Shown here: positions 1 to 64,000 of the stretch, one piece after another
Layout: each line of letters opens with the position of its first letter
Position numbering within the stretch: position 1 is the stretch's first letter
Source of the DNA: Bacteroidales bacterium
GTDB taxonomy: Bacteria > Bacteroidota > Bacteroidia > Bacteroidales > F082
Assembly: GCA_017632935.1 (NCBI GenBank)
Contig: JAGBQJ010000057.1
Location: 62,001 to 126,000 of the forward strand
Length of the DNA: 64,000 nucleotides
Direction: 5' to 3'
The notes under the pieces: model-generated
Database searches by the model: none
What the model was told of the DNA's origin: nothing
What the model saw: only the letters and a program-made list of their open reading frames with translations
Program-made: the position numbers and the translations under genes

Positions 1-1236
1 AGTGCTGCCAGTGCAACGATCGTTCGTCCTTTCACGGTGGCCTATACGGGATTGCCACTGGTGGAAATCAATACGGTTGAAAAGGAGGAGCCTACCGCTG
101 AATATGTTTCATACAAAGATTATGGCGGAAACTATGGACGAACGTTGAGGAATGCCACAAAAGTGCCCGCTTCCATGCGGATTGTCTCCAACACGGGCGA
201 AATCTTGTACGAAAGTGGAGCATACGAGAAAGGCAAAAGCGGGTTGAAATTAAAGCTTCGCGGCAATACGAGCGCCTCTTCTGGCGACAAGAAACCTTAC
301 AAAATAACCCTTCAAAAGAAGGCAGACTTGTTGAAAGGCATCTGTGTTTCGAGTAAGGACAAGCGTGAGGCGTCGGCGTATAAGGACAAGGACTGGCTGC
401 TGCTGAAAGAAGCCACGACGCTCAACAATTTTGTCGGTTTGTCGGTTGCAGACATCGCCGGCACCCCTTGGACGCCTGAGTTTGCGTATGTGGATGTGGT
501 CATAAATGGCACTTACAGAGGTGTTTATCTTCTGACGGAGTCGGTGAAAAGAAGTGAAAAAAGGATAAACGTCGAAGAGGACGGCTGGATCATTGAGCGC
601 GATTCATATTGGTGGAATGAAGACGTGAAAATCATCACTGACCTGTACAATCAGAAATACACCTTTAAATATCCCAAGCCCGGTGAGCTACAGGAAGAGG
701 AGCTTTTATACATGAAAAATTATCTGGCCGAGGTGGAAAGGTCGGTGCAAAATGGCACCTACGACAAGTATTTTGATGTGGAGAGCTTTGCCCGATGGCT
801 TTTGATACACGACCTGCTTGGCACTTGGGACTCGGGCGGTTCCAACCAGTTCTTTTCAAAACGCGACATGACCCAAGGCTCGCTGCTGGAGATGTCAACG
901 CCTTGGGATTTCGATTCGAATTATGAGATGGAAGAAGATTGGTCACGATTCCACAATGACAACCGTGGGTATATGAAGCTTTTGTTTGAAAGCTCAAATA
1001 CCAGATTTTCAGATTCCTATAGGGCTCAATGGGAGAAACTCTCTCCGACACTTTGGACCGAATTGTATGCCAGGCTTAAGGAATTGAAGAAGACTTCGGG
1101 CGCAGCCATCAACATTTCGCGTGAATACGATGCGCTACGGTGGAACACTTCATATAAAACCGTTGAAACGGATATTGAGACGGCAAAGCATTGGTTTGAT
1201 CAACGGATGAAATGGCTGAAAAGCGCAATATTATGA
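1..1236 (+). CDS. CotH kinase family protein, 5' end missing
   Basis: The frame is open from the first base, so the true start lies upstream; the GTG at 37 is only the first in-frame start codon inside the window. Conserved CotH features are visible: a KLRGNTS/KKPYKI block near 265-310, KDWLLL near 385-400, GTYRGVYLLTE near 508-540, and the PWDFDSNYE acidic motif at 901-930, which corresponds to the conserved Asp-rich end of the CotH kinase fold. CotH proteins are atypical protein kinases in spore coats; Bacteroidota homologues are usually large secreted proteins with extra domains of unknown role. The 3' end is complete (TGA at 1234-1236) and has no T9SS sorting tail. The family is clear; the function in this organism is not. 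Confidence 0.8.
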   Translation, partial: SAASATIVRPFTVAYTGLPLVEINTVEKEEPTAEYVSYKDYGGNYGRTLRNATKVPASMRIVSNTGEILYESGAYEKGKSGLKLKLRGNTSASSGDKKPYKITLQKKADLLKGICVSSKDKREASAYKDKDWLLLKEATTLNNFVGLSVADIAGTPWTPEFAYVDVVINGTYRGVYLLTESVKRSEKRINVEEDGWIIERDSYWWNEDVKIITDLYNQKYTFKYPKPGELQEEELLYMKNYLAEVERSVQNGTYDKYFDVESFARWLLIHDLLGTWDSGGSNQFFSKRDMTQGSLLEMSTPWDFDSNYEMEEDWSRFHNDNRGYMKLLFESSNTRFSDSYRAQWEKLSPTLWTELYARLKELKKTSGAAINISREYDALRWNTSYKTVETDIETAKHWFDQRMKWLKSAIL

Positions 1237-1251
1237 TTTGGCTGAAAAAGA

Positions 1252-1281
1252 TGTAGAGACGATGCATGCACCGTCTCTACA
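1252..1281. repeat. GAGACGGTGCATGCACCGTCTC-family palindrome, copy 1
   Basis: A near-perfect 30-bp palindrome (TGTAGAGACG ... CGTCTCTACA) lies 15 bp after the CotH stop codon. Related copies are at 14273-14297 (inside a CDS), 32181-32208 and 37092-37153. It could act as a weak transcription terminator between the convergent neighbours. Confidence 0.85.
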
Positions 1282-1323
1282 GATCAACTAAAACCAAATC
1301 ATTATGAAAAAAAAGCCCTTACT

Positions 1324-2835
1324 TTATTCTTTTAGTATCTTTTCGTGGTAGCACGTCCCATCTTTCATGGTGACGCGCAGCAGGTAGACCCCGGAGGGCA
1401 TCGCGTTCATGTCGATGCTTTCCAGGCCGTTTGGCTTGGTGCCGACCAGGCGGCCTGCAAGGTCGTAAAGTTCAACGCTCTCGGGCTCGACGCCGTCATC
1501 GAAGCGGAGGGTTAAATTGTCTTTCACGGGGTTGGGATAGAACGAGAAGAATGAGTTGTAATTAGTTTTTTCTATAGTGTTTGCGGTAGTGTTGCGTATA
1601 GTGTAGACGAAAATGTCAGTACTTGCTTGTGAATACATGCGGACACATGCAAAACCCACGATGATTTCTCCATTGGCTTTGGTAATAAGACCGCTGCCAT
1701 TAAGGCCGCTAGTTCCAATTCCTTCCAATTTGATGTCCCAAACGAGGTTCAAGTCTGTGTCGAGGCATGCTGCCCAGATTGTACCATTCATGACATTGCT
1801 GTGGTATTGGTAGATGGTGCCGTTGAAAGTAATTTTGGTATCAAGGGGATAATCGTAGTTTCCGAGTTGTGGCGAGATGCAAATTGGATTGTGATTCATG
1901 TCATATTTGACCAGTGCACATCCTGCTTCGTTATTCGAGTATTCCATCTGCGAAGCCATCAGATAGCTGTCTTCGTCAAAAGGAACGATGTGTTCGATGT
2001 TGCTTCCGCTGAAAAGTACGTTTTCATCGTATTCTTCATACCAATGTGTCCCGATGATATTGAAGTTTGCATCGAAGAAATAGCAGTAGACGGGACAACC
2101 GCCAGACTCCGAGCAAAAACCACCTAACTTATAGTAGGTCAGTGGATTGTTTTTATGGATGCCAAATCCAGAATACCACAGCAAGGTGTCGACGGTATAG
2201 CCGTACTCGAAATTCGGTGGGAAAAGCTCGGAGGTCTCAACAGCGTTTTTTACGGTGCCGTCCAGCCCGATTCGCATCATGTGGAACGCTTCCCCAATCC
2301 AGAAGGAGATAATTAGGTCGTTGTTTGTGTCGATGAACCATTTGTCCCAACTGAAGGCGTCTTGGCTGGTTTGGGCAACTTGGACTGTCACATCGTTCAT
2401 CACATCGAGGTTGTTGTTTACGATGATTTCTCTGACATAGTAGTAGCAGGTGTTGCCATCCATGTTCCAAAAATGGCTGATAGCGACATACGTGTCTTTG
2501 GCGACAGGAAAGAGGAAATGCTTGTCAGCTCTTTCTATGACGCTGGTGAAGTTTTGGCCGTTCATCCCTTCAGGCGTGGTGATGTCCAGCGAATTGATAG
2601 TCTCGCCCTCAGGTGTGGTTTTAATGATGGTGAATCTCGAATCATAGAAATAGGGAGTCGAACTGCTTGTAGTACCTATCAAAAGCGTTCCGTCCTGGTT
2701 TTCATAAAGGTCGCATCCGATAATGTAAGAATTATTGGTGTGGAGCGTGAACTGGCTGACGATTTCCTGTCCGTAACTCGTGATGCAGGTGGCCATCAGC
2801 AGGCCAGTGAGGAGGGTGTAAAGTTTTGTCTTCAT
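1324..2835 (-). CDS. T9SS type A sorting domain-containing protein, function unknown
   Basis: A 503-residue secreted protein. The first ~22 residues are a Sec signal peptide (MKTKLYTLLTGLLMATCITS) ending near GQE. From about residue 430 it carries a T9SS type A C-terminal sorting domain: FYPNPVKDNLTL, a central ESVELYDLAGRLVG strand and a final SGVYLLRVTMKDG block. The body has no motif that I recognise; it is rich in Asn, Tyr and Trp, as in beta-propeller-like surface proteins. Export would be by Sec and then the SprA-containing type IX system, with cleavage of the sorting domain and attachment to the cell surface. It stands alone on the minus strand with its own promoter (2975-3005) and is convergent with the CotH gene. 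Confidence 0.85.
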   Translation of the reverse strand: MKTKLYTLLTGLLMATCITSYGQEIVSQFTLHTNNSYIIGCDLYENQDGTLLIGTTSSSTPYFYDSRFTIIKTTPEGETINSLDITTPEGMNGQNFTSVIERADKHFLFPVAKDTYVAISHFWNMDGNTCYYYVREIIVNNNLDVMNDVTVQVAQTSQDAFSWDKWFIDTNNDLIISFWIGEAFHMMRIGLDGTVKNAVETSELFPPNFEYGYTVDTLLWYSGFGIHKNNPLTYYKLGGFCSESGGCPVYCYFFDANFNIIGTHWYEEYDENVLFSGSNIEHIVPFDEDSYLMASQMEYSNNEAGCALVKYDMNHNPICISPQLGNYDYPLDTKITFNGTIYQYHSNVMNGTIWAACLDTDLNLVWDIKLEGIGTSGLNGSGLITKANGEIIVGFACVRMYSQASTDIFVYTIRNTTANTIEKTNYNSFFSFYPNPVKDNLTLRFDDGVEPESVELYDLAGRLVGTKPNGLESIDMNAMPSGVYLLRVTMKDGTCYHEKILKE

Positions 2836-3154
2836 AGCTTTAGTTTTTTTTGTGGGTGAATGATTCGATTAATTCTGTTTCATGTTATCAATTTGATGGC
2901 CTAAACGATGATTTTGTTTTGAATTTCAATCATGATTATTCCGTTTCAATATATTATTATGTCGTTTCATGTCGCAAAACTACAATCTAAAACGAGCTTT
3001 GTCAAGCTTTTTTTCAACTATTTTTCATCACAAGGGATAAGTCACTGTGTGTCAGCGAAGAAAAAATGCAGTTTTTTATTGGTAATATGAATTTAAGCAG
3101 AAATATTCCGCTTTAAATATATTTTTTCTGCTTTAAATTCCCGTAAGGAATCTC
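2836..3154. other. AT-rich intergenic region with one promoter
   Basis: About 320 bp without a gene. It holds the promoter of the 503-residue T9SS protein gene and a ~130-nt leader. The rest is low-complexity A/T runs downstream of the M16 peptidase stop codon. I see no convincing small ORF or RNA here. Confidence 0.6.
2975..3005 (-). promoter_or_regulatory. Bacteroidota promoter for the 503-residue T9SS protein gene
   Basis: Read on the minus strand: TTG (3005-3003), 20 nt, then TAGTTTTG (2982-2975). This fits the -33 TTG / -7 TAnnTTTG consensus for the phylum. It predicts a leader of about 130 nt. Confidence 0.7.
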
Positions 3155-4390
3155 TCAATTCCCTTCAAAAACGATCTGGCTCAATTGCTGCTTGTCGAAT
3201 ACCAGGTTGGCCACGTTCAAAATGTCGTCTGCCGTCACGGCCTCCACCTTGCGGATGATGTCGTCCATGTATTCGATGTCCTCGCCCATGATGAGCGAAC
3301 GCGTCGCGCTCAGCAATTCATTCATGCCGCTTTCATAGCTCAAGGCCACCTGGCCTATGAGTTGCTGCTTAGCGTGGTGCAGCTGCAAGGTGCCCAACTG
3401 CTGTGTGCAGAGTTTTTCCAACTCTTTGTGTACCAACTCAATGGCGCGTTCCAAGGAATCGGGGTCGACACCCATGTAGACGTTGATGAGGCCGACGTCG
3501 CTGTAGGCGGTGTATTGCGATTCGATGCTGTAGGCGAAGCCGTATTTCTCGCGGATGTTCAACCCGAGGCGTGAACTCATGGCGGGGCCGCCCAGCACGT
3601 TGTTGAGCATCACAATGGGCATGCGCAGCGGACTGCTGAACTCGGGCGCGATATTGCCTATGATGCAGTGGCTCAGGTGGTTGTTGCGCTTGTCACGGCG
3701 CGTTTCAGGTTTGTAGCCTTTGAAAGTCTCGCGCCTTTTATTAATAAGGTGTGCAGGTTGGCTGCCGAAATAAGTCATGGCCAATTTCTCGAACTCCTTG
3801 AAGCTGATGTCGCCGATGGAGGCTAAAATCATCTGGTCGGTGCTGTAGTTGTGCGCCATGAAGTCGAGGATGTCCTGCCGATGGAAGCCTTTCACCAACT
3901 CGGTGGTGCCCAGTATGTTGCGCGACAAAGGATGCCCCTTGAAGACCATCTCCTCGAATAGATCGTAAATCTCGTCGGAAGGCGAATCCAGATAAGAGTT
4001 GATTTCGTCCAAAATGACTTCTTTCTCTTTAGTTAGCTCGTTTTCGGGGAAGGTGGAATGGAAGGCGATGTCGGCGAAGAGGTCGAGGCTGCGCTTGTAG
4101 TGTTGCTTGAGGAAGGTGGCCTGCAGGCAGGTCTCTTCCTTGGTGGTGAAGGCGTTGAGGTCGCCGCCCACGTTGTCCAAGCAGCTTAGGATGTGATAGG
4201 CCTTGCGGTTTTGCGTGCCTTTGAAGATGGTGTGCTCCACGAAGTGGGCGAGGCCGTTCTCGTGGGCCTGCTCGTCGCGGGTACCCGTCTCCACCATCAG
4301 CACGAGATGGGCTATTTCGCCGCGTTTTTCCCTATGTATCAACCTGATGCCGTTTGGAAGGACGGCTTCGGTGTAGTTGTTTTTCAGCAT
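3155..4390 (-). CDS. M16 family zinc metallopeptidase
   Basis: A 411-residue single-chain insulinase-family peptidase, close to processing-peptidase subunits. The inverted zinc motif HFVEH is at residues 49-53, and the third ligand is expected at Glu129 in EVILDEI, exactly 76 residues downstream as in the family. No signal peptide is evident, so it is probably cytoplasmic or periplasm-independent. It probably degrades small peptides or processes unfolded substrates; the exact substrate cannot be inferred. It is divergent from the outer-membrane protein gene at 4477, and the two starts share a palindromic promoter candidate at 4408-4427. Confidence 0.9.
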   Translation of the reverse strand: MLKNNYTEAVLPNGIRLIHREKRGEIAHLVLMVETGTRDEQAHENGLAHFVEHTIFKGTQNRKAYHILSCLDNVGGDLNAFTTKEETCLQATFLKQHYKRSLDLFADIAFHSTFPENELTKEKEVILDEINSYLDSPSDEIYDLFEEMVFKGHPLSRNILGTTELVKGFHRQDILDFMAHNYSTDQMILASIGDISFKEFEKLAMTYFGSQPAHLINKRRETFKGYKPETRRDKRNNHLSHCIIGNIAPEFSSPLRMPIVMLNNVLGGPAMSSRLGLNIREKYGFAYSIESQYTAYSDVGLINVYMGVDPDSLERAIELVHKELEKLCTQQLGTLQLHHAKQQLIGQVALSYESGMNELLSATRSLIMGEDIEYMDDIIRKVEAVTADDILNVANLVFDKQQLSQIVFEGN

Positions 4391-4407
4391 TTTTCAGTAA
4401 ATTGCGT

Positions 4408-4427
4408 GCAAAAATACGTATTTTTGC
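4408..4427. promoter_or_regulatory. Palindrome carrying divergent -7 boxes
   Basis: A perfect 20-bp palindrome (GCAAAAATAC/GTATTTTTGC) contains TATTTTTG on each strand (plus 4419-4426, minus 4416-4409). Each copy is correctly oriented to serve one of the divergent genes starting at 4390 (minus) and 4477 (plus). No good TTG -33 element is present on either side, so promoter strength is uncertain. Confidence 0.5.
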
Positions 4428-4476
4428 AGCGCGATACTAAAACCGCTGAGTTCTCGTTGAATAAAAAAAGAAAACC

Positions 4477-5292
4477 ATGCGCAAAACCTTTATACCTTTG
4501 TTCCTGTTGTTGGGTATCTCACTGCAGCTTTTGGCGCAACAGCCCAAAGATATCATGAAAGAGCCCATCCCCGTTGCCATGTTTCAGGCGACCTATGCCT
4601 TCCATATCCCTGGCTTCGACACCAAGGATTTGTACGGCGTCAACCATGACGTGGGAGGCAGTTTCGTTTTTAAGACCGAATCCAACTGGCTGTTTACCAT
4701 CAACGCCAACTACATCTACGGTCCCAAGGTGAAAGGCGACCGCACCGAGCTGCTCGGCGAGGGCATCACCACCGAAGCGGGTGAAGTCATCGGTAGCGGT
4801 GGCAACTTTGTACTTTTGGAGCTCAACCAACGTGGTTTCCACCTGCAAGGCGAGGTGGGCAAGTTGTTCCCTTACGGTCCCAATCCCAACAGTGGCTTCT
4901 TCGTGCAAGGCGGTCTCGGCTACCTCCAAAACCGCATCCGCATCGACTACAACCAAACCTTGCTCAACACGCCGCTGCCAGTCGACAAGGATTATCGCTT
5001 CGGCTACGATCGCATGCGCGGCGGTCCAGCGGCGCATCTCGAGGCGGGCTATCTGCTGCTCAGTGACACACGTTTGCTCAATGTGTCGGTCTCGCTTGAG
5101 ATGACCTATGCCCGCACGCGCGAGCTGCGCGACTACGACTTCCGCGTGTTCACCAACCCCGAGACTGGAGTGATGGAGCCTGTAGGCCATACCGACCCGA
5201 ACAAACGCTACAACGACTTTTATTACGGCATCCGCGTCACGTGGAACATCCCGACCTACGAGCGCAAGCCGCAGGATTTCTATTACGATTGA
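4477..5292 (+). CDS. Outer-membrane beta-barrel protein, conserved hypothetical
   Basis: A 271-residue protein with a signal peptide (MRKTFIPLFLLLGISLQLLA, cut near AQQ). The body alternates polar and aromatic residues (VGGSFVFKTESNWLFTINANYIYG, split around the glycines; FFVQGGLGYL; HLEAGYLLLS) and ends with an aromatic strand near YYGIRVTWNIP, as expected for a small outer-membrane barrel. The gene ends 3 bp before waaA, so the two are almost certainly co-transcribed, which suggests a role at the outer membrane linked to lipopolysaccharide. I do not recognise a named family. Confidence 0.75.
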   Translation: MRKTFIPLFLLLGISLQLLAQQPKDIMKEPIPVAMFQATYAFHIPGFDTKDLYGVNHDVGGSFVFKTESNWLFTINANYIYGPKVKGDRTELLGEGITTEAGEVIGSGGNFVLLELNQRGFHLQGEVGKLFPYGPNPNSGFFVQGGLGYLQNRIRIDYNQTLLNTPLPVDKDYRFGYDRMRGGPAAHLEAGYLLLSDTRLLNVSVSLEMTYARTRELRDYDFRVFTNPETGVMEPVGHTDPNKRYNDFYYGIRVTWNIPTYERKPQDFYYD

Positions 5293-5295
5293 TAG

Positions 5296-6546
5296 GTGAG
5301 CGTCCTCTACACCATAGGCATCCTTCTCTACTCCTTCGGCGTGAGGATGGCGGCGCTGTTTGGCAATGCCAAGGCCGAGCAATGGGTAAAGGGGCGTCAA
5401 AAGCAAAGGACGGCCCTTCGACAGGCTCAGGAGCCTGATTCATGGATATGGTTTCACGCCGCCTCGTTAGGTGAGTTCGAGCAAGGCCGACCTGTCATCG
5501 AGGCGCTGAAAAAAGAGTTCCCCCAATACAAGATCCTGCTGTCGTTTTTCTCGCCTTCGGGTTACGAAGTCCGCAAGGACTATCCCTTGGCTGACGAGGT
5601 GCTCTACCTGCCCTCCGACACGCCCGCTCATGCTACCCAATGGGTGCAACGCCATCATTTCGTGGCAGCGTTCTTCATTAAGTACGAGTTTTGGTTCAAC
5701 TACATGCGGGCGTTGAAAGAAGCGGGCATTCCTTTGTTCTACATCTCGCTCATCCTGAAGCCCGACTCTTATTTCTTCCGCTGGTACGGCACTTGGTTTT
5801 TCCGTCAGCTCAAAAACGTGACGCATTTCTTCGTGCAAGACGACACCACGGCGCAACTATTGCAGTCCAACGACATGACAAACGTCACCGTGTGCGGCGA
5901 CACGCGCTTCGACCGTGTGGCGGCTATCGCAAAACAAGCCAAGCCTTTCCCTGAAATCGAGCATTTTATTGAAAATAAGCAATACGGAATTGGTAAAAGG
6001 CAATGCATTATTGCAGGAAGCACCTGGCCGCCCGACGAGAAACTGCTGGTGGAGTTCTACAAGCAGCTACCTGATGACTATTGCCTTATCATCGCGCCGC
6101 ACGACATCTCCGCTTCGCATGTGGCTCAAATTCAGTCGCTGTTCCCTGAGTGTCAGCTTTATACGGAATTAAACCCTGAAATCCAATCCAAAGTATTGGT
6201 AATCAACACGATTGGAATTTTGTCACAGCTGTATCAATATGCTCGTTTTGTCTACATCGGCGGCGGCTTCGGGGTGAACATCCACAACATCCAGGAACCG
6301 GTCACCTTTGGCTGCCCCGTGGTGTTTGGACCCAAATACAAGAGTTTTAAGGAAGCGGTCGACTTGGTTGGGTTGGAAGGAGCATTTGCGGTTAACAATG
6401 CGAGTGAAATGGCCGAGGTCTTCCACCGATTGATGACTGACGAAGTCTTTTACGCGAAGGCCTCTGAAACCTGCAAAAACTACCTCAATAGCCAAGTCGG
6501 GGCGACGGAAAGCATCCTAAAAGGCTTCAAAAAGGTACTTTTTTAA
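5296..6546 (+). CDS. waaA: 3-deoxy-D-manno-octulosonic acid (Kdo) transferase
   Basis: A 416-residue GT30 enzyme that transfers Kdo from CMP-Kdo to lipid A precursors at the inner membrane. Seen in the sequence: an N-terminal hydrophobic anchor, then the conserved HAASLGEFEQGRPVI block, the FFIKYEFWFNY motif, IIAGSTWPPDE, IIAPHDI and the GGGFGVNIHNIQEP nucleotide-sugar motif. A GTG start 3 bp after the upstream stop gives the right length. Oddity: residues ALRQAQEPD just before WIWFHAASLGE are encoded by a dispersed palindromic repeat (5412-5438). A second unusual stretch, KQYGIGKRQC, precedes IIAGSTWP and may be another insertion. Confidence 0.92.
   Translation: MSVLYTIGILLYSFGVRMAALFGNAKAEQWVKGRQKQRTALRQAQEPDSWIWFHAASLGEFEQGRPVIEALKKEFPQYKILLSFFSPSGYEVRKDYPLADEVLYLPSDTPAHATQWVQRHHFVAAFFIKYEFWFNYMRALKEAGIPLFYISLILKPDSYFFRWYGTWFFRQLKNVTHFFVQDDTTAQLLQSNDMTNVTVCGDTRFDRVAAIAKQAKPFPEIEHFIENKQYGIGKRQCIIAGSTWPPDEKLLVEFYKQLPDDYCLIIAPHDISASHVAQIQSLFPECQLYTELNPEIQSKVLVINTIGILSQLYQYARFVYIGGGFGVNIHNIQEPVTFGCPVVFGPKYKSFKEAVDLVGLEGAFAVNNASEMAEVFHRLMTDEVFYAKASETCKNYLNSQVGATESILKGFKKVLF
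5412..5438. repeat. CCCTTCGACAGGCTCAGG-family repeat inside waaA
   Basis: The same short palindrome-like repeat occurs at 20737-20760 (end of the lptF/G-type gene) and 41854-41874 (dusB leader, opposite orientation). Here it is in frame and adds residues ALRQAQEP to a loop near the WaaA N-terminus. Confidence 0.8.
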
Positions 6547-6568
6547 TAAAAAAAGCGTCTTTTTTTTG
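6547..6568 (+). terminator. Weak terminator after waaA
   Basis: A short A-run / GCGTC / T-run sequence (AAAAAAAGCGTC then eight T) follows the waaA stop. The stem is made of A-U pairs only, so it is a weak candidate. Confidence 0.35.
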
Positions 6569-6595
6569 GATTGTTGTTTTTATTGTCTAATTTTG
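6566..6595 (+). promoter_or_regulatory. Promoter of pdxA
   Basis: TTG at 6566-6568, 19 nt, then TAATTTTG at 6588-6595 matches the Bacteroidota consensus and lies ~48 bp before the pdxA ATG. Confidence 0.7.
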
Positions 6596-6642
6596 AAGGC
6601 TGATTTCACGTTGAAATTCAGAAGAATAATAACTCTTTGCCT

Positions 6643-7632
6643 ATGCAAGACAATACTACCAACGCCTCCCTTCCCCGGATTGGCCTCAGTCAGGGCGACT
6701 TCAACGGCATCAGCTACGAGGTCATGCTGAAGACCTTTTCTGATGCCCGCATGTTTGAGACTTTTGTTCCTGTCTTGTATGGGCAATCGAAGGTTTTTTC
6801 CTACTACAAGAAGAATTTCGGCATGGATAGTCCCAACTATGCCTTGACCCGCGACGCGCGACAGGCTGGCGACAAGAAATTCAACATCATCAACATCGTG
6901 GAAAACGAACTGAAGATTGAGCCGGGCGCGCCTTCCGGGGTTTCGACCGAGATGTCAATGCTCTCGATGAAGCGGGCAGCCGAAGACTTGCAAGCCGGCA
7001 TCCTCGATGCCTTGGTGATGGCACCCGACAGCCCCATGGTAGCCCAGAGCAACCGTGATTTCCTGTTGTCGTTCCACAAGGATTCCGATCCCGTGCAGGT
7101 GCTGGTGAGCGACTCGTTGCGCATCGCTTTGGCTACGGGCGACCTGCCTTTGCGCACGGCCCTCGACCAACTCGACAGCCAGAGACTCGTTGGCAAACTC
7201 ATCACCTTGGCGAAAGCCTTGAAGACCGATTTCGGCATCAGCTCGCCGAAGATGGCCGTCATGGGTGTGAATCCGCATTCGGGCTCGAAGCCTACGGGCG
7301 ACGATGACAAGGTGGTGCAGGCGGTGAAGGAAGCCCAGGAAAAAGGCCTCTATGCCTTCGGGCCGTTCTCGGCCTCGCAGCTGTTTGTGGCGGGCTGGTG
7401 GAAGAAATATGACGCAGTGATGGCCTTGCACTACGAACAGGGCACGTTTCCGATAAAGTTCCTCTCGCCGGACGGCTACGCCTATTACTGGGCGGGCTTG
7501 CCTGTGGTGTGCACTGCGCCGCTGCATGGTCCAGCCTACGACATCGCCAACCAAAACCAGGCCGTGCCTGACTCCTACCGCAAGGCGGTATTCCTTGCTG
7601 TCGACATAGTGAATCACCGTAAGGAGCAATAA
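6643..7632 (+). CDS. pdxA: 4-hydroxythreonine-4-phosphate dehydrogenase family protein
   Basis: A 329-residue enzyme of the PdxA family, which oxidises 4-phosphohydroxy-L-threonine in the DXP-dependent pyridoxal phosphate pathway. Family marks are the N-terminal RIGLSQGDFNGISYEVMLK, the NPHSG motif (metal-ligand His) and the HYEQGTFPIKFLS block carrying the C-terminal metal-ligand His. I chose the ATG at 6643 rather than the in-frame TTG at 6637 because the ATG is the usual start and the promoter lies just upstream. The gene is alone between its promoter and a strong terminator. An alternative is a PdxA-like paralogue acting on another hydroxy-phosphate. Confidence 0.9.
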   Translation: MQDNTTNASLPRIGLSQGDFNGISYEVMLKTFSDARMFETFVPVLYGQSKVFSYYKKNFGMDSPNYALTRDARQAGDKKFNIINIVENELKIEPGAPSGVSTEMSMLSMKRAAEDLQAGILDALVMAPDSPMVAQSNRDFLLSFHKDSDPVQVLVSDSLRIALATGDLPLRTALDQLDSQRLVGKLITLAKALKTDFGISSPKMAVMGVNPHSGSKPTGDDDKVVQAVKEAQEKGLYAFGPFSASQLFVAGWWKKYDAVMALHYEQGTFPIKFLSPDGYAYYWAGLPVVCTAPLHGPAYDIANQNQAVPDSYRKAVFLAVDIVNHRKEQ

Positions 7633-7637
7633 AAAAA

Positions 7638-7663
7638 GGAGACCATCAAGGTCTCCTTTTTTT
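7638..7663. terminator. Bidirectional terminator between pdxA and the BNR-repeat gene
   Basis: A 7-bp stem GGAGACC/GGTCTCC with an ATCAA loop is flanked by A and T runs, so it can stop transcription from both convergent genes. Confidence 0.85.
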
Positions 7664-7682
7664 ATTGCTCTATCGTGACAAC

Positions 7683-9680
7683 TTACTTCACGATGAACTT
7701 CATGGTGTTTTCGAAACCATTGGCCTTCACGGTGACGAAGTAGACGCCACTGCTGAGGTTGCTGGTGCTGATGGTGGGAGCGTTGATACCAGTGTTGATG
7801 CTGACGTTCTTGTCCATCACCTTCTGGCCCATGAGGTTGTAGACGCTGATGCTCATCTCAGAAGCCTGTGAGGCGTTCACTTCGATGGTCATTTGGTCGA
7901 CAACGGGGTTGGGATAGATGCGAGCGGAAGTCATCGGGTTGATGGCATCGTGGTTCTCAGGAACGCTATAGAATTCAGCATCCGGAATGACCTTCACAGC
8001 GTGGATCGTGTTCTCGGAAGCATCGGTTTGATAGGCGTTGCTACCCACCCAGCAGCCGATTTGGTTGTCGCTCTGGAAGCTGAACCAGAACTCGCCAGGA
8101 TTGACGACATTGTCAACACCGTTGGTGAAGATGTTCTCGGAACGCAGGAAGGGCAGGTAACCGCCTTCACCGTGGTAGTCGAGTTGGTCTTCCACTTGGT
8201 GCCAGTAACCTTCATCAACGTTGTAGTAGCTGACGAAGATGCTTCTCTTGTACTTGTTTTCGTTCTGGTCAAGACGAGAGACGTTGGGTGCGGAGAAAGC
8301 GCAAGCGATGTTACCCATCGGGTCGATGGACAGGGCAGGCATGGCCGAAGCACCGGCACGCATCTTATACCAATAGTCGCTTTCCATGAACTCGAGGTCG
8401 TTGTCCCACTCGTAGCCTTCAAACAAGGGCAAGAAGCCGATCCATTTGGTGGAATCGGGATTCATCTGGACATAACCGTCGCCAGCAGGCCACCAGAGTC
8501 TCAAGGCGTGGTGCGGGTTGCCGTCGATGGATTGGATAGGATATTCTTGGGTGTCGTTCCAGTAGTAGATACCGTCAACGCCTCTGCCATAGAAATAGCT
8601 GACGTTGCCGCCGAGTTCAGTGTGCATGTACTCCCAAGTGTTCACGGCCACGTGCGTTACGCCAAAGTTGTCGATGGCAATAGCGGGGGTGCAAGGACCA
8701 AACACGGTGTCGGTGTAGATAGATGCTTCATCGGTTTCCCAATCATAGCCGTAGTAGGGGTTCTCCCAAATATCGTATCTGTTCCAGGTCAGACCATCGT
8801 CGGTGGATTTGAACATGACGAGGTTGCTTTGGAGGTCATCGCTGTAGATCATAGCCACATTGTGACCGTTGGCGGTAATGTTGTAGCTGTCAGCGGTGTA
8901 GTGGTCATACTCTTCGCCATAATCGGCAAGAGGTGAGTAGACGCAGGTCCAGTTCTCGGCATCTTCCGAACGGTAATACACCTGCCAGTGGTGAGCTGCA
9001 TCGGTGGTGGAATGCTGGATGTCAGCAATCACGTGGATGATGTTGTGGTTGGCGCCCGAAGTGGCAACTCTCGGCCATGAAGCGTCATCATTGGGGAATT
9101 CAAATCCATCCGGATAGGGCGGGAGTGTGCCTCTCAACACCCATTCGCCTTCGCCGGCCACTTCTCTGGTCCAGCAGCGCATGGGAGCGTGAGAAATGAG
9201 GATTTCACCCGTTTCGCCCCAACGAGCGATGGAAGGCCAACCCGTACGAATGCCTTCGGCACCTTCTTCAGGCATATCCTGCCATTCGCCGGTTGCGGCG
9301 TTGAAGAAGTTGTAACCTGTGCCACGATCCGGGAAAGATCCGTTGGGATCGCTGTTGTCGTGTGACATGGTAGCGGCTACGGCGACAGAACCGTTAGGCA
9401 TTTGGTACATACGATTCGAAACCCAACTGTTGGATTGGAGGTCGTAGTAGGTCTGCATGGTTTGGGCATCTTCCCAATTTTCAAATCTGTTGACCACGAC
9501 GCTCTTGGCGGTCTTGGGAGCGAATTCAGCTGCCGAGGCATTGATTTTCTCGTTACCGATAGCGGCGGGCTTTTTGACGCTCACTGTGGCAGAACGGAGT
9601 TCGTTCTTTGCAACACGCTGTTGTGCAAAAGCACTGAAGCCTAAAACAAGGCTCAATGAAAGTAGTAATACTTTTTTCAT
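7683..9680 (-). CDS. T9SS type A protein with sialidase-like (BNR/Asp-box) repeat
   Basis: A 665-residue secreted protein. A signal peptide (MKKVLLLSLSLVLGFSAFAQ) is followed by a beta-propeller-like body containing at least one clear Asp box, KSTDDGLTWNRY, typical of sialidase/BNR folds. The C-terminus is a T9SS type A sorting domain beginning with ARIYPNPVVDQMTIEV near residue 588 and ending in SSGVYFVTVKANGFENTMK. I see no sialidase FRIP or catalytic Arg triad, so it may be a lectin-like or structural propeller rather than an enzyme. The gene is monocistronic with a good promoter at 9735-9764. Confidence 0.85.
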   Translation of the reverse strand: MKKVLLLSLSLVLGFSAFAQQRVAKNELRSATVSVKKPAAIGNEKINASAAEFAPKTAKSVVVNRFENWEDAQTMQTYYDLQSNSWVSNRMYQMPNGSVAVAATMSHDNSDPNGSFPDRGTGYNFFNAATGEWQDMPEEGAEGIRTGWPSIARWGETGEILISHAPMRCWTREVAGEGEWVLRGTLPPYPDGFEFPNDDASWPRVATSGANHNIIHVIADIQHSTTDAAHHWQVYYRSEDAENWTCVYSPLADYGEEYDHYTADSYNITANGHNVAMIYSDDLQSNLVMFKSTDDGLTWNRYDIWENPYYGYDWETDEASIYTDTVFGPCTPAIAIDNFGVTHVAVNTWEYMHTELGGNVSYFYGRGVDGIYYWNDTQEYPIQSIDGNPHHALRLWWPAGDGYVQMNPDSTKWIGFLPLFEGYEWDNDLEFMESDYWYKMRAGASAMPALSIDPMGNIACAFSAPNVSRLDQNENKYKRSIFVSYYNVDEGYWHQVEDQLDYHGEGGYLPFLRSENIFTNGVDNVVNPGEFWFSFQSDNQIGCWVGSNAYQTDASENTIHAVKVIPDAEFYSVPENHDAINPMTSARIYPNPVVDQMTIEVNASQASEMSISVYNLMGQKVMDKNVSINTGINAPTISTSNLSSGVYFVTVKANGFENTMKFIVK

Positions 9681-9734
9681 TTTTGTGTGTTTTTAATTGG
9701 TTAGTTGTTTTGAATTAGTTGCATATTTGGGCTG

Positions 9735-9764
9735 CAAATATAAACATTTTTGGAAAGGTGGCAA
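9735..9764 (-). promoter_or_regulatory. Promoter of the BNR-repeat T9SS protein gene
   Basis: On the minus strand: TTG (9764-9762), 19 nt, TATATTTG (9742-9735). It predicts a leader of ~50 nt before the ATG at 9680. Confidence 0.75.
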
Positions 9765-9790
9765 TAGAAAAGGAATTTTTTTTGGTTTTT

Positions 9791-9821
9791 TTGAAACAAA
9801 AAGGTTTTATTGCTACTTTTA
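9791..9821 (+). promoter_or_regulatory. Probable promoter of the GH92 gene
   Basis: TTG at 9791-9793, 20 nt, then TACTTTTA at 9814-9821, one mismatch from TAnnTTTG. It lies 20 bp before the ATG at 9842 and supports that start over an upstream in-frame codon. Confidence 0.6.
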
Positions 9822-9841
9822 CACGCTCAAAACTACAACCA

Positions 9842-12826
9842 ATGAAAAAACTATTCCTACCTTTATTACTGTTGGCTTTCGTGGCCTGCACGCAACAACC
9901 TAAGGCCGACTATGTCACTGATGCGGCCCAATACGTCGACCCCTTCATTGGCACGGGCGGCCACGGCCACACCTTCCCGGGTGCCACGGTGCCCTTTGGC
10001 ATGGTGCAGTTCAGTCCCGACACGAGAATGAATGACTGGGACGGCTGCTCGGGCTACCACACCTCCGACAACACCATCCTCGGCTTCAGCACCACCCACC
10101 TCAGCGGCACGGGCTGCTCCGATTATGGCGACTTCCGTTTCATGCCGATTGCTGGAGAATATAATAAACTCCCTCAAGGTTTGTCTTTAGAACAGGCGAG
10201 TCATTATTATGATTCGATTTATGGCCATGCCGTTTTTAAGCACGAGAATGAAGATGCCCAAGCAGGCTATTATTCCGTTGTCTTGGATGATGGCGTGAAA
10301 GTGGAATTGACCACGGGCGACCGCGTGGGTATGATGCGCTGCACTTATCCTAAATCAAGCCTTCAGCATCTTTTGCTTGATATGCTTCACGGTGTCAATG
10401 ACGAATACGTTTATGAAGAAGAGGTGAATGTGGAAAGCAAATACGCCATCAGTGGTTTCCGTCGCACCCGTGACTGGGCTAACGATCAATATCTGTATTT
10501 CTATGCGGAGTTTTCTAGACCTATGGTGTACTTTAGCAGTCCAGGTTTTTTTGAGGAAATTAATAAAGATAGGACAGCGGCAGTTCCGTTTGTAGCCCAT
10601 GCCCAATTCGCAGATGTTGATGAGCCTCTCGTCATGCGCATTGCCCTCTCCGCTGTCGATGTGGAAGGCGCCAAGAACAACCTGAAAGCCGAACTGGGCG
10701 AAAACGACTTCGACTTCGATGCACTGCGCCAAAAGGCCTACGACAAATGGAACAAGGAACTGCTGCGCTACGAGGTGAGTGATCCCAACGAATCGAACAA
10801 GACGGTGTTCTACACTGCCCTCTACCATTGCATGATTGCCCCCAACCTTTACAGCGATGCTGACGGACGCTATCGTGCCCACGATTTGAAAGTATACAAT
10901 TCGGAAAGACCTGTCTACACGGTCTTCTCGCTGTGGGACACCTTCCGTAGCCTGCATCCGTTGTTCAGTCTGATGCAACGTGAGCGCACCCTCGATTTCA
11001 TCAACACCTTTATTAATAAGTACGAGACCAACCCGCATCACCTGCTGCCCATTTGGGAGTTGGCTGCCAACGAGACCTATTGTATGATTGGCAACCACGC
11101 CATCCCCGTCATCGCCGACGCCTATTTTGCCGGCATCCGCGACTTCGACACCGAGAAAGCTTTGGAGGCTATGGTCACCTCATCGAGAACTGACTTCCGA
11201 GGCAGGGGTGCCTACATGAAATACGGCTACATCCCGATTGAGGCGGAAGGCGAGGCCGTCTCCAAGACATTGGAATATGCATACGATGACTGGTGCGTGG
11301 CCCGGATGGCCGAGGACATGGGCAGGCAGGATATTGCCAACGAGTTTTACGCTACAGCACAGGCTTATAAGAATATCTATAACCCTGAAAACCAGTTCTT
11401 CCAAGGTCGCCGCAATGGTGGCTGGATGCGCCCCTTTGACCCCGCGCAGGTCAACTTCACGCTGACCGAGGCCAACTCCTACCAGTATGGTTTCTTTGTA
11501 CCGCAGGACATCAACGGCCACATCGACCTGATGGGTGGCTGGGATAGCTACGAGGCCAAATTGGACGGTCTTTTCAATGCTCCTTCCAACCTCACGGGAC
11601 GCGAGCAGCCTGACATCACGGGGCTCATCGGACAATATGCCCACGGCAACGAGCCGAGCCACAACACGGTGTATATGTACAACTTCGTTGGCAAGCCGAC
11701 CAAGACACAAAAATACGTGAAGCAGGTGATGGACGATTTCTACACCGATCGTCGCGACGGCTATGCCGGCAACGAGGACTGCGGCCAGATGTCGGCTTGG
11801 GGCGTGTTCTCCGCGATGGGCTTCTATCCCGCCACGCCTGCCTCGGGTTATTACGTGCTGGGTCTGCCACGCTTCGAGCGCACCCGCCTGACTTTCGAGA
11901 ACGGTAAGCAGTTTGAGGTCATTGCGAAGAATTTGAGCGACAAGAACTGTTACGTGCAGTCGGTGAAGCTGAACGGCAAGCCTTTGGAGCGCAGTTACAT
12001 CACTTTTGATGAAGTCTTCAACGGCGGTACGTTAGAGTTCACCATGACCGACCAGCCTAATTCCACTTGGGCCACACAGCCCGAGCACTGCCCTGTGGTA
12101 CGTATCCCCACCGAGAGCATCGTCATCGTCCCAACCATCAATGCCCAATCCGATACCTTTTTCGACAGCCTTATGGTGAGCATGAGCCATCCTGTCGAGG
12201 GCGTTGAGATTTACTATACTCTGGATGGCACTGATCCGAGGGAGAATGGGCAACACTACGAGCATCCGCTCTGCCTGAAGGAAAACACTACGGTGCGTGC
12301 CACCGCCAAACAAGGTGATTACTGGAGCTGTGTGATCGATGCTGGGTACTATCTCATCGACGCCAATCGTAGCGTGAAGCTTCAGAATATGTATAACGAG
12401 CAATATGAGGCGGGCGGTGTCAAGGCCCTCATCGACCATCTGCGTGGCGGCGAGAACTTCCGCACGGGTGCGTGGCAGGGCTATTATGGCGTCGACCTCA
12501 TCGCAACTGTCGACTTGGGCCAAAGCAAGAAGATCAACCGCTTGGCGGGCAGCTTCTTGCAGGAGGCCTATTCTTGGATTTGGATGCCTACCGAAGTGGA
12601 GTATTTTGTCAGCGAAGACGGAACGAATTTCCGCAGTGTGGGCAAGGTGAAGAACGAGATACCCGTGGACGCCGACGGTGCTTTCATTCAGGAAATGGAA
12701 GTGCGTCCGCGCACGAACGCCCGCTATGTGAAGATGGTGGCGAAGACCATTGGCACTTGTCCCGAAGGCCATGTCGGTGCTGGACAGAAGGCTTGGATCT
12801 TCTGCGATGAGTTTGTGATTGAATAA
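9842..12826 (+). CDS. GH92 family alpha-mannosidase lipoprotein with C-terminal accessory domains
   Basis: A 994-residue enzyme starting with a lipoprotein signal peptide (MKKLFLPLLLLAFVAC, Cys16), so probably surface or periplasm anchored. The N-terminal GH92 block YVDPFIGTGGHGHTFPGATV and the following VPFGMVQFSPDT and HLSGTGCSDYGDF motifs are diagnostic, as is GNEPSHNTVYMYNF with the EDCGQMSAWGVFSAMGFYP segment. After the catalytic part, at about residue 770, comes a chitobiase-C-like segment (VEIYYTLDGTDPR). A discoidin/F5-8C-like domain closes the protein (VDLGQSKKINRLAGSF; SEDGTNFRSVGKV; ARYVKMVAK). GH92 enzymes are Ca-dependent exo-mannosidases that trim host or yeast N-glycans. A phosphofructokinase gene follows after 21 bp. 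Confidence 0.93.
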   Translation: MKKLFLPLLLLAFVACTQQPKADYVTDAAQYVDPFIGTGGHGHTFPGATVPFGMVQFSPDTRMNDWDGCSGYHTSDNTILGFSTTHLSGTGCSDYGDFRFMPIAGEYNKLPQGLSLEQASHYYDSIYGHAVFKHENEDAQAGYYSVVLDDGVKVELTTGDRVGMMRCTYPKSSLQHLLLDMLHGVNDEYVYEEEVNVESKYAISGFRRTRDWANDQYLYFYAEFSRPMVYFSSPGFFEEINKDRTAAVPFVAHAQFADVDEPLVMRIALSAVDVEGAKNNLKAELGENDFDFDALRQKAYDKWNKELLRYEVSDPNESNKTVFYTALYHCMIAPNLYSDADGRYRAHDLKVYNSERPVYTVFSLWDTFRSLHPLFSLMQRERTLDFINTFINKYETNPHHLLPIWELAANETYCMIGNHAIPVIADAYFAGIRDFDTEKALEAMVTSSRTDFRGRGAYMKYGYIPIEAEGEAVSKTLEYAYDDWCVARMAEDMGRQDIANEFYATAQAYKNIYNPENQFFQGRRNGGWMRPFDPAQVNFTLTEANSYQYGFFVPQDINGHIDLMGGWDSYEAKLDGLFNAPSNLTGREQPDITGLIGQYAHGNEPSHNTVYMYNFVGKPTKTQKYVKQVMDDFYTDRRDGYAGNEDCGQMSAWGVFSAMGFYPATPASGYYVLGLPRFERTRLTFENGKQFEVIAKNLSDKNCYVQSVKLNGKPLERSYITFDEVFNGGTLEFTMTDQPNSTWATQPEHCPVVRIPTESIVIVPTINAQSDTFFDSLMVSMSHPVEGVEIYYTLDGTDPRENGQHYEHPLCLKENTTVRATAKQGDYWSCVIDAGYYLIDANRSVKLQNMYNEQYEAGGVKALIDHLRGGENFRTGAWQGYYGVDLIATVDLGQSKKINRLAGSFLQEAYSWIWMPTEVEYFVSEDGTNFRSVGKVKNEIPVDADGAFIQEMEVRPRTNARYVKMVAKTIGTCPEGHVGAGQKAWIFCDEFVIE

Positions 12827-12847
12827 TCTAACTAAATACATAACTAT

Positions 12848-14065
12848 ATGAAAGAATCAATAGTGATCCTCGCCGGCGGCGGTCCGGCACCTGGCATCAA
12901 CACGGTCATCAGCACCGTGGCCAAGACCTTCCTCAAGGACGGTTATCGTGTACTCGGCCTCAATGACGGCTACAAAAACCTCTTCCAGCCCAATCCCGAC
13001 GTGGTTGAGATGGACTTCCTCTATGCTGACGCCATCCTTAAGCAAGGAGGATCGGCACTGAAAATGAGCCGCTACAAACCGAAAAACGAGGAGTTTAACA
13101 CCGAGTTCTTTGTCAAGAATAACATCAAGTTGTTGGTCACCATCGGCGGCGACGATACCGCCTCGACAGCCAACCGCATCTCGAAGTTCCTGGCCAGCAG
13201 TGGTTTTCCCATCCAAAACATCCACGTGCCCAAGACCATCGACAACGACCTGCCGTTGCCTGAGGGCAGCCCGACGTTTGGCTACTATTCAGCCAAGGAC
13301 GCTGCCGTGCATTTGGTGCAGACCATCTACGAAGACGCCCGCACCAGCGGCAACTGGTTTGTGGTGTCGGCCATGGGTCGTGAGGCGGGTCACCTGGCTT
13401 TTGGCATGACTTCGGCCTGCCACTGCCCGATGGTGGTCATCCCTGAGATGTTCAACAACGCCGAGGTCACTTTCGATGCCATCATCAAGATGGTGGTGAG
13501 TTCTATCGTGAAGCGTAAGCTATTGGGTGTCAACTATGGTGTGGCCATCATCAGCGAAGGCGTGTTCCACTTCATGAGCGATGAGGAAATCGAGAAGTCG
13601 GGTGTGGCCTTCACTTACGACGAACACGGCCATCCTGAGTTGGGTAACGTCAGTAAGGCACACATCTTCAACCTCTTACTGCAACAGCGTCTGAAGGCAT
13701 TGGGTCTCAACGTGAAGAGCCGTCCCGTCGAGATCGGTTACGGCATCCGTTGCGTCGAGCCGAATGGCTACGACCTTACGTATTGCTCGTTGCTAGGTTA
13801 TGGTGTGAAGAAATTGTTCGACAAGGGCGTGAGTGGAGCCATGGTCACCACCAATCCGAAGGGTGAGATTATGCCGTTGTATCTGAAAGATGTGGAAGAC
13901 GAGAATGGCAAGATCAAGCCGCGTTTGGTGAATCTGAGCGGTCCGAAGGCCGAGCTTATCTTCAATGAAGGTTTGCAATATATCAGTCCCGCCGACTACG
14001 AAGCCGCGAAAGCCTACCTGCCTGATCCTGAGAATTACGATTTCAAGAAGATCCTGAAATGGTAA
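12848..14065 (+). CDS. 6-phosphofructokinase, PPi-type active site
   Basis: A 405-residue PfkA-superfamily enzyme that phosphorylates fructose 6-phosphate. It has GGGPAPGINTVI at the N-terminus, GGDDT at residues 100-104 and PKTIDND at 128-134. Asp103 in place of the Gly of ATP enzymes (GGDGS) and Lys129 are the residues known to select pyrophosphate over ATP, so PPi is the likely phosphoryl donor and the reaction would be reversible. It lies 21 bp after the GH92 gene with no promoter seen between them, so read-through from the mannosidase gene is likely. A strong terminator follows. Confidence 0.9.
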   Translation: MKESIVILAGGGPAPGINTVISTVAKTFLKDGYRVLGLNDGYKNLFQPNPDVVEMDFLYADAILKQGGSALKMSRYKPKNEEFNTEFFVKNNIKLLVTIGGDDTASTANRISKFLASSGFPIQNIHVPKTIDNDLPLPEGSPTFGYYSAKDAAVHLVQTIYEDARTSGNWFVVSAMGREAGHLAFGMTSACHCPMVVIPEMFNNAEVTFDAIIKMVVSSIVKRKLLGVNYGVAIISEGVFHFMSDEEIEKSGVAFTYDEHGHPELGNVSKAHIFNLLLQQRLKALGLNVKSRPVEIGYGIRCVEPNGYDLTYCSLLGYGVKKLFDKGVSGAMVTTNPKGEIMPLYLKDVEDENGKIKPRLVNLSGPKAELIFNEGLQYISPADYEAAKAYLPDPENYDFKKILKW

Positions 14066-14069
14066 CAAA

Positions 14070-14098
14070 AAATTGGGGCGACTTGGTCGCCCCAATTT
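14070..14098. terminator. Bidirectional terminator between pfk and the C10 protease gene
   Basis: A 12-bp perfect stem AAATTGGGGCGA/TCGCCCCAATTT with a 5-nt loop has A and T runs on each side and serves both convergent genes. Confidence 0.9.
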
Positions 14099-14105
14099 TT
14101 TTGTC

Positions 14106-16163
14106 TTATTGTCTAACGTTGACCTTATGTACGGTCACCCCGTTTTGGGTCTCAATGCGGATGAGGTACATGCCTGATTCGTAGTGGCTGAGGTCGAGGG
14201 TGGTTTTGCCGTTGGCAATGGTTTCTTGCAACGTCTGTCCCAAGAGGTTGCTGACGGTGATTTGGCATGGTTGAGACGGTGCATGCACCGTCTGTACAAA
14301 CACGATACCGTCAGTTGGATTGGGATAGATGCTGACGTTTTGGTTGTCGGCCGAAATCTCGTCCAAGGCATCATAGTTGCACGGGTCAAAGGTCAGGAAA
14401 ACGCCGTCTTCGAGTTCGGCAGAGGTGTATACCGTTTCGCCTACTGTATTAAAGATGGTGAAGGAACACTCACCATCTGTGTCGTATTCCTCATAGTTGT
14501 GATACCAGCCGTGGTTCCAGATGAAGCTGAGATCGCCGTGCAGCAACGGCAGGGTTATGATGTCACTGCTGCCTTCCGTCAGTTCGACCACGGCGATGCG
14601 GTTGCCATTTTGATCGGCCACGCTGATGGCTGCACCTTTCCAGCCGTCGCCGCCAGCATCATGGAGTTGGAAGACGACATCGCATTTCTCGCCGACGAGA
14701 ATGCTTTGGTAAGTGGTGCTGCTGATGCCGGCTGCGTTGGTGACGTAGATGGCGTATTCGTAGAGGCCGGGCTCAAGGCTGTTGTCTTCGTATTCCATTT
14801 CGGCCCCCACTTGGATATCGGTTAAAACGGCGATTTCCTCGAAGTTTCGGCGGATGGTGACTGAGGTAAGGGCGGTCAAGGCGTTGCCGTTGAGGTCTAA
14901 GGAAGGGTTGGTCCAGCTGAGGAGAACGCCGTCGAAGGTCTCGTTTTCGGCGATGTTCATCTTTTCGACGGGCTCGGGACGGTTGAAGTACTCGCTGCCT
15001 TGGGGCACGATGTGACCGATGAAATGGTTGGTTTGGTTGAAGTCGTATCTCGTGGTGTGGAGTGCACCGATGGGGCACCAGGCATTGTCGCGGCCGCTCC
15101 AGCCCCAGTTGAAGTGGAAGTAGTCGTTTTCGTCGTAGCCGTCGCACACGAAGGCGTGACCGCCTGCTCCGCCGTCATCGGAGCCGCAGTATAAAATCGG
15201 GAGATGCTCGTCAAGGCCGCCGTCTTTTAACATCTGAGCCCATTCCTCGTTGGTGTAGCCATAGCCAGGGATGATTCCTCCAGCGTTGATTTCAGGGAAG
15301 TCTCTATTGTAGCGGAAATAGCTTTGAAAGGCGGTGTAGATAGAAAAGGCACTGGCGCCGCTGCCGTTGGGGCTGTATTGCATGTCGAGGGCGATGCCGA
15401 GATGATGCAGGAGTTGTGCGACATAAAAGATCTCTTCTTCGCTGCTCGTGGAGTCGAGTGCCAAGGGCATCAGTTCGAAATGGTATTCGGTCTCGCCGAA
15501 GTTGGCGCTTTGCTGGGCGTAGCCGTCGGGGTTGTAGCTGTGCGAGCCGTTGCCGCGTTCCGGCCAGTCCCAGTATTTCATCACCATGCCCATGGCCGTA
15601 GCTGCGCAGCCGGCATAGACGTAGCCGCCGTCGCCTTCAGGGTCTTCAGGGCATTGGCTGTTCCAAGGATAGTTTTGGTTCCAGAGCGTCTGGCAGAGCG
15701 GCTCCACTACGGCACGGGTCTGACGTCCACGGTTGAGGCTGCCCGTGTTGTTCACCGAACGCCATTCGGCGACGATGTCGGGCGTGGCGCTGAGGTTGTG
15801 CTCGCGCACATATTGGATTTCGTTGCGGAAGCCATCAAGGGTGTACTGGAAACCATCGGCCACGTCGTTTGGATTGTATTTGCCCGTGGTGGAGTAGGCG
15901 AGGATGGGCTTAACACGATCGTCACCAGCCACGATGACGAAGCCTTCGCCGTTGCTGACGTTGAAGACGTAATAGTCTGCAACATCACGGTTGGCTGCCA
16001 TGCTAACCAGTTCGAGCTGTATTTCAGCGTTTTTCTGGGCAAGTGTGGTGGTGCTCAAAAACTTGGTGCCGATTTTTTGAGCCTTTTGCTGGTCAACGGG
16101 ACCAGCCATCAGACTGCCAATGCAAGCAGCGATGAGGCAAAGTATAAGGAACTGCTTTTTCAT
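14106..16163 (-). CDS. C10 family cysteine peptidase (SpeB/streptopain-like) with T9SS sorting domain
   Basis: A 685-residue secreted protease. After a signal peptide (~20 residues) comes a SpeB-type inhibitory propeptide, including GEGFVIVAGDDRVKPILAYS. The mature domain has the catalytic Cys186 in YAGCAATAMGMV and His336 in GGHAFVCDGYDEN, followed by FHFNWGWSG. A fibronectin III-like domain and a second beta domain precede a T9SS type A sorting domain (VSIYPNPTDGIVFV near residue 607, ending SGMYLIRIETQNG). Residues VQTVHAPSQ inside the sorting domain come from a dispersed palindrome (14273-14297). The gene is the last of a close minus-strand run, 13 bp after the DUF4190 gene. Confidence 0.93.
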   Translation of the reverse strand: MKKQFLILCLIAACIGSLMAGPVDQQKAQKIGTKFLSTTTLAQKNAEIQLELVSMAANRDVADYYVFNVSNGEGFVIVAGDDRVKPILAYSTTGKYNPNDVADGFQYTLDGFRNEIQYVREHNLSATPDIVAEWRSVNNTGSLNRGRQTRAVVEPLCQTLWNQNYPWNSQCPEDPEGDGGYVYAGCAATAMGMVMKYWDWPERGNGSHSYNPDGYAQQSANFGETEYHFELMPLALDSTSSEEEIFYVAQLLHHLGIALDMQYSPNGSGASAFSIYTAFQSYFRYNRDFPEINAGGIIPGYGYTNEEWAQMLKDGGLDEHLPILYCGSDDGGAGGHAFVCDGYDENDYFHFNWGWSGRDNAWCPIGALHTTRYDFNQTNHFIGHIVPQGSEYFNRPEPVEKMNIAENETFDGVLLSWTNPSLDLNGNALTALTSVTIRRNFEEIAVLTDIQVGAEMEYEDNSLEPGLYEYAIYVTNAAGISSTTYQSILVGEKCDVVFQLHDAGGDGWKGAAISVADQNGNRIAVVELTEGSSDIITLPLLHGDLSFIWNHGWYHNYEEYDTDGECSFTIFNTVGETVYTSAELEDGVFLTFDPCNYDALDEISADNQNVSIYPNPTDGIVFVQTVHAPSQPCQITVSNLLGQTLQETIANGKTTLDLSHYESGMYLIRIETQNGVTVHKVNVRQ
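14273..14297. repeat. GAGACGGTGCATGCACCGTCTC-family palindrome inside the C10 protease gene
   Basis: A near-identical copy of the intergenic palindrome at 1252 and 32181 sits in frame in the T9SS sorting domain and encodes VQTVHAPSQ in a loop. Confidence 0.85.
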
Positions 16164-16176
16164 TGTATTGTGGATA

Positions 16177-16575
16177 TTAATAGTTGAGTGCCCAGATATA
16201 GAATATGGTATAAAGAATCACGATAGGTATCCAAACGATGCTGAGGATGAGGCCTACTTTCGAGGTGATGCGGGCTGCGTTGAGCATACCTTCGCCTATA
16301 TAGGTGTCAGGGTTGGCGGCAATGGCGTCGTAGCCTTCTTGGGCTTTCTTCTTACCGATGCCGGAAAGGATAAATCCGGGGATGATGGCTGAGCTGAGGC
16401 TGATGGACAGGATGCCGCACACCAAAGCAGCAATGGCGGTGGGGGCAAGAAGTTTGGATTGTTGCTTTGCTGGTTTGGTTGGCTTGAGTGGTGCAGAGCA
16501 TAGAGGACAGCTTTCTTCCGTTTTGTCAACAAAAGTGCCGCAATAGGGGCATTTGATTTTTGTGTCGTCGTTCAT
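16177..16575 (-). CDS. Zinc-ribbon and DUF4190-like membrane protein
   Basis: A 132-residue protein with an N-terminal zinc ribbon (CPYCGTF ... CPLC, residues 9-29), a basic linker, and two hydrophobic segments: AIAALVCGILSISLSSAII, with a glycine-rich turn (PGFILSGIGKKKA), and a last segment near VGLILSIVWIPIVILYTIF. This is the DUF4190 pattern in which a cytoplasmic zinc ribbon precedes a small membrane domain. Function unknown. It lies 20 bp after ettA and 13 bp before the C10 protease gene, so it is probably in the same transcript. Confidence 0.75.
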   Translation of the reverse strand: MNDDTKIKCPYCGTFVDKTEESCPLCSAPLKPTKPAKQQSKLLAPTAIAALVCGILSISLSSAIIPGFILSGIGKKKAQEGYDAIAANPDTYIGEGMLNAARITSKVGLILSIVWIPIVILYTIFYIWALNY

Positions 16576-16595
16576 GGTATTAGTGTTATTTTGAG

Positions 16596-18272
16596 TTATT
16601 CTTTCAGTTTCTTGTATCTGAAACGTTTGGGCTCGACATTGCCGAGGCGTTTCATCTTGTTCTCCTCGTATTCGGAATAAGAGCCTTCAAAGAAATACAC
16701 CTGTGAGTTGCCCTCGAAGGCGAGGATATGGGTGGCCACACGGTCGAGGAACCAACGGTCGTGGCTGATGATGACGGCGCAGCCCGCGAAGTTCTCCAGA
16801 CCTTCTTCAAGTGCACGTAAGGTATTGACGTCGATGTCGTTGGTGGGCTCGTCCAAGAGCAACACGTTGGCTTCCTGCTTCAGTGTGAGGGCGAGGTGCA
16901 TACGGTTACGTTCACCGCCCGATAATACGCCTGCTTTCTTTTGCTGGTCGTTGCCGCCGAAGTTGAAGCGTGAGACGTAGGCGCGCGAGTTGATGCTGCG
17001 TTTTCCCAGCTGGATCAAGTCGTTACCGCCGCTGATGACCTCCCAGACGGTCTTCTCAGGGTCGATGTCGGCATGCTGCTGGTCGACATAGCCGATTTTC
17101 ACGGTCTCGCCAACTTCGAAGGTGCCTGAGTCAGGCTGTTCCAAACCCATGATGAGACGAAACAGCGTGGTCTTGCCTGCGCCGTTGGGCCCGATGACAC
17201 CCACGATGCCGCCTTGCGGCAGGCTGAAGTTCAAATTTTCGAACAATAACTTGTCGCCGTAGGCCTTGGTGACGTCATGCGCTTCAATGACTTTGGTGCC
17301 GAGGCGGTCGCCATTGGGGATATAGATCTCGAGTTTCTCTTCTTTTTCCTTCACGTCCTCGTTGAGCATCTTCTCATACGATTCCAAACGAGCTTTGCCT
17401 TTGGCATGACGTGCCTTCGGGGCCATGCGCACCCATTCCAGCTCACGTTCGAGGGTCTTACGGCGCTTGCTCTCGGTCTTTTCTTCCATGGCAAGGCGTG
17501 CGGTCTTCTGGTCGAGCCATGACGAATAGTTGCCCTTCCACGGGATGCCTTCGCCACGGTCGAGTTCGAGGATCCAGCCGGCCACATGGTCGAGGAAGTA
17601 ACGGTCGTGGGTGACGGCGATGACGGTGCCTTTGTATTGCTGCAGGTGGCTCTCCAACCATTGGATGCTCTCGGCGTCGAGGTGGTTGGTGGGCTCGTCA
17701 AGGAGCAGGATATCGGGCTCTTGCAGCAGCAGACGGCACAGGGCCACACGGCGGCGCTCGCCTCCTGAGAGATTCTTCACTGGCGTGTCGCCGTCGGGAC
17801 AGTTGAGGGCGTCCATGGCGCGCTCCAGCTTGCTGTCGAGTTCCCAGGCGTCGTGTTGCTCGATGAGTTCGGTCAGTTCGCCCTGACGGGCAATCAGCTT
17901 GTCAAAGTCAGCGTCGGGCTCGGCGAATTTGTTGTTGATCTCCTCGTATTCCTTGAGGATGTCGACGATTTCCTGTACGCCTTCCTCCACCACTTGACGG
18001 ACGGTTTTGTTGTCGTCGAGCTGCGGCTCCTGGTCGAGCATGCCGACCGAGTAGCCGGGCGAGAAGACGACCTCGCCGTTATAGGATTTCTCCTTGCCCG
18101 CGATGATACGCAGCAGGGTCGATTTTCCCGCTCCGTTCAAGCCGATGATGCCGATTTTGGCGCCATAGAAGAAGGAGAGGTAGATGTCTTTCAGGATTTG
18201 TCGCGACGGCGGGATGATTTTGCTTACGCCTACCATCGAGAAGATGATTTTTTTGTCGTCAGTTTGTGCCAT
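16596..18272 (-). CDS. ettA: Energy-dependent translational throttle protein, ABC-F ATPase
   Basis: A 558-residue soluble ABC-F protein with two ATPase cassettes, close to the ~555 residues of E. coli EttA. First cassette: GLNGAGKST, LSGGERRRV, LLLDEPTNHLD. Second: GPNGAGKTT, LSGGERNRM, LLLDEPTNDID. The linker between them contains the charged arm and the PtIM-like stretch around ERELEWVRMAPKARHAK. EttA binds the ribosomal E site and gates the first peptide bond according to the ATP/ADP ratio. There is no membrane segment. It is 9 bp downstream of a glycosyltransferase gene in a long minus-strand run. Confidence 0.95.
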   Translation of the reverse strand: MAQTDDKKIIFSMVGVSKIIPPSRQILKDIYLSFFYGAKIGIIGLNGAGKSTLLRIIAGKEKSYNGEVVFSPGYSVGMLDQEPQLDDNKTVRQVVEEGVQEIVDILKEYEEINNKFAEPDADFDKLIARQGELTELIEQHDAWELDSKLERAMDALNCPDGDTPVKNLSGGERRRVALCRLLLQEPDILLLDEPTNHLDAESIQWLESHLQQYKGTVIAVTHDRYFLDHVAGWILELDRGEGIPWKGNYSSWLDQKTARLAMEEKTESKRRKTLERELEWVRMAPKARHAKGKARLESYEKMLNEDVKEKEEKLEIYIPNGDRLGTKVIEAHDVTKAYGDKLLFENLNFSLPQGGIVGVIGPNGAGKTTLFRLIMGLEQPDSGTFEVGETVKIGYVDQQHADIDPEKTVWEVISGGNDLIQLGKRSINSRAYVSRFNFGGNDQQKKAGVLSGGERNRMHLALTLKQEANVLLLDEPTNDIDVNTLRALEEGLENFAGCAVIISHDRWFLDRVATHILAFEGNSQVYFFEGSYSEYEENKMKRLGNVEPKRFRYKKLKE

Positions 18273-18281
18273 ATTCAGTTG

Positions 18282-19460
18282 TCAATTGTTCAGTTGTTGG
18301 TTCATTGCGTTTTCCATGATGGCCGTTGCCTTGCCCCAATCGTAGACGCGGTTGGTGAAATTATATCCCGCCAGGGCGAGGTGTTCGGCTTTGTCCTTGT
18401 CGGTCAATAGGGTAATGATGTGTTGCGCCAGTTCTTCGGCGTTGCTGCCGACCAAGATTTCTTCATCGGGTTTGGCACCCAAAGAGGCGTTCGCCAAAGG
18501 CGAGGTGATGGCAGGCAGGCGCATCGACATGGCTTCCAATAGTTTATTCTGCAATCCCGTCCCGATGCGCATGGGCGCGATGAACACACGGCTTTGGGCG
18601 TAGGCGGTGCGGATGTCGTCGAGCCAGCCACTGACGATGATTTTGTCTGATGCCGCCTTCTTTACTTTCGGGTCGGGGGTGGCTCCAGCGATGTAGAGCT
18701 TGGTCTCAGGCAGGGTCTTCCATACAATGGGCATGATTTCGTTGGAGAGGTATTCAACAGCATTCACGTTGGGCGGATAGCTCATATTCCCGGTGAAGAC
18801 GAGGTCGTATTGCTTTTCGCAGTCCATGGGGTGGTATTTCTCGTGGTCGACGCCGTTGGGAATGACGAGGATTTCATCGCGTTTCTCATGCGGGAACAAG
18901 TCGCGGTCGGGCTCGCTGATGATGGTGCGTACGTCGAAGTCGTCGAAGATGGCGGCCTCATAACGGCACAGGCGTCGGTATTCCATGTTATAGATAGGTC
19001 GCGTGACGAACGAGGCAATGTCGGCGCGGCGTTTCATGCCGTATGAGAAAATGTCTTGATAATCAATGGTTTTCGGAAGGTCTTTATAACGGATGTACTC
19101 TGCCACGCGGAGCAGTTGCCCGAAGAGCATGTCGGGTTTGTGCTTGGCCATCAAGGCATCGATTCTCTTGGCTGCCTTGCGGTTGTAGAAATAGCCGCAC
19201 TGCATGGGCAGGCCCTTGAAAAAGGCGCGGACGAGCCCCAACAGGATTTGCGGCTTCGTGATTTTGATGAAGTTGATGGACTGGCAATAAGGTTGCAAGG
19301 CATGAAAAGCGTCCTGCTCGCTGACTTTTGCGTTGTCGTTGAGCGCACAAAGGACGATTTCGTTGTGCTTTGCGAGTTGCTTTATCTGGTTGAATGCCCG
19401 CAACTTATCGCCTTTTTCAAGCGGATAGGGGATGCGGGGCAAGAGTACAAAAATCTTCAT
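18282..19460 (-). CDS. Glycosyltransferase, GT4-like
   Basis: A 392-residue GT-B fold enzyme. The N-terminus reads MKIFVLLPRIPYPLEKGDKL, a start typical of GT4 sugar transferases. The C-terminal donor domain has VIPNGVDHEKY, DLVFTGNMSYPPNVNAVEY, KLYIAGATPDPKV and the RIGTGLQNKLLEAMSM nucleotide-sugar motif. It is most likely a cytoplasmic enzyme in cell-surface glycan assembly (lipopolysaccharide or the T9SS anchor sugar); donor and acceptor cannot be read. The last codons (NQQLNN) run into a CAATTGTTCAGTTG repeat shared with the gap before ettA. Confidence 0.88.
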   Translation of the reverse strand: MKIFVLLPRIPYPLEKGDKLRAFNQIKQLAKHNEIVLCALNDNAKVSEQDAFHALQPYCQSINFIKITKPQILLGLVRAFFKGLPMQCGYFYNRKAAKRIDALMAKHKPDMLFGQLLRVAEYIRYKDLPKTIDYQDIFSYGMKRRADIASFVTRPIYNMEYRRLCRYEAAIFDDFDVRTIISEPDRDLFPHEKRDEILVIPNGVDHEKYHPMDCEKQYDLVFTGNMSYPPNVNAVEYLSNEIMPIVWKTLPETKLYIAGATPDPKVKKAASDKIIVSGWLDDIRTAYAQSRVFIAPMRIGTGLQNKLLEAMSMRLPAITSPLANASLGAKPDEEILVGSNAEELAQHIITLLTDKDKAEHLALAGYNFTNRVYDWGKATAIMENAMNQQLNN

Positions 19461-19492
19461 TACCTCGAAATTGAGGGTACAAAGATAATAAT

Positions 19493-20710
19493 TTATAGGA
19501 AACTAATCTTACTTCCAGGCTTGATTTGCTCATAGAACATCAACAAGCGGGCGATGATCTTACGGTTGTCGTAGGTCTCTTCCACCAGTTTCCTTGCGGC
19601 CTGACCGATGCGCACGGCGGTTTCTGGGCTTTCGTTGAGGCTGCGGATGGCCTCTACCATCTTGGCCTTGTTCTCGGCGATGATGATGTTGACTTCCTCG
19701 TCGTAAAGGATGCCCTCAGCACCCACACGCGTGGTGATGACGGTCTTGCCCAAGGCCATCGACTCGATGATCTTGATGCGGATGCCGCTGCCCGAAAGCA
19801 AAGGCACGATGGCGACATCATGGTCGCTGACAAACGCCTTGGCGTCAGGCACCTCGCCGACGACCTCGACATGCGGGTTGTTTAGTGTGGTGAGCCATTC
19901 GGGCATGGAGCGCCCTGCCAGGTGATAGACGAAATCGGGCACTTTCTCCACCGTCTTGGACAGCACCTCATCGATAAACCAGCGAATGCCTTCCTCGTTG
20001 GGCATCCAGTTCATGGAGCCGATGTGGTAGAACTTGGGTTTGCCTTCGATTTCGTATTTTGGCGTAAACTGCTCAGGATAAACGCCATACGGGATGTCGA
20101 TGATGGGTTTGGAACAGTATTTTCTGAAGAAGGCGGCGTCTTTGCGCGTGATGGCGGCGATGCCGTCAACGGTTTCAAGTGCCGACAACTCGTAGTCTTT
20201 CAAGGTCTTGGCTAAATGGTTGATATACCACCGCTTGACGAAGAATTTGGTCTCTTTGGCAATGCGTTCCCAAATCTTGTGTTCCACGTTGTGGGCACGC
20301 AACACAATCATCGCCTTGCTGTGTTCGCGGATGGTCTCCACATAAGGAGCCATGAAAAGCATCTCTAACTGAATTACATCAAACTGCTCTTTATCAAGCA
20401 CTTCTGATAGCCTTGCCTTAAACTCCTCCGAGATGAAACGCTCCACATGGTAAGAACGTCTGGTGAACAGGTTGATGAAGGCCTTAAGTGGCCGGATGCT
20501 CAAGTCGACATCGATGAGCTCGATGCCGGTCTTTTGCTTGTATTCTTCGGGGATGTCGCTTTCCTTGACATTGTATTTCTCGCTGTTGACTGCCAGTATC
20601 TTGACCTGATGTCCCGCTTCCAAAAGCCCGGTGATGATGCTGTTCATCGCCATGGGACCGCCTTCAGAGGCAGGATAGGGAGGTTTGTTGCAGAGTAGAA
20701 GTATTTTCAT
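19493..20710 (-). CDS. Glycosyltransferase, GT4 family
   Basis: A 405-residue GT-B glycosyltransferase. The acceptor side begins MKILLLCNKPPYPASEGGP; the donor domain carries RAHNVEHKIWERIA, DIPYGVYPEQF, FYHIGSMNWMPNEEGIRWF and GSGIRIKIIESMALGKTVI with the E-x7-E type sugar-nucleotide motif. It lies 32 bp before a second GT4 gene and 10 bp after the lptF/G-type permease gene, so the three are probably co-transcribed and involved in envelope polysaccharide synthesis and export. Substrates are unknown. Confidence 0.9.
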   Translation of the reverse strand: MKILLLCNKPPYPASEGGPMAMNSIITGLLEAGHQVKILAVNSEKYNVKESDIPEEYKQKTGIELIDVDLSIRPLKAFINLFTRRSYHVERFISEEFKARLSEVLDKEQFDVIQLEMLFMAPYVETIREHSKAMIVLRAHNVEHKIWERIAKETKFFVKRWYINHLAKTLKDYELSALETVDGIAAITRKDAAFFRKYCSKPIIDIPYGVYPEQFTPKYEIEGKPKFYHIGSMNWMPNEEGIRWFIDEVLSKTVEKVPDFVYHLAGRSMPEWLTTLNNPHVEVVGEVPDAKAFVSDHDVAIVPLLSGSGIRIKIIESMALGKTVITTRVGAEGILYDEEVNIIIAENKAKMVEAIRSLNESPETAVRIGQAARKLVEETYDNRKIIARLLMFYEQIKPGSKISFL

Positions 20711-20720
20711 AGGAATGGTT

Positions 20721-22211
20721 TTATTCTGTGATTGTCGGCCCTTCGACAGGCTCAGGGGCCTTGTGGCGTTTGAATAGCTTTTGTAAGGCTTTCTTCCAGC
20801 TGTCGCCGTCGAAGAGGGCCGCGTCGGTGGTGGCCTTGAAGGTGAAGAACAATCCGACTGGTAGCAACACTAACGATGAGAGCCACACGCCAAGGAACAT
20901 GTTGAGGTCGCCGAAGACCGCCATACGCTCGGCAATGGTGGAGATGAGGTGGTAGATGATGAAAAACACCACGGAGATGACCACGGGCAAGCCCAGTCCG
21001 CCCCTGCGGATGATGCTGCCCAACGGCGCCCCGATGAAGAAGAAGATGAGACAGGCGATGCTCAGCGTGAACTTCTTGTGCCACTCTTTCTTGTGCTTGT
21101 TGATGTTTTCGTGGTGTGATTTGAGATCCAACTTGTTGAAGGCGACGTTGTCTTTGGCATTTTGCGCGCTGGCGGAAGCCATGTTAGCGATAGAGGAGCG
21201 CGTCTCGCCTTCGTAGCGGTCGAGGAGCGGCCAACTGAGGATAAGGCTGGTGTCGGCCACGATGCTGTCGGGTGTGGGTGGTGTAATGTCCTTAGGCGGA
21301 TTGTCGGCGTGAAGGCTGTTGTAGTTGGCCCATCGTCGCTCAAAGCCTTGAGTGAAAGCGTCTTGCTTTTCGACGAAACGGTGTTCAAGCGAGTCCAAGG
21401 AGGTGGAGAGCTGACGGATGTTCATCATCTGTTGGTACGACTTGTACATCTCCTCGTCCGAGCGGGTCATGTCAAACGAGGCCAGGCTGAACTTGATCTG
21501 TTGCTGCTTGAATGACATGCGTTCGAAGGGTCTCCGCTCCTTGAAGTTATCGGGGGTGAGGTCGGTGTAGTTGTAGCCGTCGTAAAGGGTGAAGATGATG
21601 TTGCGCTGGTTGGGACTCATCGACATCATGCCCGAGTCGGCGGAGATGATCTTGGTGTTGCCCATGCGGTCGCTGTGGTCGTAGATTTTCACGCCGTAGA
21701 TGTGGCTGCCGTCCTTGCCTTTCTTTTCCACATAGATGACGTAGTTGTCGATGTCCTTGTAAAACACGCCTTCCTTGATGTTGAAGGCCAGTTTTTGTCG
21801 TTGCACATCGGTCAGCAGGGTGCGCCATTTCAAGGTGGCGATGGGGATGAGGCTGTTGGAGATGAAGAAAGCCAGCACGCTGGTCATCAATGCGAAAACC
21901 AACAAAGGCCGCATTACCTTCCACATGGAGATGCCCGAGGCTTTCATGGCCACCAGTTCATAGTGCTCACCCAGATTGCCGAAACACATCAGTAAGGCCA
22001 GCAACAGAGCCAAGGGCAGCGACATAGGAATGGCAGTGATGGAGGTGTAGAACAGAAGTTCTGCCAAAATTTTGATTTCCAAACCTTTACCAACCAAATC
22101 GTCGACATAAAGCCATACGAACTGCATCACCCAGATGAACACCACGATGAAGAAGGTGAGCACGAAGGTACCGAGAAACGATTTGGTGATATAAAGGTAA
22201 AGTTTCCTCAT
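20721..22211 (-). CDS. LptF/LptG family lipopolysaccharide export permease
   Basis: A 496-residue inner-membrane permease of the YjgP/YjgQ family, the part of the Lpt ABC transporter that lifts LPS toward the outer membrane. Membrane segments are near residues 12-35 (FLGTFVLTFFIVVFIWVMQF), 55-75, 100-125, and three near the C-terminus (FTLSIACLIFFFIGAPLGSI; LPVVISVVFFIIYHLIS; FLGVWLSSLVLLPVGLFF). A soluble jellyroll lies between. ATG at 22211 is preferred to an upstream in-frame ATG at 22283 because the latter would overlap the divergent gene and its promoter. Oddity: the C-terminal APEPVEGP is encoded by a dispersed repeat. Whether it is LptF or LptG cannot be told from sequence alone. Confidence 0.9.
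   Translation of the reverse strand: MRKLYLYITKSFLGTFVLTFFIVVFIWVMQFVWLYVDDLVGKGLEIKILAELLFYTSITAIPMSLPLALLLALLMCFGNLGEHYELVAMKASGISMWKVMRPLLVFALMTSVLAFFISNSLIPIATLKWRTLLTDVQRQKLAFNIKEGVFYKDIDNYVIYVEKKGKDGSHIYGVKIYDHSDRMGNTKIISADSGMMSMSPNQRNIIFTLYDGYNYTDLTPDNFKERRPFERMSFKQQQIKFSLASFDMTRSDEEMYKSYQQMMNIRQLSTSLDSLEHRFVEKQDAFTQGFERRWANYNSLHADNPPKDITPPTPDSIVADTSLILSWPLLDRYEGETRSSIANMASASAQNAKDNVAFNKLDLKSHHENINKHKKEWHKKFTLSIACLIFFFIGAPLGSIIRRGGLGLPVVISVVFFIIYHLISTIAERMAVFGDLNMFLGVWLSSLVLLPVGLFFTFKATTDAALFDGDSWKKALQKLFKRHKAPEPVEGPTITE
20737..20760. repeat. CCCTTCGACAGGCTCAGG-family repeat at the 3' end of the permease gene
   Basis: The same repeat as in waaA, read in the opposite orientation in the coding frame, where it encodes PEPVEGP in the last residues of the permease. 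It lies just before the stop codon. Confidence 0.8.
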
Positions 22212-22230
22212 TTTTGCTGAAAGAACGCTG

Positions 22231-22255
22231 CAAAAATAGAAAAATTCTATCTTTG
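22231..22255. promoter_or_regulatory. Divergent -7 boxes between the permease and PAS genes
   Basis: Minus strand TATTTTTG (22238-22231) faces the permease gene; plus strand TATCTTTG (22248-22255) faces the PAS gene, 20 bp before its ATG. No clear TTG -33 element was found for either. Confidence 0.5.
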
Positions 22256-22274
22256 CCGAAAAAATACAAGCACA

Positions 22275-22610
22275 ATGAATCAACTTGACTATCTAAAAGG
22301 GCTTAATCTGGCCATTACCATTAGCGCCAAAGACGGCGAGATCCTTTATCAAAACGACAGCTCCCTTGAGGTGAACGGCGACGCGCGTGGCCGCGACTTG
22401 ATGAAATGCCACAACGAGCGTTCGCAGCAAATCATCCAGCATCTTTTGGACGATGCCGCCACCAATGTCTACACGATTTCCAAAAAGGGCAAGAAGAAAC
22501 TGATCTATCAGACACCTTGGTATGAGGACGACGCCAAACAAATTGTAGGCGGCCTCGTCGAATTCTCCATCATCCTGCCAGAGGACATGCCGCATTATGA
22601 TCGTGGATGA
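22275..22610 (+). CDS. Small PAS-domain protein
   Basis: A 111-residue protein made of essentially one PAS-like fold: LAITISAKDGEILYQNDSS at the start, a central helix region (GRDLMKCHNERSQQIIQHLL) and the strands VYTISKKGKKKLIYQTPWY and IVGGLVEFSIILPEDMPH. Free-standing PAS proteins of this size with the KKLIYQTPWY block usually act as ligand or redox sensors, sometimes with haem or flavin. The ligand cannot be assigned. No membrane segment. It is monocistronic, divergent from the LPS permease gene. Confidence 0.75.
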   Translation: MNQLDYLKGLNLAITISAKDGEILYQNDSSLEVNGDARGRDLMKCHNERSQQIIQHLLDDAATNVYTISKKGKKKLIYQTPWYEDDAKQIVGGLVEFSIILPEDMPHYDRG

Positions 22611-22708
22611 TTTTCGACAAAACATGGTAGTCCTGATAATGGAATAGTTTTTGTAAAAATAGCATCGAAATACATAATACAGTCAAACTACAAATCTATT
22701 ATTTATCT

Positions 22709-23896
22709 ATGAAAAAAGTATCAGTTTTTTTGCTCCTTTTGCTCTCATTTTTCAGTGCAAAGGCCAATGACGGTGTGTTCTATGCCAACGGCAACCAGTT
22801 GATTCCCATTGCCGAGTCGGACATCAGTGTGAAGAAAGAAGTGCTGACCATTAACCGTGTTGGCAATTGCTTGAAAGTAAATGTCTATTACGAGTTTTTC
22901 AACCCTGTAAAGGCCAAAGACTTGCTGGTTGGTTTCGAAGCCGAACCTCCCTATCCCTATGACGAGGAATACTTGAAACTGTTTCCCGAACAACCACACA
23001 TGCGCAATTTCAAGGTCATGGTCAATGGCGAGGCCTTGAACTATCAAGTCTCACATGTCGCAGGCGGTTATTATGACTATGATGGAACCAAACGGGATGC
23101 ACCGAATTATTATCTCAATGGCAAGGTGCAAGGCTGGTCGCGCCAACAATGTGAAGACTCAATCAGGGCCAATTACTATTTTAACGCGCCATTCATGTTT
23201 GTTTACCATTTCAACGCTCATTTTCGGGAGGGCTTGAACGTCGTGCAGCATTCTTACGATTTCGACATGTCGCACTCAGTGGAGGAGGAGTTTGATTTCG
23301 TTTACATCTTGACTGCTGCCAACCGTTGGGCCAACAATGGTATCGATGACTTCACGCTAGAGGTCAACATGGGCGATAGGGAGTCCTTCATGGTGAATCC
23401 CACTTTCTTTAAGAGCGCCAAGGATTGGGCTATCAATGGTAAGGGGAAGGTGACGATGGAAACACAGTGGGGCCTTGCCGACGAGAAGGGCAGTCCGATC
23501 TTCCATATTCAGGAAGGTAGCATTACCTATAAGAAGAAAAACTTCCATCCCGAGGGCGAACTCAGCATCAACAAGCGCTTGGACCTGATACCTTATTATA
23601 TTGACGGCATGTACGACGGTGTCGATGGCAACGCCATCGTGGAGCAGATGAAAGAACTCTACCATAAGCTCGACAAGGGCTTCTATGACGAACTCGACCT
23701 CTCGAAGTTCACCTCCGAGCATCGCCGCATCCTGCGCAACATGCCTTTTGCCTATCGCGGTCATGTGTTCAAGGATGCCAAACTGAGGCAGTACTTCGAG
23801 TCGACTAGTTGGTACCTCCCCGACCCCGACTACAAGGACAACATGGAAGACCTGACCCCGAAGGAAAAGGAATGGGTCAGTTTCTGGTTCAAGTAA
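22709..23896 (+). CDS. Secreted protein with C-terminal YARHG-like domain
   Basis: A 395-residue exported protein with signal peptide MKKVSVFLLLLLSFFSAKA. The N-terminal two thirds is beta-rich (GNQLIPIAESDISVKKEVLT; VNVYYEFFNPVKAKDLLVGF) and resembles DUF4424-type surface domains. Residues ~335-395 fit a YARHG domain: LRNMPFAYRGHVFKDAKLRQ followed by SWYLPDPDY and an ending with LTPKEKEWVSFW. YARHG domains are extracellular and probably bind cell-wall or surface ligands. It has no T9SS tail, so it should stay periplasmic or be released. Monocistronic, ending in a hairpin terminator. Confidence 0.72.
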   Translation: MKKVSVFLLLLLSFFSAKANDGVFYANGNQLIPIAESDISVKKEVLTINRVGNCLKVNVYYEFFNPVKAKDLLVGFEAEPPYPYDEEYLKLFPEQPHMRNFKVMVNGEALNYQVSHVAGGYYDYDGTKRDAPNYYLNGKVQGWSRQQCEDSIRANYYFNAPFMFVYHFNAHFREGLNVVQHSYDFDMSHSVEEEFDFVYILTAANRWANNGIDDFTLEVNMGDRESFMVNPTFFKSAKDWAINGKGKVTMETQWGLADEKGSPIFHIQEGSITYKKKNFHPEGELSINKRLDLIPYYIDGMYDGVDGNAIVEQMKELYHKLDKGFYDELDLSKFTSEHRRILRNMPFAYRGHVFKDAKLRQYFESTSWYLPDPDYKDNMEDLTPKEKEWVSFWFK

Positions 23897-23904
23897 ACTA
23901 AAAA

Positions 23905-23932
23905 GAGGGTGTGTCAAAACTGGCACACCCTC
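23905..23932 (+). terminator. Terminator after the YARHG gene
   Basis: A 9-bp perfect stem GAGGGTGTG/CACACCCTC with a 10-nt loop is followed by a short T-rich stretch. Confidence 0.6.
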
Positions 23933-23954
23933 GACTTTAAAGGAAAAACAAAAA

Positions 23955-26900
23955 CTATTCTTTCACGAATTTTCTTGTCTCGATGGCATGGTCAGCAATC
24001 AAGCGGATGAAATACATGCCGGGACAGAGGTGTTTAACATCAATTTCCATAGCATCCGACTTGTTTGATTGTTCGTACACCAATATGCCTGTAATCGTGA
24101 AAACTTCCAGCCTGTGAATAGGCAATGAATTTTTTATGAACAACTTGTCGCGAACAGGGTTCGGGAAAATCGTCACCGACGATACAACTTGATGTTCATC
24201 AACGCCGATTCCAGCAAAAACCGTGACTGCGTCAGCATCGGAGCAACCGTAATTATTCGTACCCACAACGGAATATGTTGTCGAATCGGCAGGCAACACA
24301 ATGATGGATGTGGAAATCTCACCCGTTGACCATTCGTAGTTTTCTGCACCTGTTGCAGTGAGTTTGAAGCTGATGCCATTATTGACAATGGTGTCAATTT
24401 GGATACGAACTTCAGGACTTTCAAGTATGTCTAAAGTTACCTCATTACTCGTCAGCTCGTCACCATTCGCAAAGGTGACTAACAAGGTATAAACTCCTGG
24501 CTCTGAAGGCTGGTAATCCAAGCTATTGGCACCTGTAATCACTATGCCATTCCGCTTCCATTGGAGCATATTGTAATCACCAACCACAACCGAAGTCAGA
24601 AGCTCGAAAGTCTCGTTGTCGCAGATGGTTTGGTCGCTGTCGATATGAACAAACACATCGCCATCCAGCACTTGAATCCATGTGGCCTGTTTGCCTTCAT
24701 AGCCATTGTAGCCCTGCGTGTCGTTGATATTCAGCGTATTGACATCCAACACGTAATATCCTGTTTGATGGGTCAAACCTGCGATATTGACATCGTACAA
24801 ATTATCGTCAACTTTGGTTATTTCAACCGTCGAGTTCATCAAATTACTACCATTGTTGCATTTAAGCACCATGTCCTCGTAGGTGAATGTCGAGTCGGCA
24901 ATAGGCTTGCTGAATTTCACTGAGAAGTTTTCCAAAGGATACTCAATGAACGCACTTTCAGGAATGCCCATGATTTTCTCGACTTTCAGAAGGTCTTTCT
25001 TCTTGGTATAGACGAGGATATAAGTGTATTCCTGGCGGTTGTTGGCGAGTGTGTCGACAAGATGCAACTTGTTCTCATAAATCGGGTCGCTTGCATCATG
25101 CAAAGTGACAAAAGTCTGCCAAATGTTATTCATTGGAATGATTTGACTTTCAGTGTTTCTCGTACACGCCACCAACTCATATTTGTCCATTCCTGGGTCA
25201 TCTATAACACCGTAGTTCCAACCGATTCTTGAGGGATTGACCGTGAGCCTGACAATGGTGTCTTGAGGCGTGACGTAATGGTCGAAACGGATGTCATCGA
25301 AAAGGCCGACGGCGGTTCTTCCTCCATGGGAGAAATAGATGGAATCTGGGGTGTCATAATAATCAGGCACATCGTTGACCAAGAAGTCGTTGATATCATC
25401 GTCGAGATTACCGTAGGCGCGGATGGGATGTATCAGCTCATGGATGTCGAGATGACTGACAAGACTCAGGTTCGGGTTGCCGTAGCTGTTGTTGTGGATA
25501 ACATGCGCTTCGTAAGACACAAAGTGACCGAGCAACGAGCTGGTAAACAGCCATTCGCCCACGGCAGTGTGACCGCTTTCGATGTTGCCTAAAGGAATAG
25601 ACATCAGGCCGAGTTGCGCCTCATTACCGTTGAAGGAGGCTCCATACATGGCAAAGTCGATGGCAAGACCTTTCTCGTTATCAACAATCTCAGGTTCAGC
25701 CGTTTCCAAAATCACATTTTTGGCAACACCAGCACCTTTGTTGTTGATAATCACACCTAATTCGGCGGGAACACTAGGCTCCACCTTGTCAAGAGTGAGC
25801 GCATCATCGCCGAGGATGTCGCGCTGCATAAAGTAATCCACATTAAGGTCTGGGCTGGGATGCACTGTTAGGTCGACTGGATACAAGTCATAAACAAATT
25901 CCTCTGAAGTATAAGGGTCGATGAAGGAGAAAGTACCGCCAAAGTAATAGACTTTCGGTTCGGTTGGAGCCGCTTGCTTTGTCGGGATAAACATGATTTT
26001 GGCGACACCATCCGAACCAGCGTCCAAAGAGCCGTCTCCGTCAATTCCCGTGATGTTGTGCAACGATGCCGTATTGATTTGGAACAAGTTGGTGCAATCG
26101 TTACCGTTCTCGTCTTTCACCACAAAGCTAAGTCCAATGCTTTCCATAGCATTTTCATCGTGGCCGTTATGCACCGTGAACGTACCTTCAAAGGCCTCGC
26201 GGGTCATGGTCATCTTTTGGGAGAATTGGACTGTGACTGAGGAGCAAACCGAATTAGACATATTGTTTATCTCTTCATCAAGAAGGTCATACAAATCCTC
26301 AATCATGGCATAAAACGAATCGTATCCCATACAACACACTTTATCACTTATTACACCAATGTCGCTGCCAATACTTTCCAAATGAACTTTGTTTATGATG
26401 TTTGGATAAGTTATATCAGGTTCAAAAATATCATTATTCCATGCAATTACGGTTTGATTCCATCTGTTGATAATGCCTTCTATTGTCTCAACAGGGATGT
26501 CAAAGCCGATTAAACTTGATTGTATCGTTTCTGCCTCACTCTCCGAAATCTCGGTAATGCTTGAATAATAAGGCATCATTAAATTGTGGAGCGACTCAAA
26601 ACCTTCCCTTTCGTACAACAATGTATCTTGATAAAACTCATTGTAAATCTCAATAATATCCTGATTCAACCTGAAAACATAATTGAAATCTTCAAGGTCC
26701 AACCATTGGTTCTTCGACTCGTTCATATATTCCCATCGGCAATGTAGATAAGCAGCCATATTGCCAACAAATGGGCCAAGTTGAAAAGCTACTCCAACAT
26801 AAGGAAGGTATCCACCCCAATAAATTACATGATCATAAGCACTATGATGATTTCCACCAATAAATCCAGCAGCATAGTTAAAATCACTCAATATCGGAAG

Positions 26901-29900
26901 GCTCCAAATCACGTCTTTCAATATATTATCGCATGGATGACAGCCTACTTCATAATCAAAGACAAACGGGGGATCAACGATTAAAACACTCCCACCTCCG
27001 TTTCCGACACCGTTTCCACCACCACCGCCTGGCACTGGCAAAGCAGGCAAATGATCAGAAAGCGCATTCAGAACACATACGTTCACAAAAATAGATCTTG
27101 AATAGGCATGTTGCCAAACATAACGGTCGGAGTTGTGTTCATAGTCCCTGCCACACACATAATACATTATAGCTCCCAATCGTGCCCAACAAGGATCTTC
27201 TTCTGGGTAAGGATATTGGCTTGGCTGAATTTTAGTAACCGTAATCGGAATTGTCACCGTGCTTTGTGCAGGCAATGTGTCTATTTGATCAATTATGGGA
27301 TCAATCAAATATAATTCCAAATCCGGCAATATCAGTTGAAAACCATAGGCCGCAATAAGGCCATAGTTAGTAACAATCGCATTGAAAGTATAGGACTCAC
27401 CATAGTCAAGTTCAGGAACTTGTGAAGAGATTTCAATAGTAACTACGGGAGCAGGCACATTCGTCTCATACACCACATTCAGCTCGTAGGTGTATTCATC
27501 CTCTATCTCCGTCGGTACTACATCCCATGAATAGGTGATGGACTGGTATTGGAGATAAATATTCTGGCGGTTGTCACCTGCCGTAATAAGAATGGTATTG
27601 TCGTATTGTGAATGGTGGTCGGCGGTCACCTGAAGCCTGTAGTAGCCTTCGGGCAGATCTTCCACTTGGAAGATGCCGTTGGCATCGGTGTAGCCTTGCG
27701 CCACGGTTTCAAGCGAATAATAGCCTTTCAAAGTGACTTCGGCACCTTCAAGATGCGGACCATTGCCGTTGTTGGTGTTCCAAGTGTAATCATCGGTAAC
27801 GTCAATGACCAACATTCCCGTGGAGTCAGAGACTGCGGTTATCGTATAGGGCAAGTCCACAGCATCGCCGCGCTCGCTGTTGATGACGATATTTCCAGTG
27901 TATTGCACCAAAGTGACGTCGTCATCTGGCGAGAAACGCAAAGAGAAATAGGCCGTGTCGTTCACCGCTAGCGACGGCAAGGTTTCGCTACCGACCACCG
28001 ACATCCATTCCACATTAGGCAAATCAATGGTGATGTTACCCGTTGCGCCTGTGCCGTTGTTGGTAAGCATCACGTCGACAATCTTGCTTTGGCCTTTGGT
28101 CATGGTGGTGGCAATGGAATTAGGCTCGACATCCAACGCGCCTCTCGCCTCCATACAGTAATACCAAAGTGTAATGATCGTTTCGGCACCTTCGCTGCTG
28201 GTGGCTTTGAGCCTCACTTCCTCATAATAGTTGCCTTGCGTCAAGGTGGAGCCCGTCACGGTATAGACGAGGTAGTCTTCATCCAATCCGCCTAGGCTCA
28301 AGGGCGAGAAGGTGAACGCGCATCCTTCGGGCACCGACAGGGTGGATACTTGGATATTATTGAGCGGCAGGTTGCTCTTGTTCCTGATTAGGATGGAATC
28401 CGTTTTCGGCTGGTCCTGCGTCACGGTGCAAAGGATATAACCATCGGTGACGACGGACAGGCCTGGGATGTTGAAATCATCGTGAACCGTAGTGCTGTTG
28501 TTACCTACCCTACCCGAATTGACGGTGTAGTAGCCCGATTCCGAAGGCATAGGCTCAAAGGTAGCAGAAAAGGCTCCGTTTGCATCGGTTGTGGCTTGCA
28601 AAGTGCGTTTCATGCCCATGATAAACACACCAATTTCGACATCCACATAGGCTGCGGGGGCATTTGTGTTGTCCCTGACCGTGCCGTGAATCGGGATGGC
28701 TGTATTCATGGCATAGACATCCTCGTCCACAATGGTATTGAAGACGTAAGTGTCAGCCACGCCACCCGACAAGGCAATAGATTGTGTAAGCGTGCCGCTA
28801 CTCACGACAAGCGTTGCATGGAAGTCGTATTGCGCAACCGTGGGCGTGAAGTTGACCAAGATAGAACCGCCAGTATAATTGTCCCATCCCGAAGTGGTGG
28901 CAAAGGAAAACATAGCGGCATCCTCGCCAACAAGCTGTATCTGAAGGCTATCTTCAAGCACCACACCTTCGATGTTCAGCACAGAGGAAGCCGTATGGTT
29001 GAGTGCCACCTCACCAAAATTGATGTTGCTCATGCTTGCATTGATGGCCGGCTCGACATCCAAAGTGAATGACCTGACACTTGAAGTGACGGTATTATAC
29101 GGATTGTAAGCCTTTACATACCATTGGTAGGTTTGATGGTTGGGCAAGGAGGGACAACGATAATAGCCACTGCTTAACCCCGAAACGTAGGGCTCCTGGG
29201 GCATCGTTTCGTTGGCATTCCAGAGATAGAGGTCGTAATTTCGCGCATTGGAAACAGCCGTCCAAGTGAAAACGACAGGCAAAGAAGCAACGGGATAATT
29301 GTCTGTGGGCGACATGTAGGTGAAATCGCCTAAGGGTGTATAATCAAAGTTGGCCGTTAAGTCTCTGTCTTCTGTTACCGTGAAATTATTAGCGGCATTG
29401 GTTGACACGGAATTGTCGTTTTCCGTCCAGTCGACAAAAGCATAGTATTGGTTTGCGGTGGCTGTCAAAGTGCAGGTCTGGCCTTCTTCATAAAAGCCCG
29501 CACCCGTTACCACTCCGCTTCCAATGGGACGGACCGTAGCTTTGATAATATGCCATTGTTCTCCCTTTACAAAAGCATAACTTTCTGTGGCCGTAAGCAT
29601 TCCGTTTTTAAGCATGATATTGACTACATGAGGGCCGTCTTCAAGGTCTGAAGCATCCAACATGAATTGCCCTGTGCCAAAGGGGAGCTCTTGCAAATGT
29701 TCGATATTCTCGTCAAACCAATACTGGAATTTCACGTCATCCACATTTATTATCTCTGAAACAGGAGCCTTGTAGAACATATAGTTCTCGGCCGTAGTCA
29801 TCTCCTCGCCTTTCAGCATCACGTAAAGTGTGTGCAGGCCTGGGCTTATGCTGGAAGCATCCAGCAGCAGCTGCCCATTGCCCAACGCTCCCGATTGCTT

Positions 29901-30005
29901 GTGTTCTATGTCTTGGTCGAACCAGCAATGGTAAGTATAAGAGCTTTGGGATTGCGCTACCAAGCAGAGCAACAGGTAACTAATAATGAACAAATATCTT
30001 TTCAT
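23955..30005 (-). CDS. Giant multidomain T9SS type A surface protein
   Basis: A 2016-residue secreted protein with signal peptide MKRYLFIISYLLLCLVAQSQ. Two homologous N-terminal modules (YHCWFDQDIEH... and YQYWFDENIEH-like, residues ~23-145) are followed by an InlB B-repeat-like module (CTLTATANQYYAFVDWTEND), a fibronectin-like module, several carboxypeptidase-regulatory/CARDB-like modules (DANGAFSATFEPMP; DANGIFQVEDLPEGYYRLQV), an Ig-like module near 1830-1880 and the T9SS sorting domain (VTIFPNPVRDKLFI, ending CPGMYFIRLIA). A Gly/Asn-rich linker near VPGGGGGNGVGNGGG marks a junction. It is probably an adhesin or matrix protein. It follows a beta-helix-like gene by 18 bp. Confidence 0.88.
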   Translation of the reverse strand: MKRYLFIISYLLLCLVAQSQSSYTYHCWFDQDIEHKQSGALGNGQLLLDASSISPGLHTLYVMLKGEEMTTAENYMFYKAPVSEIINVDDVKFQYWFDENIEHLQELPFGTGQFMLDASDLEDGPHVVNIMLKNGMLTATESYAFVKGEQWHIIKATVRPIGSGVVTGAGFYEEGQTCTLTATANQYYAFVDWTENDNSVSTNAANNFTVTEDRDLTANFDYTPLGDFTYMSPTDNYPVASLPVVFTWTAVSNARNYDLYLWNANETMPQEPYVSGLSSGYYRCPSLPNHQTYQWYVKAYNPYNTVTSSVRSFTLDVEPAINASMSNINFGEVALNHTASSVLNIEGVVLEDSLQIQLVGEDAAMFSFATTSGWDNYTGGSILVNFTPTVAQYDFHATLVVSSGTLTQSIALSGGVADTYVFNTIVDEDVYAMNTAIPIHGTVRDNTNAPAAYVDVEIGVFIMGMKRTLQATTDANGAFSATFEPMPSESGYYTVNSGRVGNNSTTVHDDFNIPGLSVVTDGYILCTVTQDQPKTDSILIRNKSNLPLNNIQVSTLSVPEGCAFTFSPLSLGGLDEDYLVYTVTGSTLTQGNYYEEVRLKATSSEGAETIITLWYYCMEARGALDVEPNSIATTMTKGQSKIVDVMLTNNGTGATGNITIDLPNVEWMSVVGSETLPSLAVNDTAYFSLRFSPDDDVTLVQYTGNIVINSERGDAVDLPYTITAVSDSTGMLVIDVTDDYTWNTNNGNGPHLEGAEVTLKGYYSLETVAQGYTDANGIFQVEDLPEGYYRLQVTADHHSQYDNTILITAGDNRQNIYLQYQSITYSWDVVPTEIEDEYTYELNVVYETNVPAPVVTIEISSQVPELDYGESYTFNAIVTNYGLIAAYGFQLILPDLELYLIDPIIDQIDTLPAQSTVTIPITVTKIQPSQYPYPEEDPCWARLGAIMYYVCGRDYEHNSDRYVWQHAYSRSIFVNVCVLNALSDHLPALPVPGGGGGNGVGNGGGSVLIVDPPFVFDYEVGCHPCDNILKDVIWSLPILSDFNYAAGFIGGNHHSAYDHVIYWGGYLPYVGVAFQLGPFVGNMAAYLHCRWEYMNESKNQWLDLEDFNYVFRLNQDIIEIYNEFYQDTLLYEREGFESLHNLMMPYYSSITEISESEAETIQSSLIGFDIPVETIEGIINRWNQTVIAWNNDIFEPDITYPNIINKVHLESIGSDIGVISDKVCCMGYDSFYAMIEDLYDLLDEEINNMSNSVCSSVTVQFSQKMTMTREAFEGTFTVHNGHDENAMESIGLSFVVKDENGNDCTNLFQINTASLHNITGIDGDGSLDAGSDGVAKIMFIPTKQAAPTEPKVYYFGGTFSFIDPYTSEEFVYDLYPVDLTVHPSPDLNVDYFMQRDILGDDALTLDKVEPSVPAELGVIINNKGAGVAKNVILETAEPEIVDNEKGLAIDFAMYGASFNGNEAQLGLMSIPLGNIESGHTAVGEWLFTSSLLGHFVSYEAHVIHNNSYGNPNLSLVSHLDIHELIHPIRAYGNLDDDINDFLVNDVPDYYDTPDSIYFSHGGRTAVGLFDDIRFDHYVTPQDTIVRLTVNPSRIGWNYGVIDDPGMDKYELVACTRNTESQIIPMNNIWQTFVTLHDASDPIYENKLHLVDTLANNRQEYTYILVYTKKKDLLKVEKIMGIPESAFIEYPLENFSVKFSKPIADSTFTYEDMVLKCNNGSNLMNSTVEITKVDDNLYDVNIAGLTHQTGYYVLDVNTLNINDTQGYNGYEGKQATWIQVLDGDVFVHIDSDQTICDNETFELLTSVVVGDYNMLQWKRNGIVITGANSLDYQPSEPGVYTLLVTFANGDELTSNEVTLDILESPEVRIQIDTIVNNGISFKLTATGAENYEWSTGEISTSIIVLPADSTTYSVVGTNNYGCSDADAVTVFAGIGVDEHQVVSSVTIFPNPVRDKLFIKNSLPIHRLEVFTITGILVYEQSNKSDAMEIDVKHLCPGMYFIRLIADHAIETRKFVKE

Positions 30006-30023
30006 GGATTTAAAAGTCTTAGG

Positions 30024-31046
30024 TTAATTGCCTTGTATTAGCTCTATCTCGACATTCAATTTGTCGTCCTCAGTGGTTCTGTTCGCCACATTGGTGTTTC
30101 TGATAATCATATAACTAGGCCGTGCGTTATAAGGGTTCATACCGCCATGAATGCCAACTTCAGTACCGTCGTCGCCCAAGAAAGTATTGGCAATTGAGCT
30201 CTTAAGCAGGTAGTTTTCGTTGTAGTCTACCGTTCCATCAAAGGTTCTGAACACCTCTTCATAGCTGTTCACCTGCATGTTGGAGTTGTTCAGCTGGCCT
30301 TCAAAGATATTAGAGTCTCCTGTTTTAATTTCGATGCAATTGTAGAAAGTGGTGTTCGATGCTGTATTGCCGTTGGCTGTGGCAAGAATACTATTGAATA
30401 CCCTTGTGTTTTCCATGGTAACATCATCATCAAAGCATACCACTGAATTATAGATGAGATTACTATAATTTTGGTCAAGCTCGTAACTAGCAAACCCTAC
30501 TACGCTATTTTGAATAATAATTCCCGAGGCATCCCTGCATTTAAACACCATAATTTTGCAACTATTAAAATACAAATCACTTCTCCAACCATCATATTGG
30601 CAGGAATGGTCATCAATATTGCATTTGATAAACCTTACATTCCTAATTGTAATATTCCATGGGTATTCAACCTTACCAAGCCATATACCTTCTATCGTAA
30701 GCGGCATAGTTCCATCGGATTTTCTTAAAGAAATAGTATTAATATTAGTAGGAGGCCGATGGCTCACCACATCCTCATAGCAACCAGCACCATGAATGGT
30801 AACTGCTTTTGAGAGGTCGCAACCATTGAAGTTGCCGCTTGAAAGCGTAATAGTATCGCCATCAACAGCAGCTTCATGTGCCAACGACAGGGCATTTGGC
30901 CCATAGAAAGCACTAAGGGTGTCATTATGTTGCAAAACGGCCACTTGGTTTTGTGCGAGTGCGTTCTTTGTTCCCACCACACTCAGCAGCAGGACAAACA
31001 AGGCTACACTCAGAGCCTTTCTTAGTTGTAAAGAGTTTAATTTCAT
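30024..31046 (-). CDS. Exported protein, parallel beta-helix (pectin lyase-like) fold
   Basis: A 340-residue protein with a long signal peptide ending near NALAQNQ. The body alternates short strands and Asn/Asp turns (DGDTITLSSGNFNGCDLSKA; TIRNVRFIKCNIDDHS; IIIQNSVVGFASYEL; TMENTRVFNSILATANGNTA), the pattern of right-handed beta-helix repeats. No catalytic carbohydrate-active motif is apparent and there is no T9SS tail. It is 18 bp upstream of the 2016-residue T9SS protein gene and shares its promoter and long structured leader, so it is probably a partner or surface companion. Its base composition is more AT-rich than the housekeeping genes. Confidence 0.72.
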   Translation of the reverse strand: MKLNSLQLRKALSVALFVLLLSVVGTKNALAQNQVAVLQHNDTLSAFYGPNALSLAHEAAVDGDTITLSSGNFNGCDLSKAVTIHGAGCYEDVVSHRPPTNINTISLRKSDGTMPLTIEGIWLGKVEYPWNITIRNVRFIKCNIDDHSCQYDGWRSDLYFNSCKIMVFKCRDASGIIIQNSVVGFASYELDQNYSNLIYNSVVCFDDDVTMENTRVFNSILATANGNTASNTTFYNCIEIKTGDSNIFEGQLNNSNMQVNSYEEVFRTFDGTVDYNENYLLKSSIANTFLGDDGTEVGIHGGMNPYNARPSYMIIRNTNVANRTTEDDKLNVEIELIQGN

Positions 31047-31148
31047 TTGCTTAAGTCTTTAATAATATATGTGTTTACTTTTATTCTTTTCCCGAGCGGG
31101 CAATAAAAAAACGAAGGCTTTACTATTTTCTTAGTCGGTTTTAGAGGC

Positions 31149-31241
31149 CTACCACAGCCTAGCATCTCAACTAATAAGTAAAGCCCACGTGAAAACACGT
31201 GAGCATCGGCTTACGATCCTGAGATGCTTTATGAGTGGTAG
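31149..31241 (-). ncRNA. Candidate structured 5' leader RNA
   Basis: Four nested stems are seen: CTACCAC/GTGGTAG (31149-31155 with 31235-31241), GCATCTCA/TGAGATGC (31162-31169 with 31220-31227), GTAAAGCC/GGCTTAC with one bulge (31178-31185 with 31208-31214), and CACGTG-AAAA-CACGTG (31186-31201). It lies in the predicted ~300-nt leader of the minus-strand beta-helix/T9SS operon. A bulge (GATGCT on the minus strand) can also pair with AGCATC of the second stem, giving mutually exclusive folds, as in switches. I do not recognise a known riboswitch class. It could equally be a DNA hairpin of a mobile element. Confidence 0.6.
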
Positions 31242-31246
31242 TTCCT

Positions 31247-31351
31247 AAAACACAAGCTTTAAGCTAACGCTATTTCAAATTATGTATGACTTGGGGATTA
31301 TTTCATTGGCTGGGGATTGGTTGGACTTTTGTTTTGTCGGGGGCAAATGTA
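31247..31351. repeat. Direct repeat, left copy, flanking the vapD module
   Basis: Shares with 32034-32136 the blocks AAAACACA.GCTTT, AAGCTAACGCTAT, ATTATGTATG, GGATTATTTCA and TTTTGTTTTGTCGGGG, in the same order and orientation, followed by a minus-strand TAnnTTTG box (TACATTTG, 31351-31344). Confidence 0.8.
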
Positions 31352-31472
31352 AGGAATTTTTCTTTGGAACGAAGAAACAAGAGAGAATTTTACAGAAGTC
31401 GGTCAGAAATAGTATCCATATTTGGGAATTATTGTTATTTTTGCACCATAAAAACAAAAGGAGAATAAAACC

Positions 31473-31655
31473 ATGAAAGTAAAAGTAGGTGATAATGTGA
31501 TGATTTCACCCGAAGTAACCAATAAAGATGATTGGGAAAAGGGTAAGGTGATAGATGTGGAAGCCAATCCTTTTATCGGGACTGTCATTTCCGCAGAGAC
31601 CGAAGAAGGAGAAATCTTCTTCGAAAAGGAATGTTTGTTCAAATTGGTATCTTAA
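31473..31655 (+). CDS. Small protein upstream of VapD, possible antitoxin
   Basis: A 60-residue protein starting MKVKVGDNVMISPEV and containing KGKVIDVEANPFIGTVISA and a C-terminal EIFFEKECLFKLV. The pattern suggests a small SH3-like beta barrel. It is preceded by a clear Shine-Dalgarno-like AAAGGAG at 31457-31463, which is uncommon in this window, and ends 6 bp before vapD. By position it could be the antitoxin of a VapX-VapD-like pair, but I cannot show homology to VapX. Confidence 0.6.
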   Translation: MKVKVGDNVMISPEVTNKDDWEKGKVIDVEANPFIGTVISAETEEGEIFFEKECLFKLVS

Positions 31656-31661
31656 ACGCCT

Positions 31662-31943
31662 ATGTTTGCCATTAGTTTCGATATGGTCATTGCCGACCTA
31701 AAAAAACACTATGGAGACCCATACAACAGTGCGTATTGGGAAATCAAGCAGACGCTTGTGAAATGCGGTTTCTATTGGATTCAAGGCAGTACTTACATGA
31801 CCAATACCGATGACCTTTCCAAGCTTTTCCTAGCGATTGAAACACTGAAAAAGATTGATTGGTTCCGTAAATCAGTACGTGATATTCGCGGTTACAAAGT
31901 TGAAAACTGGTCTGATTTCACTGCTATTGTGAAAAACGGTTGA
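31662..31943 (+). CDS. vapD: VapD family protein, Cas2-like endoribonuclease fold
   Basis: A 93-residue protein that matches the virulence-associated protein D family: MFAISFDMVIADLKKHYG at the start, then the FYWIQGSTYMTN strand, LFLAIETLKKIDWF, and the RDIRGYKVENWSDFTAIVK ending. VapD proteins have a Cas2-like ferredoxin fold, act as endoribonuclease toxins, and Asp7 in the first strand corresponds to the catalytic acidic position. The gene is co-directional with, and 6 bp after, the 60-residue gene. The pair lies between ~105-bp direct repeats, which suggests insertion or duplication. Confidence 0.85.
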   Translation: MFAISFDMVIADLKKHYGDPYNSAYWEIKQTLVKCGFYWIQGSTYMTNTDDLSKLFLAIETLKKIDWFRKSVRDIRGYKVENWSDFTAIVKNG

Positions 31944-31980
31944 AATAACCCAACAAAGATATTTGATTCAGAAATGAATC

Positions 31981-32014
31981 CCGTCAACCTCCGTGCATGG
32001 TCAAGTTGGCGGGT
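31981..32014 (+). terminator. Imperfect hairpin after vapD
   Basis: Arms CCCGTCAAC and GTTGGCGGG (with internal mismatches) are followed by TATTATTTTAT. It probably terminates the vapD transcript. Confidence 0.5.
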
Positions 32015-32033
32015 ATTATTTTATATATCCCAC

Positions 32034-32136
32034 AAAACACATGCTTTTTAAGCTAACGCTATATTATGTATGTCTCGGAGGATTATTTCAGTAGATAGAG
32101 ATTGATTGGTGTTTTGTTTTGTCGGGGACAAAAGTA
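32034..32136. repeat. Direct repeat, right copy, flanking the vapD module
   Basis: Second copy of the ~105-bp repeat of 31247-31351, same orientation, ending in a minus-strand TACTTTTG box (32136-32129) that would drive transcription antisense to vapD. Confidence 0.8.
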
Positions 32137-32180
32137 CAGAAAAAGAAATGCTGTTGGTTTTTCAACACGAATTTACAGTT

Positions 32181-32208
32181 TTAGAGACGGTGCATGCACC
32201 GTCTCTAA
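32181..32208. repeat. GAGACGGTGCATGCACCGTCTC-family palindrome, copy 3
   Basis: A perfect 28-bp palindrome (TTAGAGACGG ... CCGTCTCTAA) lies 20 bp after the ackA stop codon and probably forms a terminator-like hairpin there. Confidence 0.85.
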
Positions 32209-32227
32209 AATAATGCTAAACCTTGTA

Positions 32228-33433
32228 TTACTTCGTCACGAGGTTGTAGGTGTCCTGTGCGATGACGAACTCTTCGTCGGTAGGATACACCACCACGGTG
32301 ACTTTGGAGTTGGGCAGGGAGATGACGCCGGCGTCGCCGATGGTCTCCTTGTTCATCTGACGGTCGTATTCAATGCCGAGGCCTTCCATGTTCTCGAGGA
32401 TGGCTTCACGCATGAACCAGGCGTTCTCGCCGATACCGCCCGTCATCACGATGAGGTCGGCACCATTCATCACGGCCATGTAAGCTCCGATGTATTTCTT
32501 CACGCGGTGGGCGAACATGTTGAAGGCGTAGGTGCAACGTTCGTCACCTTCTTCCTTGGCGGCGCGTACGTCACGCATGTCCTGCTTGCCACCCGTGATG
32601 CCCACGAGACCGGATTTCTTGTTGACTAAGGTGTTCATCTCCTTGGTCGTATAGCCTTCCTTGTCCATGATGTACATGAAAGCGCCCACGTCGAGGTCGC
32701 CAGTGCGGCTACCCATCACAAGGCCCTCAACAGGCGTGAAGCCCATCGAGGTCTCCACCGACTTGCCGTATTCGACAGCGGCGATGCTGGCGCCACTGCC
32801 GAGGTGGCAGGTCACGATCTTCGACTGTTTCCAGTCCTTGCCGACGAAAGCGGCGGCCTTCTCGGCCACGTACTTATGGCTGGTGCCGTGGAAGCCGTAA
32901 CGGCGCACGCGGTACTTGTCGTAGTACTCGAAAGGCACGGCATAGAGGTAAGCCTCAGGCGGCATGGTGCTGTGGAACGAAGTATCGAACACAGCAGCCA
33001 TGGGGATGCCAGGCAACACTTCTTCCATGGCGTGGATGCCTTGCAGGCTGCCAGGGTTGTGCAAGGGGGCGAGGTCGGTGAGCGACTCGATGCCTTCCAC
33101 GACTTTCTTGTCAATGAGGACGCTCTTCGGGAACAATTCTCCACCATGGGCCACGCGGTGACCGACGGCATCGATTTCCTTCAGGTCCTTGATGACGCCC
33201 ATCTTCGGGTCGACTAAAGCCTTCAGCACCAGCTTGATGCCTTCGGTGTGGTTCGGGATGGGGAGTTGCTCGTAATATTTCTCACCATTGTATTTGTGGG
33301 TGAATTCGCCCATCTCAAGGCCGATGCGCTCGAGCAAGCCCTTGGCCAGCAGGCGTGACGAATTGGCGTTTTCCATTTCCAGCAGCTGGTACTTGATTGA
33401 CGAGCTGCCGCAGTTTAAGACTAATATCTTCAT
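32228..33433 (-). CDS. ackA: Acetate kinase
   Basis: A 401-residue enzyme that converts acetyl phosphate plus ADP to acetate plus ATP. ASKHA-fold motifs are clear: VLNCGSSSIKYQL at the N-terminus, VGHRVAHGGELF, AAVFDTSFH, RRYGFHGTSHKYVA, CHLGSGASIAAV, GFTPVEGLVMGSRTGDLD and VMTGGIGENAW. Length is normal for the family. It is downstream of pta on the same strand, separated by ~155 bp that hold a long palindromic repeat. With nifJ (62881) and pta this gives the pyruvate-to-acetate fermentation branch with substrate-level ATP formation. Confidence 0.97.
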   Translation of the reverse strand: MKILVLNCGSSSIKYQLLEMENANSSRLLAKGLLERIGLEMGEFTHKYNGEKYYEQLPIPNHTEGIKLVLKALVDPKMGVIKDLKEIDAVGHRVAHGGELFPKSVLIDKKVVEGIESLTDLAPLHNPGSLQGIHAMEEVLPGIPMAAVFDTSFHSTMPPEAYLYAVPFEYYDKYRVRRYGFHGTSHKYVAEKAAAFVGKDWKQSKIVTCHLGSGASIAAVEYGKSVETSMGFTPVEGLVMGSRTGDLDVGAFMYIMDKEGYTTKEMNTLVNKKSGLVGITGGKQDMRDVRAAKEEGDERCTYAFNMFAHRVKKYIGAYMAVMNGADLIVMTGGIGENAWFMREAILENMEGLGIEYDRQMNKETIGDAGVISLPNSKVTVVVYPTDEEFVIAQDTYNLVTK

Positions 33434-33488
33434 CGTATTATGGATTTTTGTTATTGACTAATTTGTTCTTCGTTCTTCGGGTTGGTGT

Positions 33489-33590
33489 ACTATGGCTGAT
33501 GGCTTATGGCCTATGGCCTGACCCACGAAAAGCTTTGGATTCCAATCTTTCGTTGGGACAAGCCATAGGCCATCGGCTATAGGCCATAGT
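33489..33590. repeat. ACTATGGCC-family long palindrome between pta and ackA
   Basis: A ~100-bp imperfect inverted repeat. Outer arms are ACTATGGCTGATGGCTTATG... and its complement ending CGGCTATAGGCCATAGT; the centre also pairs (ACGAAAAGCTTTGGA / TCCAATCTTTCGT). On the minus strand the element begins at the last base-overlap of the pta stop codon (TAACTATGGCC). Confidence 0.85.
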
Positions 33591-34597
33591 TACTTTTGTG
33601 CGATAGCCTGATTACACGTAATGGCCACCAGTTTGTAGACATCGTCAATCGAGCAGCCACGGCTGAGGTCGTTGCAGGGCTTGGCGAGACCTTGCAGCAC
33701 GGGACCGACAGCCTCGGCACCAGCCAGACGCTGGACAAGCTTATAGGCGATGTTACCCACTTCGAGGCAGGGGAACACAAGGGTATTGGCCTTGCCGGCG
33801 ACTTCGCTGCCGGGAGCCTTGCTTGAACCCACCGAAGGCACGATGGCGGCATCGGCTTGCAGCTCACCGTCGAGGACGAGGTCGGGACGGCGCTCCTTGG
33901 CGATGCGTGTGGCTTCGATGACCTTGTCGACCACCTCATGCTTGGCGCTGCCCTTGGTGGAGAAGCTCAGGATGGCGGTGACGGGGTCGATCTTGGCGAT
34001 GGCCTTGGCCGTGTCGGCGGTGCAGATGGCAATTTCGGCCAGCTGCTCAGCCGTCGGCATAGGCGTGACGGCGCAGTCGGCAAAGACCATGCGGCCGTTG
34101 GTGCCGTAAGGGCATCCCTCGGGCAGGAACATCGTGAAGGCGCCACTGACGCAGGTCACACCAGGAACGGTCTTGATGATCTGCAGGGCGGGACGGAGCA
34201 TGTCGCCCGTGGTGCTGCGGGCACCGCTGACGAGACCATCGGCTTCACCGGCTTTGACCATGAGGATGCCGAGATACATGAAGTTCTGTGCTAGGTCGTC
34301 GGCTTGCTCGGGGGTCATGCCTTTAGCCTTACGCAGTTCGTAAAGCAGGTCGGCATATTTCTGTTTGTCAGGGTTGTTCTTCGGGTCGATGATACGGGCC
34401 TTGTCGATGTTCTTCAGACCGAACTCGGCGGTCATCTCTTTGATCTTCTCGGCAGGGCCGATGAGGATGATATCGGCGACGCCGTCAGCCAAAAGACGGT
34501 CGGCGGCTTTCAGGGTACGGGGCTCGTCGCCCTCGGGGAGCACAATGCGCTGCTTGTTAGCCTGGGCATTGGCAATGATTTCTTGCATTAAATCCAT
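33590..34597 (-). CDS. pta: Phosphate acetyltransferase
   Basis: A 335-residue short-form Pta (no N-terminal regulatory domain) that converts acetyl-CoA and phosphate to acetyl phosphate. Conserved blocks include RIVLPEGDEPRTLKAADRL, GLVSGARSTTGDMLRPALQ, FADCAVTPMPTAEQLAEIA, LSFSTKGSAKH, DGELQADAAI and a last NTLVFPCLEVGNIAYK block. It is the first gene of the pta-ackA pair and has its own promoter at 34729-34760. The leader of ~130 nt is built largely of dispersed repeat sequences (34616-34720). Confidence 0.97.
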   Translation of the reverse strand: MDLMQEIIANAQANKQRIVLPEGDEPRTLKAADRLLADGVADIILIGPAEKIKEMTAEFGLKNIDKARIIDPKNNPDKQKYADLLYELRKAKGMTPEQADDLAQNFMYLGILMVKAGEADGLVSGARSTTGDMLRPALQIIKTVPGVTCVSGAFTMFLPEGCPYGTNGRMVFADCAVTPMPTAEQLAEIAICTADTAKAIAKIDPVTAILSFSTKGSAKHEVVDKVIEATRIAKERRPDLVLDGELQADAAIVPSVGSSKAPGSEVAGKANTLVFPCLEVGNIAYKLVQRLAGAEAVGPVLQGLAKPCNDLSRGCSIDDVYKLVAITCNQAIAQK

Positions 34598-34615
34598 TTT
34601 ATTCAGTTTGAAGTT

Positions 34616-34720
34616 AATAGTTGTTCAGTTGTTCAGTTGGACGCGCTTCGCGTCTTTGCGAGGAGGAACGACGAAGCAATCCAGGAATCTTGAATTTCAA
34701 ATTTTGAATCTTGAATCCTT
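34616..34720. repeat. Cluster of three dispersed repeat types in the pta leader
   Basis: Side by side lie a TTGTTCAGTTG tandem (34620-34640, also at 18275-18300), a GTCTTTGCGAGGAGGAACG... segment ending CGACGAAGCAATCC (34652-34682), and an AATCTTGAATTTCAAATTTTG type repeat (34685-34718, related to 46925-46960). All are non-coding. Confidence 0.7.
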
Positions 34721-34728
34721 TTGACCTG

Positions 34729-34760
34729 CAAAGTTAGAAAGTTTTTGTGTCGGTTTGCAA
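34729..34760 (-). promoter_or_regulatory. Promoter of pta-ackA
   Basis: Minus strand TTG (34760-34758), 21 nt, TAACTTTG (34736-34729). Confidence 0.7.
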
Positions 34761-34777
34761 ATAATCCATTATTTTTG
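34745..34777 (+). promoter_or_regulatory. Promoter of the DUF4271-hemD-rnpA-yidD run
   Basis: TTG at 34745-34747, 22 nt, TATTTTTG at 34770-34777, 23 bp before the ATG at 34800. It overlaps the divergent pta promoter. Confidence 0.55.
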
Positions 34778-34799
34778 CAGCGCATTTTGCAAGAAATCC

Positions 34800-35621
34800 A
34801 TGCCTCAATATCCCGACATATTCTATAACCCCTTTGTGGAGCCGACACAAGCCGTTGACATAGTGCAGGCTGTCGACACCATCGCTTGCGATAGCGTGGT
34901 GCCGAGCTTCATCACCTCGGGTTTTGATGGCACGATCACGCCTTTGGTGCGCATGAGTTACGAGATCCTGCAAGGCTGGAATTTAGCTCTTTTGGGGCTC
35001 ATGTTGCTGCTCATCGTGCTCAACAAGCAGCTTTATCCTCGTCAGTTCCGTCAGGTGTTGTCAGTGCCGGGCGGTGTGGCCCATACCAACCAATTGCTGA
35101 GGGAATGGAATCCTGTGCGGAGTTTCCTGTGCGTTTCCTTTACTATAGGTTACATCCTGCTGCTTGCTCTGTTCGTCCAGAAAAGTTGCGTAGTGTTATC
35201 GCACGATGTGGCGAAATACAACAATTGGTCCGTGTTTTGGACTATCTGTGGCTGCATGACGGGATGGGTACTGCTCCGTTACCTCACGTTGCATTTTGTT
35301 AACTGGCTCTTCGATGCGCGCGACACGGTCGACCGTCAGATGTCAGTCCAGTTTTCCATCTCTATTTTCACTCTTATGGCCATGATGCCGCTTGTGCTGC
35401 TTTTGATTTATAATCCAACAAAATATTTTGTATGGATTGGCATTGGTTTATTGGGCTTGGCGGCTATGGTGAGGTTCGTTTTAGGAATAATTGAATCCAG
35501 AGTGGCAACAAAAATATCCGCGTTTTATATTTTTTTGTATCTTTGCGCCCTCGAAATCGCACCCGTTGCAACGCTAGTGACCGCAGGCTGGCGATACTTT
35601 AGCCAAGGTGCTGCTTTTTAA
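34800..35621 (+). CDS. DUF4271 domain-containing membrane protein
   Basis: A 273-residue inner-membrane protein. An N-terminal ~60-residue soluble segment (MPQYPDIFYNPFVEPTQAV) is followed by about seven hydrophobic segments, e.g. LALLGLMLLLIVLN, LCVSFTIGYILLLALFV, and ISIFTLMAMMPLVLLLIY, matching DUF4271, a Bacteroidota-specific family commonly located beside hemD. Function unknown. I chose ATG 34800 because an upstream in-frame TTG at 34755 would place the start before the promoter's -7 box. Only 66 bp separates it from hemD. Confidence 0.85.
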   Translation: MPQYPDIFYNPFVEPTQAVDIVQAVDTIACDSVVPSFITSGFDGTITPLVRMSYEILQGWNLALLGLMLLLIVLNKQLYPRQFRQVLSVPGGVAHTNQLLREWNPVRSFLCVSFTIGYILLLALFVQKSCVVLSHDVAKYNNWSVFWTICGCMTGWVLLRYLTLHFVNWLFDARDTVDRQMSVQFSISIFTLMAMMPLVLLLIYNPTKYFVWIGIGLLGLAAMVRFVLGIIESRVATKISAFYIFLYLCALEIAPVATLVTAGWRYFSQGAAF

Positions 35622-35687
35622 TGAGTTACATAGTGCGAATGCGGGTAAAAACGAGGGTATTATACGTTCTTAAAAGAGAAGAAAAAG

Positions 35688-36452
35688 ATGAAGATTAAGT
35701 CGATTTTGGTGTCACAACCCAAGCCTGCCGACATTTCGAAGACGCCTTTCGCCGACATGATGAAGAAGTATGGCGTGAACATTACTTTCGAAAAGTTCAT
35801 CAAACTTGACGCGGTTTCCGCCAGCGAACTCCGTCAAGAACACATCAAGCTTCCGGAATACACAGCCATCATCCTGACCAGCCGCAATGCCATTGACCAT
35901 TTCTTCAGAGTGGCCAAGGAGATGCGTTACACCGTTCCCGAAACGTTGAAGTATTTCTGCATCAACGAGTCGACGGCCTTCTATCTGCAACGTTATGTGC
36001 AATACCGCAAGCGCAAGGTGTTTTACGGCAGCCAGACGCTCAACGACCTCATCGACATCATGAAGAAGCACAAGGACGAGAAATACCTCTACTGCTGCTC
36101 CGACATCAGCTCCGATGCCACCCTCGACCTTCTTAATGCCGCTAAACTCAACTTCACCAAGGCCGTGATGTTCCGCACCGTGTCGGCAGACCTGAAGGAC
36201 AAGGTGAAAATCAACGATTACGACATGTTGGTCTTCTTCAGCCCTGCCGGTATCCTTTCACTGAAAGAGAACTTCCCGGAGTTTGTGCAGAATGAAGTCG
36301 CCATTGGCGGTTTCGGAGATGCCACCTGCCAAGCCATCGTCGACCAAGGCTTCGAGCTCAACTTCCGTGCACCCACTGCGACGGCCCATTCCATGACCAT
36401 GGCCATGGAGGAATACCTTGCTGCTGAGAACAAGAAGAGCAAGAAGAAATAA
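35688..36452 (+). CDS. hemD: Uroporphyrinogen-III synthase
   Basis: A 254-residue HemD-family protein, the enzyme that cyclises hydroxymethylbilane with ring D inversion in tetrapyrrole synthesis. Signs: ILVSQPKPADISKTPFADMM at the start, AIILTSRNAIDHFFRVA, LYCCSDISSDATLDLL, MLVFFSPAGILSLKENFPEF and VAIGGFGDATCQAIVDQGFE (split by short gaps in the alignment), plus the final APTATAHSMTMAMEEYL. The sequence is divergent, as usual for HemD. A TATCTTTG box inside the upstream gene (35538-35545) may give it an extra promoter. The stop codon is 22 bp before rnpA. Confidence 0.88.
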   Translation: MKIKSILVSQPKPADISKTPFADMMKKYGVNITFEKFIKLDAVSASELRQEHIKLPEYTAIILTSRNAIDHFFRVAKEMRYTVPETLKYFCINESTAFYLQRYVQYRKRKVFYGSQTLNDLIDIMKKHKDEKYLYCCSDISSDATLDLLNAAKLNFTKAVMFRTVSADLKDKVKINDYDMLVFFSPAGILSLKENFPEFVQNEVAIGGFGDATCQAIVDQGFELNFRAPTATAHSMTMAMEEYLAAENKKSKKK

Positions 36453-36474
36453 CCCTTCCGAAAAGCGTTTCGCC

Positions 36475-36885
36475 ATGACGGCTCAGGAGGGACTCCCCAA
36501 ATACGAGAGGATTTGTAAGGAAAACGACATCCAGGCGCTTTTCGATAAAGGGCATGGCATCAGCGTGTATCCCTATCGCGTAGTCTATTTGTTTCGGTAT
36601 GACGAAAGCCATCCCGTAACCGTGCGTCTGCTCGTCTCCGTCTCCAAGAAACGCTTCCACCACGCCATTACGCGCAACCGTGTGAAACGCCTGATTCGTG
36701 AGTCCTGGCGCCACAACAAGGCTGCCCTTTACGAAATCTGCGAAAGGGATAATATTTCCGTGGATGTAGCGTTAGTTTATACAGCTACGGTTGTCCATAG
36801 CTATGAGGAGATGTTCGCCAAGACGAAGAAAGCTGTTAACGAGTTGATTAACAAGTATGAAACGCATCGCCCAACTGCCGGCTAA
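36475..36885 (+). CDS. rnpA: Ribonuclease P protein component
   Basis: A 136-residue basic protein that assists the RNase P RNA in tRNA 5' maturation. The family signature is [12 protein letters not shown] near residue 70, preceded by [16 protein letters not shown]. The ATG at 36475 gives a normal length; upstream in-frame codons would overlap hemD. The start is 22 bp after the hemD stop, and the 3' end overlaps yidD by 29 bp. The rnpA-yidD overlap is a conserved arrangement. Confidence 0.95.
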
Positions 36886-37087
36886 GTTCCTGATCCTGCT
36901 CATTCGCATTTATCAGGTGACGCTGTCGCCCTTCATCGGCAACAGTTGCCGCTATACGCCTACCTGTTCCAACTACGGCATCGAAGCGATACAAAAATAC
37001 GGCTTCTTCAAAGGCGGCTGGCTCACCTTCAAACGCATCCTCTCTTGCAACCCTTGGGGTGGTAGCGGGTATGATCCGGTACCGTGA
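36857..37087 (+). CDS. yidD: Membrane protein insertion efficiency factor YidD
   Basis: A 76-residue protein of the YidD family with the diagnostic [34 protein letters not shown] and [24 protein letters not shown] blocks, including the three conserved Cys residues. It has an amphipathic N-terminal helix and helps YidC/Sec insert membrane proteins. Its start overlaps the end of rnpA, implying translational coupling. Confidence 0.95.
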
Positions 37088-37091
37088 TGAC

Positions 37092-37153
37092 TGTAGAGAC
37101 GCAATGCTTGCGTCTCGGAAAAAACAATGAGACGCATTCAATGCGTCTCTACA
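37092..37153. repeat. Double GAGACGC-type palindrome
   Basis: Two variant palindromes, GAGACGCAATGCTTGCGTCTC-like (written here in parts: GAGACGCAATGC / TTGCGTCTC) and GAGACGCATTC / AATGCGTCTC, lie side by side with TGTA/TACA ends, so the whole 62 bp is also an inverted repeat. It fills the gap between yidD and the protease gene. Confidence 0.8.
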
Positions 37154-37178
37154 ACAAAACGAAAAATGTAATTTGAAA

Positions 37179-38825
37179 ATGAATAGATTCCTTACCCTAA
37201 TCCTGGTCCTGCTCCTTCCGCTTGGCCTCTTCGCCCAAGAGAAGCAGAACAACTTCGAAATCGCCAAAAGCCTCGACATCTATAACAGCCTCCTCCGTGA
37301 GCTGAATCTCAACTATGTCGATGAGATCAACCCGGGCGAACTCAATGAGACCGCCATCAAGGCCATGCTCGATGGCCTCGACCCCTACACAGTCTTCATC
37401 CCCGAGTCGGATATCGAGAACGCCAAGTTCATGACCACGGGCGAATATGGCGGCATCGGCGCCGTCATCCAATATGACGGTGAGTTCACCCGTATCTCCG
37501 ATCCTTACGAAGGCTGGCCGGCACAGAAGGCAGGCATCATCGCTGGTGATGCCATCCTTGAGGTGAACGGCGTGGACTGTAAGAAGAAAAACACGCAACA
37601 GGTCAGTGAGATGCTGAAAGGCCAGCCTGGCACCGAGGTATCGCTGAAACTCAAGCGTTACGGTCAGGAGAAACCCGTGGAGATCAAGCTGAAGCGTGAG
37701 AAGGTGAAAATCGATAACATCCCCTATTATAAAGTGTTCGACAACGGCATTGCCTACCTCGCATTGAGCGGTTTCACCCGCGATGCTGGCAAAGAAGTGA
37801 AGGAAAAGTTGGTGGAGATGAAGAAAGACCAGCAACTGAAAGGCTTCGTCCTCGACCTGCGCGGCAACGGTGGCGGACTGATGAACGAGGCTGTCGACAT
37901 CGTCAACTTGTTTATTCCCAAGGGTAAAGCTGTCGTATCGATGAAAGGCAAGGCGGCCACGGCCAATAGCATGCATCCCACCACCAACGATCCCGTGGAC
38001 CTGGAGATCCCGTTGGCTATCCTCGTTGATGGCAGCAGTGCTTCGGCCAGTGAGATTGTGGCAGGTGCCATCCAAGACTACGACCGCGGTGTCATCATTG
38101 GGCATCGTACCTTTGGCAAGGGTTTGGTGCAGAACATCTTACCGCTGAGCTACAACACCCAGATGAAGGTCACGGTGGCACATTACTACATCCCCAGCGG
38201 TCGCTGCATTCAGGAGATCGATTACTCGCACAAGAAAGACACCACCCAGATGAAGAAAGACACCCTCGGCAAGGCCTTCAAGACCATTCATGGTCGCACC
38301 GTTTATGAAGGTCATGGCATCACGCCAGACGTGAAAGTCGAACGCGATCCTTATGCTACGGTGACAGCCTATCTCTATGGTAAGAACTACATCTTCGACT
38401 ATGCTAATAAGTTCTACAGTGAGCACAAGAGCATAGCCCCGGCCGACCGTTTCCAAATCGATGAGGCTACCTATCAGGATTTCATGAAGTTCGTGAAGGA
38501 CAAGAACTTCAGCTATACCACGGAGAGCGAGAAAGCCATCGAGAAGCTGAAGAAAACCGCCAAGGACGAGGGTTATTTGGACAAGATACAGCCGCAAATT
38601 GATCTTTTGGAGAAGAACCTTGCGGCCGAAAAGGACAAAGACCTGCTCAACAACCGTAAGGATATTGAAGAGATGCTGCGTTCTGAGATTGTGGGACGTT
38701 ACTACTACCAGAAAGGCCGCATCGTGGCTTCGTTGAACGACGACCCCGACTTGAAACGCGCCTTTGAGATCCTGCTCAACACCAACGGCAAGGACGAATA
38801 CCACAGCATCTTGAGCGGCAAGTGA
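37179..38825 (+). CDS. S41 family C-terminal processing peptidase
   Basis: A 548-residue CtpA/Prc-type protease. After a signal peptide (MNRFLTLILVLLLPLGLFAQ) come an N-terminal helical region, a PDZ domain (GGIGAVIQYDGEFTRISDP ... GWPAQKAGIIAGDAILEVNG), and the tail-specific protease core with FVLDLRGNGGGLMNEA. The catalytic Ser289 in SSASASEIVAG and Lys314 in TFGKGLVQ are 25 residues apart, as in E. coli Prc. A charged helical C-terminus follows. It acts in the periplasm on C-termini of envelope proteins. The stop overlaps the start of the next gene (TGATG), so the two are translationally coupled. Confidence 0.93.
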   Translation: MNRFLTLILVLLLPLGLFAQEKQNNFEIAKSLDIYNSLLRELNLNYVDEINPGELNETAIKAMLDGLDPYTVFIPESDIENAKFMTTGEYGGIGAVIQYDGEFTRISDPYEGWPAQKAGIIAGDAILEVNGVDCKKKNTQQVSEMLKGQPGTEVSLKLKRYGQEKPVEIKLKREKVKIDNIPYYKVFDNGIAYLALSGFTRDAGKEVKEKLVEMKKDQQLKGFVLDLRGNGGGLMNEAVDIVNLFIPKGKAVVSMKGKAATANSMHPTTNDPVDLEIPLAILVDGSSASASEIVAGAIQDYDRGVIIGHRTFGKGLVQNILPLSYNTQMKVTVAHYYIPSGRCIQEIDYSHKKDTTQMKKDTLGKAFKTIHGRTVYEGHGITPDVKVERDPYATVTAYLYGKNYIFDYANKFYSEHKSIAPADRFQIDEATYQDFMKFVKDKNFSYTTESEKAIEKLKKTAKDEGYLDKIQPQIDLLEKNLAAEKDKDLLNNRKDIEEMLRSEIVGRYYYQKGRIVASLNDDPDLKRAFEILLNTNGKDEYHSILSGK

Positions 38826-40390
38826 TGACAGCGCAGGCCTCCATACGACCCTACTTGAACCAAGCCTACCTCTTGGGCTTGCTGATGGTGGCCGTTGGCC
38901 TCACGCTCTCGCCGTTCATGATGGGCATGTCGCAGTTCTGGCTGGTCCTCGTCTGGCTCGTGGATGGCATCGTGGCCAAAGACTTCAAGCAGAAACTTTC
39001 CCGTTTTTGGCACAACAAAGCCGCCGTGTTGCTGGTGGCTTTTTACCTTATGCATGTCGTCGGGCTGCTTTGGACCTCTGATTTCCAGTATGCCCTGAAA
39101 GACCTCCGTGTCAAACTGCCCATTTTGGTCATGCCCTTTGTGCTGTCGAGCATGGAGCCGCTCGACCGCAAGCGTTTCGACTTTGTGATGCTCATCTATG
39201 TGCTCGCGGTATTCATCGCTACACAATTCAGCTTTGTCTCTTATCTGAGACACGACTACGAGGATGTCCGCGAGATCTCCCATTTCATCAGCCATATCCG
39301 CTTCTGCCTCAATATTGTCTTCAGTATGGCGGTGGTTGGGTATTATCTTACTTTAAAAACTGCGTGGTGGAGCAAAGCTATTCAGGTTGCTCTGCTGCTT
39401 TGGTTCACCTACCAGGTTTTCATTTTCGAGTCCTTGTCAGGCTATGTGATTCTCGTAGCGGTTGTCCTTGCCACGGCTGTTTATGCCTTCCTGCAATGGA
39501 AGAAGAGCAGGGCATGGCATATTGCCGTTGGTGCTGTTGCCTTAGCGGTATTGGTCATCGGAATCATGGTGATTGCGCATTTCGTGAAACCCTTGCTGAA
39601 GGTGGAGCCTGTGGATTTCGCCGCTTTGGAGAAGACGACGGCGCAGGGCAATCCTTATTGGCACGACACGGTATACAATCCCGTTGAGGACGGCAAATAT
39701 GTGGGGCTGTATTACTGCAAGAAAGAAATGCAAGAAGCCTGGTCACAACGCAGTGGCCTGCCGTTTGATGGCCTTACCACCAATGGTGAGAGCCTTGAAG
39801 CCACCTTGGCACGTTATCTCACCTCAAAGGACCTGCGTAAGGATGCCCAAGGCGTAATGGCCTTGACGGACGAGGATATCCAAAACATCGAGCAAGGTGT
39901 GGCCAACTACAACAATTGGAAGCATCCGGGCCTTCATGCCCGTCTTTCCTCGACATTGTTTGAATACAATCTCTATCGCCGTTTCAACAATCCCAATGGT
40001 GGCTCGCTTTCGCAACGCCTTGAATACACTCGGGCGTCGTTCCATATCATAGGCCAGCATCCTTGGTTCGGCGTGGGTACGGGTGATGTGCCGCAAGCCT
40101 TTGCCCAGACTTACGATGAGATTCATTCCCCGTTGAAAGAGGAATACCGTTTCCGCGCCCACAACCAGTACCTGGCTATCGCGGTAGCCTTCGGCTTGGT
40201 GGGCTTGGCATTTTTCCTCTTCGTCTTGTTTTATCCTTGGTTCGCATCGAAGCATAATCACACCTATTTGTTTATGGTGTTCCTTTGTGTCATGCTGCTC
40301 TCCATGTTCCCTGAGGACACTTTGGAGACCCAAGCCGGTGCCACATTATTTGCCTTTTTTGTGTCCTTGCTGTTATTTGCAAAAAAATAG
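38825..40390 (+). CDS. O-antigen ligase/polymerase-like membrane protein
   Basis: A 521-residue protein with about ten hydrophobic segments (LLMVAVGLTLSPFMMGM; AVLLVAFYLMHVVGLLW; VMLIYVLAVFIATQFSF; ILVAVVLATAVYAFLQW; FGLVGLAFFLFVLFYPW) and a large periplasmic loop between ~290 and 420. The region RLEYTRASFHIIGQHPWFGV, then GTGDVPQAF and HNQYLAIAVAFGLVG, is the typical Wzy_C (WaaL/Wzy) signature. It would join polysaccharide to lipid A-core or polymerise it in the periplasm. ATG at 38825 overlaps the upstream stop; this gives the expected start immediately before the first helix region. Confidence 0.82.
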   Translation: MTAQASIRPYLNQAYLLGLLMVAVGLTLSPFMMGMSQFWLVLVWLVDGIVAKDFKQKLSRFWHNKAAVLLVAFYLMHVVGLLWTSDFQYALKDLRVKLPILVMPFVLSSMEPLDRKRFDFVMLIYVLAVFIATQFSFVSYLRHDYEDVREISHFISHIRFCLNIVFSMAVVGYYLTLKTAWWSKAIQVALLLWFTYQVFIFESLSGYVILVAVVLATAVYAFLQWKKSRAWHIAVGAVALAVLVIGIMVIAHFVKPLLKVEPVDFAALEKTTAQGNPYWHDTVYNPVEDGKYVGLYYCKKEMQEAWSQRSGLPFDGLTTNGESLEATLARYLTSKDLRKDAQGVMALTDEDIQNIEQGVANYNNWKHPGLHARLSSTLFEYNLYRRFNNPNGGSLSQRLEYTRASFHIIGQHPWFGVGTGDVPQAFAQTYDEIHSPLKEEYRFRAHNQYLAIAVAFGLVGLAFFLFVLFYPWFASKHNHTYLFMVFLCVMLLSMFPEDTLETQAGATLFAFFVSLLLFAKK

Positions 40391-40391
40391 T

Positions 40392-40399
40392 TATCTTTG
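40392..40399 (+). promoter_or_regulatory. -7 box before cdd
   Basis: TATCTTTG lies 20 bp before the cdd ATG; a TTG at 40367-40369 is 22 nt upstream, slightly longer than consensus. Confidence 0.5.
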
Positions 40400-40419
40400 C
40401 GCCAACAATACCAACAATC

Positions 40420-40902
40420 ATGAGGAAAGAACAATTCGTCTGCCCCTATGAGGTATATGACACAATGGAAGAGCTGCCCCAGCAGGACGCTGATTTGATG
40501 CGTCGTGCCCACGAGGCGGCTCGTAATGCTTATGCACCTTATTCGAAGTTCCAGGTTGGTGCCGCTGCACGCTTGGCCAATGGCGCTGTGGTGACGGGCA
40601 ACAACATTGAGAACGCTGCTTATCCCAGTGGCTTGTGCGCTGAGCGGGTGACCTTGTTTTCGGCTATGGCACAATATCCAGGCGTGTCCATCGAGGCTCT
40701 GGCCTTGACAGCTTATTCCGAAACTAAGTCTATCGACGAGCCTGTCGCCCCTTGCGGGGCTTGCCGTCAGGTGATGGTGGAGGTGGAACAGGTCTCGAAA
40801 CGGCCTTTGCGCGTGCTCTGCCAAGGCGACACGGGTCCCGTCATGGTCTTTGACGGTGTCGAGTCGCTGATGCCGTTTGTTTTCTTGGATAAGTTCCTTT
40901 AA
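40420..40902 (+). CDS. cdd: Cytidine deaminase
   Basis: A 160-residue enzyme that deaminates cytidine or deoxycytidine to uridine in pyrimidine salvage. The zinc site is complete: Cys73-Ala-Glu75 in GLCAERV and Cys112/Cys115 in PCGACRQVM. The NNIENAAYPSG segment recognises the nucleoside. It is slightly longer than the homotetrameric form because of a ~24-residue N-terminal extension. Its stop codon overlaps that of the convergent CPBP protease gene by four bases. Confidence 0.95.
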   Translation: MRKEQFVCPYEVYDTMEELPQQDADLMRRAHEAARNAYAPYSKFQVGAAARLANGAVVTGNNIENAAYPSGLCAERVTLFSAMAQYPGVSIEALALTAYSETKSIDEPVAPCGACRQVMVEVEQVSKRPLRVLCQGDTGPVMVFDGVESLMPFVFLDKFL

Positions 40903-41792
40903 TCGTTCTCTGTAGGCGGAGCTGTAGGAGCGGCCTCGGTCTGCCGCTTGGGTTGTGCCTTGATCCAACTCCATACGATAAGTCCGATGGTCACCGCTGC
41001 GCTGGCCACGATAATCCACACATTTGCCGTTTCTCCGAAATGCTCTGCATCTTCAATGACGCCTTTGTTGCTCAGATAATAAAGGACGACCGCCGTGCCG
41101 TTGTTGACAAAATGCATCAACATGCTGGTCCAGAGTGAGTTAGTGATGTAAAACATATAACCCATCAAGAGACCCAAGAACATGCGGGGCAGAAAGCCAT
41201 AGAACTGGAAGTGGATGAAGGAGAAGATGGCCGCCGAGAGGATGATGGCGACATGTGGATTCATTTTGCGCGTCAGGGATTGTTGCAACACGCCCCGGAA
41301 GGTCAATTCTTCGCCGATGGCGGGTATTAATGCGATGACAACCAGATTAAACAATAGTCCGCCGATAGAGTCCACATCCAGCAGTTTTTCGGTAGCGGCT
41401 TGGGCGGTATCTTCCAAGAGTTTCAGGTATTCTTCGAGTTTGGCAAAAACACCCCCGAAATCCATGCTTTCGTTCCACGTTGTCAGACGGGTGGAAAGGG
41501 GAACGGATACGAACATCAGTGCTACACCTATTAATATAAGCCACCAAGGCGGGCTGAGTCTGCGGAGACCTAAATCCCTCATTTGATGTTCTTTGCGTGT
41601 GATGAAATAGTACACAATGGGTGGCACCACAAACATAAAGATGGAGCTGATGCCCTGCCCAATTTTCATTCCCGTGTCGCCACCAAATATGAAGATAGCC
41701 GAGGCTGCGACACCTATCAGACCGCTAACCAACAAGATAACCAAGAAGATGAGGATTCTGATTCCAGTGGATTGTTTCAGGTTGTCTGTCAT
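40899..41792 (-). CDS. CPBP family intramembrane metalloprotease
   Basis: A 297-residue membrane protein of the CAAX protease/bacteriocin-processing family. The motifs are EELTFRGVLQQ (EExxxR), FSFIHFQFYGFLPRMFLGLL (FxxxH region) and a later SMLMHFVNNGT (HxxxN). Eight hydrophobic segments are visible, starting with ILIFLVILLVSGLIGVAAS. ATG 41792 is chosen; a longer frame to 41894 would run through a dispersed repeat and through the dusB promoter. Substrates are unknown; relatives take part in peptide processing or self-immunity. An acidic/Pro tail ends the protein. Confidence 0.9.
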   Translation of the reverse strand: MTDNLKQSTGIRILIFLVILLVSGLIGVAASAIFIFGGDTGMKIGQGISSIFMFVVPPIVYYFITRKEHQMRDLGLRRLSPPWWLILIGVALMFVSVPLSTRLTTWNESMDFGGVFAKLEEYLKLLEDTAQAATEKLLDVDSIGGLLFNLVVIALIPAIGEELTFRGVLQQSLTRKMNPHVAIILSAAIFSFIHFQFYGFLPRMFLGLLMGYMFYITNSLWTSMLMHFVNNGTAVVLYYLSNKGVIEDAEHFGETANVWIIVASAAVTIGLIVWSWIKAQPKRQTEAAPTAPPTEND

Positions 41793-41804
41793 AAAAGTAT
41801 ATTT

Positions 41805-41835
41805 TTGCTGCAAAGATACACTTTTTGTAATTTTG
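41805..41835 (+). promoter_or_regulatory. Promoter of dusB
   Basis: TTG at 41805-41807, 20 nt, TAATTTTG at 41828-41835. A minus-strand TATCTTTG (41818-41811) inside the same stretch faces the CPBP gene. Confidence 0.75.
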
Positions 41836-41853
41836 CAGCGAAAAAACCAAGGT

Positions 41854-41874
41854 CCCTGAGCCTGTCGAAGGGCC
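41854..41874. repeat. CCCTTCGACAGGCTCAGG-family repeat in the dusB leader
   Basis: Inverted copy (CCCTGAGCCTGTCGAAGGG) between the dusB -7 box and its ATG; it can form a small hairpin in the leader RNA. Confidence 0.8.
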
Positions 41875-41886
41875 GATTTACACAAT

Positions 41887-42867
41887 ATGTACAAACTTGC
41901 CCATCTCGAATTCGAACATTATCCGCTGCTCCTCGCTCCCATGGAGGATGTCTCCGACCCGCCGTTCCGCTATGTCTGCAAGATGTTTGGCGCCGATGTG
42001 GTCTACTCGGAGTTCATCTCCGCTGACGGCCTCATCCGCGATTCGGTGAAGAGTATCAAGAAGCTGGATTTCGAGGAGTTTGAGCGGCCTGTGGGCATAC
42101 AGATCTTCGGCAACGCCGTCGACCCCATGGTAGAGGCGGCACGTTATGCCGAGACCGCCCACCCCGACATCATCGATATCAACTTCGGATGTCCCGTGAA
42201 GAAGGTAGCCTCGAAAGGCGCGGGCTCTGGCATCATGAATGACATCCCCAAGATGGTGGCCATCACCAAGGCTGTGGTGGCGGCGGTGAAGACCCCTGTG
42301 ACGGTGAAGACCCGCCTCGGCTACGACGACGCGCACCGGGAGATCGTTGACATCGCCGAACGCCTCCAAGATGTGGGCATCACCGCTTTGACCATACACG
42401 GCCGCCTGCGTACCACCAAATACAGTGAGCCCGCTGATTGGACGCTTATTGGTGAGGTGAAAAACAACCCGCGCATGCATATTCCCATCATCGGCAACGG
42501 TGACGTGGTGGACGGCCCCTCAGCCAAGTATTTCAAGGACACCTACGGTGTGGATGGCCTAATGATAGGCCGTGCCAGCTACGGCAACCCATGGATCTTC
42601 AGCCAGATCAGGCATTATTTGGAAACAGGGGAGGAGTTACCTTTGCCCGATGTGAAGGAGCGCGTGCGGGTCAGTAAGATTCATTTGAAGCGTTCCATCG
42701 AATGGAAGGGTGAGCACATCGCTTTATTGGAAATACGCAAGCACTGGGCTGCCTATTTCAAAGGGTTGCCTAACTTTAAACCGTTCAAGATGCGGTTAAT
42801 GAAAACGCTGGATGTCGAGGAAGTTTATGGGATTTTGGAGGAGATTCTTGATTGCTATGGTGTTTAA
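41887..42867 (+). CDS. dusB: tRNA-dihydrouridine synthase
   Basis: A 326-residue flavoenzyme that reduces uridines in the tRNA D-loop. The TIM-barrel motifs LLLAPMEDVSDPPFRYVCKM, VGIQIFGN and DIINFGCP-type block (DIINF is written DINFGCP here, catalytic Cys102), then AGSGIMNDIP, TVKTRLGYDD, LTIHGRLRTTKY and IIGNGDVVDGP, identify the Dus family; assignment to DusB rather than another subtype is by general similarity. A GRASYGNPWIF phosphate-binding block follows. Its TAA stop is embedded in the left inverted repeat of the four-helix-bundle element. Confidence 0.92.
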   Translation: MYKLAHLEFEHYPLLLAPMEDVSDPPFRYVCKMFGADVVYSEFISADGLIRDSVKSIKKLDFEEFERPVGIQIFGNAVDPMVEAARYAETAHPDIIDINFGCPVKKVASKGAGSGIMNDIPKMVAITKAVVAAVKTPVTVKTRLGYDDAHREIVDIAERLQDVGITALTIHGRLRTTKYSEPADWTLIGEVKNNPRMHIPIIGNGDVVDGPSAKYFKDTYGVDGLMIGRASYGNPWIFSQIRHYLETGEELPLPDVKERVRVSKIHLKRSIEWKGEHIALLEIRKHWAAYFKGLPNFKPFKMRLMKTLDVEEVYGILEEILDCYGV

Positions 42868-42912
42868 CTATGGCTTATGGCCTATGACTATGGCTGTTTT
42901 GACGGGGCTTTG
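42862..42912. repeat. Left terminal inverted repeat of the four-helix-bundle element
   Basis: Begins GTTTAACTATGG, contains CTATGACTATGGCTG and ends GGGGCTTTG. The complement of 43342-43401 shares all three blocks in the same order. The first block includes the dusB stop codon. Confidence 0.85.
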
Positions 42913-42968
42913 TGTTTTACGCTTTTATAAAGTGAAAAATAGTGTAAACAATTAAAATACATTGATTT

Positions 42969-43325
42969 ATGAGAAATTTTAGGAATTATGATGTCTGGAA
43001 TGCCGGAGTGGACTTCTCCGTTCATGTTTATGAATTAACCGAGCAATTTCCGAGAAAAGAATTGTACGCGCTTTGTGATCAGCTTCAAAGAGCCTCTGTA
43101 TCGATCCCTTCCAATATTGCCGAGGGCTGTTCAAGAAGGTCACAGAATGAATTTGCACACTTCCTTGAAATCTCATTAGGGTCATCATACGAAGTGGAAA
43201 CCCAAATGGAAATTGCACGCAGATTAAAATACGTGAAAGAAGAACAGTTTGAGGACATTATTACAGAAGTCCAATCCATAGAAAAAAGATTGACTAGCTT
43301 GATTAATACGGTTCGTCCTGAATAA
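42969..43325 (+). CDS. Four-helix bundle protein (S23/IVS-encoded family)
   Basis: A 118-residue, entirely helical protein with the family's typical pattern: YDVWNAGVDFSVHVYELTEQ, FPRKELYALCDQLQRASVSI, PSNIAEGCSRRSQNEFAHFL, EISLGSSYEVETQMEIARRL, then a final helix. This family is known from intervening sequences in 23S rRNA genes and is related in fold to Avd of diversity-generating retroelements; the molecular role is unknown. The gene is flanked on both sides by inverted repeats (42862-42912 and 43342-43401) that reach exactly into the stop codons of the neighbouring genes. That arrangement suggests a compact mobile unit. Confidence 0.88.
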   Translation: MRNFRNYDVWNAGVDFSVHVYELTEQFPRKELYALCDQLQRASVSIPSNIAEGCSRRSQNEFAHFLEISLGSSYEVETQMEIARRLKYVKEEQFEDIITEVQSIEKRLTSLINTVRPE

Positions 43326-43341
43326 CCTAAAGAAAAAGAGA

Positions 43342-43401
43342 CAAAGCCCCTTCATCCCGTGGCCACTGGCCATCAGCCATAGTCATAGGCCATAGTTAAA
43401 C
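43342..43401. repeat. Right terminal inverted repeat of the four-helix-bundle element
   Basis: Starts CAAAGCCCC, contains CAGCCATAGTCATAG and ends CCATAGTTAAAC, the complement of the left arm, with ~10 extra bases near GTGGCCACTGGCC. The last bases include the stop codon of the HAD gene. Confidence 0.85.
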
Positions 43402-44040
43402 TACTCCCTCTTTCAAAACCCCATTCACAAACAAGTTCCTTACCAGTTCATCACGACGAATATGATACGTATTGATGCCCAATGACTTGGCGACCTTAAT
43501 GTTTTCTGCTGTGTCATCAATAAATAAGGTTTCTTCGGGCAGCAGACCTTCATGGTCAAGAATCAGCTCAAAGAAGCGCGGGTCGGGTTTTTCCAGGTGC
43601 TCGGCAAAGGAGAAATACGATTTGTTAAAGAGTTCGTCAAACTCGTTATAGCCGAAGCGTAGTTGCAAATCCCTGACGTAGAGGTCGTAATGAATGACAT
43701 TGGAATTGCTCATCAAGAAAATCTTGTAGTGCTTCTTCACCTTCTCAATAGCTTCTATACGCTCGCGAGGGATGTCCAAGAGCATGGAATTCCAAATGGC
43801 ATCGAATTTCTGGTCGGTCATCTTCTCCTGTCCGAGGAGAGTTTTCATGCGCTTTCGGAAGGTGGGGGCGGTGTAGACACCGATATCGAATTTGCTAAAA
43901 ATGTCCATAAACTCCTTTGAACGAGCTAATTCCGATGTATTGATGCCCATTTTTTCGAGTTCTTTGTATACGATGTTTTCGTCGATGTCGAGGATGACGC
44001 CGCCGAGGTCGAAGATGATATTCTTGATTTTCGCGCTCAT
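43396..44040 (-). CDS. HAD superfamily hydrolase, subfamily IA
   Basis: A 214-residue phosphatase-like protein. Motif I is IIFDLGGVILDID with nucleophile Asp11; as in YihX-like enzymes the second acidic position is Gly in DLGGV. Motif II is FLMSNSN, motif III includes the Lys in EKPDPRFF, and motif IV is LFIDDTAENI. Members of this branch dephosphorylate sugar phosphates such as glucose 1-phosphate; the substrate here is not known. Its stop codon is formed within the right inverted repeat of the neighbouring element. Confidence 0.88.
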   Translation of the reverse strand: MSAKIKNIIFDLGGVILDIDENIVYKELEKMGINTSELARSKEFMDIFSKFDIGVYTAPTFRKRMKTLLGQEKMTDQKFDAIWNSMLLDIPRERIEAIEKVKKHYKIFLMSNSNVIHYDLYVRDLQLRFGYNEFDELFNKSYFSFAEHLEKPDPRFFELILDHEGLLPEETLFIDDTAENIKVAKSLGINTYHIRRDELVRNLFVNGVLKEGVV

Positions 44041-44140
44041 TTTTGAGAATTTTTCGGTCTAATTCGATGCAAAATTGTAAATTTGCAGCGCAAAAAGCAA
44101 GAAAAAAGGCGAAATCTTTACTTTGGTCTTGTTTTTTTGC

Positions 44141-44214
44141 GGTCCCATAGCGCAGTTGGTTAGAGCAACTGACTCATAATCAGTAGGTCCTAGGTTCAAG
44201 CCCTAGTGGGACCA
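44141..44214 (+). tRNA. tRNA with anticodon CAT (elongator Met or lysidine-modified Ile2)
   Basis: A 74-nt cloverleaf: acceptor GGTCCCA/TGGGACC, D-arm GCGCAGTTGGTTAGAGC, anticodon stem ACTGA/TCAGT with loop CTCATAA (CAT at 44175-44177), T-arm CCTAGGTTCAAGCCCTAG. Discriminator base A; no CCA encoded. The CAT anticodon does not distinguish elongator tRNA-Met from tRNA-Ile2, and I could not decide. It is not the initiator (no CCC/GGG anticodon-stem pairs). Confidence 0.93.
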
Positions 44215-44215
44215 C

Positions 44216-44249
44216 AATGAAAAAGCCACTAACAAGTGGCTTTTTCATT
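44216..44249. terminator. Bidirectional terminator between the tRNA and sdaA
   Basis: A perfect 15-bp stem AATGAAAAAGCCACT/AGTGGCTTTTTCATT with an AACA loop serves the tRNA on one strand and sdaA on the other. Confidence 0.9.
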
Positions 44250-44250
44250 G

Positions 44251-45453
44251 TTATTGCATTTGTGTGTAATCCCTCGCCAGTCCGCCCAGTGAGGTTTCTT
44301 TATAGAGTGAAGGCAAATCCTTGCCTGTTTCTTTCATCGTTTCCACTACTTTGTCGAACGACACTCGGTGATGCCCATCGGAGAAGGAAGAGTAGATATT
44401 GGAGTCCAAAGCACGGGCAGCGGCGTAGGCGTTGCGCTCGATGCAAGGAATCTGGACGAGGCCGCACATGGGGTCGCAGGTCATGCCCAAATGGTGCTCA
44501 AGCGCCATCTCGGCGGCATATTCGATTTGGGAGGGACTTCCTCCAAACAGTTGGTTGGCGGCAGCGGCAGCCATAGAGCAGGCCACACCTACCTCGCCCT
44601 GACAGCCTACCTCGGCACCCGAGATGGAGGCGTTGGTGCGTACGATGTTGCCCACCAACCCCGCCGTCACCAAGGCGCGGATGATGCGCTGGTCGGAGAA
44701 TTCGTAACTCTTTGACAGATGGTATAATACCGCTGGCAACACGCCGCACGAGCCACAGGTAGGCGCAGTCACGACAATCCCGCCCGAGGCGTTCTCTTCT
44801 GCAACGGCTAAGGCATAGGAATACACCAATCCGCGGCTCTTCAAAGTATGTGTGTAGCCTGAAGCCTTGATGTGATATGTGGCGGCCTTGCGGCTCAGGT
44901 GGAGCGGTCCGGGCAGGACACCCTCGGCCTGCAAGCCTCGCTCGACGGCAGCTTGCATCGCCTGCCATACCTCCATCATATAGTCTTCAATCTCCTTCTG
45001 GTTCTCGTATTCGTACACATATTCCCAATAGGTGCGCCCAGTTTGCCCGCACCATTTGAGGATGTCGGTCATCTTCGAGAGCGGGTAGACCTCAGGTGAT
45101 TCATCCACTTTGCCTTCTTCGGCCAAGTTGCCACCTCCTATGCTGAACACCTTCCATTCGCCGAGAAGGTTTTTCTCTGCGTCGAAAGCCTTGAACAGCA
45201 TGCCGTTTGGATGGAAGGGCAAGATGATACCAGGCTCCCAGATGATTTCGGTAGGAGCATGAAGTGTGCTGAGGATGGCCTTATCGGTCATGTGGCCCTT
45301 GCCCGTTGCGGCGAGGCTGCCGTAGAGCGTCACCTCAAACGAGGCTGCATTGGGGAAACGAGTGTTGAATATAGAGGCCGCTTTCTGCGGTCCCATGGTG
45401 TGGCTGCTCGAAGGGCCTACACCAATCTTATAGATGTCTTTGATGGTTTTCAT
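44251..45453 (-). CDS. sdaA: L-serine ammonia-lyase (L-serine deaminase), single-chain
   Basis: A 400-residue iron-sulphur enzyme that converts L-serine to pyruvate and ammonia. The beta domain starts IYKIGVGPSSSHTMGP; the alpha domain has the cluster cysteines in TAPTCGSCGVLPAVLYH, CDPMCGLVQIPCIERN and a Gly-rich EVGCQGEVGVACSMAAAA stretch. Length and domain order are those of the fused alpha-beta form. A TAATTTTG box (45465-45458, minus strand) is only 5 nt before the ATG, so the mRNA may have almost no leader. The product pyruvate could enter the NifJ-Pta-AckA route. Confidence 0.95.
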   Translation of the reverse strand: MKTIKDIYKIGVGPSSSHTMGPQKAASIFNTRFPNAASFEVTLYGSLAATGKGHMTDKAILSTLHAPTEIIWEPGIILPFHPNGMLFKAFDAEKNLLGEWKVFSIGGGNLAEEGKVDESPEVYPLSKMTDILKWCGQTGRTYWEYVYEYENQKEIEDYMMEVWQAMQAAVERGLQAEGVLPGPLHLSRKAATYHIKASGYTHTLKSRGLVYSYALAVAEENASGGIVVTAPTCGSCGVLPAVLYHLSKSYEFSDQRIIRALVTAGLVGNIVRTNASISGAEVGCQGEVGVACSMAAAAANQLFGGSPSQIEYAAEMALEHHLGMTCDPMCGLVQIPCIERNAYAAARALDSNIYSSFSDGHHRVSFDKVVETMKETGKDLPSLYKETSLGGLARDYTQMQ

Positions 45454-45457
45454 GGTG

Positions 45458-45483
45458 CAAAATTAGAAAAAATCTTACCTTTG
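45458..45483. promoter_or_regulatory. Divergent -7 boxes between sdaA and thiL
   Basis: TAATTTTG on the minus strand (45465-45458) faces sdaA; TACCTTTG on the plus strand (45476-45483) faces thiL, 22 bp before its ATG. A TTG lies 22 nt upstream of the minus box (45490-45488). Confidence 0.55.
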
Positions 45484-45504
45484 CAGCCAATAATTAGAAA
45501 GGAA

Positions 45505-46560
45505 ATGGAACAAGAAAACACCAACAAACCTTTAACAGAATTGGACGAACTCGGCGAATTCGGCCTCATCGACCAACTGACGCAGGACTTTCCCTTGCGC
45601 AACGCCTCCTCGCTGAAAGGCGTCGGCGATGATGCCGCCGTCATCAACCACGAAGGAATGCGCACGCTTGTCTCAGTCGATATGCTCATCGAAGGCATCC
45701 ACTTCGACTTGACCTACTGCCCCTTGAAGCACCTCGGTTACAAAGCTGCCGTGTCCAACTTCTCTGACATCTATGCCATGAATGGCACCCCCACGCAGAT
45801 TGTGGTGGGCCTGGGCGTGTCAAGCCGCTATTCCGCTGAAGCACTGGATGAATTGTATGCCGGCATCCGCCTCGCTTGCGAGCGCTACCATGTCGACATG
45901 GTGGGTGGCGACACGACGAGCAGCAAGACGGGTCTGGTCATCTCCATCACAGTCATAGGCATGGCTAAGGAGGAGGACATCGTTTACCGCAGCGGCGCGA
46001 AGAAGAACGACCTGCTTTGCGTGACGGGCGACTTGGGCGGTGCCTACATCGGTCTGCTCATCCTCGAGCGCGAGAAGGTGGAGTTCCTTTCCAATCCCAA
46101 TATGCAGCCTCAACTGAAAGGCTTGGAGTATGTACTGGAACGCCAGTTGAAGCCTGAAGCCCGTAAGGATGTCGTGGAGCAGCTGAAGACCTTGGGCATC
46201 AAACCCACCGCGATGATTGACATCTCCGACGGCTTGGCTTCCGAAATCCTGCACCTCTGCAAGGAGAGTGGCGTAGGCTGCCAGCTCTATGAAGATAAAA
46301 TCCCGATTGACCCGACCACGGACAAGATGGCCAAAGAGTTCCAGATTGTGCCTTCGGTGGCGGCACTGAGCGGTGGCGAGGACTACGAGCTACTCTTCAC
46401 CATCGACCAGAAAGACTACGAGAAGATACAGACCCTCTCGGCGGACGTGACCGTCATTGGTTACATGACCGACGACAAGGGCGTGGCCGAGATGATCACC
46501 CCCGACAACCATGTCATTCCCATCAAAGCCCAGGGCTGGGATCACATGAAGAAGAAGTGA
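45505..46560 (+). CDS. thiL: Thiamine-monophosphate kinase
   Basis: A 351-residue enzyme that phosphorylates thiamine monophosphate to the diphosphate cofactor. Family motifs: LKGVGDDAAVINHEG near residue 38, VSVDMLIEGIHFDLTY, AVSNFSDIYAMNGTP, MVGGDTTSS, AMIDISDGLASEI and LSGGEDYELLFT. ATG 45505 is preceded by GAAAGGAA and by a -7 box; an earlier in-frame start would run through the sdaA gene on the other strand. The stop codon is immediately followed by an ACTATGGCC-family repeat. Confidence 0.95.
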   Translation: MEQENTNKPLTELDELGEFGLIDQLTQDFPLRNASSLKGVGDDAAVINHEGMRTLVSVDMLIEGIHFDLTYCPLKHLGYKAAVSNFSDIYAMNGTPTQIVVGLGVSSRYSAEALDELYAGIRLACERYHVDMVGGDTTSSKTGLVISITVIGMAKEEDIVYRSGAKKNDLLCVTGDLGGAYIGLLILEREKVEFLSNPNMQPQLKGLEYVLERQLKPEARKDVVEQLKTLGIKPTAMIDISDGLASEILHLCKESGVGCQLYEDKIPIDPTTDKMAKEFQIVPSVAALSGGEDYELLFTIDQKDYEKIQTLSADVTVIGYMTDDKGVAEMITPDNHVIPIKAQGWDHMKKK

Positions 46561-46655
46561 CTATGGCCTATAGCTTATGGCCAATGGCTCGCTTCACCCA
46601 ATGCGCGAATTTAGCGCCTTTGGCAGTAGCGAGCCATAAGCCATCGGCCATAGTA
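46559..46655. repeat. ACTATGGCC-family long palindrome after thiL
   Basis: Left arm ACTATGGCCTATAGCTTATG... through GGCTCGCT; right arm AGCGAGCCATAAGCC...GGCCATAGT; about 35-bp imperfect arms around a ~30-bp centre. The first bases overlap the thiL TGA stop. Confidence 0.8.
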
Positions 46656-46727
46656 AAGAGGTTTTTGGAAAAAATATCGGGCTATTGTAGTAATAATCAG
46701 TTTTTTAAAAGTTTTTTTGTACTTTTG

Positions 46728-46872
46728 CAGCCTCAAAACAGCGCAAAAGTAATGTTAAATCATTGTAAATCATTGATTATCAATTTAATGGGGGGGGGGT
46801 ATAATTCTCCAATCCAAACTTTTGTGCATCCTCTATCCAAGACAGGGCAAGTTGGCTTTGTCTTGGATTTTT
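46728..46872 (+). ncRNA. Possible ~145-nt transcript with G10 tract
   Basis: Starts just after TACTTTTG (46720-46727) and ends at a strong terminator (ATCCAAGACA ... TGTCTTGGAT then nine T). It contains ten consecutive G at 46790-46799 followed directly by TATAAT. A 45-codon frame from 46752 (MLNHCKSLIINLMGGGYNS...) crosses the G tract and extends past the terminator stem, so a peptide is possible but unproven. No -33 TTG is seen. Confidence 0.4.
46837..46872 (+). terminator. Terminator within the thiL to small-exported-protein gap
   Basis: A 10-bp stem ATCCAAGACA/TGTCTTGGAT with a 14-nt loop is followed by a long T run. Confidence 0.75.
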
Positions 46873-46965
46873 TTTTGTGCCTCTTTTAAGGGGATGCCCG
46901 CAGGGCGGAAGAGTCAATCCGATATTAAATCTTTAAATCTTGAATCTTAAATCTTAAATCTAACA

Positions 46966-47256
46966 ATGAAAACAAACAAAAAAGCTATGAAAACCCTCGT
47001 GTTTTCGCTTGGGCTGGCAGCCATGACGCTGACAGCCACCAACCTGAACGCACAAAACCGTCCCGGTGGCATGTTTGGCAGCAACCAATCCAAAGAAGCT
47101 TCCCAAGGCGGACTGATGAAAAACGGCACCCGCGGTGACTTTACTGGCGACATCACCAATCAAGGCATAGGCCAGACTGCCCCGTTGGGCAGCGGCCTTT
47201 TGATTCTGCTGGGCGCTGGTCTCGGCTATGTTGCACTCAAAAAGAAGGAGGACTAA
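46966..47256 (+). CDS. Small exported protein with C-terminal hydrophobic/KKK tail
   Basis: A 96-residue protein: signal peptide (AMKTLVFSLGLAAMTLTATN, cut near NAQ), a short Gly/Asn-rich body with GDFTGDITNQGIGQ, and a C-terminal tail TAPLGSGLLILLGAGLGYVA followed by LKKKED. The tail has the layout of a sorting signal or anchor: a short Pro-Leu-Gly motif, a hydrophobic helix, then a positive cluster. It ends 3 bp before the BspA-like lipoprotein gene, so the two form a unit. I do not recognise a characterised family. Start could also be the internal ATG at 46987. Confidence 0.7.
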   Translation: MKTNKKAMKTLVFSLGLAAMTLTATNLNAQNRPGGMFGSNQSKEASQGGLMKNGTRGDFTGDITNQGIGQTAPLGSGLLILLGAGLGYVALKKKED

Positions 47257-47259
47257 GCC

Positions 47260-48990
47260 ATGAGAAGAATGACCTATTTCGTGATGGTTCTGGCCTTGGT
47301 GTTGGGCTTCACACAGTGCAAGAAGGAGCAACCCACATCCCAAACTGAAGGCGTGCACATTACGCTTAACGTGGGTGGCGGCAACAATAACTCAAAAGTA
47401 GAGGTTGACCCCAATGCTCCAGAAGGCTATGCTACCGTTACTTTTGAGGACGACGACGTGATTTACGTGGGCTACAAAGGTGAATATGTGGGTTATCTGA
47501 CCTACAGTGGCGGTACATTCTCTGGCGATGTGGAAATCGCGTCTGAAGAAGATCCTGAGCCTCTGCATTTCTACTGCCTCGGCGGCAAGGGTTTCACACC
47601 CAGCTTTAGCGGCAATACGGCCACAGTGGTCATTTCCGACCAAACGAGCAAGTATCCCGTGGTTTCCTACAATACTTCGAAAGAGGATTATCATGGCGAC
47701 GGTGCCTACACCTCCGTGCTGAAGAACAAGATTTCCATCATGAAGTTCAATGTGACAACCCCTTCAAATGCTGCTATTTGCATCGAAGGCATGAACAACC
47801 AAGTCTCCGTGAACTTCGGTACCAACGCATTCACCTATGGCCAAGTTGATGGTGGTTTGATCAAGATGAAAGGCGGCAGCGGCAATCCAGCTGAGAAATG
47901 GGCTATCGTGCTGCCGAATAGTGAATCTACAACAACAACACCTTACACTGAAGACGGTAACTATGTTGCCAGCACCTCTACCACCATTGATCCGATTGTG
48001 GTCAACACTTACTATGATTCAGGGATTGATGTGTATGTCAACACCATAAATCCTATTGGCCCTCTTGCCACTCCTCTCACCTTCGAGGCCAAGACGGCTG
48101 ATGCCACGGTGAAGCTATATAAAAAGTATGACAGCGCCCCCGATGTTACGCTGCTATACAGCACCGATGGAAGCAGTTGGAACGACTATACGGTAGGCGA
48201 CGCCATCCCCCTCACCAACAAAGGTGATAAGGTTATGTTCCGCGGCAACAATACAACATTATGCGATCAGTCAAATAATTACAACATGTTCGAATTTACC
48301 GGCGAGGTATACGGTTATGGCAACGTTATGAGTCTTCTTGATGCTTCTGACTTTGCCACTGCGACTACGATTTCTGCTTCTTGTACCTTCTCCTATCTGT
48401 TCAATGGCTGTTCAGGACTTTACAACCATGAAAACAAGCCCATCATGTTGCCTGCAACCACGCTGACCGACTATTGCTACCAATATATGTTTCAGGGCTG
48501 CACTAACTTGACCACAACCCCAGAGTTGCCAGCAACTACGCTAACACAAGCTTGCTACCAATATATGTTCAAAGGTTGCACCAGTTTGAGGACAGCCCAT
48601 GAATTGCGAGCCACCACGCTTGCAGTGGGTTGCTACATGAGTATGTTCAATGGCTGTACCAGTCTTGTGACAGCCCCCGAGCTGTCTGCCACCACACTTG
48701 CCTCGGCTTGTTGCCGAGAAATGTTTAAAGGCTGCACCAGTCTTGTGACAACCCCCGTATTGCGTGCCACCAAGCTGGAAGCTAATTGTTATAATCAGAT
48801 GTTTAATGGCTGCACTAGTCTGAAAAGCATCATCTGCTTAGCCACTAGCAAAACCAGTAACAGTTGCTCAAATTGGGTTACAAGCGTTGCCTCGTCTGGC
48901 ACTTTCTACAAGGCAAATACAAACATATGGTCGACTGGCATCAGCGGCATACCTAGCGGTTGGACGACTAAGATCTATTCAGCTAAGTAA
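47260..48990 (+). CDS. BspA-like leucine-rich repeat surface lipoprotein
   Basis: A 576-residue protein with a lipoprotein-like signal (MTYFVMVLALVLGFTQCKKE; Gln before the Cys is unusual). An N-terminal beta domain (GYATVTFEDDDVIYVGYKGE) precedes an Ig-like module near residue 270-340. From ~375 come at least five copies of a 26-residue repeat of the form CYQYMFKGCTSLxTxPELxATTLxxA. These are BspA/TpLRR-type leucine-rich repeats, usually involved in adhesion to host matrix or other bacteria. The protein ends without a T9SS tail. It is translated right after the small exported protein gene. Confidence 0.85.
   Translation: MRRMTYFVMVLALVLGFTQCKKEQPTSQTEGVHITLNVGGGNNNSKVEVDPNAPEGYATVTFEDDDVIYVGYKGEYVGYLTYSGGTFSGDVEIASEEDPEPLHFYCLGGKGFTPSFSGNTATVVISDQTSKYPVVSYNTSKEDYHGDGAYTSVLKNKISIMKFNVTTPSNAAICIEGMNNQVSVNFGTNAFTYGQVDGGLIKMKGGSGNPAEKWAIVLPNSESTTTTPYTEDGNYVASTSTTIDPIVVNTYYDSGIDVYVNTINPIGPLATPLTFEAKTADATVKLYKKYDSAPDVTLLYSTDGSSWNDYTVGDAIPLTNKGDKVMFRGNNTTLCDQSNNYNMFEFTGEVYGYGNVMSLLDASDFATATTISASCTFSYLFNGCSGLYNHENKPIMLPATTLTDYCYQYMFQGCTNLTTTPELPATTLTQACYQYMFKGCTSLRTAHELRATTLAVGCYMSMFNGCTSLVTAPELSATTLASACCREMFKGCTSLVTTPVLRATKLEANCYNQMFNGCTSLKSIICLATSKTSNSCSNWVTSVASSGTFYKANTNIWSTGISGIPSGWTTKIYSAK
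48397..48864 (+). repeat. 78-bp tandem coding repeats of the BspA-like gene
   Basis: The TGCTAC/TGTTAT codons of each unit recur every 78 bp (48475, 48553, 48631, 48709, 48787), each encoding one leucine-rich repeat. Units differ in sequence, so this is protein repetition, not a CRISPR array. Confidence 0.85.
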
Positions 48991-49019
48991 GACTTTGAAA
49001 GTCGATAGACTATGCGATG

Positions 49020-49056
49020 GGCGGCCTTCGTTTTTGAGGGCCGCCTGTTGTTTTAT
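49020..49056 (+). terminator. Terminator after the BspA-like gene
   Basis: Stem GGCGGCC/GGCCGCC with loop TTCGTTTTTGAG, then TGTTGTTTTA. A decayed relative (GGCCTTCATTTTTGAGGGTCGCC) is at 49452-49474. Confidence 0.7.
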
Positions 49057-49081
49057 GGGGGAGGACATTTTTTGAAAAATG

Positions 49082-49113
49082 TTGTGACATTTGCGAAAAA
49101 ATGTGTATCTTTG
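49082..49113 (+). promoter_or_regulatory. Promoter of a 50-residue ORF
   Basis: TTG at 49082-49084, 21 nt, TATCTTTG at 49106-49113, followed by GCGCCC, 28 bp before the ATG at 49142. Confidence 0.7.
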
Positions 49114-49141
49114 CGCCCAGAAACTCATAATACACAAGGAA

Positions 49142-49294
49142 ATGGAAGCAACTGCAACAAAGCCGAAGAATCTCATTCAAAGCCTGCTTCTGTTCAAGCG
49201 GGAGATGAGAGTTTGTATCCAAAATGGAGCCGACCCAGAGGAAATGAAACGAATAGCAGACAAGTATGGTTTCCAATTCGCAAAACCCATATAA
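49142..49294 (+). CDS. Small protein of unknown function
   Basis: A 50-residue basic, helical protein (MEATATKPKNLIQSLLLFKR at the start, then EMRVCIQNGADPEEMKRIAD and KYGFQFAKPI). A well-formed promoter and an AAGGAA sequence just before the ATG support its expression. I do not recognise the family. A longer frame beginning at 49091 would start before the promoter's -7 box, so it is rejected. Confidence 0.55.
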   Translation: MEATATKPKNLIQSLLLFKREMRVCIQNGADPEEMKRIADKYGFQFAKPI

Positions 49295-49410
49295 GGTAAT
49301 ATGAGCTGTTGCTTTCCATCTATTTCAAGAAAAACAACCCCAACAAACAGCAATTGATTAAGGCTTTTGGTGACCTGCTGTCAAAAGATTGCTTTGAAAT
49401 CGTCATCTAG
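49295..49410 (+). pseudogene. Possible gene remnant downstream of the 50-residue ORF
   Basis: The frame ELLLSIYFKKNNPNKQQLI followed by KAFGDLLSKDCFEIVI reads like the C-terminal end of a small helical protein, but it is preceded by an in-frame TAA and has no start codon. It may be the tail of a disrupted or duplicated small gene. Confidence 0.3.
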
Positions 49411-49585
49411 CTAGAAATAACTTTACGATTGTCTAAGCCAATGTGACCATAGGCCTTCATTTTTGAGGGTCGCCTTTCGTGTTTTTTCAATAATCTGTGG
49501 CTGTGAAGGGAAAAAGATGATGAAGCCTAATGCATGGATTTTGAAGGGATTATTCTGTCAACGATGACAAAATCACCATCGATAC

Positions 49586-49798
49586 TCATAACTGATTATC
49601 ACTTGGTAAATGCGCATAGCAGTCATCAAGTTTTTGGTGGAAAAGCTCTCCGAATTGCTCCAAAGACATGTATCCTTTAGGGATGTTGTTAGAAACGCCA
49701 AGATGCATCGGCATTATAGGTTGGGTATGGCCGTATGCGATTTGCGGTTCAGAAGCAATCGAAGCAGGCTTTTCTTCGTTATTGTCGTATGATTTCAT
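49586..49798 (-). CDS. Small conserved-looking protein of unknown function
   Basis: A 70-residue protein: MKSYDNNEEKPASIASEPQI, then IMPMHLGVSNNIPKGYMSLE and QFGELFHQKLDDCYAHL. The pattern (short disordered N-terminus followed by YMSLEQFGELF...LDDCY helix) is familiar from small Bacteroidota proteins near toxin-antitoxin or regulatory genes, but no name can be given. ATG 49798 is chosen: a TATCTTTG box (minus, 49831-49824) lies 26 bp upstream, and the alternative ATG at 49843 is on the wrong side of it. Confidence 0.55.
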   Translation of the reverse strand: MKSYDNNEEKPASIASEPQIAYGHTQPIMPMHLGVSNNIPKGYMSLEQFGELFHQKLDDCYAHLPSDNQL

Positions 49799-50243
49799 TA
49801 TTATTGGGTAATGTTTTGAACGGCAAAGATAATATTTTTCCACAAATCCACCTTCCTATCGTGTTTTTTCATCGTCCTACAGCACAATATTTCAGTGGAT
49901 TGACATGCAATGAGTCGTTTGAGGGACACTTCTCAACATCAAAATCGAAGCTTTATGAAATGAACTTGTTTGTTTTGTAATTCAAATAAAAGCGGTAATT
50001 TTGCAGAGAAATAAAACACGAATGACCATAAATTATTCATTAATTGTTATTCTTTATTTTTGATAAGTAGATGAGCAAATTTAGTTTACATAATCGACGC
50101 GAGACTTCGAGACGCGAGACACGAGACGGATCGTGCTTGTCCCGTGTCTCGTAGTCCCGTGTCCCGTGTCAAAAGAATTGCAGTTTAATTTTGAACCATT
50201 ACTTAATTTGTGAATCATTTCTGAAAATTCGTGTTCAAAAAAG
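49799..50243. other. Intergenic region before uvrC
   Basis: About 445 bp without a confident gene. Contents: the -7 box of the 70-residue gene (49824-49831), a TAATTTTG box for uvrC (49996-50003, with a TTG 18 nt upstream), and an inverted repeat built from GAGAC/CCCGTGTCTC units (50098-50170). The stretch 49850-49970 shows nothing that I can interpret. Confidence 0.6.
50098..50170. repeat. GAGACACGAGAC-type inverted repeat before uvrC
   Basis: Left arm CGCGAGACACGAGAC (with a shorter CGAGAC repeat before it), right arm GTCCCGTGTCTCGTAGTCCC and CCGTGTC; the arms pair imperfectly across GGATCGTGCTT. Confidence 0.65.
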
Positions 50244-52049
50244 ATGAATGACCTCCCCGAAATAGTAAAACAAAAGCTCGCCGCGCTGCCCAACAAGCCT
50301 GGCGTGTATCGCTATTTCGACAAAAAGGGTGAACTGATTTACGTGGGCAAGGCCAAGAACCTGAAACGCCGCGTCAGTAGCTATTTCAACAAGGAGCAAT
50401 CGGGAAAGACGCGCGTCCTCGTGAGCAAAATCGCCGACCTCGAATACAGCATCGTCGACTCTGAGTCGGAGGCGTTGCTGCTGGAGAACACGATGATCAA
50501 GCAATACAAGCCGCGCTACAACATCATGCTCAAGGACGACAAGACCTACCCTTGGATCTGCATCAAAAAGGAGGCCTTCCCGCGGGTGTTTCTTACGAGA
50601 AGAAAGGTCAACGACGGATCGGAGTACTTTGGGCCTTATCCCTCGGTACGCACGGCACATATCCTGTTGGACTTGCTTGGCCAGGTCTACAAGGTACGCT
50701 CCTGCCGCACGCCCATGACGGAAACGGGCGTTGAGAAGGGCAAATACAAAGTCTGCCTTGACTACCATATCCACAAGTGCAACGGCCCCTGCGAAGGTTT
50801 GATTTCCAAGGCCGACTACAACGCCATGATTGCCGAGATCCGCGAGGTCATCAAGGGCAACTTGGGCTGGGTGCTTCGAGGACTGAAGGCGGAGATGATG
50901 GACCATGCCTCGCGCATGGAATTTGAGGAAGCCCAACAAATCAAAGAGAAATATGACCTCCTGGAGGAATACCGCAGCCGCTCTACGGTGGTCAGTCAGT
51001 CGATTCACAATGTGGAGGTGTTCTCGTACGTCGATGAGGGCGAACTGTTTTACGTCAACTATATGAAGGTGAAGGACGGTGCCGTGGTGCAGAGCCATTC
51101 TTTCGAGATGAAACGCCGACTTGAAGAAACTGCCGAAGAGTTACTACTTTTGGCCGTCACCGAGTTGCGGCAGCAGTTCGACGACCACGCCCCTGAGATC
51201 ATCGTACCCATGAAACTGGACTATCCGATTGATGAGGTTCAGATGACTGTCCCGCAGCGTGGCGACAAGCTGAAGCTATTAGATCTTTCGCGCCGCAATG
51301 CCCTGCAATATAAGATCGACTTGGAGAAACAACTCACTTTGGTTGACCCTGAGAGACATCAGAAACGGGTACTGAACAGCCTCAAGGAGGCCTTGCAAAT
51401 GGAAGAAGTGCCCAATGTCATCGAGTGCTTCGACAACTCCAACTTCCAAGGCGACTATGCCGTGGCGGGCATGGTGCAGTTTGTGAACGGCAAGCCCAAC
51501 AAGGCGGGCTACCGTCATTTCAACATCAAGACCGTGGAAGGTCCCGACGACTACGCCTCGATGAAAGAGGTGGTGCGCCGCCGTTATTCAAGGCTGATAG
51601 AGGAAGACAAGCCTTTGCCCAACCTCATCATCACCGATGGTGGCAAGGGACAGATGGAGGTGGTGCGACAGGTGGTTCAGGACGAACTTCACGTTGACAT
51701 CCCCATTGCTGGCTTGGCCAAGGACGACCGTCACCGCACCAATGAGCTGTTGTTCGGCTTTCCGCCCCGCGTGGTGGGTTTGAAGCCCAACTCGGAGGTG
51801 TTCCGTCTGTTGGCGCACATTCAGGACGAGGTGCACCGTTTCGCCATCACCTTCCATCGTAAGAAGTTCGAGAAGGGTTTCATGCATTCCGAGTTAGCTG
51901 AAATCAAAGGGATAGGGAAGAAGACGGCTGAGAAGTTGCTCCTGGAACAGAAGTCGGTGAAAGGCATCAAGGAGGCCTCGTTGGAGCGGCTCGCCGAGAT
52001 TATCGGTCCCGCCAAAGCAGAGATCGTTTACAAGTACTTCCACCAATAA
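50244..52049 (+). CDS. uvrC: UvrABC system protein C (excinuclease subunit)
   Basis: A 601-residue nucleotide-excision repair endonuclease that cuts on both sides of DNA lesions. The N-terminal GIY-YIG nuclease domain has KPGVYRYFDKKGELIYVGKA with KNLKRRVSSYF; a Cys-rich turn (CLDYHIHKCNGPCEGLIS) follows, then a UVR motif (EFEEAQQIKEKYDLLEEY), the RNase H-like 3'-cleavage domain (FDNSNFQGDYAVAGMVQFVN; PNLIITDGGKGQMEVV) and C-terminal helix-hairpin-helix motifs (IKGIGKKTAEKLL). Length is normal for the family. It is transcribed alone on the plus strand; a nested inverted repeat follows. Confidence 0.97.
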   Translation: MNDLPEIVKQKLAALPNKPGVYRYFDKKGELIYVGKAKNLKRRVSSYFNKEQSGKTRVLVSKIADLEYSIVDSESEALLLENTMIKQYKPRYNIMLKDDKTYPWICIKKEAFPRVFLTRRKVNDGSEYFGPYPSVRTAHILLDLLGQVYKVRSCRTPMTETGVEKGKYKVCLDYHIHKCNGPCEGLISKADYNAMIAEIREVIKGNLGWVLRGLKAEMMDHASRMEFEEAQQIKEKYDLLEEYRSRSTVVSQSIHNVEVFSYVDEGELFYVNYMKVKDGAVVQSHSFEMKRRLEETAEELLLLAVTELRQQFDDHAPEIIVPMKLDYPIDEVQMTVPQRGDKLKLLDLSRRNALQYKIDLEKQLTLVDPERHQKRVLNSLKEALQMEEVPNVIECFDNSNFQGDYAVAGMVQFVNGKPNKAGYRHFNIKTVEGPDDYASMKEVVRRRYSRLIEEDKPLPNLIITDGGKGQMEVVRQVVQDELHVDIPIAGLAKDDRHRTNELLFGFPPRVVGLKPNSEVFRLLAHIQDEVHRFAITFHRKKFEKGFMHSELAEIKGIGKKTAEKLLLEQKSVKGIKEASLERLAEIIGPAKAEIVYKYFHQ

Positions 52050-52052
52050 TGA

Positions 52053-52178
52053 GATTCCCTTCGGGAATGGAGGCCGCGTTCGCTTTTAATAGCGGCGGCC
52101 TTGTGACGTTTACGGTTGGTAAGCTCTACCTGCCGCCGCTGGCAACAAAAACTGCAAACTCCATTCCCGAAGGGAATC
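52053..52178. repeat. Nested inverted repeat between uvrC and tonB
   Basis: Outer arms GATTCCCTTCGGGAATGGAG (52053-52072) and its exact complement (52159-52178), each also a small hairpin (TTCCC TTCG GGAA). Inner pairs include AGCGGCGG/CCGCCGCT. It starts 3 bp after the uvrC stop. Confidence 0.8.
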
Positions 52179-52184
52179 TAAACA

Positions 52185-52210
52185 AAAAAGCCAGCATATC
52201 GCTGGCTTTT
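52185..52210. terminator. Terminator between uvrC and tonB
   Basis: AAAAGCCAGC/GCTGGCTTTT stem with an ATATC loop and T/A runs on both sides serves the minus-strand tonB and possibly uvrC. Confidence 0.85.
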
Positions 52211-52232
52211 CATTTCACCTTTCTTCAAGTGC

Positions 52233-52913
52233 TTACTGCAGCTTGAAGAACACAGGAATCTGATAAGACACACGCACGGCCTTACCACGCTGCTTGCCGG
52301 GTTTCCATTTCGGCATTGACTTGACCACGCGCATGGCCTCTTCGTCGCAGCCGCCACCGATACCACGGAGCAGCTTCACGTTGGAGACAGAGCCATCGGG
52401 CTCAACGACGAAACCGATGAACACACGGCCTTGGATACCCGTCTCACGGGCAATCTGTGGATACTTGATGTTTTTGCCAACATACTCCATCAGTTTGGCC
52501 TCGCCGCCGGGGAAGGCAGGCATCTCTTCCACAATCTGGAAGATTTCCTGCTCCGTGACTTCTTCTTCCACCACCTCAGGGGCAACGTACTCTTCAATGA
52601 CTTCGTTCTGCTCCACTTCGGCGTTGATGTTGATGTCTTCAGTCTCTACGTTGTCGTCCACAATTTCGAGCTGAGTGGTCTGCTGGGGCTGTTCCACGGG
52701 TTGTGGCTTTTGCTCCTCTTGCTTGGTGATTTCCACCATTTCCTCGTCCAACACAATCTCACGATTGAGAAGGCTCTCGTCAATCTCGCGGTCGGCTTTG
52801 ACCTTGACTTCAAAGACTCCCCAAGCGATAAGAAGGCTGATGATCAGGCCTATCTGCGTGAACATCAGTTTCTTGCTCTCGAGATTAGCTTTCGGTGATT
52901 TTTTCTCTTCCAT
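52233..52913 (-). CDS. tonB: TonB family energy transducer
   Basis: A 226-residue protein with a single N-terminal transmembrane helix (LMFTQIGLIISLLIAWGVF, residues ~15-33) and a periplasmic acidic linker rich in Glu/Val and Gln-Pro (QEEQKPQPVEQPQQTTQ) instead of the Pro-Lys linker of E. coli. The C-terminal TonB domain reads IVEEMPAFPGGEAKLMEYVG, IARETGIQGRVFIGFVVEPD and MPKWKPGKQRGKAVRVSY. It transmits proton-motive force to TonB-dependent outer-membrane receptors (SusC-like). exbB and exbD are not adjacent, so other copies must serve it. Confidence 0.92.
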   Translation of the reverse strand: MEEKKSPKANLESKKLMFTQIGLIISLLIAWGVFEVKVKADREIDESLLNREIVLDEEMVEITKQEEQKPQPVEQPQQTTQLEIVDDNVETEDININAEVEQNEVIEEYVAPEVVEEEVTEQEIFQIVEEMPAFPGGEAKLMEYVGKNIKYPQIARETGIQGRVFIGFVVEPDGSVSNVKLLRGIGGGCDEEAMRVVKSMPKWKPGKQRGKAVRVSYQIPVFFKLQ

Positions 52914-52999
52914 GGTTGTATGTTTTTAAATTCTACTTATGCAGTTTGACGATGCGAAAGTAGTAATTATTTGTTTATAAAACGCAACTGAAACGAATT

Positions 53000-53434
53000 T
53001 TATTTTTTTCGGCGAAAAAAAAGATAAAAAATCAATGCGCCTATTCCTGTCCCGATGCTGTCGGCGAGGAAATCAAACCAGTCACCCGTGCGGCTTTTGA
53101 CAATATATTCCTGCATCAATTCGGTGAGACCTCCGTAGGCAATGCTGATGATGACGGCCAGGATGATGGCTTTTCTTTTATAGGCTAAGTCGTTGGAAAC
53201 GAATTGTTTGCGATAGCCCCAAAGACAGGCAAAGGCAAAGCCCGCATACATGAGCATGTGTGCTACTTTGTCGAGGCCGACAATAGGCTTGGCGTGTGGA
53301 AACAAAGACCCCGGGAGCCCAGTCAGAATCAGGATGACGATTCCGCACAGGATTCCCGGGATGCTATTTCTGGTCAGTCGTTCCAAAGGATTAACCGATC
53401 TTGGCTTCGTAAGCGGCGGCATCGAGGAGACCAT
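53000..53434 (-). CDS. VanZ family protein
   Basis: A 144-residue membrane protein. VanZ-like motifs are GLDKVAHMLMYAGFAFACLW, then YGGLTELMQEYIVKSRTGDW and FDFLADSIGTGIGALIFYL; about four hydrophobic helices. Family members are of unknown biochemical role; VanZ gives low-level teicoplanin resistance in enterococci. The 5' end overlaps the end of gcvH by up to 44 bp; an internal ATG at 53422 is an equally good start. Overlap suggests translation coupled to gcvH. Confidence 0.82.
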   Translation of the reverse strand: MVSSMPPLTKPRSVNPLERLTRNSIPGILCGIVILILTGLPGSLFPHAKPIVGLDKVAHMLMYAGFAFACLWGYRKQFVSNDLAYKRKAIILAVIISIAYGGLTELMQEYIVKSRTGDWFDFLADSIGTGIGALIFYLFFRRKK

Positions 53435-53780
53435 CGAGCTCGGCGACGTCGTTCACTTTGATCTTGATGATCCAAGCCTCGCCATAGGGGTCGCTGTTGA
53501 CGAGTTTGGCGTTCTCTTCGTCAGCGAGGGCTTCGTTGACTTCGAGGATTTCACCGGCGACGGGCATGAGCAGCTCGGCGGTGGTCTTCACGGCTTCAAT
53601 GGCGCCGAATTCCTCTTGGGCGTCAAGGGTCTCGCCGACGATGTCGGGGTCAACATCAACGAAGGTGATGTCGCCCAGTTCGTGTTGTGCGTAATCGGTA
53701 ATGCCGACGTAGGCTTCTTCGCCTTCGAGGCGGATCCATTCGTCGTCGTTGGTGTACTTCAGATTTGCTGGAATATTCAT
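53391..53780 (-). CDS. gcvH: Glycine cleavage system H protein
   Basis: A 129-residue lipoyl-carrier protein that shuttles the aminomethyl group between the P and T proteins. The lipoylation site is Lys65 in FGAIEAVKTTAELLMPVAGE, in the usual position. ELGDITFVDVDPDIVGE and NSDPYGEAWIIKIKV are typical flanking strands. P and T genes are not in this window. It follows sprA on the same strand by ~80 bp, part of an order (ruvA-sprA-gcvH-vanZ) often seen in Bacteroidota. Confidence 0.95.
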   Translation of the reverse strand: MNIPANLKYTNDDEWIRLEGEEAYVGITDYAQHELGDITFVDVDPDIVGETLDAQEEFGAIEAVKTTAELLMPVAGEILEVNEALADEENAKLVNSDPYGEAWIIKIKVNDVAELDGLLDAAAYEAKIG

Positions 53781-53858
53781 GATTTATGTTTTAAAGTGTT
53801 TCAAATAGGCTGCGAAATTACATATTTTAGTGGCTCACTCCGCATTTTGCTGAAAATT

Positions 53859-56800
53859 TTATTGCGCCAGGCTAAGTCGGATGGTGATGCCGCCGTAAGT
53901 GGTGGAGTTCCTGAAGGTATTGGCCACCTCGGGAATCGAGAGGTCGTACTTGAAGAAGGCCTGTGCCGACAAGCGTTGGCTGAAATTGTAGTCGCCGGTG
54001 AGGTAGAAGTTGATCTTGTTGTTACCGGCCGACACCTGGTTGTTATTTTCGTCGATGCGGCGCAGGATGGTGATGTCTTTCTTGAAGCCGATGTCGAGTT
54101 TCAGCACAAGGTCGTTCTTGATGGTCTGGGCCTTACCGTCACCTCCAATGGGTACGACGTTGAACGAGAGGTTTTTAATGCGATAACCGCCTCCAATCAC
54201 AATCTCGCGTCCGTTCACCTCGGTGAGTTGGTTGTTGGAGAAACTGAGGGTCAATGTCCTCGACTTCTTATACTGTAAGTTGATGGTCATGGAGTTTTGC
54301 AGTCCGAGGTCGATGCCCACCAAAGGCATGAACTGTTCATTGAGGACAATCTGTGTCATGTCATACTTGGGTATGATGACATCGGAGTTCTCGTAGGTCT
54401 GAATGGGATTGTCTTCGTCAAAGTAGACGTTGCTGGCCCAGGCATTGATGGCGTAGTTCGACTTGTAGCCGTGGGTGATGCTGACGGTCTTGAAGAGCTT
54501 GTTGATGGACGGGATATTGGTCAGGCCGTTGTAGGTGAGGTTCCAATTGGGCAGCGGGATGTTCGGGAAGGGGTTGAGCGAGAGGGTATTGGCATCCCGA
54601 CCGGTATAGGCGGCGATGAAGGAATAGAGCAACACATCCATGGAGCTTGAGCCGTATCCCTTCGGGAAGTAGTCGCCTGCGAGGCTGTCATAGACATATT
54701 CATTCACTTGCTCAATCCAGAGCGGATTGTTGCGAGCGATGCGTTCGGCGATGATTTTCCGGTTGTCCAACAGGTTGTCGAACAGGCGCGACGAGGTGGA
54801 GTCGGAAGTGACGAAGGCGGTAGCGGCCATGAAGTAACTCATGCTGAAGTTGCCGCTGTTGGTCGGGGTGAACACATCGAACATATCGGTCGTGCCGTTG
54901 TATCGGAAGTAATGTTGCTGGCTTTCAGCATAGTTGCGGTTTCCGGTAAGGTCAATCTTGATGCCAGGCAAAGGCTCTGTGTTGACGCGGTAGGTCATGG
55001 TCTCCGTTCTGCGGCGGATGTAGGGGGCGTTCAGGATGGAATCGGTGGTGAGCCAGCGTTGGGCGTCTTCCACGCCGATGCTATGGAGCACGGCTTTGTC
55101 GTAGATGTTGGCATCGCTGCCGAAATTGCTGCCCAGCACAAAACCGACACCTGGCGACCAGCCTGTCGCTGTGTTCATGCCGAAGTAATCGGTCTTGGGC
55201 ATGAAGCCGGGCAAGGTTTGGCCTTGTTGGATGGAATAAGTGCCTGACACTTTCTTGACGAGGGTTAGGATGCGCAGGGAGTTGTCGAGGACGATTTTGC
55301 CGTAGTTCGTCTTAGGCGTGGTCTTGGTGGAGTCAGCGGGCCGACCTCCTTCCTTGTCGTCTTTATCCTTTGCATCTTTCTTGTCTTTCGAGTCTTTTTT
55401 GTTATCCTTATTGCCTTTGTCTCGGCTGTTGTTCTTGCCATCGTTGCGTCGTTGGGGCGAGTTCACTTGTTTGAGGTAATCCACCTTGTTGTATAGCTTG
55501 GTGAAGTCGAGGGTGGCGTTGCCCTGGATGTTGCTGGAGTTGTCGATGGCGTTGCCCAAACGGTCTTGTATGGATTTGGCTGCAGCTGTCCAGTTGTAGG
55601 TGCCTTGGTAGGTGGCGTTGGCGGTGATCCAGTTGAAGATCGGGATCTTGTTGATGGGCAGGGTGTAGTTCGCGTTGAAGTTTTGGGTATAACGTGACAC
55701 GGAGCCCAGGTTTTTCAGCTCAGCCTTGATGGTGTCTTGGTTTTTCTGCCAGGTCTCGGGGTCAACGCTCTTGTCGACGAAGCCCGCTGGCTCGTAGATG
55801 TAAGCCTGCGCTTGTGCCGAGTAGTCGAAAGTGAGTCCTTTGGTGAGGTCGTAACGCAGCTGGTAGTTACGCGTCCAGTCCCATTGTTTCGAGTAGGTCG
55901 GGATGATGTTGATGATGCCGCCGCTCTTGTTGCGCATCTCGCGTTCCGAGGAGAAGCGGTACATTTCCGTGTTGAAGGTGATGGTCTTGGGTGCGTAGTA
56001 GAAGTTGATGTCCTTGATGATCTGCCAGGCGGGTTTTGAGGCCCACTTGGCCTTGGCGAAAGGCTCAACGGGCTTGGGGTTGCCGGCGAAGTTGTAGCCT
56101 AAGCCTCCGCGATAGGTCTTCGACAAGAAGGACTTGATGTCCGTATTCTCTTGGAAGGTCTCGTTGTAGGCGAAGGAGAGGTTGAAGTTCTCGATGTCAT
56201 AGAAATGTATCCTGGGCACATTACCACGACCGCCGCCCTTGTTCGGATCTCTTGGGTTGTCTTTCTCCTTGTCTTTTTCCTTGTCTTTGCCTTTATCGTC
56301 TTTCTTGCCCTTGCCGCCTTCGCCTTCTCGTTTCTTTGTGACGCGTTCTTTCCTGACATTCATGAAGTTGATGTTCTTCTGTTGGGTGAAGTCGTGGATG
56401 GTGGAGGTGAACTCAGTGCGTTCTTCGTCGCTGTTCATGGCGGCGAGGGCGTCATTCAACTTGATGTCGGGGTCGTAGGGGTTATAGAGCGGTGTGATCT
56501 TATTCTGTCCGTAGTCAATGTGCATTGGGATCTTGAGGCCGGTATTGGGTAGGAACTTACCCAGTTCGAGGTCGGTGGCGACATTGAAGGCTGAACGGGC
56601 TTCGAAGGTATTGCTCGTGATACGGCTGTCCAAGGCACCGAAACCAGCTGAGCTATAGGAGCCGTTGACGCTCATGCGACCCAAATCGGCGAGGGTGGCT
56701 TCAATGCGTCCTGTAGCGGCCACGCCACCGTTGCTGTTCAAGTCGGTGAGTCGCAGCTCGTTGACCCACACTACAGCGCTCTTGGGTTGCCCGTCGTCCG

Positions 56801-59800
56801 TATCGGCGAGGTTTTGCCGTTTCGGGTTGCGGATACCGATCATCATGGCTTCCACGTCGCTGATGCTCGGGTTACCGATAACCTTGATGGTGTGGTAGTA
56901 GTCTTTGTTGTCGACAGTGCCTTTCTTTTTCTTCTCGGAATAGATGTAGTTGAGGCGCACGTTGCTGTTGGGCTGGTTCATGGCTTCGTTACGCCGTTGC
57001 TTCACCTCGACAAGGTCTTCCAATCGGATGTCAATGTTGTTGATTTCAGGCCAGATGGCAACGTCGTTGGTGTAGGCCGTTCCCCATGGCGTGACTTTCA
57101 ATGGCACCTCGTATTCGTAATAGTTTTCGGTGAAGTCGGTACCGATACGCATGAAGACGGTGAGGTCTTGGTCGTCAAGCGGGCTGTCTTCTTGCGCGGC
57201 TTCGGCGTGGACGAACATCTTCAGGTATTTGTATTGCCTTAGGTCGAAGTCGGCCGTTTTGTAGATGGCGCGTCCGTCGCCGTCCACAAGGTTCTGGACG
57301 GTCATCTGAAGAGCCTGCTCGTTGATGCGGACGGTCTGTGTCATGCCGATGACGCGTTCTTGCTGGATGCCAGGAGGGGTAACATAAGGCACGGGAACGC
57401 GGCGGCTGTTCTCGTCGATGCTGACGGCCGAGATATCGAAGGTGGTCTCGTTGCTGACGTCGTTGGGCTCGTATTCACCAGGAGCCTGAATGCTCTGCGA
57501 GTAGGTGCGCCATTCGCCTTTCACCAGGTCGAGGGTGGCGAAACGCAGCACGATGGGTTTCTGGAAGTCGGTCACGAACATACGCATGAAGCGGATGCTG
57601 GAGTAGTCGGCGATGTGGCCCACCACCTTGTCGGGTTGCCTGACGGGGATGCGGAACTGGTACCAGGTCACGCCGCTGATTTGTCCGTTGGGCAGGGAGA
57701 CGCCGCCAGAGTGGAAGACGTCGGCGATGTGGTTCTGGCCAGGTACCATTTTGGCGGGGTTGAGGTCGATTTCGTATTGGTAGTAGCGCTCCGACTCGCT
57801 CAAGGTGTTGTCGCCGTTGATGTCTTCGGCGTTGGGAAGGGTGGAGTTGCTGCTTTGGTAGCCTTCGGTCTGTTGGATGTCGGCGGGCGAGTTGCCGTCG
57901 GGACCGTTATAGAGTTTATAGCGTTCCAAAATGCTTCTGTGGACTTCGTCGTCAGGCGAATCCCAATCGGCTGAGCGGAAGTAGTGGTAGTTGTCGGCCG
58001 AGGGGTCGTCATAAGCTTTCGAGTAGGCTCCTGAGCCTTCGCCGAAGCGGTCTCTGACGATGTTCAGGTAAGTCTCTTCGAAGAAGCTACGCTCGTCCTC
58101 ATCGCGCAGACCATCATATCCAACGTCCTGATACTGACGGGCTTCCGATGAGTTGCTGAAGGTGCCGACGAGGTCCTGCATGATAGGCACGCGACCCCAC
58201 ATGGTGGTGTCGACGTTTTCCACCGTAGCGGTGGTGGGCAGACCGTTTTCGTAGAACTTGCGTCCGTCGCGGAGGATGTCTTCCGAGATGTCGCCCAAGT
58301 TGATATAAAGCTTACCGGGGTTGTCGGCAAATTCTTCATCAGCGAAGGGGTCCATGAGCCAGAACTCGATGTATTCGATGTTGGTGGCCTCAAAGTCGAT
58401 GGATTCCATCTTGCGCATGATGCCGCCCCAACGGCTCTTCGGGTCTTTCAGCTTGCCGTTCTCGTTGATACCTGCGGAATAAGCTGTCGGGTCGACGTCG
58501 TAGTTGTAGGGACCACGTTCTTCGGGGTAATAGGCCAAGTTGAGCACGGAGATGTTGGTCTGTGTGCCAGTCTCAATGTCTTTGTTGGGGAAGAGTTCGG
58601 TCTCAAGTACCTGACGAACAGAGTTTTTCGAGAGTTCTTCATTGTCGACGTTCTTGGGACGGTAGTTGGAGTTGCGGTCGTAGAAGACGGAGTTATCAAT
58701 GACGTACCAAGCCAGCTTTGCGCGGTTTTTACCATAGTTGAGGCCTGTGTTGGCTGCCGCCTCGGGGAAGAGGTCGGTCTGGTTTTGCGGCGTGCTGGCG
58801 AGATTCCACAAGGTGGGCAACCGCAGGTCGATGGTCGACTTGGCGCCTTCGAAGTCATCGATGTAGGACGTACCGGGCTCACTGGCCGACTTGGACAATC
58901 CTGGAATGAAGCGGGCAAACTCACCGTCCACGTTAATGCGCGATGGCGCCTTCGTGCTGATGCCGGGCAACGCATTGATGAAGCTCGTCAGCCAACGGGC
59001 TTCGGTGTGGTAGCTGACGTCGGCTCCGTAGATGGTATTGGCGATGGCTTCTTCGCCGTAGTTGATTTTCTGCGTGTACGATTTCTCGCCCAGATAGAGG
59101 ACGGTCGCACCTGCGTGGAAGTCTTTGTCGAACTCATGTTCCACGCGCGTGCCGAGGAAGGTCTTACGGATGGCGCTGAAACTGTTGTTCGATTCTAACG
59201 AGATGTTGATGGGTGTGCCCGAGTTGAGAATGCCTTCGTTGAGGATGGTCACGCGACCTAAGGTGTAGTCGACGGTGTAGTCGACGTTTTCAACGAGTTG
59301 TACACCACCTGCCGTGACGGTCACCGAGCCTTGGGCCACGTTCATGGCATTGAGGCTGATTTCGCTGCCCGACTGCGACGAATAGTAACCTTTCAGGCTG
59401 AATTTGTTCTTCTCCGAATACTGTTCAGCTGAGGTCTTCGTCATCGTGTAGAGCGAGTCGTAGGCGTATTTGTTGGCCAAATTAGGCTCGTCAGGGAAGA
59501 CTTTTTCGTGGATATGTTTTCCGAAAGGCTCCAGCACGGGGAAGAAGATGCGGCCGTTCGATGAGTTGATGGTACCGCCTTGCGTAGAGGCATGGTCTAA
59601 GAAGTCGAACACGCCGTCACCGCCTGCGATGGGGTTATTTTGCGTGGTGAGGTTATCCAAGCCCATCAAGTGGAGCAGCGCGACGCCTTTCACGGAGCCT
59701 TCGGTGAAGTAGCCGTAAGGCGTGCTGTTCGAGTTGCCGTTGTAGAAGATGTTCAGCATGAAGTCCTGCGACCCGATTTGATACGCCCTGATGTTGTAGA

Positions 59801-61451
59801 CGTTCTTCATCATCAGGTTCCAGATGGGCATCTTGGTGTTGACGGTGGTACCTTTCAGTAGTTTGGTTACCAATACCTTAGGCGCGTTGATGCCTTGGTC
59901 GGAGAACTCACCGACTTGGTAGACCTCGTCGGAGCCCACGATGGTGTATTGGTAGGCAACGGCCAGGGTCTGGTTGGCGTTGAGGCTGACATTCAAGGAG
60001 ATGAAGCCCAACTTCGAGTTGAGTGAGAACTCAGTGTTGCTCAGGCGGCGGGCGTTCTCCACTTTCTCGAAGTCGCGGCCCGACACCATGTAGCCCGAAC
60101 GACCAATACGCATGGGGTCATTGCTCATGTAGTTGGTCACCGTGCTGATGTTGCGGATTTGGGTCGTGTCCATGCGGGTGACCAAGTTGTTGGCCGCATT
60201 GCGTGGATATACCTTGCTGTTGGTCGGGTAAACTTCAGGGTTGTAGATCCATGCGTCTTTACCTTCGCCCAAGTCATTCAAAGCGAGTATATTACGTGTG
60301 TTTTGCGTTGAAGTGTTGGTATTGGTGATCCACACCTCGATTTTGGTGATGTTGATGCTTGAGGTGATGGTGGGCAACGTCGACAAGGCGGTCTCATATT
60401 GGTCGCGGAAGTATTGGCTGAGGAAGAAGTGCCGGTTTTCCTCATAGTCCAAGCAGCTGAGTTCGAACTGGTTGGTCTGTGCGCCGCCTTGCACGGTGAT
60501 GTTTTGTGACTCGCTCTCTTGATAGGAAACGATGGACGACACGGTGGTCTTGCCGAACTTCAGTTTCGACTTCACGCCGAACAGCTGTTGCGTGCCCGTG
60601 ATGAGGGTGCTGTTGAGCGGGAAGCTGACGTTACCGGCTTCGAGAAGCTGGATGATTTCGTCTTCCTTGCCTTGGTATTTCAGGTCGAGTTTGTCCTGAT
60701 AGTTGAAGGTCGCCTTGGTGTTCTTGTTGATGTTGAAGTTGATCTTGTCGCCGATTTTGGCAATCACGTTGAGTTGGATGTCCTGTTCGAAGACGAAGTC
60801 GTTGTGGCGTTTGCGGCGATCGGTCATTGAGGGGTCGTCGCGGAAGCTGTGCTTGAAGCCGAAGGTGAGGTCGACGGAGCCTTGGGGACGGATGTCGATG
60901 GTGTTGCTACCGAAGATGGTCTCAAAGGCCTTGCCGCCCACATACAGCGGTGGGATGATGGAGTTGCCGTTGGTGGTCGACCGTGCGTTTTGGCTGCGGC
61001 GTTCTTTCCAGTATTCTTGTATGCCTTTACGGTTTTTGTACTCGAAATACTCGCTTTGCGTGAGGGTGGTGGGCGTGTCGTAGTAGAACTGGCCGATGCG
61101 GCGTTTGAAGGTGTATTGTCCGGTCAGGGGGTCGTAGATGATTTCGGTGTTGAAGTTGTCGGGGTCGTTGAGGTAGAGAGGTGACTTGTTGTTAAGGTCT
61201 TGCAAAGGGTTGCCTGTGTTGACGGGGATGGGGTAGACCATCTTGGTTGTGTCAGGCTCGACGGTGTAGGGGGTAAAGAAAATGTCATACTTGTCTGCTG
61301 CTGTCACACAGAGCGATGGCGATAAGAATAACGCAAGAAGGAAAAGAATTATGAATGCTGAATGCTGAATGCTGAAATGCCATGCTTTGCCCTTATTCTG
61401 CATTCTGCATTCTACATTCTGCATTTCTATATCTTTGTTATATATATTCAT
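53859..61451 (-). CDS. sprA: T9SS outer-membrane translocon protein SprA (Sov)
   Basis: A ~2530-residue protein, in the size range of known SprA/Sov, the very large outer-membrane beta-barrel through which T9SS cargo leaves the cell. Family signs: YDIFFTPYTVEPDTTKMVYP at the mature N-terminus, YFRYKNRKGIQ-like EYFEYKNRKGIQEYW, GKLYINLGDISEDILRDGRK, GRSGYMVSGRDF, YFGMNTATGWSPG and a final TYGGITIRLSLAQ strand. The signal peptide core is FIILFLLALFLSPSLCVTA, but the preceding ~30 residues (MQNVECRMQN, HFSIQHSAF) are encoded by a palindromic repeat (61350-61427). Two Lys/Asp-rich low-complexity loops lie near residues ~1700 and ~2020. It begins 5 bp after ruvA. Confidence 0.95.
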   Translation of the reverse strand: MNIYNKDIEMQNVECRMQNKGKAWHFSIQHSAFIILFLLALFLSPSLCVTAADKYDIFFTPYTVEPDTTKMVYPIPVNTGNPLQDLNNKSPLYLNDPDNFNTEIIYDPLTGQYTFKRRIGQFYYDTPTTLTQSEYFEYKNRKGIQEYWKERRSQNARSTTNGNSIIPPLYVGGKAFETIFGSNTIDIRPQGSVDLTFGFKHSFRDDPSMTDRRKRHNDFVFEQDIQLNVIAKIGDKINFNINKNTKATFNYQDKLDLKYQGKEDEIIQLLEAGNVSFPLNSTLITGTQQLFGVKSKLKFGKTTVSSIVSYQESESQNITVQGGAQTNQFELSCLDYEENRHFFLSQYFRDQYETALSTLPTITSSINITKIEVWITNTNTSTQNTRNILALNDLGEGKDAWIYNPEVYPTNSKVYPRNAANNLVTRMDTTQIRNISTVTNYMSNDPMRIGRSGYMVSGRDFEKVENARRLSNTEFSLNSKLGFISLNVSLNANQTLAVAYQYTIVGSDEVYQVGEFSDQGINAPKVLVTKLLKGTTVNTKMPIWNLMMKNVYNIRAYQIGSQDFMLNIFYNGNSNSTPYGYFTEGSVKGVALLHLMGLDNLTTQNNPIAGGDGVFDFLDHASTQGGTINSSNGRIFFPVLEPFGKHIHEKVFPDEPNLANKYAYDSLYTMTKTSAEQYSEKNKFSLKGYYSSQSGSEISLNAMNVAQGSVTVTAGGVQLVENVDYTVDYTLGRVTILNEGILNSGTPINISLESNNSFSAIRKTFLGTRVEHEFDKDFHAGATVLYLGEKSYTQKINYGEEAIANTIYGADVSYHTEARWLTSFINALPGISTKAPSRINVDGEFARFIPGLSKSASEPGTSYIDDFEGAKSTIDLRLPTLWNLASTPQNQTDLFPEAAANTGLNYGKNRAKLAWYVIDNSVFYDRNSNYRPKNVDNEELSKNSVRQVLETELFPNKDIETGTQTNISVLNLAYYPEERGPYNYDVDPTAYSAGINENGKLKDPKSRWGGIMRKMESIDFEATNIEYIEFWLMDPFADEEFADNPGKLYINLGDISEDILRDGRKFYENGLPTTATVENVDTTMWGRVPIMQDLVGTFSNSSEARQYQDVGYDGLRDEDERSFFEETYLNIVRDRFGEGSGAYSKAYDDPSADNYHYFRSADWDSPDDEVHRSILERYKLYNGPDGNSPADIQQTEGYQSSNSTLPNAEDINGDNTLSESERYYQYEIDLNPAKMVPGQNHIADVFHSGGVSLPNGQISGVTWYQFRIPVRQPDKVVGHIADYSSIRFMRMFVTDFQKPIVLRFATLDLVKGEWRTYSQSIQAPGEYEPNDVSNETTFDISAVSIDENSRRVPVPYVTPPGIQQERVIGMTQTVRINEQALQMTVQNLVDGDGRAIYKTADFDLRQYKYLKMFVHAEAAQEDSPLDDQDLTVFMRIGTDFTENYYEYEVPLKVTPWGTAYTNDVAIWPEINNIDIRLEDLVEVKQRRNEAMNQPNSNVRLNYIYSEKKKKGTVDNKDYYHTIKVIGNPSISDVEAMMIGIRNPKRQNLADTDDGQPKSAVVWVNELRLTDLNSNGGVAATGRIEATLADLGRMSVNGSYSSAGFGALDSRITSNTFEARSAFNVATDLELGKFLPNTGLKIPMHIDYGQNKITPLYNPYDPDIKLNDALAAMNSDEERTEFTSTIHDFTQQKNINFMNVRKERVTKKREGEGGKGKKDDKGKDKEKDKEKDNPRDPNKGGGRGNVPRIHFYDIENFNLSFAYNETFQENTDIKSFLSKTYRGGLGYNFAGNPKPVEPFAKAKWASKPAWQIIKDINFYYAPKTITFNTEMYRFSSEREMRNKSGGIINIIPTYSKQWDWTRNYQLRYDLTKGLTFDYSAQAQAYIYEPAGFVDKSVDPETWQKNQDTIKAELKNLGSVSRYTQNFNANYTLPINKIPIFNWITANATYQGTYNWTAAAKSIQDRLGNAIDNSSNIQGNATLDFTKLYNKVDYLKQVNSPQRRNDGKNNSRDKGNKDNKKDSKDKKDAKDKDDKEGGRPADSTKTTPKTNYGKIVLDNSLRILTLVKKVSGTYSIQQGQTLPGFMPKTDYFGMNTATGWSPGVGFVLGSNFGSDANIYDKAVLHSIGVEDAQRWLTTDSILNAPYIRRRTETMTYRVNTEPLPGIKIDLTGNRNYAESQQHYFRYNGTTDMFDVFTPTNSGNFSMSYFMAATAFVTSDSTSSRLFDNLLDNRKIIAERIARNNPLWIEQVNEYVYDSLAGDYFPKGYGSSSMDVLLYSFIAAYTGRDANTLSLNPFPNIPLPNWNLTYNGLTNIPSINKLFKTVSITHGYKSNYAINAWASNVYFDEDNPIQTYENSDVIIPKYDMTQIVLNEQFMPLVGIDLGLQNSMTINLQYKKSRTLTLSFSNNQLTEVNGREIVIGGGYRIKNLSFNVVPIGGDGKAQTIKNDLVLKLDIGFKKDITILRRIDENNNQVSAGNNKINFYLTGDYNFSQRLSAQAFFKYDLSIPEVANTFRNSTTYGGITIRLSLAQ
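61350..61427. repeat. ATTCAGCATTC/ATTCTGCATTC palindromic repeat at the sprA start
   Basis: Plus strand: GAATGCTGAATGCTGAATGC arm and ATTCTGCATTCTGCATTC arm around ATGCCATGCTTTGCCCTT. On the coding strand it encodes the n-region of the SprA signal peptide, including several possible ATG codons. Confidence 0.85.
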
Positions 61452-61456
61452 CTGGT

Positions 61457-62038
61457 TTACAATATCTTAAGTGCTTCCTTGATCAGGGTCTCGACGTTGG
61501 CGTCGGGCATCTGTTTCAGCAGACGGTCGAGAGCCTTGTTGACGGCGGGTTTGCTGAAGCCCAATATCGTCAATGCTGATAACGCTTCAGTCTTGATTGT
61601 ATTGTCTGCCACGGCGAAAATTTCCGTCGGGAAGTCGTTTTTCTTGAGTTTGTCCTTCAGGTCGATGACGATGCGTTGGGCGGTCTTGGCGCCTATGCCT
61701 TTCACGGCTTGTATGGTCTTCACGTCGTCGTTGGCGATGGCGTTGCTCAACTCGTTGACGGTCAGTGAGCTGAGGATTAGCCTCGCTGTGTTGCAGCCTA
61801 CGCCCGACACGGAGATGAGCAGTTCGAAGAGGTCGCGTTCCTTGGCGGTGAAGAAGCCGAAGAGGTTGTGGGCGTCTTCGAGGATTTGCTCGTGGGTGTA
61901 CAGCTTCACCTCTTCCTTTTCGCCGATGGCGGTGAAGGTGTTGAGCGTGATGTTGATGCAATAGCCGATGCCTTGGTTGTCGAGGACGACGTAGGTGGGT
62001 GATTTTTCAGCTATTTTGCCGGTGATATAGGCGTACAT
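61457..62038 (-). CDS. ruvA: Holliday junction ATP-dependent DNA helicase subunit RuvA
   Basis: A 193-residue protein that binds Holliday junctions and loads the RuvB motor. Domain I starts MYAYITGKIAEKSPTYVVLD with GIGYCINITLNTF; domain II helix-hairpin-helix motifs are ISVSGVGCNTARLILSSL and IQAVKGIGAKTAQRIVIDLK; domain III is the short C-terminal ALTILGFSKPAVNKALDRLL. ATG 62038 gives the canonical start; an upstream extension to 62176 would run through the -7 box (TATTTTTG, minus 62070-62063). Ends 5 bp before sprA. Confidence 0.95.
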   Translation of the reverse strand: MYAYITGKIAEKSPTYVVLDNQGIGYCINITLNTFTAIGEKEEVKLYTHEQILEDAHNLFGFFTAKERDLFELLISVSGVGCNTARLILSSLTVNELSNAIANDDVKTIQAVKGIGAKTAQRIVIDLKDKLKKNDFPTEIFAVADNTIKTEALSALTILGFSKPAVNKALDRLLKQMPDANVETLIKEALKIL

Positions 62039-62062
62039 TTGGGCGCAGTTTGGTTTAAACTG

Positions 62063-62070
62063 CAAAAATA
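62063..62070 (-). promoter_or_regulatory. -7 box of the ruvA-sprA transcript
   Basis: TATTTTTG on the minus strand, 24 bp before the ruvA ATG, followed by GCAG. The nearest TTG is 23 nt upstream (62096-62094), longer than consensus. Confidence 0.5.
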
Positions 62071-62106
62071 TGAAAAATAAGGATAGGGTGGGACAAAAAC
62101 CAAACA

Positions 62107-62135
62107 AAAAAAGAGGACTTTTCAGCCCTCTTTTT
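62107..62135 (-). terminator. Terminator of the lipoprotein gene
   Basis: AAAGAGG/CCTCTTT stem with a further GCT/AGT pairing, then a T run on the minus strand. Confidence 0.7.
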
Positions 62136-62154
62136 CTTGATGTTGAAATGTAGC

Positions 62155-62661
62155 TTATTTGGCTTCCTTTTGGCACTCATGGCCTTCTTCACCTTCGTGC
62201 TTGCAGCATTTCTTTTCGCCGCCGCAGCCTTCGAGGCGCTTCATGACGAGGTCTTTCTGCTCGTCAACGGTCATTTCACCAAATTTCTCCCAAGCGGCCT
62301 TCATCTCGGCGCACTTCTTTTCGCACTCGGCCTTTTGCTCTTCGGTCATCTCGGCCATTTCCTTGCAGACTTGCTCGCCGGCAGCTTCCATCTCAGCCTT
62401 CTTGGCTTCCATTTCGGCGTCCATATTGGCGAAAACCTCAGCGGCCTTCTTGTTCAGTTCGGCCTTGGCTTCGTCGGTCATCTCTTCCCACTTGGCATAC
62501 TCGTCTTTCAGAGCGTGCATGGGGCATTCGTGCTTTTCTTCCACCACTTCAGTCTTGGGCTCCTCAACGGGCTGAGCAGGCTGAGCGGGTTCTTTCGGGG
62601 TGTTTTCGCAGGCCACCATGAAGAGGCAGGCCAGTCCGAGTGTAAGAACTAATTTCTTCAT
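62155..62661 (-). CDS. Glu/Lys/Met/Cys-rich lipoprotein, possible metal-binding
   Basis: A 168-residue protein with lipoprotein signal MKKLVLTLGLACLFMVAC (Cys18). The body after a Pro/Glu linker contains HECPMH near residue 45, resembling heavy-metal-binding CPMH motifs, then a long charged helix (AKAELNKKAAEVFANMDAEM, EAKKAEMEAAGEQVCKEMAE) and a Cys/His-rich tail (CGGEKKCCKHEGEEGHECQ). The combination suggests a periplasmic coiled coil that binds metal ions, but no known family is recognised. A TACTTTTG box lies at 62720-62713. The gene is transcribed alone. Confidence 0.65.
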   Translation of the reverse strand: MKKLVLTLGLACLFMVACENTPKEPAQPAQPVEEPKTEVVEEKHECPMHALKDEYAKWEEMTDEAKAELNKKAAEVFANMDAEMEAKKAEMEAAGEQVCKEMAEMTEEQKAECEKKCAEMKAAWEKFGEMTVDEQKDLVMKRLEGCGGEKKCCKHEGEEGHECQKEAK

Positions 62662-62785
62662 TTTCAGTAAGTTTTAAATGTTGTTTAATGTTGTTTTCTG
62701 TTTTTGAGCGTGCAAAAGTACAAAATATTTCAAAGGTGGGCGAAAAAAATGCGTTTTTTGCAAAAAAATCTTTTTTATAATAAGG

Positions 62786-62816
62786 TTGTTTATTTGTTGG
62801 GGAATGCCTAATTTTG
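62786..62816 (+). promoter_or_regulatory. Promoter of nifJ
   Basis: TTG at 62786-62788, 20 nt, TAATTTTG at 62809-62816, 65 bp before the ATG. Confidence 0.8.
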
Positions 62817-62871
62817 CGGCCAAATTTGAGAACAGCAAAAAATATCAACAAACTAATTCATAAACATTTAA

Positions 62872-64000
<1,129 letters not shown>

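Follow-up and report, generated by a model that had tools for sequence, protein, structure and literature searches.

A putative compact single-gene element: an S23/IVP gene bounded by inverted short-repeat arrays in a Bacteroidales genome

Intervening sequences (IVSs) that carry an open reading frame (ORF) of the S23 family are found in the 23S rRNA of Coxiella as well as of other bacteria. In Coxiella, the S23 gene lies between terminal inverted repeats in helix 45 of the 23S rRNA; the IVS has been called selfish, its mobility was proposed long ago, and its termini are cleaved by RNase III (PMC4990558). IVP ORFs are also scattered in rRNA insertions of CPR bacteria, and the corresponding family PF05635 is widespread and described as functionally uncharacterized (PMC11270868). 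Furthermore, IVP is among the functions found in cas loci (PMC3936711), and Avd, a protein of DGR systems, works in retrohoming (PMC10053308).

Two further systems are relevant for the repeats described here. REPIN/RAYT systems combine a gene with its own class of repeats, which also occur as dispersed hairpins devoid of the gene (PMC3116915). Heptameric repeats of the type GGGNATC are mostly intergenic in Xanthomonas and Nostoc, and those of Xanthomonas often form convergent pairs, of which two genomes contain 70 and 75 (PMC4692102), while TAACTGA repeats occur in Beggiatoaceae, cyanobacteria and Bacteroidetes (PMC4679880). The term “S23” is absent from the main texts of the latter two papers, and the parts of them available to us name no gene as the source of the repeats. 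Among the matches listed in a search of the open-access literature, a scope that subscription papers mostly fall outside, no paper links S23 with heptamer arrays.

Anatomy of the element between dusB and the HAD gene

The window, i.e., the whole 64-kb stretch of DNA analysed here, spans C50:62001-126000; the genome comprises 2.86 Mb on 62 contigs, and the S23 locus of the window is labelled L001. The element sits outside rRNA between two convergent protein genes, dusB on the left (41887..42867, forward strand; TIGR00737 310.7 bits, cut-off 293.3) and a gene for a HAD-family hydrolase on the right (43396..44040, reverse strand; PF00702). It comprises a left arm (42855..42925, forward strand), an S23/IVP gene encoding a four-helix-bundle protein of 118 amino acids (42969..43325, forward strand) and a right arm (43329..43401, reverse strand), which is an inverted copy of the left one. 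The left arm consists of a degenerate 7-nt array (CTATGGC/TTATGGC/CTATGAC) and an inner GGGGCTTTG stretch.

A first-pass annotation of the sequence had proposed that the gene lies between inverted arms sharing several words. This is confirmed by two perfectly paired blocks, one of 21 nt (42876-42896 with 43374-43394, 100% complementary in the inverted-arm alignment) and one of 13 nt (GTTTAACTATGGC), and by CTATGGCCTATGACTATGGCT, which at up to 3 mismatches occurs within the 64 kb in the two arms only, two matches being found in 0 of 100 shuffles. The inner arm parts (42900-42925 and 43329-43354) are 77% complementary. The short words GTTTAACTATGG (up to 1 mismatch) and GGGGCTTTG (exact) likewise occur twice in the 64 kb; since 2 and 8 of 100 shuffles, respectively, also give two occurrences, these words on their own are weaker support than CTATGGCCTATGACTATGGCT. 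The inverted match of the window arms is strong, and their own 7-nt periodicity score is modest.

The annotation had let the left arm start at 42862, inside the stop codon of dusB; the arm extends slightly further out, to about 42855, and its sequence is that of a degenerate tandem array. It covers the last codons and the stop of dusB, the right arm likewise covers the HAD stop codon, and both stop codons indeed lie within the outer 12 nt of the arms. This is no fixed rule, however: in element-bearing relatives the dusB stop is TAA, TGA or TAG and lies in or beside the arm. The assignment of gene-less hairpins in the window to the same repeat family was correct, as a pattern search found inverted pairs of the CTATGGC family without a gene at about 33486..33593 (a hairpin) and at about 46563..46651 (C50:108563-108651). 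Another gene-less hairpin (61345..61430) belongs to a different heptamer family, GAATGCT, a type found around the S23 locus L005 (GAATGCG).

The S23 protein matches PF05635 (E 1.8e-38; 131.5 bits, cut-off 33.8) and TIGR02436 (23S_rRNA_IVP; 132 bits, cut-off 24), and its nearest named relatives stem from uncultured Bacteroidales, several of them from ruminants. The RxxxSxxxNxxE motif, which is named for the S23/IVP family in PMC3936711, is present, and R41, S45, N49 and E52 are invariant in an alignment of 9 sequences. Homologue structures (2gsc, 2rld) comprise five chains each, and the title of a reference in PMC3936711 names a five-bundle assembly of Xcc0516. No catalytic domain was found in the protein: the only Pfam matches are PF05635 and, below its cut-off of 40, PF22296 (27.1), and thus the match expected of a Y1 (HUH) transposase is lacking. 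With the DGR Avd profile NF033474 the protein scores 25.5 bits and stays under the cut-off of 80; as judged from sequence, the S23 family is a distant homologue of Avd. Purifying selection on the S23 protein is strong. Between L001 and its relative L037 in genome G088, 1 nonsynonymous change stands against 38 synonymous ones (dN/dS ~0.004), and other close S23 pairs yield dN/dS values of 0.02-0.25, some of which are based on few changes, with several pairs being synonymous-saturated.

The complementary termini of the window element are able to form a stem, the RNA fold of the element has a z score of -4.94, and the stretch 42800-43450 gave no Rfam match at the gathering score. The fold would suit an IVS acting at the RNA level: once transcribed, the arms would pair into a stem that RNase III removes, such that the insert is neutral within operons; S23 would then bind the excised RNA, and the element would spread by RNA-borne copying or homologous recombination only. 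The terminal inverted repeats cleaved by RNase III in Coxiella (PMC4990558) and the role of the homologue Avd in retrohoming (PMC10053308) provide precedents, and at 56 of 98 best-scoring genus loci both neighbours are on the S23 strand. On the other hand, the window element is placed between convergent genes, and several near-complete, S23-rich genomes (G065, G055, G043, G092, G078) are devoid of a PF00078 hit; overall, we consider this RNA-level reading unlikely. A dependence on a resident reverse transcriptase, by analogy to Avd, found no support: PF00078 is hit in 56 of the 99 genus genomes, but PF00078-negative genomes such as those named here hold 5-8 S23 genes, and the enzyme therefore appears dispensable.

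Recurrence of S23 genes with inverted arms

The window's own genome contains 7 PF05635 matches, five of which (L001-L005) are flanked by inverted arms of the CTATGGC, TTGAATT, GTTTAGA, GTGTGGA and GAATGCG types (L004 by eye), and two of which (L006, L007) are not. Of the 99 genus genomes, 96 yield a PF05635 match, which exceeds the cut-off in 94. The first-pass annotation had named two outcomes that would speak against its reading, namely a gene and arms conserved at this one locus in all relatives without further gene-bearing copies, or arms that always occur singly as terminators; neither was observed, and gene-bearing copies are many, as the counts for the own genome and the genus illustrate. 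It had also regarded carriage by a repeat element as unusual, whereas such carriage turned out to be common in Bacteroidota and on cyanobacterial plasmids.

From 103 S23 frames of the genus, 100 were kept (the L007 frames and one duplicate being taken out), and 99 had flanks of sufficient length; these loci are the best-scoring among the matches listed and no random draw. A single inverted-repeat test was used throughout, with 120-nt flanks, allowing no more than 2 equally good results among 200 shuffles. It was passed by 95 of the 99 best-scoring genus loci, by 40 of 65 further named loci from Flavobacteriales, Cytophagales, Saprospiraceae, Chitinophagaceae and other groups (25 fail), and by 18 of 24 plasmid loci, mostly cyanobacterial (6 fail). 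The named set of 80 loci was reduced to 65 by the 15 already included in the genus set, and all 80 give 54-56 passes in two runs with random shuffles; the plasmid set covers 24 of 36 S23 places and includes the near copies L363/L377 and L361/L378. Among control ORFs, 12-13 of 278 from the own genome pass, including one RAYT-like ORF and the S23 genes L002 and L003, which had been left in this set, and only 1 of 61 ORFs from cyanobacterial plasmids does, a cas4 gene adjoining an S23 element. In an evenly drawn phylum set, the signal is weaker: the inverted repeat exceeds all 50 shuffles in 15 of the best 30 loci, and both flanks are periodic in 2 (period 7) or 4 (period 8) of the 30.

The flanks of the genes are built from short tandem units. 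Across the 100 best-scoring genus loci the identity at lag 7 is 0.403 upstream and 0.424 downstream versus 0.276 in the gene and 0.25 further upstream, and lags 14 and 21 also peak. Heptad periodicity in both flanks lies beyond all 60 shuffles at 71 of 99 best-scoring genus loci. At a fixed cut-off, period 7 in both flanks is found at 58 of these 99 and at 31 of the 80 named S23 loci versus 5 of 987 control ORFs, 2 of which are S23-like by eye. The arms differ in sequence between loci, and the inverted similarity of the units is 0.76 within a best-scoring genus locus versus 0.40 between loci. Most units are 7 nt long, within a range of 6-9: the best period is 6 for 14 upstream and 18 downstream flanks of the named loci, 8 in some phylum loci and 8-9 in some plasmid loci. 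A comparison of matched and mismatched arms (the matched pair ranks first in 14 of 101 cases and exceeds the 99th percentile of the mismatched ones in 3 of 101) carries no information, since units shared between loci are frequent and coding flanks are common to some of them.

S23 relatives were present in 33 plasmid records, 31 of them cyanobacterial by name. The arrays are of the GGGAGTA type in Nostoc edaphicum and of the GGGTGTA type in Calothrix, and Azospirillum also harbours a 7-nt pair. On a Pseudanabaena plasmid, (AAAAGCT)n and (AAAAGCC)n lie right beside the S23 gene in direct orientation; an inverted match appears only further out (IR 41 with 250-nt flanks), and the 120-nt test failed. 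Direct arrays adjoin the S23 gene at L360, L367 (Gemmatirosa) and L372. At L357, L360 and L362, on cyanobacterial plasmids, S23 genes with 7- or 8-nt arrays are flanked by cas6 and cas4 or form part of a cmr operon. Carriage of the element by phages was rejected, as one scan and one alignment revealed no S23 relative in viral contigs.

Occupied, empty and rearranged sites

Sites without the element are found in relatives at dusB-HAD, at capD-wecB and on Nostoc plasmids. At dusB, 50 loci were read, 39 of which had dusB and HAD on the same stretch, and 34 of these are on the tree; off the tree, L076, L078, L084, L086 and L087 have short spacers without an element. By eye, S23 with arms is present at 6 of the 34 tree loci and a gene-less hairpin of the family at 3; 9 loci are empty, 11 hold an ATTCCC hairpin and 5 are of other kinds. 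The tree requires 15 state changes over seven states. The S23 gene is oriented forward at L038, L068 and L074 and in reverse at L052, L054 and L063. No hairpin is present at the nine sites called empty, and in some empty relatives the ends of dusB and HAD overlap. The empty dusB-HAD sites for which the first-pass annotation had recommended a search thus exist (9 of 34), and gene and arms, being together in only 6 of 34, are not fixed at the locus.

Two of the gene-less hairpins are informative. When L056 is aligned with L054, and L048 with L068, the shorter locus of each pair retains both arms and lacks about 450-470 nt in the gene part. Judging from these alignments, L056 and L048 look like internal deletions, which for these two loci supports the earlier proposal that the short hairpins are internally deleted copies; the third gene-less locus, L064, is shorter than either. 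The reverse S23 copy at L063 is nested among empty relatives on the tree. Over codons 1-300 of its dusB, identity to the empty sisters L066 and L069 amounts to 93-98% in 100-nt bins, but the last dusB codons and the HAD end do not match them (last HAD bin 0.81-0.83). For this reason, L063 may have gained the element by homologous recombination from an element-bearing relative rather than by transposition.

An unrelated ATTCCC..GGGAAT element with the inner stem GCGGCGGC/GCCGCCGC occupies the dusB-HAD site in 11 loci. It is accompanied by a small ORF, presumably GIY-YIG-like (a label given by eye), in L040 (G066), L043 (G052) and L059 (G095), and it has no ORF in L041, L042, L044, L045, L047, L049, L053 and L061. 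In L040, two hairpin copies in direct orientation flank the ORF.

Members of one S23 clade, with proteins 80-89% identical, have GAGTTTA arms in common at four unrelated sites (L003; L146 and L132, which share one site; L147; L139), and the similarity stops at the outer arm ends. Between two genes of the own genome, which we take to be capD and wecB, the insert is 520 nt long, versus 2 nt between the same genes in G090 (L331; stop, TT, ATG). Among 29 other genus loci read for this site, L331 is the one that is empty and has both genes, most have a different upstream neighbour, and at L345 an upstream end as at capD-wecB is followed by a short spacer without S23. The Nostoc plasmid loci L361 and L368 are reciprocal empty sites with flanks 92-99.7% identical, and the Nostoc insertions follow the stop codon of one gene and precede the ATG of its downstream neighbour. 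No array is present at the empty capD-wecB and Nostoc sites. Target-site duplications, another item on the first-pass list of checks, did not materialize convincingly: none is clear at dusB or capD-wecB, and a repeated TTCTA at the Nostoc insertion L378 is a possible duplication, which is suggestive only.

The heptamer hairpins could be older, unrelated intergenic repeats, grown by slippage or serving as terminators, into which S23 genes insert as landing pads in the way IVSs enter rRNA hairpins. Arrays and gene-less hairpins are indeed common without S23, and the Coxiella IVS resides in helix 45 of the 23S rRNA (PMC4990558). Yet the four unrelated sites have the same arms together with the same S23 clade while the flanks beyond differ, the empty capD-wecB and Nostoc sites contain no array, and the nine empty dusB sites contain no hairpin; we therefore find pre-existing landing pads quite improbable. 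Even less can be said for S23 as an ordinary resident gene with plain bidirectional terminators as arms, where the arm-lineage correlation would reflect shared descent only. The strong purifying selection would fit a resident gene, as would the common flanks in 261 of 433 locus pairs at >=70% protein identity among the best-scoring genus loci. Nevertheless, such arms are rare around control ORFs, gene and arms are common to non-orthologous sites, and the element is present or absent and occurs in both orientations at dusB. Because of the empty sites, this reading is already largely refuted, and we regard it as highly improbable.

Repeat units, S23 lineages and dispersed arrays

The array unit follows the S23 lineage. 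Over 18 non-orthologous genus sites, to which 62 loci passing the periodicity filter were reduced, S23 identity correlates with unit similarity (Mantel r 0.53, reached in 0 of 2000 permutations, the largest being 0.34). When 19 loci from outside the genus were added (those of 61 named loci that passed the filter, entered without reduction to independent sites), r rises to 0.66 over 37, with a largest permuted value of 0.28. The types RGCTNTA, TTGGCT and GTTGACT recur in the S23 clade nearest the window protein, from Bacteroidales to Flavobacteriales and Cytophagales. The agreement between unit and lineage can be due to shared descent of gene and arms as a unit; that non-coding units stay recognisable from Bacteroidales to Cytophagales suggests constraint. 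In a group of 12 loci at one site (including L019, L024, L027, L033 and L090-L093) the unit is TCAGC or TAAGC, a one-base difference between loci. The switch affects both arms of a locus together and is a case of concerted evolution of the two arms.

Arrays also occur away from S23 genes. The array pattern ATGGCYN (up to 2 mismatches) has 34 matches in the own genome versus 0 for the reversed control. By eye, the matches form nine convergent pairs of one polarity, one around S23 and eight gene-less, plus seven further unpaired places, some of other unit types. Every stretch sampled contains 1-15 period-7 arrays per 100 kb, and G079 and G018 show them at ordinary density without a PF05635 match (MAGs, 82% and 72% complete). 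The CTATGGC-type pattern has a median of 28.5 in 14 genomes with the window S23 clade versus 16 in 85 without it (p 0.06), hence no clear excess, in a comparison that is blunt because the pattern also catches neighbouring unit types. A dependence of the arrays on an S23 gene in the same genome was thus unsupported, given G079 and G018 and the frequency of the pattern without the window clade; arrays can be present in a genome that lacks an S23 gene of this clade.

In G000 C5 (L163-L167) and G029 C8 (L228-L235), period-8 arrays equal or outnumber those of period 7. Small ORFs resembling GxxExxY/PDDEXK_3 lie between inverted repeats at L250:939-1361 and L254:750-1154, the latter with an 8-nt period, and may be a further single-gene cargo arranged in this way; the window's own genome has no match to PF13366. 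In the same genome, a RAYT-like Y1 transposase ORF is located between inverted repeats (L164:15790-16356). The names GxxExxY, RAYT-like and, for the additional control ORFs, S23 are presumptive, having been assigned by eye.

A probable compact single-gene element and its relation to known systems

We think it probable that the dusB-HAD locus holds a compact single-gene element, in which an S23/IVP gene is bounded by terminal inverted repeats made of degenerate 6-9-nt (mostly 7-nt) arrays, gene and arms evolve as a unit, and S23 recognises its own arrays. The first-pass annotation had arrived at a compact element with terminal inverted repeats and a four-helix-bundle cargo, a view supported by the empty sites, the same arms at four unrelated sites and the recurrence of the layout. 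It was largely right; what it missed are the 7-nt arrays that follow the S23 lineage and the spread of the element far beyond this locus. Beyond the observed anatomy, recurrence, agreement of unit and S23 lineage, presence and absence at sites and purifying selection, we infer the binding of repeats, the bridging of ends and any catalysis.

Gains, losses, inversions and internal deletions would affect gene and arms as a unit, and the element would settle in gaps bordered by the stop codon of one gene and the start or stop codon of its neighbour. S23, as the five-bundle assembly seen in a solved homologue, would recognise its own repeat arrays, either as DNA ends or as an RNA hairpin of the transcript, and bring the two ends of the element together, whereupon a host or trans-acting enzyme would cut and join them. 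Hairpins without the gene, and arrays belonging to these repeat families, would represent REPIN-like derivatives or substrates.

A broader proposal is tentative, and we hold it to be possible but doubtful: S23/IVP proteins might be specificity factors of widespread, nuclease-less minimal mobile elements with telomere-like ends of short tandem repeats, each S23 lineage reading one 6-9-nt unit, and S23 activity, past or in trans, might have given rise to, and dispersed, the heptanucleotide repeats found in cyanobacteria, in Bacteroidota and perhaps in Xanthomonas. The S23 element would then be a possible source of heptamer repeats in several bacterial groups. The pairing of gene and repeat through lineage-specific units links the uncharacterized family PF05635 to heptamer repeats that lack an assigned origin in the available parts of the papers describing them, and it thereby renders both the function of the family and the origin of the heptamers testable. 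Moreover, elements of S23 and arrays may offer an ordinary reason for the S23 genes in cas operons (L357, L360, L362) and thereby account for the listing of IVP among cas-locus functions (PMC3936711).

Compared to the IVSs of 23S rRNA, the element likewise has an S23 family gene between terminal inverted repeats, but it resides between protein genes outside rRNA, its arms are tandem 7-nt arrays, and it occurs in several copies per genome along with dispersed gene-less hairpins. DGR Avd is a distant homologue, although the NF033474 and PF22296 scores are under cut-off. With the heptamers of Xanthomonas and Nostoc and the TAACTGA repeats, the arrays share the unit length and the mostly intergenic location. 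As in REPIN/RAYT systems, inverted doublets of the gene-flanking repeat are dispersed in the genome (eight gene-less and the S23 copy, by eye), whereas S23 is a four-helix bundle and not an HUH transposase, and the ends are tandem heptamers and not REPs. In these terms, the element is of the IVS type outside rRNA, with a REPIN/RAYT-like layout.
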